NCBI GenBank assembly: GCA_017307065.1
Contig: JAFKGL010000022.1
Location: 1 to 37,512 of the forward strand
Reading direction: 5' to 3'
Source: Candidatus Paracaedimonas acanthamoebae
Lineage (GTDB): Bacteria; Pseudomonadota; Alphaproteobacteria; Caedimonadales; Caedimonadaceae
Length of the DNA: 37,512 nucleotides
Shown here: piece after piece, positions 1 through 37,512 of the stretch
Layout: each line of letters starts with the position of its first letter
Numbering within the stretch: the first letter of the stretch is position 1
Notes under the pieces: generated by a model
The model's input: the letters and a program-made list of their open reading frames with translations, nothing else
Databases searched by the model: none
What the model was told of the DNA's origin: nothing
Position numbers and translations under genes: made by a program

Positions 1-428
1 AAATAAAGGTTTTAAGGGGTTTGAATGGATGAATTTAAGCGAATGACTTTCTGCGTCTTAAACCAAGGATCAACATCGTATGAAAGAAAGAGAGAAAAAT
101 AAAAAAATGACTTAGTGACTGACGAAACCGTACATCAAGGAATGTACACCACATCTTCAGAATCTTCAATGATTTTGAAGAGGACAAGTTCTCAGATTCC
201 CTTGGTACCGGGGAAGAGAGAGACTAGACCAAAATTGGATGTTTGACAGCGTGAATAAATGAAACTAGAGGCCTTGTGAGGCAACTGGCAACTTCAGCGG
301 AAGCAATGGAACCAAAAGTATTTTAAAAGAAACGTTTAATTTTCTATGGTTCAAAAAATAGATGAATGGTGGTGGAAAGGTTTGGAATAGATCTCATGGT
401 GATAAGCTCGATCTATCGGCTGCTTGAG

Positions 429-451
429 ATTCTCGGGACACGCCCGAGAAT
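429..451. repeat. REP-like palindrome (ATTCTCGGG/CCCGAGAAT)
   Basis: Perfect 9-bp arms ATTCTCGGG (429-437) and CCCGAGAAT (443-451) flank the loop ACACG, followed by GACG. Similar GC-rich palindromes ending in an AATGACG-like string are dispersed in intergenic DNA of many alphaproteobacteria, including intracellular ones (general knowledge). It stands out against the AT-rich surroundings. Only one copy was found in this window, so its repeat status is inferred. Confidence 0.5.
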
Positions 452-676
452 GACGAAAAAGAGAGAGGCCAGGACTTCCATAGGTGAGATCTGAATAAGC
501 ATTGAGATAGGGGGAAATGCTACGTTGGCAGAAGTCTTAAATGAGAATGTCTGGGAATGATAAAAACAGAAAACCAAAGTTATTTAGCTCTGAGAGAGAG
601 TGAATGAAAATTCTGAAAACAAGGGGGTAATCATTGTGGAAGGAAGAGAAATTATCAAAAAAAGAAAGACGAGATG

Positions 677-715
677 ATCCTTCTTCCTGTTATTATTTCA
701 ACAAGGAAGAAGGAT
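677..715 (-). terminator. Possible terminator of the YqjD/YqjE-like pair
   Basis: A perfect 12-bp inverted repeat (ATCCTTCTTCCT at 677-688, AGGAAGAAGGAT at 704-715) with a 15-nt loop lies 22 bases beyond the stop of the minus-strand gene ending at 738. In the minus direction a T-rich tract follows, but only after about 8-10 mixed bases, so the termination signal is not canonical. Confidence 0.45.
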
Positions 716-737
716 TTGAAACGTCGGGCGATTGATC

Positions 738-1148
738 TCAAACGACTTTCGAATTTTGATCTTTCCGCAGTTTCGTAAAAAGAGGAAGTAAGAAGCCTGC
801 CACCACAGAGACCGCTAAAATCAGCTCTTTGTGATTCGCATAAGCTTCTTTTAAATGCAAATCTTCGGCTTTATGTTTAAGAGTCTCAAGCGATTTATTA
901 ATCATGGTTTTTTGGCTTTTCTGGCGCGCGATCACCATTAAAATTCCCCCTACAAAAAGCAGAGAACCACTTAAAAGTAACCCTGTTTCAAAGGCTCCCA
1001 AAAAAGGAACAAGATAGTGAAATCCAAAATAAAGGCCAAAACCTAAACCGCCTAAGATAAAGCAAGTTCCAAGAGTGCATAACCAAGAGAACGATTTTTC
1101 TTTCGATTTCAAAAATAAATCCAAAAGATTTAAAGCAAACATCATCAT
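738..1148 (-). CDS. YqjE-like holin-family membrane protein
   Basis: A 136-residue integral membrane protein with three hydrophobic segments at roughly residues 22-44, 52-75 and 109-126, and a charged Lys/Glu-rich stretch between the second and third. Size, hairpin topology and position directly after a DUF883 gene match the YqjE/holin-superfamily-III group, which forms a yqjD-yqjE pair in Escherichia coli. Function in that family is poorly known; inner-membrane association under stress is the usual suggestion. Translation starts one base after the stop of the upstream gene, so the two are surely cotranscribed. Three consecutive Met codons begin the frame, so the exact start is uncertain by two residues. 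It is not part of a prophage: no phage gene is nearby. Confidence 0.6.
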   Translation of the reverse strand: MMMFALNLLDLFLKSKEKSFSWLCTLGTCFILGGLGFGLYFGFHYLVPFLGAFETGLLLSGSLLFVGGILMVIARQKSQKTMINKSLETLKHKAEDLHLKEAYANHKELILAVSVVAGFLLPLFTKLRKDQNSKVV

Positions 1149-1149
1149 T

Positions 1150-1569
1150 TTAACGCCTTAAGAGGTTAGAAAGTAAAATTCCTGCGCCAAAAGCCAATAA
1201 AACGGAGGCTAAGGGACGTTCTGCAATGCGATCTTCAAGCTCATCTAGTTTATCTTGGCCATAACTGATGATCTCTTCCCCTTTTTCTTTTAAAGAATCT
1301 GTGGAGAGTTGTTGAGATATGCCTTTCAATTCATCTTTAAGCTCATCAAAGATTTCTTGGGCAGCCCCTTTGAGATCATCAAAATCATCTGCCGCGGCAT
1401 TTTTTAATTTTCCATAAGCTTTTTCGCCGTCCACTAAAAGTTTCTGTAAATTTTTAGATTTTTTGGGATTCAAATTGTAGGAAGCTGAATCTGAAATATC
1501 ATTAATAATCGTACGGTATTTTTCGAGCCTATCGCCAAAGTTACGAATGATGCTATCATTGGTATACAT
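1150..1569 (-). CDS. DUF883 (YqjD/ElaB-like) membrane-anchored protein
   Basis: A 139-residue protein made of a long charged amphipathic helical region (about residues 5-115) and one C-terminal membrane anchor with a Gly-rich core (residues about 121-136), ending in two arginines. This is the architecture of YqjD/ElaB/YgaM proteins, C-tail-anchored inner-membrane proteins that bind stationary-phase ribosomes in E. coli (family knowledge). A good ribosome-binding site (GAAGGAAGA) precedes the ATG. It is the first gene of a two-gene operon with the YqjE-like gene. A perfect 17-bp inverted repeat lies 35 bases upstream and may be part of its control region. Confidence 0.7.
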   Translation of the reverse strand: MYTNDSIIRNFGDRLEKYRTIINDISDSASYNLNPKKSKNLQKLLVDGEKAYGKLKNAAADDFDDLKGAAQEIFDELKDELKGISQQLSTDSLKEKGEEIISYGQDKLDELEDRIAERPLASVLLAFGAGILLSNLLRR

Positions 1570-1894
1570 AATTCTTCCTTCTCAATTATTTAAATAAAAA
1601 TTCAAGGGAATCAGCTTACAAGGTACAGGGGAGTGAAAACGATTCTGTAAGCTGATTCCCTTAGGTTGTCCGAAGACATTTTTTATTTTAAGAAAGCCTA
1701 TCAGAAACAAAAGTTGAAAAAAGTTGTCTTTTTCTCGTGTTATTTCGTAAGGACTTTAGGAGATTCTTAAATATTTAAGAGAGAGCAAGGTTTTTTTGAT
1801 CAATAAAATTGTCGAAGATCCCTTTATTAAATGACACGCATGGATTATTGTTGAACCCTTATTTAAGGAAGAAAATTTTAAGGATCTCTAAAAA
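1570..1894. other. Divergent intergenic region with long inverted repeat
   Basis: A 325-base AT-rich spacer between the minus-strand DUF883 operon and the plus-strand symporter gene. It must hold promoters for both, but no confident -35/-10 pair could be assigned. Its main feature is the perfect inverted repeat at 1604-1662. No small gene was seen. Confidence 0.6.
1604..1662. repeat. Perfect 17-bp inverted repeat with 25-nt loop
   Basis: The left arm AAGGGAATCAGCTTACA (1604-1620) is exactly complementary to TGTAAGCTGATTCCCTT (1646-1662); pairing stops at both ends. It lies between two divergent genes, so it is not an ordinary gene-end terminator. It could be a leader hairpin or attenuator of the DUF883 operon, an operator, or a small non-autonomous repeat. 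No other copy was seen in the window. Confidence 0.85.
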
Positions 1895-3097
1895 GTGTTT
1901 ATAAGCTATTTAAAAAAGTTACAAAAAAATATTCTTTTTCAATTGGTTATGATATTTACTTTGGTCCTCTTTTTTGGGGAATGTTTTCCTCTTCTTCTGA
2001 AAGAAGGGGCTTATGCCGTGAGTCTTTCGATTAAAGAATTGCTTGTCTTCAGTTTGCCTTTAATCATTTTCAGCTATCTTACATCTTGTCTATTTTCCTT
2101 AAAGGGTGGCGCTTTAAAGTTTATAGTTTTTATTTTGATCGGCGTTATCCTTTCAAATACAATTTCAATTTTAGCGGCCTATGGCGTTAAAATGACAGGA
2201 TTTTTAGAATTTAGTCTTCAAAAAGCAACCATTACAACTCCCTCTGTTATTCTGAAACCTTTATGGCAATTTAGTCTTCCGTTATGGATTAAAAATGATT
2301 GGGCTCTGTTTGCAGGCTTGGGAGTCGGTGCATTTTTAGCTATCTTTCCGCATCCACTCATTGAAAAAGGACTTCGAAAACTCAAAGGAAAAGTCGATTA
2401 TCTGTTGAATAAAATCTTTATTCCATTGCTGCCGGTTTTTATTTTGGGCTTCATTTTGAAATTGAGCCATGAAGGTCAGTTACAACCCATCCTCAAAAAT
2501 TATGCTCATATGTTTGGCATTATTATTACCGCTCTTACCCTCTATATTCTTTTGATGTATGGGGTTGCTGTAAAATTTAAAGCGAGCGCGTGGCGTCAGT
2601 GTTTAAAGAATGTTTTTCCCTCGACTGTGGCGGGATTTTCAACAATGTCGAGTGCCGCGACAATGCCAGTAACTCTTTATGCCGCTGAAAAAAATACCCA
2701 TGGAAATAAGATGGTCGAAGCGATTATTCCTGCAACCGTAAATATTCATCTCATCGGTGATTCAATCGGGGTGCCGATTATGATGATGGTGGTGATGGCG
2801 GCTTTTGGGCATCCTCCGATGGATTTTTCAACATACCTCCTTTTTACAGGATACTTTTTGATGACAAAATTTGCGGTTGCGGCTATCCCTGGTGCGACGG
2901 TTATTCTTATTGTTCCTGTTCTTGAAGCCCATTTTGGGTTTACCGCTGAAATGTCAGCGTTGATCACGTCAATTTATATCTTGTTTGATCCGGTTATTAC
3001 AGCCGCAAATGTGACTGGCAACGGGGCGTTTGCTATTCTTTTCGCAAATTTATTGAGCAAAAAGAAAGCCGCCCCTCGGCAAGCTTTCGTGGATTAA
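1895..3097 (+). CDS. Dicarboxylate/amino-acid:cation symporter family protein, divergent
   Basis: A 400-residue polytopic protein of the DAACS (glutamate transporter GltP/GltPh) superfamily, probably a secondary importer of dicarboxylates or amino acids in the inner membrane. Recognisable elements are the serine-rich HP1 tip SSAATMP (252-258), the TM7-like segment NIHLIGDSIG (283-292) and the TM8 segment with D365, P366 and NVTG (372-375). Several canonical residues differ. The NMDGT motif is absent, the TM8 segment is about four residues shorter between the first Asp and the Asn, the Asp/Arg/Thr of the usual D-R-T pattern are missing, and the final Asp of NVxGD is Asn. Coupling ion and substrate are therefore uncertain. 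The start is a GTG preceded by AAGGA at about 10 nt. The gene is monocistronic and convergent with lysS, ten bases away. Confidence 0.75.
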   Translation: MFISYLKKLQKNILFQLVMIFTLVLFFGECFPLLLKEGAYAVSLSIKELLVFSLPLIIFSYLTSCLFSLKGGALKFIVFILIGVILSNTISILAAYGVKMTGFLEFSLQKATITTPSVILKPLWQFSLPLWIKNDWALFAGLGVGAFLAIFPHPLIEKGLRKLKGKVDYLLNKIFIPLLPVFILGFILKLSHEGQLQPILKNYAHMFGIIITALTLYILLMYGVAVKFKASAWRQCLKNVFPSTVAGFSTMSSAATMPVTLYAAEKNTHGNKMVEAIIPATVNIHLIGDSIGVPIMMMVVMAAFGHPPMDFSTYLLFTGYFLMTKFAVAAIPGATVILIVPVLEAHFGFTAEMSALITSIYILFDPVITAANVTGNGAFAILFANLLSKKKAAPRQAFVD

Positions 3098-3107
3098 AAG
3101 AAGAACC

Positions 3108-4604
3108 TTATGCTTTAGGTCGCATGGTCGGAAAAGCGATGACGTCTCGAATGCTAGGTGAATTTGTTAATAGCATTACAAGGCGATCAATCCCGATTCC
3201 AAGGCCACCTGTTGGCGGGAAACCGTATTCCAGGGCCGTAATAAAGTCTTGATCGAAAGGCATTGTTTCTTCATTGCCACGGGCTTTCGCCGCAACTTGA
3301 GCCTCAAAACGTCCTTTTTGATCTAAGGGGTCTGCAAGCTCCGAAAATCCATTCGCAATCTCCCAAGCGTTCACATACGTCTCAAAGCGTTCTGTAAGGC
3401 GGGGGTTTTGAGGATGAGGTTTTGCCAAAGGCGAGATATCGAGCGGGAATTCTGTCACATGCGTTGGTTGAATCAAGGTGTGTTCAACTTTTTCAGCGAA
3501 TAGCGTTTCGACAACACCACCCCACGAATCGGCGCTGCTCGCATTGATGCCTGCTTTTTGAGCTGCGGCCTTGGCTTCTTCAAGGGAATGAATTTGATGG
3601 AAATCAATTCCTGTTGCTTCTTTGACAAGCTCAAGCATAGGCTTGCGGGCCCAAGGTCCCTTGAAGTCAAGTTGGATATCATTGAAATCAAATAGAAGCT
3701 TTCCAAAAACCTTTTCAGCAACTGCCGAAACCATATTCTCGGTGAGTTCCATCATCTTATGACCATCCGCATACGCTTCATAGATTTCAATCATTGTGAA
3801 TTCAGGGTTATGACGAGTTGAGAGGCCTTCATTGCGGAAATTTCTGTTAATTTCAAAAACTTTTTCAGAAAGGCCTCCGACAATAAGCCGCTTGAGGTAA
3901 AGCTCAGGTGCAATTCTTAAATAAAGCTCCATATCAAGGGCATTATGGTGGGTAATGAACGGTTTTGCCGCGGCTCCTCCTGCCAAAACATGCAACATCG
4001 GTGTTTCAACTTCGAGGAAATCTTTTTTATTCAAATAATCGCGAATGGCAACAATGATTTGTGAACGTTCACGAAGTGTTTGGCGAGACTCAGGATTTGC
4101 AATCAAGTCAAGGTATCGTTGACGATAGCGTGTTTCAACATCTTGAAGTCCATGATATTTTTCAGGTGGGGGAAGTAAGCTCTTGGAAAGAAGGGTCACT
4201 TCTTCGGCATTCACGGTAATTTCTCCACGAGGGGTGCGTCGCACGATTCCTTCAATCCCAATAAAATCCCCTAAATCAAGGAGTTTAATCAGCTCAAATT
4301 GTTCTTCAGTGAGATGATTTTTATGACAAAAGATCTGAAGTTTTTCATAAGGATCACTGAGATCAATGAACATACCACTGTTCCGAATGGAGGCAATACG
4401 TCCCGCAACGCGAACTTTATCTGTCGTTTCTTGGCCAGCTTCTAGAGAAGCATACGTTTGCTGAATTTGACTTAAAGTATGCGTTTTTTCATATCCTGAA
4501 GGATAAGGATCAATCCCTTTTTCACGCAAAATTTCAAGTTTTTTTAACCTGACATTGCGGAATTCATTTTCGTCTTCAGTGGGTGTATTTAAGGGCGTTG
4601 TCAT
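3108..4604 (-). CDS. lysS: Lysyl-tRNA synthetase, class II
   Basis: Charges tRNA-Lys with lysine in the cytoplasm. The 498-residue protein has an N-terminal OB-fold anticodon-binding domain (about residues 50-145, including VRVAGRIASIRNSG) and a class II catalytic domain. Motif 2 is seen in FRNEGLSTRHNPEFT and motif 3 in GLGIGIDRLVM near the C-terminus. An ATG five codons upstream (4619) exists, but the ATG at 4604 is preferred because AGGT stands seven bases before it. Many alphaproteobacteria instead use the unrelated class I enzyme, so the class II form is worth noting. The gene lies downstream of asd on the same strand with a 106-base gap containing TGATCA palindromes. Confidence 0.95.
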   Translation of the reverse strand: MTTPLNTPTEDENEFRNVRLKKLEILREKGIDPYPSGYEKTHTLSQIQQTYASLEAGQETTDKVRVAGRIASIRNSGMFIDLSDPYEKLQIFCHKNHLTEEQFELIKLLDLGDFIGIEGIVRRTPRGEITVNAEEVTLLSKSLLPPPEKYHGLQDVETRYRQRYLDLIANPESRQTLRERSQIIVAIRDYLNKKDFLEVETPMLHVLAGGAAAKPFITHHNALDMELYLRIAPELYLKRLIVGGLSEKVFEINRNFRNEGLSTRHNPEFTMIEIYEAYADGHKMMELTENMVSAVAEKVFGKLLFDFNDIQLDFKGPWARKPMLELVKEATGIDFHQIHSLEEAKAAAQKAGINASSADSWGGVVETLFAEKVEHTLIQPTHVTEFPLDISPLAKPHPQNPRLTERFETYVNAWEIANGFSELADPLDQKGRFEAQVAAKARGNEETMPFDQDFITALEYGFPPTGGLGIGIDRLVMLLTNSPSIRDVIAFPTMRPKA

Positions 4605-4610
4605 GCGAAT

Positions 4611-4614
4611 ACCT
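4611..4614 (-). promoter_or_regulatory. Ribosome-binding site deciding the lysS start
   Basis: AGGT on the minus strand lies six bases before the ATG at 4604. The alternative ATG at 4619 has no such sequence. Confidence 0.5.
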
Positions 4615-4663
4615 ATCATTTTATTTTGGGTGCATTTTCCACATAATAAGGGTGAGGGTCAAG

Positions 4664-4701
4664 AATTTGATCAAATTTATTAATTTGATCAATCTGATCA
4701 A
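4664..4701. repeat. Array of TGATCA palindromes between asd and lysS
   Basis: TGATCA occurs three times (4668-4673, 4686-4691, 4696-4701), with start spacings of 18 and 10 bases. The first copy is inside a perfect 14-bp palindrome, AATTTGATCAAATT (4664-4677). The first two also form an 11-bp stem (4667-4677 with 4682-4692) with a 4-nt loop. It could be the asd terminator, a stem in the lysS leader, or a set of operator sites about 60 bases before lysS. The sequence alone does not choose. Confidence 0.7.
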
Positions 4702-4710
4702 AAAATTTAG

Positions 4711-5718
4711 TTATTTTTTTATAAGTTCTTCTAATATTTGCACAGCATTTAAAGCTGCGCCTTTTCGCAAATTATCAGCAGCGATCCAAAGGGAAAGCCC
4801 TGAAGCCACGGTTGTATCTTGACGTAAACGACTGACACAAACGACGTCTTCGCCGGCAATTTCAAGGGGCGTGATATATCCGTTCTCTTCGGGTCGATCA
4901 AGAACGAAAATGCCTTTTGATTTTTGAAGAGTCGTGCGTGCAGTCTCAACCGTGATCGGTTTCTCAAATTCAACGTTTACGGAAAGACAATGGCCAATGA
5001 ACACTGGGACTCGGACGCAGGTTGCTGTGACCTTGAGAGGCATTTCAAAAATTTTCCGCGTCTCAAGGGCAATTTTTTCTTCTTCAGCTGTGAATCCATC
5101 TCGTTGAAAGCGATCAATTTGAGGAATGAGGTTAAAAGAAATTTGTTTTGGAAAGACATCTTCAGGAATATTTTCATTCACAAGGATAGCCCTTGTTTGG
5201 TTAAAAAGCTCATCCATTGCGGCGGATCCTGCCCCTGAAACGGATTGATAAGTCGACAGAACAATACGTTTAATCTGGGCAAGGTCATGCAGAGGCTTCA
5301 GGGCGACAGTTAAAGGAATGACAACACAATTAGGGCTGGCGATGATGCCGCGTTTTGGTTTTTCTTGAAGGCGATGACTATTGACCTCGGGAACGAGAAG
5401 AGGCACATCTGGTTCAAGGCGGAAATAAGAACTTTTATCCACAATCATTGCACCCGCAGCTGCGGCTTTGGGAAGATATTGCGCAGCAATTTTTGCGTCG
5501 ACGGCGGAAATCACAAAATCAATTCCTGTAAAATCAAATTCTTCAAGCGCCAGCACAGGAAGAACTTTGTCTTCTCCAAAAGAGACTTCGATCCCTTTGG
5601 AACGGTTAGAAGCTAAAGCAAAGATTTCTTTAAGAGGAAAACGACGTTCGACTAAAATATTTAAGGCTTCTCGGCCGACATTGCCTGTGGCCCCTATAAC
5701 TGCGATGCGATAAGTCAT
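4711..5718 (-). CDS. asd: Aspartate-semialdehyde dehydrogenase
   Basis: Reduces aspartyl-4-phosphate to aspartate semialdehyde with NADPH, the branch point to lysine/diaminopimelate, threonine and methionine. Diaminopimelate is needed for peptidoglycan, which may explain why a reduced genome keeps it. The 335 residues show the N-terminal NADP-binding motif GATGNVG (9-15), the catalytic cysteine in SPNC (C131) and the conserved His in VFIGH near residue 248. Length is normal for the bacterial family. AGGA lies seven bases before the ATG. A leader hairpin (5732-5752) sits just upstream of the ribosome-binding site. The neighbour lysS also concerns lysine use, but the gap between them and the palindromes make cotranscription uncertain. 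Confidence 0.95.
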   Translation of the reverse strand: MTYRIAVIGATGNVGREALNILVERRFPLKEIFALASNRSKGIEVSFGEDKVLPVLALEEFDFTGIDFVISAVDAKIAAQYLPKAAAAGAMIVDKSSYFRLEPDVPLLVPEVNSHRLQEKPKRGIIASPNCVVIPLTVALKPLHDLAQIKRIVLSTYQSVSGAGSAAMDELFNQTRAILVNENIPEDVFPKQISFNLIPQIDRFQRDGFTAEEEKIALETRKIFEMPLKVTATCVRVPVFIGHCLSVNVEFEKPITVETARTTLQKSKGIFVLDRPEENGYITPLEIAGEDVVCVSRLRQDTTVASGLSLWIAADNLRKGAALNAVQILEELIKK

Positions 5719-5731
5719 GTTGTTTTCCTAA

Positions 5732-5752
5732 GGTGTAAGATTTCTTCACCTA
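5732..5752 (-). promoter_or_regulatory. Hairpin in the asd leader
   Basis: AGGTG...CACCT arms, extended by AAG/CTT with one bulged base, form a short hairpin directly before the TAGGA ribosome-binding sequence of asd. It might modulate translation, but its stem is short and the transcription start is unknown. Confidence 0.3.
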
Positions 5753-6110
5753 TAATCAAGCTCAAAAAAGAAAGCTAGGATAAAATAATTTTTAGAGATG
5801 AATCTACGCTGTAACTTCTATGGATTGATATCTTGTAAGAGGCATCAGAGATTTTAAAGGTAATTGCTTCTTAAAAAGTTGAGCTGAGTTATTCCGTAGA
5901 GCCTGAGGCATAAATTTCTGACTATAGATATAAGATTCGAGAACGCATAAATTTCGGCAGAGCCCACGCCTCTTGAATCACATAAACAAGCACCATCAAA
6001 TAAAGATTTAATAATCTTATTGTAGCATAAATCTTAATTTTATTTTTCATCTTGTTTTTTATTATTTAAAAAATTTTTTTATTGATGGTTAGGGAAGTTT
6101 TTTTCAAAGA

Positions 6111-6148
6111 AAAAGGTTAAATCAAGTTTTTGCTTAATTTAACCTTTT
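6111..6148 (-). terminator. Rho-independent terminator after ald
   Basis: On the minus strand, a 16-bp stem (AAAAGGTTAAATTAAG paired with CTTGATTTAACCTTTT, one G-U pair) with a 6-nt loop runs straight into a T-rich tail. It lies 24 bases beyond the ald stop codon and closes the T6SS-ald transcription unit. Confidence 0.8.
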
Positions 6149-6171
6149 CATAAAAGACGCGTGAAGCTCAA

Positions 6172-7290
6172 TTAGAATCCGACAGCTTCGTGAGCAGGAA
6201 CATAGGCATAGCCGAGTTCTTTAGCAACGGCTTCATATGTGACATGACCATGAAAGACGTTGAGCCCGTTACAAAGATGTGGATCTTCAGCTAGAGCATT
6301 TTTGTAGCCTTTATTTGCAAGAGCAAGAACAAAAGGAAGCGTTGCATTGTTAAGGGCAAAAGTAGAAGTCCGAGCCACACCGCCGGGCATGTTTGCCACA
6401 CAATAATGAACAATGCCATCCACAATATAGGTGGGATTGTCATGTGTTGTTGGGCGGCTTGTTTCAAAGCAACCACCTTGGTCAATTGCAACATCAACAA
6501 GCACTGAACCGGGGCGCATTTTTTTGAGCATATCGCGTGTCACGAGGCGAGGCGCTGCTGCACCAGGAACTAAAACTGCCCCAATAACAAGATCTGCTTT
6601 TGCAACATAGCGTTCAACGGCATCAAAAGTTGCATAAATTGTATTAAGGCGAGAGCCAAATTCTGCGTCTAATTGTTGAAGTCTTGTGAGAGAACGATCG
6701 ATAACTGTGACATCTGCCTCAAGGCCAATCGACATTCTTAATGCATTTGTTCCAACGACACCACCGCCTAAGATTACAACGTGCGCAGGTTCAACACCTG
6801 GAACACCGCCGAGCAATACACCGGATCCGCCGGGGTATTTCTCAAGGTTATACGCACCAACTTGAACGGACATACGGCCTGCAACTTCACTCATAGGACG
6901 AAGGAGAGGGAGACCTCCTGTGCGATCAGTAACGGTCTCATAAGCAATTGCAACGCATTTTGAGTCAATGAGTCCTTGAGCTTGTTCGGGATCTGGCGCA
7001 AGATGGAGATAAGTAAAGAGGATTTGGTCCTCTTTTAACATTTTTGTTTCACTTGGTTGAGGCTCTTTAACTTTGACAATCATGTCAGCTTGCGCGAAAA
7101 TTTCTTGTGCGGAAGATTTTATGTGAGCCCCAGCTTTTTGATAATCTTCATCGCTAAAACCGATTCCTATGCCAGCCCCAGTTTCAATAATGATCTCATG
7201 GCCATGATAGATAAGTTCGCGAACACTACTTGGCACAAGGCCAACACGATACTCGTGTGTTTTAATTTCTTTGGGAACACCAATACGCAT
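6172..7290 (-). CDS. ald: Alanine dehydrogenase
   Basis: NAD-dependent enzyme that interconverts L-alanine with pyruvate and ammonia. In a host-dependent cell it could feed imported alanine into pyruvate. The 372-residue length is standard. Visible signatures are the N-terminal MRIGVPKEIKTHEYRVG, the Rossmann motif GGGVVG near residues 175-180, and the conserved DVAIDQGGCFETSRPTTH block near 267-284. An AAGGAG ribosome-binding site precedes the ATG. It lies 74 bases after tssA on the same strand; a candidate promoter (7329-7357) may let it be expressed independently. No metabolic link to type VI secretion is known, so its place at the operon end may be incidental. Confidence 0.95.
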   Translation of the reverse strand: MRIGVPKEIKTHEYRVGLVPSSVRELIYHGHEIIIETGAGIGIGFSDEDYQKAGAHIKSSAQEIFAQADMIVKVKEPQPSETKMLKEDQILFTYLHLAPDPEQAQGLIDSKCVAIAYETVTDRTGGLPLLRPMSEVAGRMSVQVGAYNLEKYPGGSGVLLGGVPGVEPAHVVILGGGVVGTNALRMSIGLEADVTVIDRSLTRLQQLDAEFGSRLNTIYATFDAVERYVAKADLVIGAVLVPGAAAPRLVTRDMLKKMRPGSVLVDVAIDQGGCFETSRPTTHDNPTYIVDGIVHYCVANMPGGVARTSTFALNNATLPFVLALANKGYKNALAEDPHLCNGLNVFHGHVTYEAVAKELGYAYVPAHEAVGF

Positions 7291-7328
7291 TCAATAACTC
7301 CTTCTTAATGAACAATTCTTAGCAGAAC

Positions 7329-7357
7329 GATATAGGCTTCTTTTGAACAAAAAGCAA
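7329..7357 (-). promoter_or_regulatory. Candidate promoter for ald
   Basis: On the minus strand, TTGCTT (7352-7357) and TATATC (7329-7334) are separated by exactly 17 bases, 39 bases before the ald start. It is a sigma-70-like match found by eye. Confidence 0.4.
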
Positions 7358-7364
7358 ATTTCTT

Positions 7365-8528
7365 TTAATAGGATGAATCCTGTTCTTTAGAATTTTGATT
7401 ATTGACAGGTGGGATTCCTAAGATTTTTAAGGTTTTTATTAAATCTCCTCCGTCTTGAATAAGTTCAGCAAGGAGTTCACTTAAAGACATATCTCCCCAG
7501 GAAACAGCACGTCGAATCAAGTAAGGGGTTGGACTATGAGGTTCCACTTTAGCTAAGTAATCAGAAATTTCTGCAAGCATTTGATACGCTTGTTCCCGAT
7601 TTGTAATTGTCTGAGGTGTATCTTTTTTCATTATTTTTTTTACCAAGTTAATAGAAGAAGCAATTTTGGAGGGTTTTTCTTCTGGTTTTTCATCTTCATT
7701 CTTTCCAGAGAGAGATGGGGGATGAAAGGGTTCTCTTTTTTTAAGGGTAAGTGTCGAAAAATCTTCTAATTTCTTAATTTCTTGTCGTAAGAGATTAAGA
7801 ATTGAAGGATAATTCGAACATTTTTGTAAAATAAAAATTTCTAACTCATTAATAATTTTAATCGTATTTTGACAACTATTCACAAGGTCTTCATAAAATT
7901 CTGCTGGAGTCTGAGATTGGCTTTGAAGAAATTGGGACATTTTTACTGAGGGCTCATTCTGGGTTATTTTACTTTTTTGAGCGGCTTCATGTCCCATTTT
8001 GAGAGTGTTCTCATAACGAGCTGCAATTTCATAATCTGTATAAGTATAACCTTTATTTTTATTATGGGAGGTATGCGTAATTGCCATCAATCGAAGAGGG
8101 ATAAGTAATTTTTCATTTAACCACTCAAGAGGCGCAAGTCGATATTCAATATCTTCTTTTTGAATTTGAGGATGGAGAGTTGTCCAGAAATTTTTACAGA
8201 GGCCAAGACAAAGTGTAATTCCCAATTCAAGTCCTTTCATCCCATACAGCCTCAGCCAAGCGTCTGTGAGCCATGCAGCAACTTGCAGATCTTTAGAGTC
8301 ATTTTGCAAGATAGAACAGGCCAATTCTTCAACTTTTCCCCAATCTGCTTTTTTTAATTCTCTTTGCCAAATACCTAAAGAAAGAGCTTCATCTTCTTCG
8401 ATGCGGGCATTTCGAAGTTGATCATAATGATGTTCATATTGTAAATACCGGCCAGATGGTTCTTTCCCCTTGAGAGGCGTTAAAAGAGATGAAATTTGCT
8501 TTGATGCTTTTTCTAATCCTAAAATCAT
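7365..8528 (-). CDS. tssA: Type VI secretion protein TssA
   Basis: TssA guides assembly of the T6SS tail, contacting the baseplate and membrane complex or the distal sheath end. The 387-residue protein starts with the ImpA N-terminal domain (about residues 1-125): the EPSGRYLQYEHHYDQL stretch, an acidic Glu-Glu-Asp, and the ADW...SKDLQVAAWL...G...GL pattern typical of the family. Its C-terminal part carries PYLIRRAVSWGDMSLSELLAEL, which is the conserved C-terminal helix block of short TssA proteins. It begins one base after the tssM stop, so translation is coupled. It is the last T6SS gene of the operon. Assignment to a TssA structural class would need a C-terminal domain comparison. Confidence 0.85.
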   Translation of the reverse strand: MILGLEKASKQISSLLTPLKGKEPSGRYLQYEHHYDQLRNARIEEDEALSLGIWQRELKKADWGKVEELACSILQNDSKDLQVAAWLTDAWLRLYGMKGLELGITLCLGLCKNFWTTLHPQIQKEDIEYRLAPLEWLNEKLLIPLRLMAITHTSHNKNKGYTYTDYEIAARYENTLKMGHEAAQKSKITQNEPSVKMSQFLQSQSQTPAEFYEDLVNSCQNTIKIINELEIFILQKCSNYPSILNLLRQEIKKLEDFSTLTLKKREPFHPPSLSGKNEDEKPEEKPSKIASSINLVKKIMKKDTPQTITNREQAYQMLAEISDYLAKVEPHSPTPYLIRRAVSWGDMSLSELLAELIQDGGDLIKTLKILGIPPVNNQNSKEQDSSY

Positions 8529-8529
8529 T

Positions 8530-11500
8530 TTAAAAAGCCTTTTTCGAAGGTTGTCCCTTTAACATAAAAGAATCTAATAGGGGTGCCTGTATTGGGAAGC
8601 GTGGAAGGGCAATATATTTTATTTTTGAGCTTTCTTTTTCAGAGGATGCATTTTTCTCTTCTTTTTTACGTTTCACAGTCTCATGAAGAGCAATTCTTAA
8701 GTATACACGGCTATCTGTCGTTTTTTTCTCAAGAGTGGAAGGAGTATCTTCTTGAGGGTTCTCAAGTCTACATGTGGTCGGAATAATAAATTCTAATAAT
8801 GAGCTTGGAGAATTTTTTAGGTTGGATGGTTCTGTCTCATAAGAGATATGTTCTTTAATGAGCTTGATGAGACTCCAACGTCCTGTATATACAAAACTTG
8901 CTTTAGGGCCAATCACAGTTAAATTTGATTGTCGAGGATCCGAAAGGGGGGACAGATCTCCATCTATCGCCCAGCGTAAATCAACAATAATAGGCATTCC
9001 CATGGTCCAAGAAGTTTTCAAATTCTTTTGACGGAAATCAAGTATTTGAGAGCCCACTTGCATACGCCAATCAATAATTTTATCTCCTCCGGCTTCACGT
9101 GTACGATCCGTACGGAATGAGACATCGAAATCAATCTTTGAAGGTATTGTTTGGTCTGCTTTTTGATCAATCGCAGCTAACATTAAAGCACGAATACTTT
9201 GAATATCTTTAACAAAGCGGATCGCTTCAGATTCAGTCCCATCGATTTTGGAATATTTCTCAAGAGAAGAAATTTCTTGTGAATCAAGCATATCGAAAAG
9301 TTCAAAGAAGGTTGTGACGTCATCTTGGTCAGCATCAAAAGTCTCGGAATTTTCTAACTTATGGCTGAAAGGAAAGCGTCCAGCAAGATGGGTGTTAAAG
9401 AATGTTGCAGCTTTATTGTAATGCTCAAAAGCGCGATAAACTGTCACATTTTTACATCTTTTTCTAAGTTGTTTGCTAATGGTGTTGCGAATATCAACAA
9501 AATAATCATTAAAGTCTGTGAAATCATCTTGGAAATCAAGAGAAGCACAATTTTCGAGCGTAATTTCATTGATGTCGTACGTTAAGAAATGTTCGAGAGC
9601 CACTAAAGAACTTCCAGGTGTTTTCTTCTCATAATCATCCACAGCTTTAATAATTCGTGTCCACCAATCGACGAGAGGAATATCAAAAGGAATGTCTTCA
9701 AGATAACCAATACTAAGAAGCGTAAGAATAGGTTCGGCAAGTTCTTTTGCAAGGAAGCTGACTCTGATCCTTTGAGCCTTTAAAAATGCTTTCATGTCAT
9801 TAAGGTCGCGAACACCAAAAGCTTTTAACCCAACCATAAGACTTCCATCCCACCACACAAACATATCTTCGCGTGCAGCGTATAGATCATCATTTTCAAG
9901 AATTTTCTCAATTTTTTGTAATATATGCTGACTCTCATTTACGAGGAGTTGTCTCAGTTGAGTATTTTGAGTCACCAATCCACCTTCATCAAATACGCTA
10001 AAAATTCGAGCGAAGATCGGGACAACTTTAGTCACATTAAGAACTTGGGCTTGAAGAAGTTCTCGCGTTCCAAGACTTGTGCTGTTTGTTGGTTCATCAC
10101 TAAGAACTTGAGACTGAGCCACATAGTTCAACAGACATTGACGCATACTATTGCGGCCAATTAGTTTCATGATGTTTTGGAGGATAGGAGGCATATTATT
10201 GAGACGTTGCCCGATGAAATCTTCGAAATTTTCAATTAATATTCCGGCTTTTTGCAGCGTAAGATCATCCCAAAATAAAAGCTTTCCTGTAGGAACTTTT
10301 GTCATTATTTGTTGATCAACAGATTTCATCATAAAAGGCTCTTCCAAAAACATTGACATATAATCAATGAAATGAATGAGGCCAGGAGAAGGGTCTGAAA
10401 CCAGTTGCCCATTTCTCAGAGAAAATAAAGAACCTGTTAGAGGCGTTGAAAAACTCGCAAGGGCCAATTTAAATTTTACGAATTCTCTTTCAGAGATTCT
10501 ATTTAATTCGATTGAAATATCTTTTCCTAATAACGTCGAAGTCGTAATTTGGCTAATGAGAGAACTATATCCAGGGCCTGGATCAAAAACATCTTTATCC
10601 GCCCAATCAAGGCGACCGCTCGACATAAGATCCGCAGCTGTAATTGCTTCGGCGACGATTTTTCGGAGATCTTCACTTTTATAAGTTCTTGTTTGAGCTG
10701 TATCGGAAAGTTGGACTAATTTTCTAGAAAGGCTTGAAAAAATAGGGAAAGTCTCGTCTAAATTAAAAGCGTGCTCAATAAAATTCTTGTAAATGATACC
10801 AAGTTTTTGTCCCGCTCCTATCTTAAAAGGATTTAAATCAATTGGCCGATCAACACTTAGAGAAAGAGCAGAACTATAATAATCTGCAGAGGTATAAAAT
10901 TGAGAAGGTAGATCTTTATTGAAGAGATATTTTATAAGGGCCGCTAAGTCCTGAATATTACGACTATGTTCAAGGTTATTAAAGTTATGAACTTGCTGTT
11001 CAAGTTGTTGAATTTGCTGAACATAATTCTTAACTGCTAGAAAAGGTTGAGATACCAAAAGATTTGCCTCACCTTGGTTATATCCACTACTGGGGTATTC
11101 AAGTTTCTTCAAAGAAATAATATCTTCTATTTTCTTGATGATGGCAGAGTATAAAGAAGGCAGGATAATTCGATCATAAGCAGCTGAGAAAGAAAGGCGG
11201 ATGTTATGATTTAAATGACTAAACCATGAGGTCGGAATAAAAAGTGAACTGACGTTGACAGTATCAACAGTCGTGAATTTTTCTAAAATAATATCAGCTT
11301 GTTGATCAAGATAGGCCAGAAAACGTGGATCGTCAGAAACGCCTCCTTTGAGACTCACGCCTTGAATAGATTTATCAATCTGAATAAGAGCAGGCATTGT
11401 CGTACTCAACCCTGTTTTAAGAGTATCATGAGCAAAAATAAGTCCCGCCAACCACATAATTCCTAAGGCTGCGGCGGTAGCTTTCACATAATTCAAAATT

Positions 11501-12795
11501 CTATTTGTGGAAATTAAAACTCTCATAATAGGTTGGGCCAAAGTTGATTCAGCAAAGATCTTTTTTTCAAATAAATCTGTCACAAAATAGAGGCGTTCCG
11601 AGAGAGGATTTTGGAATTCTTCTTCATTATTAAGATCAAAATCTGTCGTAATTTTTGGAAGTAGAGAAGGAGCAACTATAGATTCTATAAAAGTCCGGCC
11701 GGTTAAATAAATTCCTCGTAAGAAGAAAGATTCATGATAGGCGCTATCTTTGAAGATTTGGCCTAAATAAATTTGAAGATTTTCTTTAAGGTGAATAAAT
11801 TCAAGAGGTAAGGTAAATACGCCATCAATAAGAGTTGTGGGGGCTTTTTGAGCTGTAAAAATAGAGGCTCGAAGGCGATCTAAGGTTCTATGAATATATC
11901 GAAATGCTTCATCGACCCAAGAAGTCAAAAAATTAGCATCAGTACTATACGGGCTTGACCATCCTAAAATTTCTTGTGAATTTCCAGAAGGAAGGGCTTC
12001 AACAAAGCTTTGGAATCCTGGCATAACGTCACTTTTTGTGAGCACCACATACACAGGAACTTTTATTCCTAAGATATTTTGAAGTTCCCAAAGTTTCGTA
12101 TAGATAACTTTGGCACGTTCATATATTTCATTATGGCTTAATCTGTCTTCAGAGGTTAATTCATCGCATGGTATCGTTAAAATAATGCCATCAAGAGGAC
12201 GTTTAGGACGAAAACGATTTAATAATTGTAAAAGATATCCCCAATCTTGATTATCAGATGAAAGAGAATTTTCGCGGAGGATAAAGGGACCATTTGGTTC
12301 GAGGATTACCGCGCCATCATAGAAACGCCAAATTAATTTAGAATGTTCTTCTGGGACCTCAAATTCGGGTCTTCCAATTGGAAGTTCAAGGTTTAAATTT
12401 TTTAATAAAGTGGTTTTTCCTGATCCTTCAGCCCCAACTAAAAGATACCAAGGCAACTCATATTGAGGTTCTCTAGAGCCTAGATATGTTTTTAAGATTT
12501 CTTCGGTCTGGCGAAATGAATTGCTCATTTCATCTTTGGGAAGTTGCCCCCATCCTAGATGAGAGAATTTGTCTTTAAAAGTTTTTCTCCATGCTAAAAA
12601 GCGTTTGAAGTAAGAGGTATTATTAGTTTGTAAAGGCTGGGGCGCTCGAGTTTTTGTTTTTTGTTTAAGGGATTTAGCAACTGTTTTTTGAGCAAAAAAT
12701 ACTAAAAATATAACTAATAAAACACCTAAAGCGAGTGCAATAAAAACGAAATAGGGAAGGTAGGGGAGAAAAGCTTGCAGAATTTCAGTAATCAT
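8530..12795 (-). CDS. tssM: Type VI secretion membrane-complex protein TssM (IcmF)
   Basis: Central scaffold of the trans-envelope complex, bridging TssL in the inner membrane to the lipoprotein TssJ. The 1421-residue protein, longer than the roughly 1,100-1,300 residues common for the family, has two N-terminal membrane helices close together (about 10-34). A cytoplasmic NTPase-like domain follows, with an intact Walker A GAEGSGKT (121-128) and TKSD (253-256). It also has the family signature FFLRGIYLTG (357-366), a third membrane helix near 438-455 and a large periplasmic region. Because Walker A is preserved, nucleotide use is plausible, although some TssM proteins lack it. A strong AGGAGG ribosome-binding site precedes the ATG. 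It follows tssL by nine bases. Confidence 0.93.
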   Translation of the reverse strand: MITEILQAFLPYLPYFVFIALALGVLLVIFLVFFAQKTVAKSLKQKTKTRAPQPLQTNNTSYFKRFLAWRKTFKDKFSHLGWGQLPKDEMSNSFRQTEEILKTYLGSREPQYELPWYLLVGAEGSGKTTLLKNLNLELPIGRPEFEVPEEHSKLIWRFYDGAVILEPNGPFILRENSLSSDNQDWGYLLQLLNRFRPKRPLDGIILTIPCDELTSEDRLSHNEIYERAKVIYTKLWELQNILGIKVPVYVVLTKSDVMPGFQSFVEALPSGNSQEILGWSSPYSTDANFLTSWVDEAFRYIHRTLDRLRASIFTAQKAPTTLIDGVFTLPLEFIHLKENLQIYLGQIFKDSAYHESFFLRGIYLTGRTFIESIVAPSLLPKITTDFDLNNEEEFQNPLSERLYFVTDLFEKKIFAESTLAQPIMRVLISTNRILNYVKATAAALGIMWLAGLIFAHDTLKTGLSTTMPALIQIDKSIQGVSLKGGVSDDPRFLAYLDQQADIILEKFTTVDTVNVSSLFIPTSWFSHLNHNIRLSFSAAYDRIILPSLYSAIIKKIEDIISLKKLEYPSSGYNQGEANLLVSQPFLAVKNYVQQIQQLEQQVHNFNNLEHSRNIQDLAALIKYLFNKDLPSQFYTSADYYSSALSLSVDRPIDLNPFKIGAGQKLGIIYKNFIEHAFNLDETFPIFSSLSRKLVQLSDTAQTRTYKSEDLRKIVAEAITAADLMSSGRLDWADKDVFDPGPGYSSLISQITTSTLLGKDISIELNRISEREFVKFKLALASFSTPLTGSLFSLRNGQLVSDPSPGLIHFIDYMSMFLEEPFMMKSVDQQIMTKVPTGKLLFWDDLTLQKAGILIENFEDFIGQRLNNMPPILQNIMKLIGRNSMRQCLLNYVAQSQVLSDEPTNSTSLGTRELLQAQVLNVTKVVPIFARIFSVFDEGGLVTQNTQLRQLLVNESQHILQKIEKILENDDLYAAREDMFVWWDGSLMVGLKAFGVRDLNDMKAFLKAQRIRVSFLAKELAEPILTLLSIGYLEDIPFDIPLVDWWTRIIKAVDDYEKKTPGSSLVALEHFLTYDINEITLENCASLDFQDDFTDFNDYFVDIRNTISKQLRKRCKNVTVYRAFEHYNKAATFFNTHLAGRFPFSHKLENSETFDADQDDVTTFFELFDMLDSQEISSLEKYSKIDGTESEAIRFVKDIQSIRALMLAAIDQKADQTIPSKIDFDVSFRTDRTREAGGDKIIDWRMQVGSQILDFRQKNLKTSWTMGMPIIVDLRWAIDGDLSPLSDPRQSNLTVIGPKASFVYTGRWSLIKLIKEHISYETEPSNLKNSPSSLLEFIIPTTCRLENPQEDTPSTLEKKTTDSRVYLRIALHETVKRKKEEKNASSEKESSKIKYIALPRFPIQAPLLDSFMLKGQPSKKAF

Positions 12796-12804
12796 TTAAT
12801 CCTC

Positions 12805-13617
12805 CTACTGTTTTTTGCCTGATTCATATAGAATACGGTCAACAATTTTAAAAGTTTCAGATGTAACACTGTGCCACACTCCATAAGATGCCAATAATAA
12901 CGTGGCAAAAGCGCTTGCGATGACAATCATCCATAAACGCACATCTTGAAGAAGTTTCACTTTTCGAGGTTCTGGTGTATGTGTATAGGCTTCTGGGAAA
13001 AGTCGTTCTTCTTCTTGATAGAGTTTAGGTTCCGAATGGTTAATAAAAACATAAAGCTGTCGAAGATAATGAGTTAGTTGACCTTCATCATTTGTATCTC
13101 GATATTTCCCTTGAAATCCAAGGCCTAGAGACAATAGATAAATTTGAGCAAGATCATTCCGCAACGGATCACGGGTGGCTAATAAATTTTCAAGCCTTGT
13201 AAAAAACTGTTCTCCAGCATCATGTGTTTCAAAGAAGAAAGATTCAAGAAGGTTATCTTCCCAATATTTACGACCTTTCCAATCTAAAGATAAGAAAATT
13301 TCATCCGCAAGGGCTGCCATAATATATTTGGTCTCAAGATAATAACTTACGGCAAATTCACCCCCAAACCGGCTAGATTCCATGGTTTGGCGTTCAATCA
13401 AAAGACGGAGTTCTTCTAAAAAACCTCTCGCTTGAGTTGCAATCGTTTCATTTTGATCTCCTGGGATATCATCTATGCCATCTCGAATAGGAAGCCATTG
13501 TTCAGTTTTAATTCTTTCTTTAATTTCAATGATTTTAGTGTAAAATTCTTCAAAATAACGAATCACAAAGGATGTTTCGTAATCTTCCTGCCGTCTTAAA
13601 TTGATAGGGACACCCAT
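12805..13617 (-). CDS. tssL: Type VI secretion protein TssL (DotU/IcmH)
   Basis: Inner-membrane subunit of the T6SS membrane complex. The 270 residues form the cytoplasmic helical DotU domain (about 15-215), with the conserved YYLETKYIMAALADEIFL segment and W...LLESFFFETHDAGEQFF, then one C-terminal membrane helix (about 228-250) and a short periplasmic tail of about 20 residues. There is no OmpA-like or other peptidoglycan-binding extension, unlike many extended TssL proteins, which matters for the role of the SPOR gene at the operon start. AGGAG lies upstream of the ATG. It stands between tssK and tssM in the usual order. Confidence 0.92.
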   Translation of the reverse strand: MGVPINLRRQEDYETSFVIRYFEEFYTKIIEIKERIKTEQWLPIRDGIDDIPGDQNETIATQARGFLEELRLLIERQTMESSRFGGEFAVSYYLETKYIMAALADEIFLSLDWKGRKYWEDNLLESFFFETHDAGEQFFTRLENLLATRDPLRNDLAQIYLLSLGLGFQGKYRDTNDEGQLTHYLRQLYVFINHSEPKLYQEEERLFPEAYTHTPEPRKVKLLQDVRLWMIVIASAFATLLLASYGVWHSVTSETFKIVDRILYESGKKQ

Positions 13618-13635
13618 AGCGTTTTCGCTCCTTTT

Positions 13636-14982
13636 TTACGTATTAATTTTTTCTAAATTATTTTTGGGGACATAGAGCACAAGTTCAATAGGTCTTTTTT
13701 CTTGGTTATCGGCGATATTGAAAATCTGCAAGTCTTGATCGGGTTTAATGAACTTAGGATCCGTTTCCACTGTAAATAAGAGGACATCTTTAGCGGGAAA
13801 CAGATTTAATTCATTATCTCCTTCAATGATCTTTCGTGAAGCCCCAAGAATACGTTTGTCACGACTTGGTGCCACATGAGTTTCTGAAGCAATTAAAGTA
13901 TTCATGAGCCATGCCACAAGATCTTTCTCATTCATAGCTGGTGATGCTTTGACTCCCAAAATTAAAGAATTTCCTATCCACTCACGTTTTAAAGGAAGAG
14001 AGAAAAGCCGATCTTTTTGATTAAAAGGAACAATGAAATATCCTTCTTGGATGCGGGCTAACATTAAATTAATGTAAGTAATTAATTCCACATAGCTGGT
14101 GCGAATATCATTATGTTGATAGGCATTGAAGACGGGAGGCATTTGCCCCAGATTAAGCGTAGAAACATGACTTGCGACTGTGGCTAGTTGTAAATATAAT
14201 TGAAAAGGATGGGCTGTGCCTGCATGCAAGATTGCTTCTAAGGCTAATAACCCTGTTGTAAGGGCGCGAATACTTTGTTCAGCTTCTGCTGACATAATGT
14301 CGCCCGTATTACTATAAAGTTGATCTCCCAGAAAGGCTATTTTCTCACGCATTGTTTTTGCAAGACCTAAACCAAGAAGCCCAAGGGGTGAATCTGTTTC
14401 AACTTTTAAAAGAGGTGCAGTATAATCTGTAAGCGCAAATCCATTTGTTGCGTAATGAATCTCCATCAGAGGCAGGGCAACAAAGCGAGAAGGAGCCTCT
14501 TCTCCAATAAATAAACTTAAATTAGGCTGTAGAATTGGGAAAGCCATTTTTCCTTCACCAGTATTTTCATCAACGACTTGAAAGCCATCTTTTGACATAA
14601 AGCGGGCTTCTTCTCGAGAGACATTTAGGGTGCCAGGTTTGTATTCTGGTATTACCAAAAATACTTTAAGAGGTTTTGTTTTTAAGGTTTCAATAAAGGG
14701 AGTTAAGTTAATCTCAAGGAAATCACCTTCATTCGCGTAAGTCGAAACAACAAGACCATCCGGCATGATAGCTTCAAGTTCTAAGATGCGTAATTTACCA
14801 GCAACGAGGATAGCAGGATCGAAAGTGAAATGAGTGATGCCCCAGTGATGAGAAACAGCTGTGTTGATGTGAAAACTTAAGAGTTGATGTAAACGATGAT
14901 CATTTTGTTGGAAATGTTGAGGCATTAATAGCATGCCTTCGTACCACTGGATTGCATCCCTTACGCGTCCTAATTTTGACAT
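13636..14982 (-). CDS. tssK: Type VI secretion baseplate protein TssK
   Basis: TssK links the T6SS baseplate to the TssL-TssM membrane complex and works as a trimer in the cytoplasm. The 448 residues begin with the diagnostic region IQWYEGMLLMPQHFQQND followed by HINTAVSHHWG, seen in nearly all TssK proteins, and length is normal. An upstream GTG at 14994 is in frame, but it overlaps the purine-rich GGGGGA that serves as the ribosome-binding site of the ATG at 14982, so the ATG was chosen. The gene follows tssJ by 18 bases and precedes tssL by 18 bases. Confidence 0.93.
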   Translation of the reverse strand: MSKLGRVRDAIQWYEGMLLMPQHFQQNDHRLHQLLSFHINTAVSHHWGITHFTFDPAILVAGKLRILELEAIMPDGLVVSTYANEGDFLEINLTPFIETLKTKPLKVFLVIPEYKPGTLNVSREEARFMSKDGFQVVDENTGEGKMAFPILQPNLSLFIGEEAPSRFVALPLMEIHYATNGFALTDYTAPLLKVETDSPLGLLGLGLAKTMREKIAFLGDQLYSNTGDIMSAEAEQSIRALTTGLLALEAILHAGTAHPFQLYLQLATVASHVSTLNLGQMPPVFNAYQHNDIRTSYVELITYINLMLARIQEGYFIVPFNQKDRLFSLPLKREWIGNSLILGVKASPAMNEKDLVAWLMNTLIASETHVAPSRDKRILGASRKIIEGDNELNLFPAKDVLLFTVETDPKFIKPDQDLQIFNIADNQEKRPIELVLYVPKNNLEKINT

Positions 14983-14987
14983 TTTTT

Positions 14988-14992
14988 CCCCC
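14988..14992 (-). promoter_or_regulatory. Ribosome-binding site deciding the tssK start
   Basis: GGGGG followed by A on the minus strand lies five bases before the ATG at 14982, and argues against a GTG start at 14994 that would contain it. Confidence 0.55.
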
Positions 14993-15000
14993 ACTATTCT

Positions 15001-15609
15001 TTATAAATTTTTCTTCTCAACTTCTTCTTTTTGTTCTGTGACATCGATAGGTTTTGAGGCCATACCTGCACGGATTGTTTCAAGGAGCAGATCCTCCGCA
15101 CTTTTTGCAGGGCCTGTTTTTTCAAAGCGGCACCCTTGTTCTAAAATACAAAAATCTTCATTTCTAAGTCTGAGATGAATATCTGTTGCGTTTCCAACGC
15201 GTTCTCGATGATTGCCTGGCGTTAAATAATCAGCAAAGATAACGATTCCTAAAGGTTCATCACCAGTCGCCTTAATTTCGTAATCAGAAATGGCTTGTCC
15301 TGGGGTTAATTCCCATCGATAAACTTGCACCAACTCAGGATAATCTCTTTTAATTTGGTCAGAAGAAGCGAAATAATCTGTCGAATTAATTTTCATAAGA
15401 GCTTTTAACAATTCCATTTTGTAAACAATAAGAAGTTCAATGGCTGTCGCGGAGTTACGATTTGCATCATTATCAAGAGAAATAGAGACTGTATTTAAAT
15501 TTAATTTCGGATCTCGTGCATCATCATCTTTAGCACATCCCACGACGCACACGAGACTCAAGAGAGCAAAGAAATTTTTTAGGTGTTTAAGATTTTTGAT
15601 CATACTCAT
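15001..15609 (-). CDS. tssJ: Type VI secretion lipoprotein TssJ
   Basis: Outer-membrane lipoprotein that binds the periplasmic end of TssM. The 202-residue protein has a lipoprotein signal peptide with a hydrophobic core at about residues 12-21 and the lipobox VVGC (C25). Residue +2 is Ala, compatible with transfer to the outer membrane. The mature part includes the TssJ-like region LTPGQAISDYEIKATGDEPL and a later stretch on additional structure, GIVIFADY. Presence of TssJ places the system with classical proteobacterial T6SS(i). It lies between the SPOR gene (19 bases) and tssK. Confidence 0.88.
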   Translation of the reverse strand: MSMIKNLKHLKNFFALLSLVCVVGCAKDDDARDPKLNLNTVSISLDNDANRNSATAIELLIVYKMELLKALMKINSTDYFASSDQIKRDYPELVQVYRWELTPGQAISDYEIKATGDEPLGIVIFADYLTPGNHRERVGNATDIHLRLRNEDFCILEQGCRFEKTGPAKSAEDLLLETIRAGMASKPIDVTEQKEEVEKKNL

Positions 15610-15628
15610 TATTTACTCAATTCTTCAT

Positions 15629-16690
15629 TTATTGGTTATGTTCCGCAGAAGTAATAGGCACAATACGTGTAGGTTGCCCTCCTTGTTCGCGCAAAATTTT
15701 GGAAGCATTTAAAGCTTCTTGAAAAGATTTATATTGTCCTGCTTGTACGGCATAAATAATTCCTTGAGGGCTCCATAAACGATTAAAGTGGCTGTCTGTG
15801 AAACCTCTTTTTTTAAGATCTTCGACATATTCTTGAGCCGTACTTTGATCTGTGAAATCACGTATATGAAGGGTGTAAAAGTTTTGACTTTTAAGAGGAT
15901 TAGAATTCTCTTTAGATGACGTATTTTCTTCTTTTGAAGATTCTTTTTGAGGCGTTGATGAAGACGTTGTCATTTGAGAATTTTGTTGTTCATTTCCTAT
16001 TTTTTCACTCACTTGAGAAAAAGCTTGATTGGTTTTTTGTTGCGCGATTGTTTGAGCTAGCCCCGTTGTGAGAGGGATAACAATACCCCCTAATTTAGAT
16101 CCGAGAGTATCCCTAAGTTTACTTGTGACATTATTAAGTGCTTGGGCCACAGAAGATTGGGCCTGGAATTTAGCCGCTGCTAAAGTTTGTTGTTCTGCTT
16201 GAGTGACAAGAGAAGGTTCAATAACTTTGCGCCCTGAGGCTTTTGCAAGTTGTTGTTGGCGCATACTGTAAGAAGGTGTAGAAGAATTTTCAACCAGATT
16301 AGGATGTGTATTATTTCCTGAAAGCGGGGCAATTGTTTTTACGGCGGCTTGTGTAAGAGAATATCCGCCATAAGGAGGGAAGAGCGTATAACATGTGAGA
16401 AAACCAACAACAAAGAATAAAGTCGCCATGAATGCGAGAGCAATTAACAATATAAGGCTTGATATTTTTCCCAATTTTACTTCTCCATCAGCGGGTGTTT
16501 TTAAGATGGTCTTTTTCTTCATTTCAAGAGAAGCAAGATCATTCTCTAAGATTGTTGAGGCATCTTTAGGATCTTCTTGTGTTCTTTGAGTTATAAAATT
16601 TGGCAGAGGTTCATGTGGACGTTGTTGAGCAACGCGTAAACCCTCACGCCGTCTTACAACTCCATATAGAATCTCTTCTACTGTACTCAT
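15629..16690 (-). CDS. SPOR-domain membrane protein heading the T6SS operon
   Basis: A 353-residue bitopic protein. A basic cytoplasmic N-terminal part (1-75) is followed by one membrane helix (about 77-103), a Gln/Ser/Thr-rich periplasmic linker (about 110-268) and a C-terminal SPOR domain (about 270-345, with YTLHIRDF...YAVQAGQY and two amphipathic helices). SPOR domains bind septal peptidoglycan stripped of stem peptides (family knowledge). The gene starts the operon, 19 bases before tssJ, with a GAGGAG ribosome-binding site. TssL here has no peptidoglycan-binding domain and no TagL-like gene is present, so this protein may anchor the T6SS to the wall. That role is inference; a cell-division role with accidental cotranscription is the alternative. 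Confidence 0.75.
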   Translation of the reverse strand: MSTVEEILYGVVRRREGLRVAQQRPHEPLPNFITQRTQEDPKDASTILENDLASLEMKKKTILKTPADGEVKLGKISSLILLIALAFMATLFFVVGFLTCYTLFPPYGGYSLTQAAVKTIAPLSGNNTHPNLVENSSTPSYSMRQQQLAKASGRKVIEPSLVTQAEQQTLAAAKFQAQSSVAQALNNVTSKLRDTLGSKLGGIVIPLTTGLAQTIAQQKTNQAFSQVSEKIGNEQQNSQMTTSSSTPQKESSKEENTSSKENSNPLKSQNFYTLHIRDFTDQSTAQEYVEDLKKRGFTDSHFNRLWSPQGIIYAVQAGQYKSFQEALNASKILREQGGQPTRIVPITSAEHNQ

Positions 16691-16903
16691 AAAGTCTCCT
16701 CATTCCTCTTTTCAAATTCAAAATATTTTAAGAGGATCAATATTTAATCCACTCTATTTAGATTAAAATTTAGTAAATTTTATGATGTTTTTATAAGAAT
16801 TTAAAAGTATGTGTGAGTTAATTTATTGAAATAAAATGAAAAAATATTTTTGATTTTAAAAATATTCGTTTGAAAAATTTTTACTTACATAATGAAGATA
16901 AAA
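16691..16903. other. AT-rich spacer between rbsK and the T6SS operon
   Basis: This 213-base spacer should contain the T6SS operon promoter on the minus strand, but no good -35/-10 pair could be assigned. The likely rbsK terminator is at 16843-16866. Confidence 0.5.
16843..16866 (-). terminator. Possible rbsK terminator
   Basis: On the minus strand AATATTTTT (16858-16866) and AAAAATATT (16843-16851) enclose a 6-nt loop and are followed by six T residues. It lies 37 bases past the rbsK stop. The stem is all A-T, hence weak, which lowers confidence. Confidence 0.4.
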
Positions 16904-17827
16904 TTATGTTGAGCGACGAGGGGTCGGAATTCTAGAAAGAGAAGCTTCTATTTGTTGAGAATCAGGAAGGCTTGGTTGAGCACCAACTGTGAGACAAGCA
17001 AGACTGCTGGCGACAGCGGCTCTTCTCAGGGCCTGATCAATTGGTAATCCTTTATCGAAAGCCGCGGCAAAAACGCCAACAAAGGCATCTCCTGCGGCGG
17101 TTGTGTCAACTGGTTTAATGGGGAGAGCTTGGACAAACCATGTGCCCAAGGGGTTACAAGCAAAAGCTCCATCAGCGCCTAGTGTTACAATACAAGTGAT
17201 TCCATATTTTGAAGAAAGGCGACGTGCCGCAATTGCTGGAGAGATGACATCAAATCCTAAATGTAAGGCTAAAACTGTGGCTTCGATTTGATTCATCACA
17301 AGCACATCTAAGGATTGAATTAATTTATCTGAAATAGGTTGTGCAGGGGCCAAATTAAGAATTATTCGGGCTTTTTTTTGTTTTGCCCGCTCAATAAGTT
17401 TCCAATTTTCTTCTGGAGGAACTTCCATTTGAAGAAGTACGGTTGATTTTTCAGTCAATAGGTCGTCGGGAATGGTCGCCGAACTTGCTTCTAAATTAGC
17501 ACCGCTTGCGATTGTAATCATATTTTCGCCCGTACTATCAACGCATATTGTTGCACAGCCAGTAGGTCGTTCACTGATTGTTAATGCAGAAATATCAACA
17601 TTTGTTTTTTCAAGAAAATGACGCGCAATTTGGGCAAAACTATCGTTGCCTATACTCCCAAACATTTTAACTTTGGCCCCAGCTTTAGCCGCAGCAACAG
17701 CTTGATTGGCGCCTTTTCCACCAGGAAGAAGTTTGTATTCTTCACATAATACAATGTTCCCTGGTCTTGGCAGCATCTCAACAGGCAGTACCATATCTAC
17801 ATTGAGGGATCCAAAAACAATAATCAT
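16904..17827 (-). CDS. rbsK: Ribokinase (PfkB family)
   Basis: Phosphorylates ribose to ribose-5-phosphate using ATP in the cytoplasm. The 307-residue protein shows the PfkB N-terminal signature with GGKGANQA (about residues 37-44) for sugar binding, the conserved N-terminal GSLNVD, and the C-terminal DTTAAGDAF (about 246-254), where the Asp is the catalytic base and the Gly-Ala-Gly-like turn forms the anion hole. No ribose transporter genes are adjacent, so the source may be nucleoside breakdown; other PfkB substrates cannot be excluded. The ribosome-binding site is poor. It is a single gene, divergent from the secreted-protein gene at 17963, with a near-perfect palindrome in the shared upstream region. 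Confidence 0.85.
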   Translation of the reverse strand: MIIVFGSLNVDMVLPVEMLPRPGNIVLCEEYKLLPGGKGANQAVAAAKAGAKVKMFGSIGNDSFAQIARHFLEKTNVDISALTISERPTGCATICVDSTGENMITIASGANLEASSATIPDDLLTEKSTVLLQMEVPPEENWKLIERAKQKKARIILNLAPAQPISDKLIQSLDVLVMNQIEATVLALHLGFDVISPAIAARRLSSKYGITCIVTLGADGAFACNPLGTWFVQALPIKPVDTTAAGDAFVGVFAAAFDKGLPIDQALRRAAVASSLACLTVGAQPSLPDSQQIEASLSRIPTPRRST

Positions 17828-17850
17828 ATTTTTAATTCATATTTGGGAAA

Positions 17851-17876
17851 CTTCTTTTTATTATTAATAAAAGAAG
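17851..17876. promoter_or_regulatory. Near-perfect palindrome upstream of rbsK
   Basis: CTTCTTTT(T)ATT at the left is complementary to AATAAAAGAAG at the right, with one extra T. The element is 24 bases before the rbsK start and in the spacer shared with the divergent gene, where an operator would be expected. Its A-T content makes a chance match possible. Confidence 0.35.
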
Positions 17877-17945
17877 AGAAAGCAAGAGGTCAACTAAAAA
17901 CCCTATTCAAGCTTTGAACTTTCATAAAAAAGGTATATCTTTAAC

Positions 17946-17955
17946 AAGGGGGGGA
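17946..17955 (+). promoter_or_regulatory. Strong ribosome-binding site of the small secreted-protein gene
   Basis: AAGGGGGGGA lies seven bases before the ATG at 17963. This unusually G-rich site supports the reality and the start of a gene with no recognised homologue. Confidence 0.6.
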
Positions 17956-17962
17956 TAAAATC

Positions 17963-18364
17963 ATGTATCAAAAAATCAGCAAAAGAAATTATCTATGGGT
18001 ACTCTTAGGGATGCTTTATAACAACACTGTTTTTGGTGTTAAAGAAGAACAGTCTGAAATTTATGCAGAAAGCTCAATTCCAGGCACGCCTATGGTACAG
18101 GATGTTGTCGTCGAAGAAAGAGAATTAGAATCCTCTATGAATAGTTTGAATAAAGAACCTCAAAGGGATGTTTTGTTCATAGAATCGGATCATTTAATGG
18201 AACATTTGGTCTCTTCGGGAGGGACGCCTTTTTCTCAATCAGAAATGTTAGGCATGACAGTTTCAGCTTCAAATCTTGACATCAAATCAAAAGAGGCTTT
18301 AGTTCAGCAAAAAGATTGGCTTGCTAAACTCATAGAAGAATATCTCCAACATTTTCGTGAGTGA
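17963..18364 (+). CDS. Hypothetical small secreted acidic protein
   Basis: I do not recognise the family. The 133-residue product starts with a basic Lys/Arg stretch and a hydrophobic core (about residues 10-18, WVLLGML), resembling a Sec signal peptide, with a possible cleavage near residues 24-26. The remaining part is acidic, with many Glu and Ser, and shows no membrane helix, cysteine or catalytic motif. The C-terminal 30 residues look like an amphipathic helix. A strong ribosome-binding site supports translation. It is isolated: divergent from rbsK, convergent with the J-domain gene 30 bases away, and next to the T6SS region. A lineage-specific periplasmic or exported protein is likely; an effector role has no direct support. 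Confidence 0.6.
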   Translation: MYQKISKRNYLWVLLGMLYNNTVFGVKEEQSEIYAESSIPGTPMVQDVVVEERELESSMNSLNKEPQRDVLFIESDHLMEHLVSSGGTPFSQSEMLGMTVSASNLDIKSKEALVQQKDWLAKLIEEYLQHFRE

Positions 18365-18394
18365 GGCGGGGACTTAGGGCTCTGAAGAGAATGA

Positions 18395-18958
18395 TTAGCG
18401 GATGACTTTTTTAAGGACGCCGTAAGCCTTATTAATCAGTTTCAATTTTTCTTCGGCTTCGGCACAGCCATTATTTACATCAGGATGATATATTTTTACG
18501 AGTTGGATATATTTTTGTTTTAAAGTTTCACCTGTCACAGGACCATTTAATTCCATTAATTTTAACGCGTTAGCTTCTTCTGTAGAGAGAGAATTCCAAG
18601 AGGATTCTTGCTGTTGTTGCTTAGAATTTTTATGGTCTCTATCGAGAAGATCAAAAGGATCTTTGATAAAAAAAGAAGTTTTAGAGGCGTCACTTCCAAA
18701 ACGCCAAGATGGGCGTTGCCATGTGATATCTGAACGATAATGGTCTTCAATTTCATCTGTCCCCATGTCACGATAATAGTTCCATTGAGAATTATAAATT
18801 TGGATATGTTTCAAACAAAACCAATAATAAATTTGAAGTTGTTGAGGACTTTGAGGCGCTTTATAAAGAGCTTCTTCAAGACAACCAGATTCATCACAAA
18901 TTCTTTTTTGTGGTTGGGGGTCTTCAAAAAAAGGATGAAGCTTATAAGTCGTTTTCAT
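18395..18958 (-). CDS. J-domain protein with N-terminal zinc-ribbon-like motif
   Basis: A 187-residue DnaJ-type co-chaperone that should stimulate a DnaK/Hsp70. The J domain is C-terminal (about residues 125-187) and has the essential HPD (in IYHPDVNNG). The N-terminal part has C-x4-C (CDESGC, near 20-25) and FCLKH near residues 47-51, probably a metal site, and WNYY. This layout, with the J domain at the end, is that of a conserved alphaproteobacterial family normally encoded near bolA. It lies three bases after the BolA gene and is the last gene of the 14-gene minus-strand block. A link to iron-sulfur or chaperone functions through BolA is inference. Confidence 0.85.
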   Translation of the reverse strand: MKTTYKLHPFFEDPQPQKRICDESGCLEEALYKAPQSPQQLQIYYWFCLKHIQIYNSQWNYYRDMGTDEIEDHYRSDITWQRPSWRFGSDASKTSFFIKDPFDLLDRDHKNSKQQQQESSWNSLSTEEANALKLMELNGPVTGETLKQKYIQLVKIYHPDVNNGCAEAEEKLKLINKAYGVLKKVIR

Positions 18959-18961
18959 GGT

Positions 18962-19285
18962 TTAAGTATGAAGAGGAAAATCAGACAATGCAACTTTCGT
19001 TTTGGGGAATTTCTGATATTCATTTGGTGTGAATGCTTTAATTGAAAGGGCATGGAGATGAGCTTTAAAATCTTGTTCAAAAAGACTCATAATGCAACGA
19101 TGTCTCTCTATTCGATTCATGGATTGAAAAATTTCTGAGACGATTAGTATTCTAAAGTGCGTTTCTTTAGTGTGGGGTGTATTCAGATGATTTTTATGTT
19201 TATCTGTCTCATCAATTATTTCGAGATGTTCAGGATTGAATTCCTTTGATAATAGATGTTGTAATTTATCACGCAATGAGTTCAT
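18962..19285 (-). CDS. BolA family protein
   Basis: A 107-residue BolA/IbaG-like protein. These proteins partner monothiol glutaredoxins in iron-sulfur cluster handling or affect morphology as regulators (family knowledge). The helix-turn-helix-like class II KH fold is suggested by ETHFRILIVSEIFQSMNRIERHRCIMSLF and the C-terminal IKAFTPNEY, where the HALSIKAFTP segment is the family signature. A conserved His is in HALS. It starts three bases after the stop of the CNNM gene and is followed closely by the J-domain gene, the usual alphaproteobacterial pairing. Confidence 0.85.
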   Translation of the reverse strand: MNSLRDKLQHLLSKEFNPEHLEIIDETDKHKNHLNTPHTKETHFRILIVSEIFQSMNRIERHRCIMSLFEQDFKAHLHALSIKAFTPNEYQKFPKTKVALSDFPLHT

Positions 19286-19288
19286 TAT

Positions 19289-20557
19289 TTATTCCGTCAT
19301 TGGCGGTGTAATCTTTAAAAGAGTAATTTGATTACGCACTCTTTTGAGAATACTAAATTGGAACCCGTGTATTAAGAAAGTTTGCCCAATTTTAGGAATA
19401 ACACGCGATTCATGAAGAACAAGGCCTGCAATGGTTGAGGCTTCTTCGTCAGGAAGAGTCCACTCAAATTTGCGATTTAAATCACGAATAGTTATTGTTC
19501 CCACGGACATAATAGTGCCATCCCGTCGTATTGACACGCCTTCAAGCGGAAGATCGTGTTCATCGCTAATTTCGCCTACAATTTCTTCAAGAATATCTTC
19601 GAGAGTAACGACTCCCATCAGCGCGCCATATTCATCAACAACAAGAGCAAAGTGTTCTTGCCGTAACCTAAAAGCTTGGAGCTGTTCTCTCAGCGTTGTT
19701 GATTCTGGGATAAACCATGGCTTTGTTGCAATTGAGAGAATATTTAATTTTTCAAGAGGTGTTTTTTGAATAGCTTTTAGCAAAGCTTTTGCATGCAAAA
19801 TACCCACGATATTGTCTTTATTGTCTTTCCATAAAGGAATACGTGTATAGGGGCTTGAGATCACTTGATGAATAATTTCTTTCACAGAAAGATCTGCGTT
19901 AATCATCATAGCGTTCTTGCGATGAACCATGATCTCACCAACTTCAACATCTCCAAGGTCAAGTATACTGTGAAGCATAGCCCGTTCTTCGGCAGATTCT
20001 TCCTCTCCAGGATAGCCATGCAAGTCAATAGCTCCACGCAATTCTTCTAATGAGCTTGTTGCCCGAGCATTTGGATCAGTTTTGATGCCAATCATTCTTA
20101 AGGTACCACGCGCTATCAAATGCATGAAGAATGTAAGGGGCGTTGTGAGCTTGATGATAACTTGTAGAGGACGAGCTAAATGAATAGCTGTTGTTTCTGC
20201 ATAAGCAATAGCAATGATTTTGGGCATGACTTCTGCATAAATAACAATCAAAGAAGTCATCACAATGGGAGCATAGACAAGGCCAGCATCGCCTAAGAGA
20301 AGAACGAGAACGACAGTTGATATTGAGTTGGCGAGGTTATTAACTAATTGATTGCATAAAAGGATTGCGCCAATAAGTTTTTCAATTGATTGTCGTAGAG
20401 TTTTTACTAATTGAGCGCGCTTATCGCCAAGTTTTGCTAAGCGATGAAGCTTTGCTTTAGAAGCAGCAATGAAAGCTGTTTCTGCTGCAGAAAAAATTGC
20501 AGAAAGAATCGTGAGGACCAAAATTACAGGAATTGCAACAGTTAGAGAAATAGTCAT
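19289..20557 (-). CDS. CNNM/CorC-type membrane protein with CBS domains
   Basis: A 422-residue protein of the hemolysin-C/CorB (YfjD) family, thought to take part in magnesium or cobalt efflux rather than haemolysis. In order it has an N-terminal DUF21/CNNM membrane domain of about 170 residues with several helices, a pair of CBS domains (about 200-330, including EIMVHRKNAMMI and GVVTLEDILEEIVGEI), and a C-terminal CorC/HlyC domain with DRTI-like SVGTITIRDLNRKF and TIAGLVLHESRVIPKIGQ. All domains look complete. The ATG has no clear ribosome-binding site. It is in the run from secF to the J-domain gene and is separated from the HAD gene by 33 bases. Confidence 0.88.
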   Translation of the reverse strand: MTISLTVAIPVILVLTILSAIFSAAETAFIAASKAKLHRLAKLGDKRAQLVKTLRQSIEKLIGAILLCNQLVNNLANSISTVVLVLLLGDAGLVYAPIVMTSLIVIYAEVMPKIIAIAYAETTAIHLARPLQVIIKLTTPLTFFMHLIARGTLRMIGIKTDPNARATSSLEELRGAIDLHGYPGEEESAEERAMLHSILDLGDVEVGEIMVHRKNAMMINADLSVKEIIHQVISSPYTRIPLWKDNKDNIVGILHAKALLKAIQKTPLEKLNILSIATKPWFIPESTTLREQLQAFRLRQEHFALVVDEYGALMGVVTLEDILEEIVGEISDEHDLPLEGVSIRRDGTIMSVGTITIRDLNRKFEWTLPDEEASTIAGLVLHESRVIPKIGQTFLIHGFQFSILKRVRNQITLLKITPPMTE

Positions 20558-20590
20558 TTTTTTAGTATATGTTTGAGTTGTTAATTAATT

Positions 20591-21466
20591 TTACCATACA
20601 AGCTTATCCATAAGAAAGGTTGGTTGGAACGAGTTTCTTTTTAAAGCTTGGGAAATTTGCATTTCATTAAGATCTAGAGAAGAGTCCAAGGGTAAACCTA
20701 ATTCATCACAAGTATAGGAACTTATAGTAAGTAAAGAATCTAACCCTAAATTAATAGCACCCTGAATGTCAATTGCCAGAGAATCACCGATAACAAGAAG
20801 GGATTTTTTATCTACAGGACCAATTTCTTTTAAAAAATGAGTGTAGATCGAAGGATAAGGTTTCCCATGATAATAAACCTCTCCACCTAATTTCTCATAC
20901 ATTCTCCCTATTGCTCCAGGGCACAAAAATTTTTCATTTTCTTCGTAAGTGTATAAATTAGAATTGACACAAATCATTTTTAAAGAGAGTTTAGCTGCTT
21001 CTTCTAGAGAGGGATAATATTCTTCTGGATCATTATGCCATTCATCTCTTCCCATAACGAGAATGAAATCTGCCTCTTTGAGCTGTCTCACGGTATGAAT
21101 GGTAAGACCATAAAGGATCGTTTGATCTTGAGGTGAACCTATAAAATAACAATAATTACCAAGAGCGCTGTGCCAAGGGTCAGGCTTTTGAGATAAATGT
21201 TGATACATTTCTTCGCCGGCTGTCAGAAGATGTTGATAAAAGTGAGGCTTAATACCTTTTTGAGCAAGAAATTCTCTAGTAATATCAAGGCGTTGAGTCT
21301 GATTCGTTAAAAGAGTGATCCCCTTTTTTTCTTCTTGTAAAGAACGCAAAACTTCTAAGGCTTCTGGAAAGATGTTTTTTCCTGAATAAAGAACACCTTC
21401 AATTCCTAAGATAAAGGTCTGATACCGAGAGACTAAATCCCTCAGTTGAGAAATAATCTCAATCAT
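20591..21466 (-). CDS. HAD-IIA family protein lacking the catalytic nucleophile
   Basis: A 291-residue protein of the class IIA haloacid-dehalogenase-like group common in alphaproteobacteria. Motif II (TLLTNQ, 51-56), the motif III Lys (HGKPYP, K202) and motif IV (GDSLAID, 227-233) are in place. Motif I, normally D-x-(D/W)-G-V, reads FILGIEGVL, with Gly (codon GGA) at residue 21 where the phosphoryl-accepting Asp should be and Glu at residue 23. A typical phosphatase mechanism is therefore not expected; a binding or regulatory role is possible. Changing Asp to GGA needs two base changes, so a single sequencing error is unlikely. It starts three bases after the secF stop, in the export operon. 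Confidence 0.85.
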   Translation of the reverse strand: MIEIISQLRDLVSRYQTFILGIEGVLYSGKNIFPEALEVLRSLQEEKKGITLLTNQTQRLDITREFLAQKGIKPHFYQHLLTAGEEMYQHLSQKPDPWHSALGNYCYFIGSPQDQTILYGLTIHTVRQLKEADFILVMGRDEWHNDPEEYYPSLEEAAKLSLKMICVNSNLYTYEENEKFLCPGAIGRMYEKLGGEVYYHGKPYPSIYTHFLKEIGPVDKKSLLVIGDSLAIDIQGAINLGLDSLLTISSYTCDELGLPLDSSLDLNEMQISQALKRNSFQPTFLMDKLVW

Positions 21467-21469
21467 GTG

Positions 21470-22387
21470 TTAAGCTATAACTTCCTTTTCTTTCATCGTC
21501 TTACGGATGTCAAAGAACAATAATAAATTAGCTGAAACGAAGATTGACGAATAACTTCCAAAAACAATTCCAATTAAAATAGGAAGACTGAAAGAGGAAA
21601 TTTCTGAACCTCCAAAAAGATATAACGCGAGGAGAGAAATAGCTGTCGTTGCAACAGTGATAATCGTTCGAGAGAGCGTTTCATTCGTCGATTGATTAAT
21701 CAGTTCTTCAATGGGCATTTTTTTGTACTTACGTAAATTATCCCGAATTCGATCATAAATAACGACAGAATCATTAATAGAATAGCCAATTGTTGTTAAA
21801 ATCGCAATAAAAGCCGTTTCTTTGAACTCATGTCCCGTTAATGAATAAAAACCAAGGACAACAATAACATCATGCGCAAGAGCAAGAATACCACAAAGGC
21901 CGAAATGCCATTCAAAACGGACCCAAATATAAAGAAGCATGCCAATCAGAGCAAATCCTAAAGCCCAAAGACCATTCTCAACTAAGTCACTGCTAACTTT
22001 TCCACCGACGGTTTCAACACGACGATATTCAAGCTCATTTCCAAGTTGTTTTTTAATTTTTTGGAGGGCAACAGCTTGAGTTTTTTCGCCTCCAGGTTGT
22101 TTTTCAATTCTAATCATGATATCGCGATCAGACCCAAATTCTTGCAACTTGACTTCCCCTAATTTTAGGGTTTCAAGTTGTGTTCGCATGCTTGCAATGT
22201 CGGCTTTATCTTTCGTCCGAACTTCGAGAAGAAAGCCTCCTTTAAAATCAATACCATAATTGAGGCCTTTGAAAGCAAGACTCCAACCACAAAGCAAAAT
22301 AATAGCAATAGAGATGGAATAAACATAACGTCGAATGCCAACGAAATTAATATTCGTATCATAAGGAATAAGTTGTAAGCCACGCAT
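21470..22387 (-). CDS. secF: Protein translocase subunit SecF
   Basis: Works with SecD and YajC to pull exported proteins out of SecYEG using the proton or sodium gradient. The 305-residue protein has an N-terminal membrane helix after the short start, the SecF P1 region beginning with LNYGIDFKGG, and five C-terminal helices. The conserved segment SINDSVVIYDRIRDNLRK and the ETLSRTI stretch identify it. GAGG lies seven bases before the ATG. It starts 14 bases after secD and is followed directly by the HAD-like gene. Confidence 0.96.
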   Translation of the reverse strand: MRGLQLIPYDTNINFVGIRRYVYSISIAIILLCGWSLAFKGLNYGIDFKGGFLLEVRTKDKADIASMRTQLETLKLGEVKLQEFGSDRDIMIRIEKQPGGEKTQAVALQKIKKQLGNELEYRRVETVGGKVSSDLVENGLWALGFALIGMLLYIWVRFEWHFGLCGILALAHDVIVVLGFYSLTGHEFKETAFIAILTTIGYSINDSVVIYDRIRDNLRKYKKMPIEELINQSTNETLSRTIITVATTAISLLALYLFGGSEISSFSLPILIGIVFGSYSSIFVSANLLLFFDIRKTMKEKEVIA

Positions 22388-22401
22388 GAAAGCCTCTTTA
22401 A

Positions 22402-23982
22402 TTAAATAGGAAGTTTGGTTGGTTTAGACCAATTAACCCAATACGTAACAAAAATACGGGTAAGTGTGGTTGCGGTAAACATGGAAATTAAAATACCAAT
22501 CGCAAGAGTGATCCCAAAACCTTTGACAGGCCCTGTTCCAAAAAAGAAGAGAGCTAGTGCGCCAATAAGGGTTGTAAGGTTAGAGTCAAGAATAGTATTC
22601 ATCGCTTGACGGTAACCCACATCAATGGCAGATAACATTTTTCGACCATGCCTCAATTCTTCTTTAATGCGTTCATTGATAAGCACATTCGCATCTACCG
22701 CCATTCCCATTGTAAGAGCAATACCTGCGATTCCTGGTAAAGTGAGAGTGGCACCAATAAGGGAAAGAATAGCAACAGTTAAGATGAGATTGAATAACAT
22801 CGCAACATTTGCAAAGAGCCCAAAAAGCGAATAAGCAATCAACATAAAAACAGCCACCATAGCAACTGAAAGTAAGGTTGCATATTTTCCTGAGGCAATA
22901 GAATCAGCCCCAAGATCTGGTCCTACCGTTCGCTCTTCAAGAACAATAAGAGGAGCCACCAAAGCACCTGCCCGCATTAAAAGAGCTAAATCATTGGCTT
23001 CTTGAACAGTAAATTTTCCTGTAATCACACCACTTCCGCCGGTAATTGGTGTTTGGATTGTTGGTGCACTTATCACTTTTCCATCAAGAACAATGGCAAG
23101 TTGTCGCTGGATATTTTTACTTGTTATATCTCCAAATTTTTTGGCCCCTAAATTATCAAAGCGAAATGACACTTGGGGACGATGGTATTCATCGAAACTT
23201 ACTCCGGCATCCACAAGGCTTTCGCCGCCGAGGAGGTTTCCTTTGCGTACAACATAAAAGATTTTTCTTCCGTCTTGACGAACGTCATCACTTGGCAAAA
23301 TTTCTGCACCAGGAGGAGGGGTATCTTCTAAATTAGACGTATAAGGATGCTCATCATGAAGAAGTCGGAACGTCATTTTTGCGGTTTTTCCAAGCAAGTT
23401 TTTAACGCGTCCAGGATCAGAAAGGCCAGGGATTTGGATCAAGATACGATCGTCCCCTTGACGTTGAATGCTTGGCTCTTTTGTACCGAGTTCATCAATA
23501 CGTCGACGTACAATCTCGATAGATTGCTCGACAATACTGCGCTGACGTTCGTCAATTGAAGTCTTTGTAAATGTAACTTTGCAAATTTTTTCTTTTACGT
23601 CGACTTCAAGTTCAGGATCCATCTTTTTGACAATAGCATTTATTCTGTCGGCTTGATTTTGATCTCGCAATTGGAAAGTAATGAAGTCTTCTGTCGAATC
23701 TAAAGAAAGATCTAGATATCCAACTTTTTCTGCTCGAAGGGCTTTTCTTAAGGTATCGAGGATAAATGAAAGGCGTTCTTTTAGACCAGCCTTAACATCG
23801 ACTTCAAGTAATAGATGAGATCCTCCTTGCAAGTCTAACCCTAAGTTTACGCGTTCATGAGGAACCCAAGATGGAACTTTTTTAAGCGTTTCTTCACTCA
23901 CAAAGTTAGGAAAAGCATAAACAAGACCAAACACACATAAAATCAACGAAGTAAGAACTTTCCATCGAGCAAAAGTTAGCAT
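22402..23982 (-). CDS. secD: Protein translocase subunit SecD
   Basis: Large subunit of the SecDF export motor. The 526 residues begin with a membrane helix (about 8-25), followed by the P1 domain with NLGLDLQGGSHLLLEVD, the region RRRIDELGTKEPSIQRQGDDRILIQIPG, and five to six C-terminal helices with GMAVDANVLINERIKEELR. All elements of a full-length SecD are present. It follows yajC by nine bases and precedes secF, the universal order. Confidence 0.97.
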   Translation of the reverse strand: MLTFARWKVLTSLILCVFGLVYAFPNFVSEETLKKVPSWVPHERVNLGLDLQGGSHLLLEVDVKAGLKERLSFILDTLRKALRAEKVGYLDLSLDSTEDFITFQLRDQNQADRINAIVKKMDPELEVDVKEKICKVTFTKTSIDERQRSIVEQSIEIVRRRIDELGTKEPSIQRQGDDRILIQIPGLSDPGRVKNLLGKTAKMTFRLLHDEHPYTSNLEDTPPPGAEILPSDDVRQDGRKIFYVVRKGNLLGGESLVDAGVSFDEYHRPQVSFRFDNLGAKKFGDITSKNIQRQLAIVLDGKVISAPTIQTPITGGSGVITGKFTVQEANDLALLMRAGALVAPLIVLEERTVGPDLGADSIASGKYATLLSVAMVAVFMLIAYSLFGLFANVAMLFNLILTVAILSLIGATLTLPGIAGIALTMGMAVDANVLINERIKEELRHGRKMLSAIDVGYRQAMNTILDSNLTTLIGALALFFFGTGPVKGFGITLAIGILISMFTATTLTRIFVTYWVNWSKPTKLPI

Positions 23983-23991
23983 TTATAGAGC

Positions 23992-24453
23992 CTATTTCTT
24001 AGTCTTTTTTTCCACAGTTTTTTTAGGAGTAGCTTTTGGCTTATTGTTTTTTAATGTCGCTACGGTTGGTTTTTTTGCTTTGACAGGTGCCTCAGTTTTC
24101 GGAGCTTCTTTATTGATTAAAGGCTGCGGTTTTGTGAGCACATGTGTAATCATCGAACGAATAACACGGACATTAACTTGAGTTGCGATTTCCACGACAA
24201 CTTCATTGTCATTTTCAATTTTTGTAATTGTTCCAATGAGACCCCCTGAAGTGACGATTTGATCACCTCGACGTAAAGCAGTCAACATTTCACGATGTTC
24301 TTTTGCTTTCTTTGTTTGTGGGCGGATAACAATAAAATATAAGGCTGCAAAAAGCACAACCAAGGGAGCAAAGCTCATAAAATCTAGGCCTTGAGCGGCG
24401 CCAGGAGCTGCTTGAGCATAAGCTTCTGGAAAAATAATATTTAATAAATACAT
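23992..24453 (-). CDS. yajC: Sec translocon accessory protein YajC
   Basis: Small inner-membrane partner of SecDF. The 153-residue protein has a single helix at about residues 28-45 and the YajC signature IRPQTKKAKEHREMLTALRRGDQIVTSGGLIGTI. After the family domain it has an unusual C-terminal tail of about 45 residues rich in Lys, Ala, Pro and Thr; typical YajC proteins are near 110 residues. AAGGATG precedes the ATG. A candidate promoter is in the 79-base gap upstream, so yajC-secDF may have its own start. Confidence 0.93.
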   Translation of the reverse strand: MYLLNIIFPEAYAQAAPGAAQGLDFMSFAPLVVLFAALYFIVIRPQTKKAKEHREMLTALRRGDQIVTSGGLIGTITKIENDNEVVVEIATQVNVRVIRSMITHVLTKPQPLINKEAPKTEAPVKAKKPTVATLKNNKPKATPKKTVEKKTKK

Positions 24454-24490
24454 TCATTTCATCCTTAATTAAGTTCGGTAACAAGAACAC

Positions 24491-24519
24491 ACTTTAGCGA
24501 TAAATTAGAAAAAGGGCAA
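24491..24519 (-). promoter_or_regulatory. Candidate yajC-secDF promoter
   Basis: On the minus strand TTGCCC (24514-24519) and TAAAGT (24491-24496) are separated by 17 bases, in the largest gap of the export block. The match to the sigma-70 consensus is moderate. Confidence 0.3.
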
Positions 24520-24532
24520 ATCCGTTATTATT

Positions 24533-25651
24533 TTATTCTAAATAAAGTTGTGGATTAACCACTTTTCCATTTTTTTGCATATTGCGTAATTCAAAATGAA
24601 GTTGGGGTTCATTAACACTCCCGGTATTTCCTACAAGCGCGATGGATTGTCCTTTTTGAACTTTTGCACCGCGTTCCACAAGAAGTTTTGCGGCATGGCC
24701 ATAAGAGCTCATCCAACCCCCAGGATGCTTAAGCAAAATGAGGTTGCCAAATCCTTGCATTTCATTTCCTGCGTACACCACGGTACCTTCTTCAATAGCA
24801 AGAATGGGGGTGCCTTTTGGAGCCGCAATATTGATCCCATCATTTTGTAAAGTTCCTTCTCCTGGTCCAAAGCTGGAGATAATTTTGCCTTTGACGGGCC
24901 AAGAAAATTTAGGCGTAGAGTTCTTTGAAGGGGATTTTTTAGGATGAGGGGCTGCCTCTTCTTGAATAGTAAGTGTTTCTTCAATTTGAGAAGGCAGCGT
25001 TGGGTCAACTTGTGTCAGATCTTCTTCAGGCACGAAAGGTTGTTCTATCTCAATGGGGGCTTTCTTTTTTTTGGCTTTATCGGAAGTCAAGAGGAGAGAG
25101 TGCGTGCGTTCTTGCTCTATTTCTTCATGATTTTCTTGGGTCATTGCTTTCTTTTCGCGTTGAAGTGACGCGAGGAGGTCTTGCTCTGCTTCTGTTAATT
25201 TCCTTTTTGGTTTTGAAACCGGAAGAATGGTTGAAGTTGACTTCAAATCATTGTTTGTCTCTTCCTCGAGTTCTTCTTGAGAGGATGGTTCTTCAATTAC
25301 AGAAAAAGATTCATTTACAGGCGCATCTTCTGTCAGACGTAACTGTTGCCCTGGTTTTAAAGTATAAGGTTCTTTCAAATTATTTAAGGCGATGAGTTGA
25401 TAAGCAGCCACCCCTGTTTTTTTTGCAATGGTCACCAGGGTTTCATTTTCTTCTACTCTAATAGTGTTAGATTTTAAATCAAGCTGAGGTGAGGTTCTGA
25501 GTTTAGGAGTCAAAGAAGGGGAAGATTGTAAATTTGAAGAGGGAACAGGTGTGCGTCCATAACTCACAGGAGCAGGCGGCCCTTTGCGAGAGGCGCAACT
25601 GGTCAAAAGAAGAACAAAAAGAAGCAGTAAAGAAGAATTAATTTTTTTCAT
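24533..25651 (-). CDS. nlpD: NlpD-like lipoprotein with LysM and degenerate M23 (LytM) domain
   Basis: A 372-residue predicted lipoprotein with a signal peptide and lipobox LTSC, a LysM domain (about residues 65-110, IRVEENETLVTIAKKTG...LKPGQQLRL) for peptidoglycan binding, a long charged linker and a C-terminal M23/LytM domain. The metal-binding HxxxD is replaced (DGINIA after a Gln-Asn), and the final HxH is QLH. This resembles NlpD, which activates amidases rather than cutting peptidoglycan itself. The ATG at 25651 is preferred over an in-frame TTG at 25666, because the signal peptide starts naturally there. The surE-nlpD order is conserved in proteobacteria. Confidence 0.88.
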   Translation of the reverse strand: MKKINSSLLLLFVLLLTSCASRKGPPAPVSYGRTPVPSSNLQSSPSLTPKLRTSPQLDLKSNTIRVEENETLVTIAKKTGVAAYQLIALNNLKEPYTLKPGQQLRLTEDAPVNESFSVIEEPSSQEELEEETNNDLKSTSTILPVSKPKRKLTEAEQDLLASLQREKKAMTQENHEEIEQERTHSLLLTSDKAKKKKAPIEIEQPFVPEEDLTQVDPTLPSQIEETLTIQEEAAPHPKKSPSKNSTPKFSWPVKGKIISSFGPGEGTLQNDGINIAAPKGTPILAIEEGTVVYAGNEMQGFGNLILLKHPGGWMSSYGHAAKLLVERGAKVQKGQSIALVGNTGSVNEPQLHFELRNMQKNGKVVNPQLYLE

Positions 25652-25652
25652 G

Positions 25653-26432
25653 TTATAGAAAGGCAAGCTTTAAGGTTTCAAGAGTTGAAGAATGCGTTAA
25701 ATCCAAGTGAAGCGGCGTGATCGAAATAGCTCCTTCTTGAATAGCTTCTAAGTCAGTATCGATTTCTGTAGGGCTGTTGTCCCGTATCGTTGCGCCAATC
25801 CAGAAAAAAGGTCTTCCTCGTGGATCTTTCCATTCAAAAATGGAGTCATTAATATTGCGAAGCCCTTGTTTTACGATGCGAACACCTTTGATTTTTTCTA
25901 AGGAAATATCAGGGAAGTTAATATTTAATAAGACATCAGGTGACCATGTCTGCGTGAGGAGTCTTTTAATAACTTCAGGCGCAAAGTGTTGTGCGGGTTC
26001 GTAAGAAAAATTAGTATGATCTGAAATTTCTTGGCTTAGAGCAATCGCAGGGATGCCAAAAAGTGTGGCTTCCATGGCGGCAGCAACTGTCCCAGAATAA
26101 GTTACATCTTCTCCCAGGTTGCTTCCATGATTAACACCAGATAACATAAGATCAGGCGCGCGATCTGTTAGGAGTTTATTGAGCGCAATCATCACACAAT
26201 CTGTGGGCGTTCCGTCGACGGAAAATGTTTTTTCGCCTAATTTGCGTGTTCTTAAGGGGCGCCCCAAAGTTAATGAATGAGCAGCCCCACTTTGTTCAGA
26301 TTCAGGCGCAACAACCCAAATGTCATCGGTTAAAGTGCGCGCGATTTTTTCTAAAACCTTAAGTCCTGGCGCATGAATACCATCATCATTTGAGAGAAGA
26401 ATTCTAAGAGGTTGATCTGTTCGTTTAATCAT
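25653..26432 (-). CDS. surE: 5'-nucleotidase SurE
   Basis: Metal-dependent nucleoside-monophosphate phosphatase important in stress survival. The 259-residue protein has the N-terminal metal-binding motif [12 protein letters not shown], the conserved [14 protein letters not shown] and [19 protein letters not shown] blocks, and the typical length. Its ATG overlaps the serS stop by four bases (ATGA). The pcm gene, which usually lies between surE and nlpD, is absent: the next start is one base beyond the surE stop. Confidence 0.96.
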
Positions 26433-27712
26433 AAGGATATTTTCTCTTGATTATTCATATAAGGGCGTAAGGCTTCAGGTATAAGGATTGAACCATCTGC
26501 TTGTTGATAATTTTCTAAAATAGCAATTAACGCGCGTCCAACAGCGACGCCGGAACCATTAAGGGTGTGAACTAATTCCACAGATTTTTTTGTGGTTGAA
26601 GTGGCGATTGGGCGATAGCGAGCATGCATGCGTCTTGCTTGATAATCTCCACAGTTAGAACAGCTTGAGATTTCGCGATAACAATTTTCACCTGGAAGCC
26701 ATACTTCTAAGTCATATGTTTTATGAGGGCTTAACCCTGTGTCGCCTGCACATAACATCATGACGCGATAGGGCAAATGTAGTCGTTTAAGGACTTCTTC
26801 TGCACATTTAGTCATTCGTTCGTGTTCTTCTTTTGATTTCTCTGGAGAAGTAATACTAACGAGCTCCACTTTATAGAATTGGTGTTGACGAATCATGCCG
26901 CGCGTGTCTTTTCCTGCTGCGCCGGCTTCTGATCTGAAACAAGGCGTATAAGCCGCATAGCGAAGCGGTAAAGTGGATTCTTCAAGAATTTCTTCGCGAA
27001 TCAAATTAGTTAATGAAACTTCAGAAGTGGGAATAAGCCAAAGGCCATCCGTTGTTAAAAATTGCTCATCTCGCATTTTTGGAAGTTGGGCTGTTCCAAA
27101 TAAGGCTTCATCACGGACTAAAAGAGGGGGAGAGACTTCTTCATACCCATGTTCTGTGCGATGAAGGTCTAGCATAAATTGCCCTAGAGCTCGTTCGAGA
27201 CGGGCAAGATCTCCTTTCAGAACAACAAAGCGGGCTCCTGATATTTTTGCAGCCGTCTTGAAATCCATTAAGCCTAAAGCTTCTCCGATCTCAAAGTGAC
27301 GTTTGGGTGAAAAACTAAAAGAAGGGAGCGAACCCCATTGACGGATCATGACGTTATCAGACTCATCTTTTCCTTCAGGAACTTCGTCAAAAAGGATATT
27401 GGGAATCATACCAAGCGTATTGATAAGTTTCAGGGCAACTTCTTGCTCTTGATGCTCTAGTTGGGGAAGAAGCTCTTTAATTTTGTTAGCCCGTGAGATT
27501 TTATCTGTGGGTTCAAGGCCTTGTTGTTTGGCTTCACCAATTGCTCGCGCTAAAGTATTTCTTTCATTTTGCAATTCTTGGATTTGTGTTTGGTAAGTTC
27601 TACGTTCACTATCCAGCGCCAATACTTGCGGGGAAAGAGGTTGGGCTCCGCGTCGTTGAAGAGCTTTGTCAAAATTTTCTGGATTTTCACGAATCCATTT
27701 TATATCAAGCAT
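26429..27712 (-). CDS. serS: Seryl-tRNA synthetase
   Basis: Charges tRNA-Ser (and tRNA-Sec, if present) with serine. The 427-residue protein has the N-terminal coiled-coil arm (about residues 25-100, rich in Gln/Glu/Arg) and a class II core, with motif 2 [21 protein letters not shown] and motif 3 [20 protein letters not shown] longer reading upstream from 27760 would overlap tatC by more than 50 bases and lacks the family start. The ATG at 27712 has GAGGAT four bases upstream and encodes the classical [10 protein letters not shown]. It overlaps tatC by eight bases. Confidence 0.96.
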
Positions 27713-28460
27713 GTGATCCTCGTTTTTCAAAGAAATATACACAAAAAATAGATGTTTCATACAAGAAGTAAAGAGGGAAAGCTAGACCAATCATTGAAAG
27801 GACATCAGGAGGGGTCACAATCGCTGCAACGATGAGGATTAATAAAAAAGCATATTTTCTTTTAGTGGCTAATGCTTGAGAGGTAATAATGCCAATTCGA
27901 CCCAAAAGAATTAAAAGTACAGGAAGTAAAAAACTTGTTCCAAACGCCAAAATAAGCTGCATGACAATCGCAAGATATTCGCTAACTCGCGCTTCTAATT
28001 GGATAGGAAGAATATGGCTGGCTTTTGTTTCTTCAAAAGCAAGGAAAAATTTCCAGGCAGGGGGAATGATAAAATAATAAGCAAAGGTAGCTCCAAGGCC
28101 AAAAAATAAAGGTGTTGAGATTAAAAAAGGGAGAAGAACTTTTTTTTCAACAGGAAATAGGCCTGGAGAGATAAAAAGCCATACTTGAATAGCGAAAAAA
28201 GGAAGAGTAATGAATGTTGCCGTAAAAAGAGCTACTTTCAAATATGTCATAAAAGCTTCGGCAAGGCCGGTATAGATAAGGCGGCGCCCCATTTTTCCTT
28301 CAAGAACATTTGCAAGTGGTTTTACAAGAAGGGCAAAAATCTCATCGGAAAAATGATAACTCACCATAAATGCAATGAGAAAGCCTCCTAAGACGTAGAT
28401 AAGCCTACGACGAAGTTCAAGAAGATGATCGACAAGAGGGGCGGAGATGGTCTCACTCAT
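27705..28460 (-). CDS. tatC: Sec-independent protein translocase TatC
   Basis: Receptor subunit of the twin-arginine pathway that exports folded proteins. The 251-residue protein has six predicted helices. The conserved opening L-x-H-L-x-E-L-R-R-R, part of [13 protein letters not shown], and the periplasmic EAF (in [14 protein letters not shown]) are present, as is the LLFGLGxxFAYY-like segment. Eight bases overlap tatB (its ATG lies before the tatB stop) and another eight overlap serS, so this group is tightly coupled. Confidence 0.95.
27716..27721 (-). promoter_or_regulatory. Ribosome-binding site deciding the serS start
   Basis: GAGGAT is three bases before the ATG at 27712, inside the 3' end of tatC. 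It supports the short serS start. Confidence 0.55.
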
Positions 28461-28731
28461 CTTTTTCTTTTCTCGCCGTTTTTTTCTTTGAAGTTTTTAT
28501 TTTTGAACTTGTTTTTAGATGTTTTTTGTTCTGGGTTTCGACATATTCATCAAAAATGCCTTCGTCAACATATTCATCCAAACCTTGGCCTAATTGCTGA
28601 CTAAAATGGCGAATTTTTTGAAGCCATCGCCCACATTGATAAAGTACCCGAGGAAGTTCTTTTGGGCCTATCAAAATGAGCGCTGCGATCAAAATAATTA
28701 ATATTTCGCTCAGGGCGCCAAATTCAAACAT
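28453..28731 (-). CDS. tatB: Sec-independent protein translocase TatB
   Basis: TatB recognises twin-arginine substrates together with TatC. The 92-residue protein has one N-terminal helix (about residues 5-21), the Gly-Pro-Lys-Glu-Leu-Pro hinge (IGPKELPRVLYQCGRWL) and an amphipathic helix, then a Lys-rich tail. It is shorter than most TatB proteins, which often exceed 120 residues, by loss of the tail. It starts ten bases after tatA and overlaps tatC by eight. Confidence 0.9.
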   Translation of the reverse strand: MFEFGALSEILIILIAALILIGPKELPRVLYQCGRWLQKIRHFSQQLGQGLDEYVDEGIFDEYVETQNKKHLKTSSKIKTSKKKTARKEKDE

Positions 28732-28741
28732 TTAATAGTTT

Positions 28742-28954
28742 CTAGCTCTTCTTTTTAGGTTTTTTAGAAGTTGGTTTAGAAAGTTTTTTAGAGGCAACAG
28801 CTTTTTTAGGGGCTGGCTCCTCTTCATGAAGACCTTTTTTGAAAGCCTTAAGTCCTTTTGCAAAATCAGACATAAGTTGAGGCAATTTTCCTGCGCCAAA
28901 AATAAGAAAAGCAACTAAAATAAGTAATAAAATGTGACTTGTACTTAAACCCAT
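28742..28954 (-). CDS. tatA: Sec-independent protein translocase TatA
   Basis: Pore-forming subunit of the Tat system. The 70-residue protein has a membrane helix (about residues 6-20), the [10 protein letters not shown] hinge, an amphipathic helix and a Lys/Pro-rich tail, all standard for TatA. It follows the M50 protease gene by 16 bases. Most alphaproteobacteria have scpB here instead. Confidence 0.93.
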
Positions 28955-28970
28955 CTAAATTTCCTTCATA

Positions 28971-29639
28971 TTATCTCGTGATAAATTCAATACCTTTGAG
29001 TAATCCATCAATAGGGCCCTCTAGAAGCCACATCATGGGGCTAAAATGAATCCCTAAAGAGGTCAGGACTAAAGGTAAAATCATAAGGCCACCAATTAAT
29101 ATAGCCATGCTCCACCTCTCAAGTCCAGAAATCTGTTGAGCAAGTCGCTGAGGCAAGAGAGCAACGACAATGCGTCCTCCATCAAGAGGTAGGATGGGGA
29201 GTAAATTAAAAGCGGCAAGTATGACATTTATGTAAAGAGATGTTTTCATCATCTCGATTAAATAAAAGGAGGAGTCAGTCGTTAAATTCTTAAGAATAAA
29301 AGCTGAAAGGATGGCAAGAAGTATATTTGTTAGAGGGCCTGCGGCAGCGACCCAAATTGTATCCAGTCGTGGATTTTTAAGCCGCTCGAAAACGACAGGG
29401 ACAGGTTTAGCATAACCGAATAAAAAAGGAGCTTGGCTTAAAAGAAGGATACCTGGAATTAAGAGAGTTCCTACAGGATCAATATGTCTGATGGGGTTAA
29501 AACTTACACGTCCCAACCGATAAGCCGTGTCATCTCCTCTTAAGTAAGCAACAAAACCATGGGCAGCTTCATGAAAAGTAATCGCAATCATGACAGGGAG
29601 TCCTATCATGAGGATTTTAAAGAATAATTCACTTAACAT
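28971..29639 (-). CDS. Site-2-protease-like M50 family membrane metallopeptidase
   Basis: A 222-residue polytopic protein of the M50B group without a PDZ domain. The zinc motif HEAAH (in TFHEAAHGFVAYLRGD) is near residue 22-26 and the third ligand motif NLLPILPLDGGRI is at about 143-155. Such short proteases are frequent in bacteria, and their substrates are mostly unknown. The ATG at 29639 was chosen over a start at 29696 since GTGAGGAT lies six bases before it and the longer version overlaps the SPOR gene. It sits between the SPOR gene and tatA, where nagZ-scpA-scpB stand in many relatives. Confidence 0.85.
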   Translation of the reverse strand: MLSELFFKILMIGLPVMIAITFHEAAHGFVAYLRGDDTAYRLGRVSFNPIRHIDPVGTLLIPGILLLSQAPFLFGYAKPVPVVFERLKNPRLDTIWVAAAGPLTNILLAILSAFILKNLTTDSSFYLIEMMKTSLYINVILAAFNLLPILPLDGGRIVVALLPQRLAQQISGLERWSMAILIGGLMILPLVLTSLGIHFSPMMWLLEGPIDGLLKGIEFITR

Positions 29640-29645
29640 GTTTTT

Positions 29646-29653
29646 ATCCTCAC
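29646..29653 (-). promoter_or_regulatory. Ribosome-binding site deciding the M50 gene start
   Basis: GTGAGGAT on the minus strand lies six bases before the ATG at 29639 and overlaps the SPOR gene stop. Confidence 0.55.
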
Positions 29654-30507
29654 CTTTTTTTGACGCGACAGCCGAGTGTAATATTGTGTTTAGCACTAAC
29701 CTTTTTTAGCTCTTGGCAAAGATTTTGAGCTTCTTTTTTTGTAAAAGAGCCAGCGATGAGTCGGATCCTGACGCCTGTGTCATTTCCTAAATCAACTTTT
29801 TTAAATTCAGGTTTAAGGGCCTGAAGATAAGATTTAAGAACTTGTCGTGAACTTAAACGTTTCCATTCTAACTTTGCTTGTTCTTCAGTTTTAAGGGTGC
29901 CTAATTGTAAACAGTAACGTTCTTGAGAAGGGGTATTTTTCTCCGGCGACGTTTTTACATGGGATCCTGAGATGGCAACATTGGCAGATTTAGCTCCTTC
30001 TAAGTCAGTTTCTTTTGCAAGATCATTTGATATTTCTTTTGGATCTTTCGTTGTTTGAATGACAGAAACATCTGACTTACTTTTGGTTGCTTTAGAGTCG
30101 GGTAAAGTTATTTCCGTTTTTTCTTCTAAAAATTCCCCTATGAACTCTTCAGGCAAGCTTAAAGGGCGTGCAATTGGTTCCTCGGGGCCACCCAGTAAAT
30201 TTTCAACTCTTTGTGGTTCTTTGGTATCCGAAAGTTTTTGATAGATTGTTTTATCTTCATGCGTATCTTTGGGATTTGTCGTAGGCCGTATTTTGGTGGG
30301 ACCTTCTAAGGGTTTGATAACAGGAATCAGGCCCGCTGGTGTATGGTCGGCCCCTGGGTTTGAAAGCTGCCAAAGGCCCAGTAAAATACCTAAAATCATG
30401 CACAAACAGATCCCATACCGTAAAAGAGGGTTTGAGAGAAAGACTTTAAAAGTTATCGTTGATTTATCTTGAGAATAACGTTCTTGATCCCATTTGCTTT
30501 GTTGCAT
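29650..30507 (-). CDS. SPOR-domain membrane protein of the export block
   Basis: A 285-residue bitopic protein: short basic cytoplasmic N-terminus, one membrane helix (about 30-48), a Pro/Glu/Lys/Thr-rich periplasmic linker and a C-terminal SPOR domain (about 197-284, beginning YCLQLGTL and with VRIRLIAGSFTKKEAQNLC). It should bind septal peptidoglycan. This corresponds by position to the SPOR gene found between argS and nagZ in many alphaproteobacteria. It is the first gene of the long minus-strand block and is divergent from erpA, so the 109-base spacer must hold its promoter. Unlike the T6SS SPOR gene it has a conserved housekeeping setting. Confidence 0.88.
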   Translation of the reverse strand: MQQSKWDQERYSQDKSTITFKVFLSNPLLRYGICLCMILGILLGLWQLSNPGADHTPAGLIPVIKPLEGPTKIRPTTNPKDTHEDKTIYQKLSDTKEPQRVENLLGGPEEPIARPLSLPEEFIGEFLEEKTEITLPDSKATKSKSDVSVIQTTKDPKEISNDLAKETDLEGAKSANVAISGSHVKTSPEKNTPSQERYCLQLGTLKTEEQAKLEWKRLSSRQVLKSYLQALKPEFKKVDLGNDTGVRIRLIAGSFTKKEAQNLCQELKKVSAKHNITLGCRVKKR

Positions 30508-30616
30508 TAACCTATCTCCTTTGACGGATAAAGAAATTCATTTTATTTTTATTTTACTTTGCTTCTGTTATGTATAGTAAAAAAAAAGCTGTGTCAAAAA
30601 TCACCTAGGAAATTTT

Positions 30617-31000
30617 ATGTCTGAGATTCTTTCTCCTATTGCCTTAAAAACCAATTCCTTAATAGAAGGAGCAGGTTTTTTTATGTCTTCACAAGCCGAA
30701 AATCAAATTTTGACGCTTCTGAAGGATGATAAAAAACAGCAGAGATTGCGCGTCACTGTCAATAGTGGAGGCTGTTATGGTTTCCAATATATTTTGAATT
30801 TCGAGGAAGGGCACTCAGAAGAAGATCTCATTTTTTCATCCCCTCAAGAGGTTGAAATTATTATGGATAAAATGACGTATGAAATTCTTCAAGGTTCAAC
30901 CATTGATTATGTTGACGAACTTATTGGAGCGGCTTTTGTGCTCAAGAATCCCAATGCGACATCATCTTGTGGGTGTGGAAATTCATTTTCGGTGATTTAA
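30617..31000 (+). CDS. erpA: Iron-sulfur cluster insertion protein ErpA/IscA-type
   Basis: A-type carrier that delivers iron-sulfur clusters to apoproteins; aconitase, encoded two genes downstream, is a typical client class. The 127-residue protein has the three family cysteines, C53 (in SGGCYGFQY), C118 and C120 (CGCGNSF). About 20 residues precede the usual domain start, and an internal Met at residue 23 is an alternative start. AGGAA stands before the ATG used here. Its stop codon abuts the xth start directly. In alphaproteobacteria the erpA-xth pair is conserved next to dgt, which is missing here. Confidence 0.9.
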   Translation: MSEILSPIALKTNSLIEGAGFFMSSQAENQILTLLKDDKKQQRLRVTVNSGGCYGFQYILNFEEGHSEEDLIFSSPQEVEIIMDKMTYEILQGSTIDYVDELIGAAFVLKNPNATSSCGCGNSFSVI

Positions 31001-31783
31001 ATGAAGATTGTAACATGGAATGTTAACTCTATTAAGGCGCGTCTTCCGATTGTCGTGAATTGGCTTCGCGACAACGCCCCTGATATTGTTTTACTTCAAG
31101 AAATTAAGTGTGAAAATGCGGCTTTCCCGTCAGAGGTTTTTGAAGATCTGGGTTATAACATCGCGCTACATGGTCAGAAAACCTATCACGGTGTGGCTAT
31201 TTTATCCAAATTACCAATTGAAGATGTTGTCCGGGGATTACCGGATTTTGAAGACCCTCAATCGCGTTATATTGAGGCTTTAATAGGCTCTGTCCGCGTG
31301 GCTTCCATTTACGTCCCAAATGGCCAGGAAGTTGGATCTGATAAATTTTATTATAAGTTAAATTTTTATCAAAAACTTAAAGAACACATAGAAAATTCCC
31401 TCAAAACAAAAGAAATTTCTGTTTGGGGAGGTGATTATAATGTGGCTCCTTTTCTGGCGGATGGTTATCATGAAGATGCTTTTAAGGGAGAGCGAATTTT
31501 AACAAGTGAGAAAGAGCGTGAAGCTTTTCGGGAGCTTTTATGGTTAGGGCTCACCGATGCGATTCGTGTTCACTATTCAGAACAATCGCCTCAAGGGCAA
31601 CATCTTTTTAGCTGGTGGGATTATCGGGCCAGTTCATGGACCCACAATAAAGGATTTCGAATAGATCACCTTTTGCTTTCCCCGCAAGCAGCAGATCGAC
31701 TGGAATCATCAGGAATTGCTTCTGAAACACGCGCTCTTGAGAAAGCCTCTGACCATGCTCCCGTATGGATAAAACTACGTTAA
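31001..31783 (+). CDS. xth: Exodeoxyribonuclease III
   Basis: AP endonuclease/3'-exonuclease of base-excision repair. The 260 residues carry the exonuclease-endonuclease-phosphatase motifs: TWNVNSIKAR (metal site Asn), LLQEIKC (catalytic Glu), GGDYNVAP (Asp and Asn), and the final SDHAPVW (Asp and His). The length is standard. The start codon follows the erpA stop with no gap, so translational coupling is likely. Confidence 0.96.
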   Translation: MKIVTWNVNSIKARLPIVVNWLRDNAPDIVLLQEIKCENAAFPSEVFEDLGYNIALHGQKTYHGVAILSKLPIEDVVRGLPDFEDPQSRYIEALIGSVRVASIYVPNGQEVGSDKFYYKLNFYQKLKEHIENSLKTKEISVWGGDYNVAPFLADGYHEDAFKGERILTSEKEREAFRELLWLGLTDAIRVHYSEQSPQGQHLFSWWDYRASSWTHNKGFRIDHLLLSPQAADRLESSGIASETRALEKASDHAPVWIKLR

Positions 31784-31850
31784 TCTATGGCTATTCGAGT
31801 TCTTAAGGCTGTGATAAAGTTGTTTTAATAAGTTAAAACAGGGGGATGGA

Positions 31851-34529
31851 ATGACAAAATTGGGTCTCGATTCATTAGGAACAAAGAAAAAAATAATATG
31901 TGATCAAACGGCTTACAATTATTTTAGTCTTCAAGAAGCACAAAAACATTTTTCTGGCTTGGAACGGTTACCTTATTCTTTAAAAATTCTTTTAGAAAAT
32001 ATTCTTCGTTTTGAAAATGGTCGGACGATTCGAATTGATGATATAAAAGCATTTCACATGTGGTTACAGAATAAAACATCCACTGATGAAATCGCTTTTC
32101 AACCAGCCCGTGTTTTGATGCAAGACTTTACAGGTGTGCCCGCAATCGTAGACCTTGCTGCGATGCGGGAAGCCTTTAAAGAGTTTGGAGGCAATCCTCA
32201 AAAAATTAATCCGTTAGTTCCCGTGGATCTTGTGATTGATCATTCTGTGATGGTTGATTCGTATGCTAAAAAAAGTGCTTTTCAAGAAAATGTGAGCCTT
32301 GAGTATCATCGAAATAAAGAGAGATATTCGTTTTTGCGTTGGGGGCAACAGGCCTTTAACAATTTTCGGGTTGTCCCCCCAGGAACCGGGATTTGCCATC
32401 AAGTGAACCTTGAATATCTTGCGCAGGTTGTGTGGAGTGACCGCATAGAGGGGGAATGGTACGCTTATCCTGATACGCTTGTCGGGACGGACAGTCATAC
32501 AACGATGGTGAATGGTCTTTCTGTCTTGGGATGGGGCGTTGGAGGGATTGAAGCAGAAGCTGCGATGCTAGGACAACCGATTTCAATGCGGATTCCGGAT
32601 GTTCTTGGCTTTAAGTTGACAGGAAACCTTCCAGAAGGTGCAACCGCAACTGATTTAGTTCTGACAATTACCCATCTTCTTCGCTTGAAAGGAGTGGTTG
32701 GGAAATTTGTTGAATTTTATGGAGAAGGGCTTCGAGGACTTTCTCTTGCAGACCGAGCAACAATTGCAAATATGGCGCCTGAATATGGCGCAACCTGCGG
32801 TTTTTTTCCGATTGATCAAGAGACGTTAAATTATTTAGCTTTTACGGGGCGTACGGCTGAACGTGTGGGTCTTGTTGAAATGTACGCTAAAGAACAAGGT
32901 CTTTGGCATGATCATTCCTATGATCCCGTATATAGTGAAATTATGGAGTTAGATTTGCAGTCTATTGAATCAACCTTGGCAGGCCCCAAAAGGCCCCAAG
33001 ATAAGTTGGCTCTTTCAAGCGTGAAAAAATCTTTTGAAAATGCATTGCAGATGGAAAATAAAGAAGCAGCTCACGCTTCTGTCGACCTAGAAAATGACCA
33101 TATTGACCTTGAAGATGGACATGTGGTTATTGCGGCAATAACCAGTTGCACGAATACGTCAAATCCATCTGTGATGTTAGGCGCGGCACTTTTGGCGCAA
33201 AAGGCCCTTGAGAAAGGCTTAAAAGTTAAGCCATGGGTTAAAACGTCTTTAGCACCAGGATCTCAGGTGGTGAGTGACTATTTAGAAAAAGCAGGCCTTC
33301 AAAAAGTTTTTGAAGAGCTTGGTTTTTATCTCGTGGGATATGGGTGTACGACGTGTATTGGAAATTCAGGTCCCTTGCGACCCGAACTTGCGCAAGCCAT
33401 CGACAAGAATGACTTAACGGTCGCCAGTGTTTTATCGGGCAACCGTAATTTTGAGGGACGAATTCATCCTCAAGTTAAATTAAGCTATTTGGCGTCACCG
33501 CTTCTCGTGGTTGCTTATGCATTAGCGGGAACGGTTAATATTAATTTGGTGGACGATCCTTTGGGGATTGGAGCCGATGGAAAACCAGTTTACTTAAAGG
33601 AAATATGGCCTTCGCACGAAGAAATAAGTACCGCCGTCCGTACTTATTTGACGCCTGAGATGTTTCGTGAACGTTACGCAAAAGTATTTGAAGGCGATCA
33701 AGCGTGGCAAACATTAGGAGGAGAAGCAAGTTTAACGTATGCTTGGGAAAAAGACAGCACCTATGTTAAACAGCCTCCGTTCTTCGAAAATCTTTCGGAC
33801 GTTTCAGCCCCTTTACAGGCTATAAAATCAGCTCGTCTTTTGGCGATTTTAGGAGATAGTATTACCACAGATCATATTTCGCCGGCGGGTTCCATCAAAA
33901 TTGAAAGTCCGGCAGGGCAATATCTCATAAGCAAAGGGATCAAACCTGAAGATTTTAATTCGTATGGAGCTCGACGTGGAAATCACGAAGTAATGATGCG
34001 GGGGACTTTTGCCAATATCCGATTAAAAAATGAAATGGTTCCGATGATCACGGGAGGGATGACTCGACATGTTCCTTCAGGCGAGGTGATGTCGATTTAT
34101 GATGCGGCAATGCGTTATCAAGAAGAGGAAACGCCTCTTATTATTATGGCAGGACGTGAGTATGGATCAGGTTCTTCACGGGATTGGGCTGCGAAAGGCA
34201 CAAGATTGTTGGGTGTTAAAGCCATTATTGCCGAAAGTTTTGAGCGAATTCATCGATCCAATTTAATCGGCATGGGTGTGCTTCCTCTTGAATTTATGAA
34301 AGGTGTGACGCGAAAAACGCTGAATCTTAAGGGGGACGAGATTTTTGATCTGCAAGGATTTGAGCAAGAATTAACCCCAGGAATGAGTGTGAACGGAATC
34401 CTTTATCGAGAGAATGGTGAAAAAGAGAGCCTTCACTTAAAATGTCGCATTGATACCCTTGATGAAGTTGAATATTTCAAGCAAGGTGGAATTTTGCATT
34501 ACGTGCTGCGTCAGTTAAGAAAAAAGTGA
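31851..34529 (+). CDS. acnA: Aconitate hydratase A
   Basis: Isomerises citrate to isocitrate in the TCA cycle. The 892-residue protein is full length for the AcnA/IRP1-like class. The three cluster-binding cysteines are C433 (SCTNTSNP), C499 and C502 (YGCTTC). The C-terminal swivel domain has GREYGSGSSRDWAAKGTRLLGVKAIIAESFERIHRSN. Citrate and isocitrate contacts such as GTDSHTTM are also visible. It starts 67 bases after xth with GGGGGATGG upstream. Presence of a complete aconitase suggests a functional TCA cycle rather than complete dependence on the host. Confidence 0.97.
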   Translation: MTKLGLDSLGTKKKIICDQTAYNYFSLQEAQKHFSGLERLPYSLKILLENILRFENGRTIRIDDIKAFHMWLQNKTSTDEIAFQPARVLMQDFTGVPAIVDLAAMREAFKEFGGNPQKINPLVPVDLVIDHSVMVDSYAKKSAFQENVSLEYHRNKERYSFLRWGQQAFNNFRVVPPGTGICHQVNLEYLAQVVWSDRIEGEWYAYPDTLVGTDSHTTMVNGLSVLGWGVGGIEAEAAMLGQPISMRIPDVLGFKLTGNLPEGATATDLVLTITHLLRLKGVVGKFVEFYGEGLRGLSLADRATIANMAPEYGATCGFFPIDQETLNYLAFTGRTAERVGLVEMYAKEQGLWHDHSYDPVYSEIMELDLQSIESTLAGPKRPQDKLALSSVKKSFENALQMENKEAAHASVDLENDHIDLEDGHVVIAAITSCTNTSNPSVMLGAALLAQKALEKGLKVKPWVKTSLAPGSQVVSDYLEKAGLQKVFEELGFYLVGYGCTTCIGNSGPLRPELAQAIDKNDLTVASVLSGNRNFEGRIHPQVKLSYLASPLLVVAYALAGTVNINLVDDPLGIGADGKPVYLKEIWPSHEEISTAVRTYLTPEMFRERYAKVFEGDQAWQTLGGEASLTYAWEKDSTYVKQPPFFENLSDVSAPLQAIKSARLLAILGDSITTDHISPAGSIKIESPAGQYLISKGIKPEDFNSYGARRGNHEVMMRGTFANIRLKNEMVPMITGGMTRHVPSGEVMSIYDAAMRYQEEETPLIIMAGREYGSGSSRDWAAKGTRLLGVKAIIAESFERIHRSNLIGMGVLPLEFMKGVTRKTLNLKGDEIFDLQGFEQELTPGMSVNGILYRENGEKESLHLKCRIDTLDEVEYFKQGGILHYVLRQLRKK

Positions 34530-34565
34530 TTGATTAAAGGAATTCTTTTTAGGTCTTGCTCGCGT

Positions 34566-35567
34566 TTAAGAAGAAGACTTTTTAAAGGGATTAAATTTTT
34601 TCTCTTCATAGCTAAGAAGAATAGAACTGAAAATAATAATTACAGCTCCAATCCAGAGGGATTGAGAAGTGGGGATTTCTGCATAAGCGATGAACCCCAC
34701 CAATGCACTAAACAATAAACGAGCAAAGCCAAAAGGCGTCAAGAAAACGACTTCAGCAAGTTGATACGCTCTTGCGGTGGAATAATGAGCAGCCATTGAA
34801 AAAAGCCCCAGAAGACCAAGCCATACAAATTGGTGAAAGGTCGGCCATGTCCATTCAAACAGAGCCGGAATCAAAGCACACGGTGACATAAAAAATAAAA
34901 GGGTTAAGGTCATGACTTTGGGGCTTTCGCCATGAGCCCCTAATTTACGACTGGCAATCTTGGAGATTGCAATGGCAATCGCTGAGAAAAGAGGGAGAAG
35001 AACATACCATTGGTAAGTTGCTTGAGAACCCCAAAGAGCTCTATCCGGGCGCAAGATAATAAATGCGCCGATAAACCCAACCCCAATTCCGATTAAACGG
35101 ATGCGACCAAGCCGTTCATTCAAATATAATTTGGCTCCAATGACGGAAAAAATAGGTCCTGTGAAGCCGAGAGCTACAGCTTCAGCAATCGTCATATGGG
35201 CTAACGACATATACCAGAGGACTACACCAAAGACAGCCCCGGCAATTCGAATGGTTTGCAATTGAGGATATTTTGTTTTTAAGCTGTTAAGGCCATCTTT
35301 AAGCGTCCAGGGTAAAATAATCAGACAGCCAAAAAAATTCTGCCAAAAAGTGATAACAGCAGAGGGAAGCGGTGAGATTTCTTGGCCGGTCCCGCCCGAA
35401 ATATATCGGACAACACCATTGATGGAAGCGAAAAAAAAGCAAGCAAGCAATTTCCAGATAACCCCTTGCCATTGGGGATTCAAGCCAGACGGGTAAAAAA
35501 TTCCTCTAGAAATGGGCGTGATTTTTGTATACTTTGCACCGGAAGGACGACGACGAGGCTGTGCCAT
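34566..35567 (-). CDS. EamA-type drug/metabolite transporter
   Basis: A 333-residue inner-membrane protein with ten predicted helices in two EamA repeats (about residues 40-175 and 185-320), preceded by a basic N-terminal part of about 35 residues. The repeat signatures AEAVALGFTGPIFSVIGAKLYLNERLG and YQLAEVVFLTPFGFARLLFSALVGF are clear. Related proteins in Rickettsia transport S-adenosylmethionine, while others export amino acids; the substrate cannot be read from the sequence. The gene is single, convergent with acnA (36 bases) and divergent from the LD-carboxypeptidase gene. Confidence 0.88.
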   Translation of the reverse strand: MAQPRRRPSGAKYTKITPISRGIFYPSGLNPQWQGVIWKLLACFFFASINGVVRYISGGTGQEISPLPSAVITFWQNFFGCLIILPWTLKDGLNSLKTKYPQLQTIRIAGAVFGVVLWYMSLAHMTIAEAVALGFTGPIFSVIGAKLYLNERLGRIRLIGIGVGFIGAFIILRPDRALWGSQATYQWYVLLPLFSAIAIAISKIASRKLGAHGESPKVMTLTLLFFMSPCALIPALFEWTWPTFHQFVWLGLLGLFSMAAHYSTARAYQLAEVVFLTPFGFARLLFSALVGFIAYAEIPTSQSLWIGAVIIIFSSILLSYEEKKFNPFKKSSS

Positions 35568-35667
35568 AGAATCACCGTTCTATTGTTTTAATGATGGTGA
35601 TGTAGCATAGTCCTATTCGTTTTCCAAGAAAAACCCCAGTAGAAAAAGAAATATAATAATAAAATAT

Positions 35668-35671
35668 GAGG
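35668..35671 (+). promoter_or_regulatory. Ribosome-binding site deciding the LD-carboxypeptidase start
   Basis: GAGG stands six bases before the ATG at 35678. The earlier in-frame ATG at 35666 overlaps it and has no ribosome-binding site of its own. Confidence 0.6.
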
Positions 35672-35677
35672 TTGATA

Positions 35678-36694
35678 ATGTCCTTAAAGTTGATAGCTCT
35701 TTTCTTTGTTTTCTTAGCCCAAATTTTCACCGTACACGCCAGTGATGACATAACGTGGGAACCTTTAAAAAAAGGCGATAAAATTCATCTGTTTGCTTCT
35801 GGATTTGGGGTCGATGAGGATACCTTAGAGCAGGCTCAAAACATTATTAAAAGTTATGGTTACACTCCTGTTATGCCGGAAGATCTCATTATTCCACAAC
35901 AGTTTGGTTTTGCAAATACAGAGGAATATCGAGGAAACCATCTGAAGAGATTACTTGAAGATTCCGATGTAAAAGTTCTTTGGGCTGTTCGAGGAGGGCG
36001 AGGAACTTCGGCAACATTACCTTATTTAGACAGCTTAAAACCTGAGACTGACTTGAAGCATAAAAGAATTATAGGTTTTAGTGATATCACAGCGCTTCAT
36101 TTGTGGGCCTTTAATCAAAAGATTTCTTCAATTCATGGCGTAAATTTAACGACCAATAGTGAATGTAGAACGACAGTTAATGGAAAAACATCGGCTTCTT
36201 CTGTGATGGAGATACTTTCTGGAGAAATTAAGAAACTAGAATATGATTTAACGCCTGTTAACTCGACCGCTCAAACAAAGACTTCTATTGTTTCAAAAAT
36301 TGTGGGAGGAAATGTCTCTCTTATTCAAAGAAGTATTGGGACGTCAACTTCCTTACACCCTGAAAATTGTATTTTATTTCTAGAAGAAGTAGGAGAAGAT
36401 CCCTCACGATTTCTTGAAATCATCACCCAGTTTGAAAGATCCAAGTTATTCAAGGGAGTTCAAGCTATTATTCTAGGTGATTTTAGTGCTGGTCAGCAAC
36501 CTGAAATTATGCGGTCTTTTTTAAGACTTTTTAGTGAGTGGGGTTCAAGAATGGATAAAATGGAAATCCCTGTTTTTCGCTCATCTCGTTTCGGGCATGG
36601 CGAGTTTAATGACCCTCTTCCTTTGAATATGCCGACAACCTTGACGACTCAAGGTAATGAAGGTAATGCAACTTTGGAAATAGAAATAATTTAG
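35678..36694 (+). CDS. Exported LD-carboxypeptidase (peptidase S66)
   Basis: Serine peptidase that removes the terminal D-alanine from tetrapeptide stems of peptidoglycan. The 338-residue protein keeps the catalytic Ser (GFSDITALH, residue 135 from this start), the Glu in FLEEVGEDP (near 236) and the His in FGHGEFNDPLPL (near 307). An N-terminal stretch with a hydrophobic core (LIALFFVFLAQIF) ends at VHAS, a typical signal-peptidase site near residue 22. LdcA of most Gram-negative bacteria is cytoplasmic and serves recycling, so export is unusual. MccF-like immunity proteins share this family and cannot be fully excluded. It is a single gene between two transporters and convergent with the queuosine-precursor transporter. 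Confidence 0.85.
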   Translation: MSLKLIALFFVFLAQIFTVHASDDITWEPLKKGDKIHLFASGFGVDEDTLEQAQNIIKSYGYTPVMPEDLIIPQQFGFANTEEYRGNHLKRLLEDSDVKVLWAVRGGRGTSATLPYLDSLKPETDLKHKRIIGFSDITALHLWAFNQKISSIHGVNLTTNSECRTTVNGKTSASSVMEILSGEIKKLEYDLTPVNSTAQTKTSIVSKIVGGNVSLIQRSIGTSTSLHPENCILFLEEVGEDPSRFLEIITQFERSKLFKGVQAIILGDFSAGQQPEIMRSFLRLFSEWGSRMDKMEIPVFRSSRFGHGEFNDPLPLNMPTTLTTQGNEGNATLEIEII

Positions 36695-36730
36695 TAAAAA
36701 CAAGTAAGATTCGAAATTTATAGGCTTTTC

Positions 36731-37390
36731 TTAAGTTTTTGATTCACCGTTCAGGCGATGTCTGATGAGCATGACGCTTACATAAAAAAGTGGTGTACTC
36801 AAGAGTGTAAAGAAAAGCTTGTAAGAATAACTATTCATGATAAGAGGACCCAAACGATCAACGGGTAAAATCTTAAAGAAGGCTAACAAGCTGATAACAA
36901 TCGACGTATCGATCAGCAAAGAAAGGGCGGTGCTGCCATTACTCCGCACCCATAAAAAGCGGTCTTGGGTGAGGCGTCTGATCCATGAATAAACAATGAT
37001 ATCAACTCGTTGTGCTATATAAAAAGCTAAAACAGAGCCTAAAAAGGCAATACTAAACAATCCAAAAACGTTATGAAACGTGGCATTATCAATTTTGGAC
37101 CACGAAGTCGCTGTGAGGTGGTCAATAAAGATAATAATGACAGCAACGAAGATATTCATCGTCATTGCAATTTTGACGCAAAAATTGGCTCTTTCTTTGC
37201 CATAAAATTCTGTAATGAGATCCGTGATTAAAAAAGTTAAAGGGTAAAGAACGGCCCCGGCAGAAAGTTCAAAGGTGTGAAACGGAAATAGCGGAAGAGC
37301 CACAAATTTCTGATAAACAAGGTTGCCCACAATAATGATCACTGAGAAAAAGGCACAAAGAAGGGCATAAATTTTGTCTGAAACTAACAT
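36731..37390 (-). CDS. yhhQ: Queuosine precursor transporter (YhhQ/VUT family)
   Basis: A 219-residue inner-membrane protein with about six helices, belonging to the DUF165/VUT family that imports queuine-type precursors (preQ0/preQ1) for tRNA modification. Family signatures are YPLTFLITDLITEFYGKERA in the second helix pair and the later RSNGSTALSLLIDTSIVI. No queuosine synthesis gene is in the window, so the cell may scavenge the precursor. No preQ1 riboswitch was recognised in the 122 bases upstream. It is convergent with the LD-carboxypeptidase gene, 36 bases apart. Confidence 0.88.
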   Translation of the reverse strand: MLVSDKIYALLCAFFSVIIIVGNLVYQKFVALPLFPFHTFELSAGAVLYPLTFLITDLITEFYGKERANFCVKIAMTMNIFVAVIIIFIDHLTATSWSKIDNATFHNVFGLFSIAFLGSVLAFYIAQRVDIIVYSWIRRLTQDRFLWVRSNGSTALSLLIDTSIVISLLAFFKILPVDRLGPLIMNSYSYKLFFTLLSTPLFYVSVMLIRHRLNGESKT

Positions 37391-37512
37391 GTTGATTTCT
37401 AACTTCAGTAAAAAATCTTAATAATTTATCTAAGCTGTTAAAAAGTTAAAAAGCAAGCCTCATAAACGGAGACTCGCGTAAGTCCTCAGCGTTGATTTCG
37501 GAAAACCTAACC
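37391..37512. other. Right edge, upstream of the queuosine-precursor transporter
   Basis: An AT-rich 122-base stretch ending at the window edge. It should hold the promoter of the minus-strand transporter gene. A short dyad GACT...AGTC lies near 37471-37485. No gene or riboswitch was recognised. Confidence 0.4.

Follow-up and report, generated by a model that had tools for sequence, protein, structure and literature searches.

The open reading frame at positions 1895–3097 (+ strand, GTG start) of the window, by which the whole analysed stretch of 37,512 nucleotides is meant, encodes an SDF/SLC1-type transporter of 400 amino acids. The window lies on contig 22 of a 1.65-Mb genome. A single Pfam family was matched by the product, SDF (PF00375), at 129 bits against a cut-off of 27.9 and with the alignment confined to residues 158–385; the protein is a member of the sodium:dicarboxylate-symporter (SDF/SLC1) family. 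Its best NCBIfam match, to SstT (NF010151), scored 30.9 bits, below the cut-off of 308, and DctA (NF002461) scored 20.9 bits, below the cut-off of 513. Among named relatives, the closest found were two Caedibacter metagenome assemblies, whose orthologues share 87 and 75 % identity with the window protein. The dN/dS ratios in the three pairs formed by the window gene and two orthologues were 0.077, 0.077 and 0.094, values made imprecise by the high dS (1.0–2.2). The reading frame is a real gene under strong purifying selection. AlphaFold2 models of the protein had mean pLDDT values of 36 (three alignment rows) and 48 (six rows), and neither, both being of low confidence, was used for distances. 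When the latter low-confidence model (pLDDT 48) was submitted to Foldseek, the best 50 of 148 matches (E up to 10) were all SLC1 proteins, with TM-scores of approximately 0.3–0.55. Kinship with GltPh and GltTk is indicated by sequence profile, and weakly by model.

The gene lysS and two small upstream genes adjoin the transporter gene in the loci of the two nearest relatives (L005 and L006); in L045, a locus of 5 kb, none of the window's other neighbouring genes had a match. The neighbouring genes were considered as a clue to the substrate and set aside, lysS and the upstream pair having been found beside the gene in L005 and L006 and not in L045. The two small upstream proteins (738–1569, − strand), a pair conserved next to the transporter in two Caedibacter relatives, gave sub-threshold holin-X-like and YtxH-like Pfam matches. 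Promoter-like sites were found at chance level (4, versus 4.0 in shuffled sequence), and there was no Rfam match in window positions 1–5000. Elsewhere in the window, at 7365–12795 on the − strand, reading frames of 387 and 1421 amino acids presumably encode type VI secretion-like proteins (TssA- and TssM-like by eye).

The register of the window protein was set by phmmer against PDB chains, by an hmmsearch profile, by MAFFT with canonical proteins and by profile–profile comparison with GltP, DctA, SstT and TcyP of E. coli. By all of these, TM7 and TM8 match the canonical proteins residue for residue; one MAFFT alignment contained a four-column gap in TM8, which is caused by an insertion in SstT alone. 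Window residues P279–D289 pair without gaps with PLGATINMDGT, N283 being the equivalent of GltPh T308, and A254 that of S279. The first-pass annotation had described TM8 as about four residues short and had set NIHLIG against the NMDGT motif. The former is not upheld, since TM8 aligns at full length by several methods. As to the latter, an NMDGT motif is indeed missing, but the proposed match was off register by two, the true counterpart being HLIGD (H285–D289). A register in which N283 equals N310 and TM8 is four residues shorter was rejected on the basis of the ungapped alignments.

For the phylogenetic analysis, SDF proteins were gathered from 57 relatives, a class sample, a phylum sample and plasmid matches. 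The tree comprised 115 rows and was a quick IQ-TREE run with SH-aLRT support only. Five fragments (two from L003, two from L055, and L046_+2) were left out beforehand, as was a match in genome G254 with ten internal stops; the protein of a putative viral contig (L132) stands outside the tree. It is apparent that the window protein falls within a clade of 77 rows (support 99) on a stem of 1.41 changes per column; several terminal branches are long, so the inner order of the tree is uncertain. One row counted among the 77, L131, stands on a very long branch (2.98), and its motif fits poorly. The clade is a large and apparently undescribed branch of glutamate-transporter-type proteins in host-dependent bacteria. 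No description of it was found in the open-access literature that was searched; the available passages of papers on Hepatincola, Rickettsia and Amoebophilus name glutamate/aspartate symporters or GltP, and contain no pocket analysis.

In GltPh-type transporters, as described in PMC12668577, the substrate is bound by R397 at its side-chain carboxylate, by D394 at its amino group and by N401 at its main-chain carboxylate. T314 is a further substrate-coordinating residue, all three sodium sites converge on the NMD loop, and D394 favours amino acids over dicarboxylates. The amine-binding Asp is D365 in the window protein (2987–2989; this and the following residue coordinates in the window are on the + strand) and is kept in all 77 rows. 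T369-A-A-N372 (2999–3010) corresponds to T398 to N401, with T398 kept in 74 rows and N401 in 76. The combination of D394 and N401, a feature of SLC1 proteins for amino acids and not dicarboxylates, is therefore present. Also kept are G313 (77 rows), S277 (69) and S278 (75), the last two as S252-S253 in the tip of HP1, T250-M251-S252-S253 (2642–2653; GltPh 275–278), where Met takes the place of R276. The side-chain specificity position, R397 in GltPh, is I368 (2996–2998) and is basic in none of the 77 rows (33 Ile, 11 Ala, 10 Val, 8 Gly, 4 Ser, 3 each of Phe, Met and Leu, and 2 Thr). The claim that the arginine for the substrate carboxylate is absent was thus borne out. It had further been stated that TM8 had lost its Arg-Thr and its second Asp. 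Only the Arg has gone, the Thr being kept as Thr369; the second Asp is Asp365, and the one lost is the first, D390, now Y361 (2975–2977; Tyr in 58 rows, Asn in 12 and others in 7).

The sodium sites are changed as well. Na3 is described as built from T92, S93, N310 and D312 (PMC4693270). The first two correspond to S87-N88 in TM3 (2153–2158), and Ser replaces T92 in 73 rows, as Asn does S93 in 73 and T308 in 74. In TM7, H285-L286-I287-G288-D289 (2747–2761) aligns with NMDGT 310–314 and carries N310H, M311L, D312I and T314D. Position 310 is His in 62 rows, Gln in 12, Asn in two and Ser in one; position 312 is hydrophobic throughout (34 Ile, 24 Val, 15 Leu, 4 Met), and position 314 is acidic in 75 of 77 (71 Asp, 4 Glu, 2 Val). 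D405 is replaced by N376 (3020–3022), the position being Asn in 67 rows, His in eight, Gln in one and the original Asp in one. The loss of acidic sodium ligands, reported in the first-pass annotation, holds for two of the sites: D312 is gone from 77 and D405 from 76 of the 77 rows. The conversion of NVTGD (as in GltTk) to NVTGN was also correctly observed but is nothing special, as E. coli GltP (NVVGN) and DctA (NLVGN) are alike in this respect. Finally, K325 in HP2a (2867–2869) stands at GltPh S349 in the Na2 region, beside the third sodium site, where 72 of 77 rows have a basic residue (51 Lys, 21 Arg, 3 Gln, 2 Met). Na2 is described as held by carbonyls of TM7 and HP2, with participation of the S349 carbonyl of GltPh implied (PMC4693270); the available passages of PMC6175574 do not name its ligands. 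An Arg and Asp residues elsewhere in the binding pocket had been named as what would speak against the earlier reading; charged residues do appear in or near it, in the form of the new Asp at 314 and the new Lys or Arg at 349. The two are not strictly paired, as Val314 occurs with Lys in two rows, Asp314 with Met in two and Glu314 with Gln in three. A strict Asp314–Lys349 salt bridge was accordingly rejected as a rule, 7 of 77 rows departing from it.

Set beside the Na+-coupled aspartate transporters GltPh and GltTk, the window protein shares D394, T398 and N401 and differs by N310H, D312I, T314D, S349K, D390Y, R397I and D405N. The GltPh-type features of sodium-coupled glutamate and aspartate transport are therefore absent at N310 and D312 (H285, I287), at R397 (I368) and at D405 (N376). 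With the H+-coupled GltP and DctA of E. coli it has in common Leu at 311 (L286) and Asn at 405; in contrast to them, it has Ser (S87) and not a hydrophobic residue at 92, Ala (A254) and not Glu at 279, no Arg397 and no D312. The serine/threonine:Na+ symporter SstT of E. coli resembles it in having other residues at 397 (Glu) and 312 (Ala) while keeping D394, T398 and N401, but retains N310, D405 and R276. A further likeness, set out from the description in PMC12830385, is with BB0401 of Borrelia, a divergent SDF protein with a poorly conserved pocket and Asn405; for BB0401, however, uptake of Asp and Glu is demonstrated.

The sister of the 77-row clade is a group of ten rows (SH-aLRT support 97; support for the join, 100). 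Five of these are proteins from plasmid records (Bacteroides, Parabacteroides, Tepidibacter, Persicobacter and E. coli), annotated as dicarboxylate/amino acid:cation symporters, and the other five come from genomes of a single family (f192) that shares the window's phylum but not its class. All ten sister rows resemble the clade in having H310 and Y390, in lacking Arg397 (Gly in the sister rows), and in keeping D394, T398 and N401. They are unlike it in having S314, M349 and D405, again in all ten, and Ser, Ala or Cys at 312. Because the sister rows share H310 and a non-Arg 397, yet have S314, M349 and D405, Arg397 was probably lost, and His310 gained, at an earlier stage, and D314, Lys/Arg349 and the Asn residues at 308, 93 and 405 would have arisen on the stem of the clade. 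The Parabacteroides sister gene (L066, 72–2679) overlaps the end of an nhaC Na+/H+ antiporter gene, possibly a hint that the sister group uses sodium.

Matches to a profile of the clade (E ≤ 1e–40) were found in 34 of 385 genomes of the class, all of 0.6–2.6 Mb, and in all ten genomes of the window's order. In the phylum sample 8 of 398 genomes matched, namely the five of the sister group and three from the class of the window. A strong match to ATP/ADP translocase (E < 1e–80) was present in 30 of the 34 carriers, versus 14 of the 351 other genomes of the class, and any such match in 31 versus 24 (Fisher P of approximately 1e–29 and 2e–27, respectively, in tests that take no account of shared ancestry). 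Four carriers, G033, G165, G186 and G313, show no strong match. Genome size and the translocase are taken as evidence that the carriers depend on host cells, with the reservation that the genomes are not phylogenetically independent.

Where two or more intact copies of the clade gene are present, they differ at position 397 in 20 of 23 genomes; in the other three (G014, G150 and G329) all copies have Ile397 and are distinguished by positions 310 and 390. In G007 and G009, Val, Ala, Ile and Gly forms at 397 occur in matching paralogue lineages, and three of the clade copies of G007 lie in tandem. The entropy at 397 is 2.55 bits, versus 2.39 for the median column and 0.00, 0.27 and 0.10 for D394, T398 and N401; the flanking positions 396, 399 and 400 vary too (1.96, 2.64 and 2.95 bits). 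The variation at 397 among copies is read as tuning for different side chains. A second clade member of the window's genome, of the NIQQIGD type (L060, C25:27000–34000, frames from approximately 2743 and 3398), is split into two reading frames; intact counterparts exist in G001 and G002 (L041 and L049).

A clade member also lies on a 39.8-kb plasmid of Lawsonia intracellularis (L065, 3899–4840; 41 % identity over 69 % of the query), its annotated coding sequence beginning later than the open frame (3647). The protein is nested among alphaproteobacterial members, as one of nine rows grouped with support 100, a placement that suggests transfer. Searches of viral contigs returned no relatives with the queries A3, L067 and L041, one with A1 and two with A4. 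The relative found with A1 is that of the putative viral contig from IMG/VR (L132, 2887–4101), a clade member with HMLGD in TM7, AKF in HP2 and DPFCT..N in TM8. It lies near frames that appear ParA- and MazF-like by eye, and the contig is possibly a plasmid or phage-plasmid.

For the window protein, the reading preferred here, to which about even confidence is attached, is that of an elevator-type SLC1/SDF importer, from a clade adapted to intracellular life, that would take up non-acidic (neutral or polar) amino acids from the host cytosol without classical Na+ coupling. With D394 and N401 kept and R397 lost, amino acids other than Asp and Glu are indicated, and the absence of D312 together with D405 speaks against a classical Na+ mechanism. 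A different substrate or coupling ion had already been put forward in the first-pass annotation; this is still the best reading of the loss of R397, D312 and D405, although some of the support given for it came from a wrong alignment and D405N is found in the H+-coupled GltP of E. coli. The backbone of the amino acid would be held as in GltPh, its amine by D365 and its carboxylate by N372, with T369 kept, and transport would not be driven by the classical three Na+. Protonatable or fixed charges may instead stand in for the ions, with His285 at Na1/Na3, Asp289 in the side-chain pocket and Lys325 by Na2. Residue I368 would tune specificity, the paralogues differing there so as to cover different amino acids.

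Uptake by such an importer would be proton-coupled, uncoupled or by exchange. The published signature of H+-coupled members consists of a hydrophobic residue at 92, L311 and N405, with E279 as the putative proton site, and members with completely different signature residues are said not to be excluded (PMC12668577). As the window protein agrees with this signature at 311 and 405 and not at 92 and 279, a proton carrier, if there is one, must be another residue than E279; His285 and Asp289 would be candidates. This partial agreement counts to some extent against the preferred reading. So do the low pLDDT values of the models (36 and 48), the seven rows that depart from the Asp/Lys pair, the occurrence of His310 already in the sister rows, all ten of which have D405, the derivation of lifestyle from genome size and ATP/ADP translocase, and the example of BB0401, in which a degraded pocket can still serve Asp and Glu.

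That example is also what the existing annotation has in its favour. Relatives are annotated as dicarboxylate/amino acid:cation symporters, and the protein might still import glutamate and aspartate (or dicarboxylates) through a re-invented pocket, as BB0401 takes up Asp and Glu despite poor conservation (PMC12830385). The clade, however, has no basic residue at 397 and an acid at 314 in 75 of 77 rows; R397C alone, as described in PMC5750217, abolishes aspartate transport by GltPh and confers transport of serine and alanine; and D394, linked to a preference for amino acids rather than dicarboxylates (PMC12668577), is invariant. This possibility is regarded as unlikely. Slightly less doubtful is an importer of cationic amino acids (Lys, Arg, His or ornithine), in which Asp289 would bind a positive side chain and so replace the pairing of Arg397 with a negative one. 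Position 314 is indeed a substrate-coordinating one in GltPh-type sites (PMC12668577), and 397 is never basic. Against this, the Lys or Arg at 349 in 72 of 77 rows could neutralize the Asp, the small and hydrophobic residues at 397 fit varied neutral side chains, and the association with lysS was found in no relatives but the two nearest.

Classical Na+-coupled transport of neutral amino acids in the manner of SstT or ASCT, with altered sodium sites, would account for SstT being the best NCBIfam match (though far below its cut-off), for the absence of R397 and D312 from SstT too, for the hydroxyl that stays at 92 in 73 of 77 rows and for the overlap of one sister gene with nhaC. It is weakened by the fact that SstT keeps N310 and D405, whereas here His and Asn leave no acidic ligand at Na1/Na3, and it is considered the least likely of these three alternatives. 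That the protein is a decaying or non-transporting relic, as the split second copy in the same genome might be taken to imply, is very improbable in view of dN/dS ratios of 0.077–0.094 among three orthologues and of the conservation of D394 and G313 in 77 rows and N401 in 76.

The reading as a non-acidic amino-acid importer can be extended, tentatively and with distinctly lower confidence, to the history of the clade. In intracellular bacteria, and partly on mobile DNA, sodium ions may have been exchanged for side chains, His at Na1/Na3 and Lys or Arg at Na2; the new pocket Asp would be a proton-switched group, and copies would have radiated over amino acids via position 397. By analogy only, Lys325 beside the Na2 site recalls Lys191 of GkApcT, a protein of another fold, which is said to stand in for the sodium of Na2, yet was found not to be needed for proton coupling (PMC5803215). 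If the proposal were true, the clade would be an SLC1 counterpart of the ApcT-type lysine that substitutes for Na2, one that arose under sodium scarcity. For the question of how sodium coupling is lost among SLC1 transporters, the clade offers a natural candidate. The acidic ligands are missing from its Na1 and Na3 sites, a conserved Asp and a conserved Lys or Arg have been gained, and its sister lacks that pair, so that the change could be tested by residue swaps. Annotations as glutamate symporters in host-dependent bacteria may, moreover, name the wrong substrate, which matters for what these bacteria take from their hosts.

Other SDF proteins were encountered in the same searches. Another one in the window's genome (L061, C15:11000–18500, frame from approximately 3035) has CRYGN for NMDGT and keeps DPLRT in TM8, and groups in the tree with L024, L028, L062 and L063. 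A further clade (L020, L021, L022 and L023) has NMN(G/A)C in TM7 and Glu397 (DMIET or DMVET), followed by NVWSD.

Follow-up and report, generated by a model that had tools for sequence, protein, structure and literature searches.

A SPOR-domain membrane protein that travels with TssJ in one alphaproteobacterial T6SS type: a probable accessory subunit and plausible wall anchor

Wall anchoring of T6SSs is known from OmpA-type domains, and to our knowledge many T6SSs lack a recognised anchor; denuded glycan is the ligand of SPOR domains, which localise to septa. Here we consider a locus in Candidatus Paracaedimonas acanthamoebae in which a SPOR-domain membrane protein is encoded beside T6SS genes, and ask whether this protein belongs to the secretion system and whether it could hold the apparatus in the wall. 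The window (i.e., the whole 37,512-nt stretch analysed) is an entire contig (C22) of a 1.65 Mb genome with a completeness of 99.99%, whose closest named relatives are Caedibacter sp. 38-128 and 37-49. From open reading frames and family profiles, the gene order on the minus strand, 5' to 3', is SPOR, tssJ, tssK, tssL, tssM, tssA:

15629-16690, minus strand: SPOR-domain bitopic membrane protein, 353 aa (PF05036, E 2.2e-6, 28.3 bits)
15001-15609, minus strand: tssJ, outer-membrane lipoprotein (TIGR03352, 25.2 bits, under the 31.6 cut-off; lipobox Cys)
13636-14994, minus strand: tssK, baseplate (TIGR03353, 209.7 bits)
12805-13617, minus strand: tssL (DotU), short form (PF09850, 107.9 bits, and alignment)
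8530-12795, minus strand: tssM (IcmF) (PF14331, 177.8 bits)
7365-8528, minus strand: tssA, short ImpA type (TIGR03363, 281.2 bits)

The gaps along this run are 19, 6, 18, 9, and 1 bp, and the next gene upstream of the SPOR gene, a pfkB kinase gene, lies 213 bp off. An earlier note, made from the letters of this DNA, had described a SPOR membrane gene heading a tight tssJ/K/L/M/A operon, and the ORFs, profiles, and 1–19 bp gaps bear this out. The window's TssL is 270 aa long with ~20 residues beyond its C-terminal TM helix in the alignment, and therefore carries no wall-binding extension, again as the note had read it. TagL and other OmpA-type wall-binding domains were absent from the T6SS locus, and the single OmpA domain of the genome belongs to a ~155-aa lipoprotein beside TolB, i.e., Pal, which rejects the possibility of a TagL encoded at another site. 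We likewise rejected an additional OmpA-bearing T6SS cluster, as the genome has one tssK and one tssC match only, and the ten proteins scanned around tssC include no OmpA or SPOR domain. The note's further statement that an OmpA-like TagL gene is missing thus stands, including for any other T6SS cluster.

The tssC region lies on another contig (C24, locus L030). There, a single 631-aa ORF encodes TssB and TssC as a fusion (L030:10911-12806; PF05591, PF05943, and PF18945), and open frames of 613–660 aa around the VipB match in 9/9 T6SS-positive genomes of the order suggest that this fusion, for which we found no mention in the open-access literature, is common to the order. Directly after it follows an Hcp-like protein (L030:10275-10859; PF05638 weak, below cut-off), which may be the TssD reported missing in Holosporales. 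A review lists both TssJ and TssD as apparently missing there (PMC11909080); in contrast, we found TssJ in each of the nine genomes of the order that have a T6SS, with an invariant lipobox Cys. A glucosaminidase-domain protein (PF01832; L030:5816-6769) is encoded near tssBC-hcp-tssE, with nifU-like and uvrB genes between, and is possibly unrelated.

The C-terminal domain of the window's protein (residues 269–346) is a SPOR domain by both profile and fold. Its PF05036 score of 28.3 bits exceeds the curated cut-off of 21, and the two-helix, four-strand SPOR fold was recovered with AlphaFold and Foldseek, the top PDB match being the SPOR domain of RlpA bound to denuded glycan (6i09; TM-score 0.83 on target). 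In the model the SPOR domain is mostly at pLDDT 85–95 and the TM helix core at ~94, with a mean of 66.8 and an unsure middle part. Pentatricopeptide-repeat proteins were the top PDB sequence matches of the SPOR profile, and were discounted in favor of CwlC, DamX, FtsN, and RlpA because their scores are summed weak repeats. Ahead of the SPOR domain, a probably cytosolic N-terminus that bears the motifs RRRE and PLPxF (residues 13–32) is followed by a TM helix (~75–103), a predicted helical periplasmic part (~140–230), and a low-complexity linker; we infer this topology from the sequence. The genome encodes four SPOR domains, namely the one described, a second in the window (29650-30507), an RlpA-like protein, and a D-Ala-D-Ala-carboxypeptidase-like protein, the latter two named from their own sequences. 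The second SPOR membrane protein of the window is unrelated, and by eye keeps the QLG motif of ordinary SPORs.

Within the order, ten genomes were sampled and tssK was found in nine. All nine, from four families, show the order SPOR-tssJ-tssK-tssL-tssM-tssA, although the flanking genes vary between families. The SPOR protein diverges faster than its neighbor TssL (20–33% vs 45–50% identity outside the genus), and what persists across the order is an N-terminal R-rich/PxPxF motif, a TM helix with GFLxxY at its end, and the SPOR domain at the C-terminus; the PLPxF motif and the TM helix are the most conserved parts of the protein besides that domain. The note had called for a survey of relatives for a SPOR gene beside tssJ, and held that finding it mostly away from tss genes would speak against a T6SS role; the gene is instead beside tssJ in 9/9 T6SS-positive genomes of the order and 24/49 in the class.

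This class-wide figure comes from 385 sampled alphaproteobacterial genomes, whose neighborhood DNA was annotated with profiles built from the analyzed sequences; the counts are of genomes or loci rather than independent events, and fragmented genomes may conceal genes. A tssK was found in 68 of the 385, with scores that split cleanly into 20 loci at 382–508 bits and the rest at 127–234 bits. Loci of the high-scoring type carry OmpA in 18 of 20 cases (17 fused to TssL, one as a separate gene) and SPOR in none; those of the low-scoring type, to which the window belongs, carry OmpA at no tssK locus. TssL-SPOR fusions were not seen at the T6SS loci examined.

The profile of the window's tssJ type matches 49 of the 385 genomes, and in 24 of these a SPOR gene lies directly 5' of tssJ (23 by profile at E <=0.01, some of them weak, and one, L307, by eye). 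Among ten such proteins checked, eight score above the Pfam SPOR cut-off and two below it (L237, 19.8 vs 21; L225, 15.7). In five genomes (L237, L246, L301, L307, and L308) the SPOR-tssJ pair lies off the tssK-bearing stretch, though in L237 contig ends may be behind the separation. Four further genomes (L202, L204, L289, and L306) have, 5' of tssJ, a single-pass protein with a similar N-terminus and no SPOR domain. A related TM protein is encoded elsewhere in the genome in four others, SPOR-less in L240 and L241 and with a degenerate SPOR-like stretch, judged by eye, in L130 and L131. In ~20 of the 49 no such gene stands beside tssJ; a SPOR gene is missing there in, e.g., the Azospirillum-like L195 and L198 and families f28, f107, f139, and f144. 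Lineages with a SPOR-less counterpart or with no such gene imply that the SPOR protein is not strictly required. All 12 genomes whose match spans the N-terminal/TM part carry the window's tssJ type (hypergeometric p 5e-12, which is not a true probability, as the genomes are related). In genome G049, two tandem SPOR genes (L212:6830-7363 and L212:7379-8302) stand directly 5' of tssJ.

Beyond this sample, 80 named loci from other genomes showed SPOR next to tssJ only in alphaproteobacterial-type loci, with no case outside Alphaproteobacteria among them (Acidobacteriota, Desulfobacterales, Nitrospina, and others). The arrangement is shared by the cultured, free-living Marivibrio halodurans (L060) and Pacificispira spongiicola (L067). 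One locus titled Mesoflavibacter sp. (L063) carries an alphaproteobacterial-type T6SS with SPOR; the close resemblance of this SPOR to the one in L191 makes it probable that the record is mislabelled and derives from an alphaproteobacterium.

On a TssK tree of 59 rows, SPOR presence requires 3–4 changes vs ~20 for shuffled labels, which fits an old association with a few losses. The tree was made by a quick method with SH-aLRT support only, the placement of its root and of some long branches is uncertain, and the states of family f59 are possibly wrong because its genomes have an unlinked TM protein. Taken with gene order, conservation, and co-occurrence, assignment of the SPOR gene to the T6SS rather than to the adjoining operon is strongly supported. 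It behaves as T6SS accessory (Tag) genes do, staying with core genes across lineages (9/9 in the order; 24/49 in the class, plus the four SPOR-less cases). Since SPOR accompanies the window's tssJ type and OmpA the other type, the protein very probably serves the T6SS as a dedicated component of its envelope part.

Whether that component grips the wall is a separate matter. In RlpA, residues Q270, R302, R309, and R311 touch glycan (PMC6895207), and we mapped them onto the T6SS SPORs through alignment with an RlpA-type protein. The Q270 equivalent is kept in 12/13 non-T6SS SPORs, in 18/27 T6SS SPORs outside the order, and in 0/9 within it, where it is H, E, L, or R; for R311 the corresponding figures are 12/13, 18/27, and 4/9. 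The window's own domain has H, A, and Q where RlpA has Q270, R309, and R311, i.e., it lacks these three glycan contacts. In this lineage, then, the aligned residues indicate that the SPOR fold is kept and the known glycan-contact site is not. Loss of residues in the pocket is not proof of lost binding, and with the fold kept and the contacts changed, the domain there may recognise a modified glycan or else a protein.

The main rival to a wall anchor starts from these residues. It holds that the protein is a subunit of the T6SS membrane complex whose SPOR domain is a protein–protein module (contacting, e.g., TssJ or TssM). Besides the loss of Q270 throughout the window's clade, it can draw on this genome's three remaining SPOR proteins, which by inspection keep the Q, and on the lineages in which SPOR is missing or degenerate even as a similar N-terminal/TM part is kept. 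Yet two thirds of the SPORs of other T6SS lineages retain Q270, the same share retains R311, and the mutual exclusion of OmpA and SPOR between T6SS types fits a shared wall-binding role, so that we regard a purely protein-binding SPOR as unlikely overall, if the strongest of the alternatives.

Very much less likely is that binding of the SPOR domain to denuded septal glycan directs the T6SS to new poles or the site of division, septal placement having also been raised in the earlier note. SPOR domains are indeed known to bind denuded glycan and to gather at septa (PMC6895207), and the ligand-site residues are partly retained in relatives from outside the order; but the key residues are absent from the window's SPOR, and the neighborhoods examined show no division-gene link. 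The loss of Q270 in the clade, together with several lineages without SPOR, speaks against septal targeting of a simple kind and is compatible with a protein-binding role; septal placement finds no support here. Hardly credible, finally, is that a SPOR protein with a routine task in division or wall maintenance sits beside the operon by chance: SPOR proteins are common and this genome encodes three others, but chance is excluded by adjacency to tssJ in 9/9 genomes of the order with differing flanks, and the reading is rejected on that gene order and on co-occurrence, since the gene lies beside tssJ in 24/49 genomes of the class, even where tssJ is far from tssK, and the window's tssJ type is present in all genomes with an N-terminal match.

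The explanation that we favor, with a probability of roughly 0.6, is that the protein serves the membrane complex as a dedicated accessory subunit beside TssJ, and that its SPOR domain probably touches the wall in most lineages. The original anchoring proposal is upheld in part: T6SS membership and the absence of TagL and TssL-OmpA speak for it, and the loss of Q270 and partial loss of the arginines in the clade speak against it. Judged on its sequence, the protein is a plausible wall anchor, with wall contact suggested by the SPOR fold and the OmpA/SPOR exclusion and weakened in the window's clade by the ligand-site data. In the mechanism that we propose, the protein would act beside TssJ in one alphaproteobacterial T6SS type as a single-pass inner-membrane subunit with a cytoplasmic N-terminus, probably docked to TssL, TssM, or TssK through the PLPxF motif and the TM helix. 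Its periplasmic stalk would present the SPOR domain, and contact between this domain and the glycan chains of peptidoglycan, probable in most lineages, would stabilise the complex within the wall—the job that the OmpA domain of TagL or TssL-OmpA does in the other alphaproteobacterial T6SS type. In Caedimonadaceae and relatives, the ligand may instead be a modified glycan or a protein.

If correct, the replacement of OmpA by a separate SPOR partner of TssJ would provide one alphaproteobacterial T6SS type with a candidate anchor, and would help to complete the parts list of the Holosporales T6SS, which reviewers consider the most credible host-interaction machine of that group (PMC11909080). Its occurrence in cultured Marivibrio halodurans and Pacificispira spongiicola makes the role testable. 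More tentatively, the pattern might extend to an entire alphaproteobacterial T6SS branch that reaches from free-living Rhodospirillales to endosymbionts of protists: its membrane complex would include an unrecognised subunit that travels with TssJ and makes wall contact through SPOR in place of OmpA, the SPOR pocket having been remodelled for another ligand in the endosymbionts.

Among known systems, the closest published precedent joins SPOR to a T6SS inner-membrane subunit: 14 DotU/TssL-SPOR fusions were reported from a domain-architecture search, their function not assayed (Broms et al., 2012; PMC3326028). The note's statement that no described T6SS uses a SPOR protein therefore needs correction, and novelty is partial. 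The window differs in having SPOR on a separate protein and a short TssL; we did not find such a separate SPOR partner of TssJ in the open-access literature, a mention in a subscription journal being possible, and Midha et al. described tssK-tssL-tssM-tssA in this group with SPOR unmentioned (PMC8163844). In its single pass, cytosolic N-terminus, flexible periplasmic linker, and C-terminal SPOR, the protein resembles division proteins of the FtsN, DamX, and DedD type, whose genes serve division and have no T6SS link; the window's protein is without the conserved glutamine and arginine present in FtsN (PMC6895207). TagV of Serratia marcescens, functionally related to TssJ, is likewise an accessory T6SS protein of the envelope that carries a putative wall-binding domain, but it is an outer-membrane lipoprotein with an SH3b domain that does not bind TssL or TssM (PMC7614798), whereas ours is a single-pass SPOR protein. 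Nearest in presumed role are TagL (SciZ of enteroaggregative E. coli) and the “evolved” TssL-OmpA of Agrobacterium, which are thought to anchor the TssJLM complex in the wall (PMC3426401). They too are inner-membrane T6SS components with a periplasmic putative wall-binding domain, in their case of the OmpA/Pal/MotB family and in ours SPOR; TagL is polytopic and TssL-OmpA a fusion, whereas the window's version is a separate single-pass protein encoded beside tssJ.
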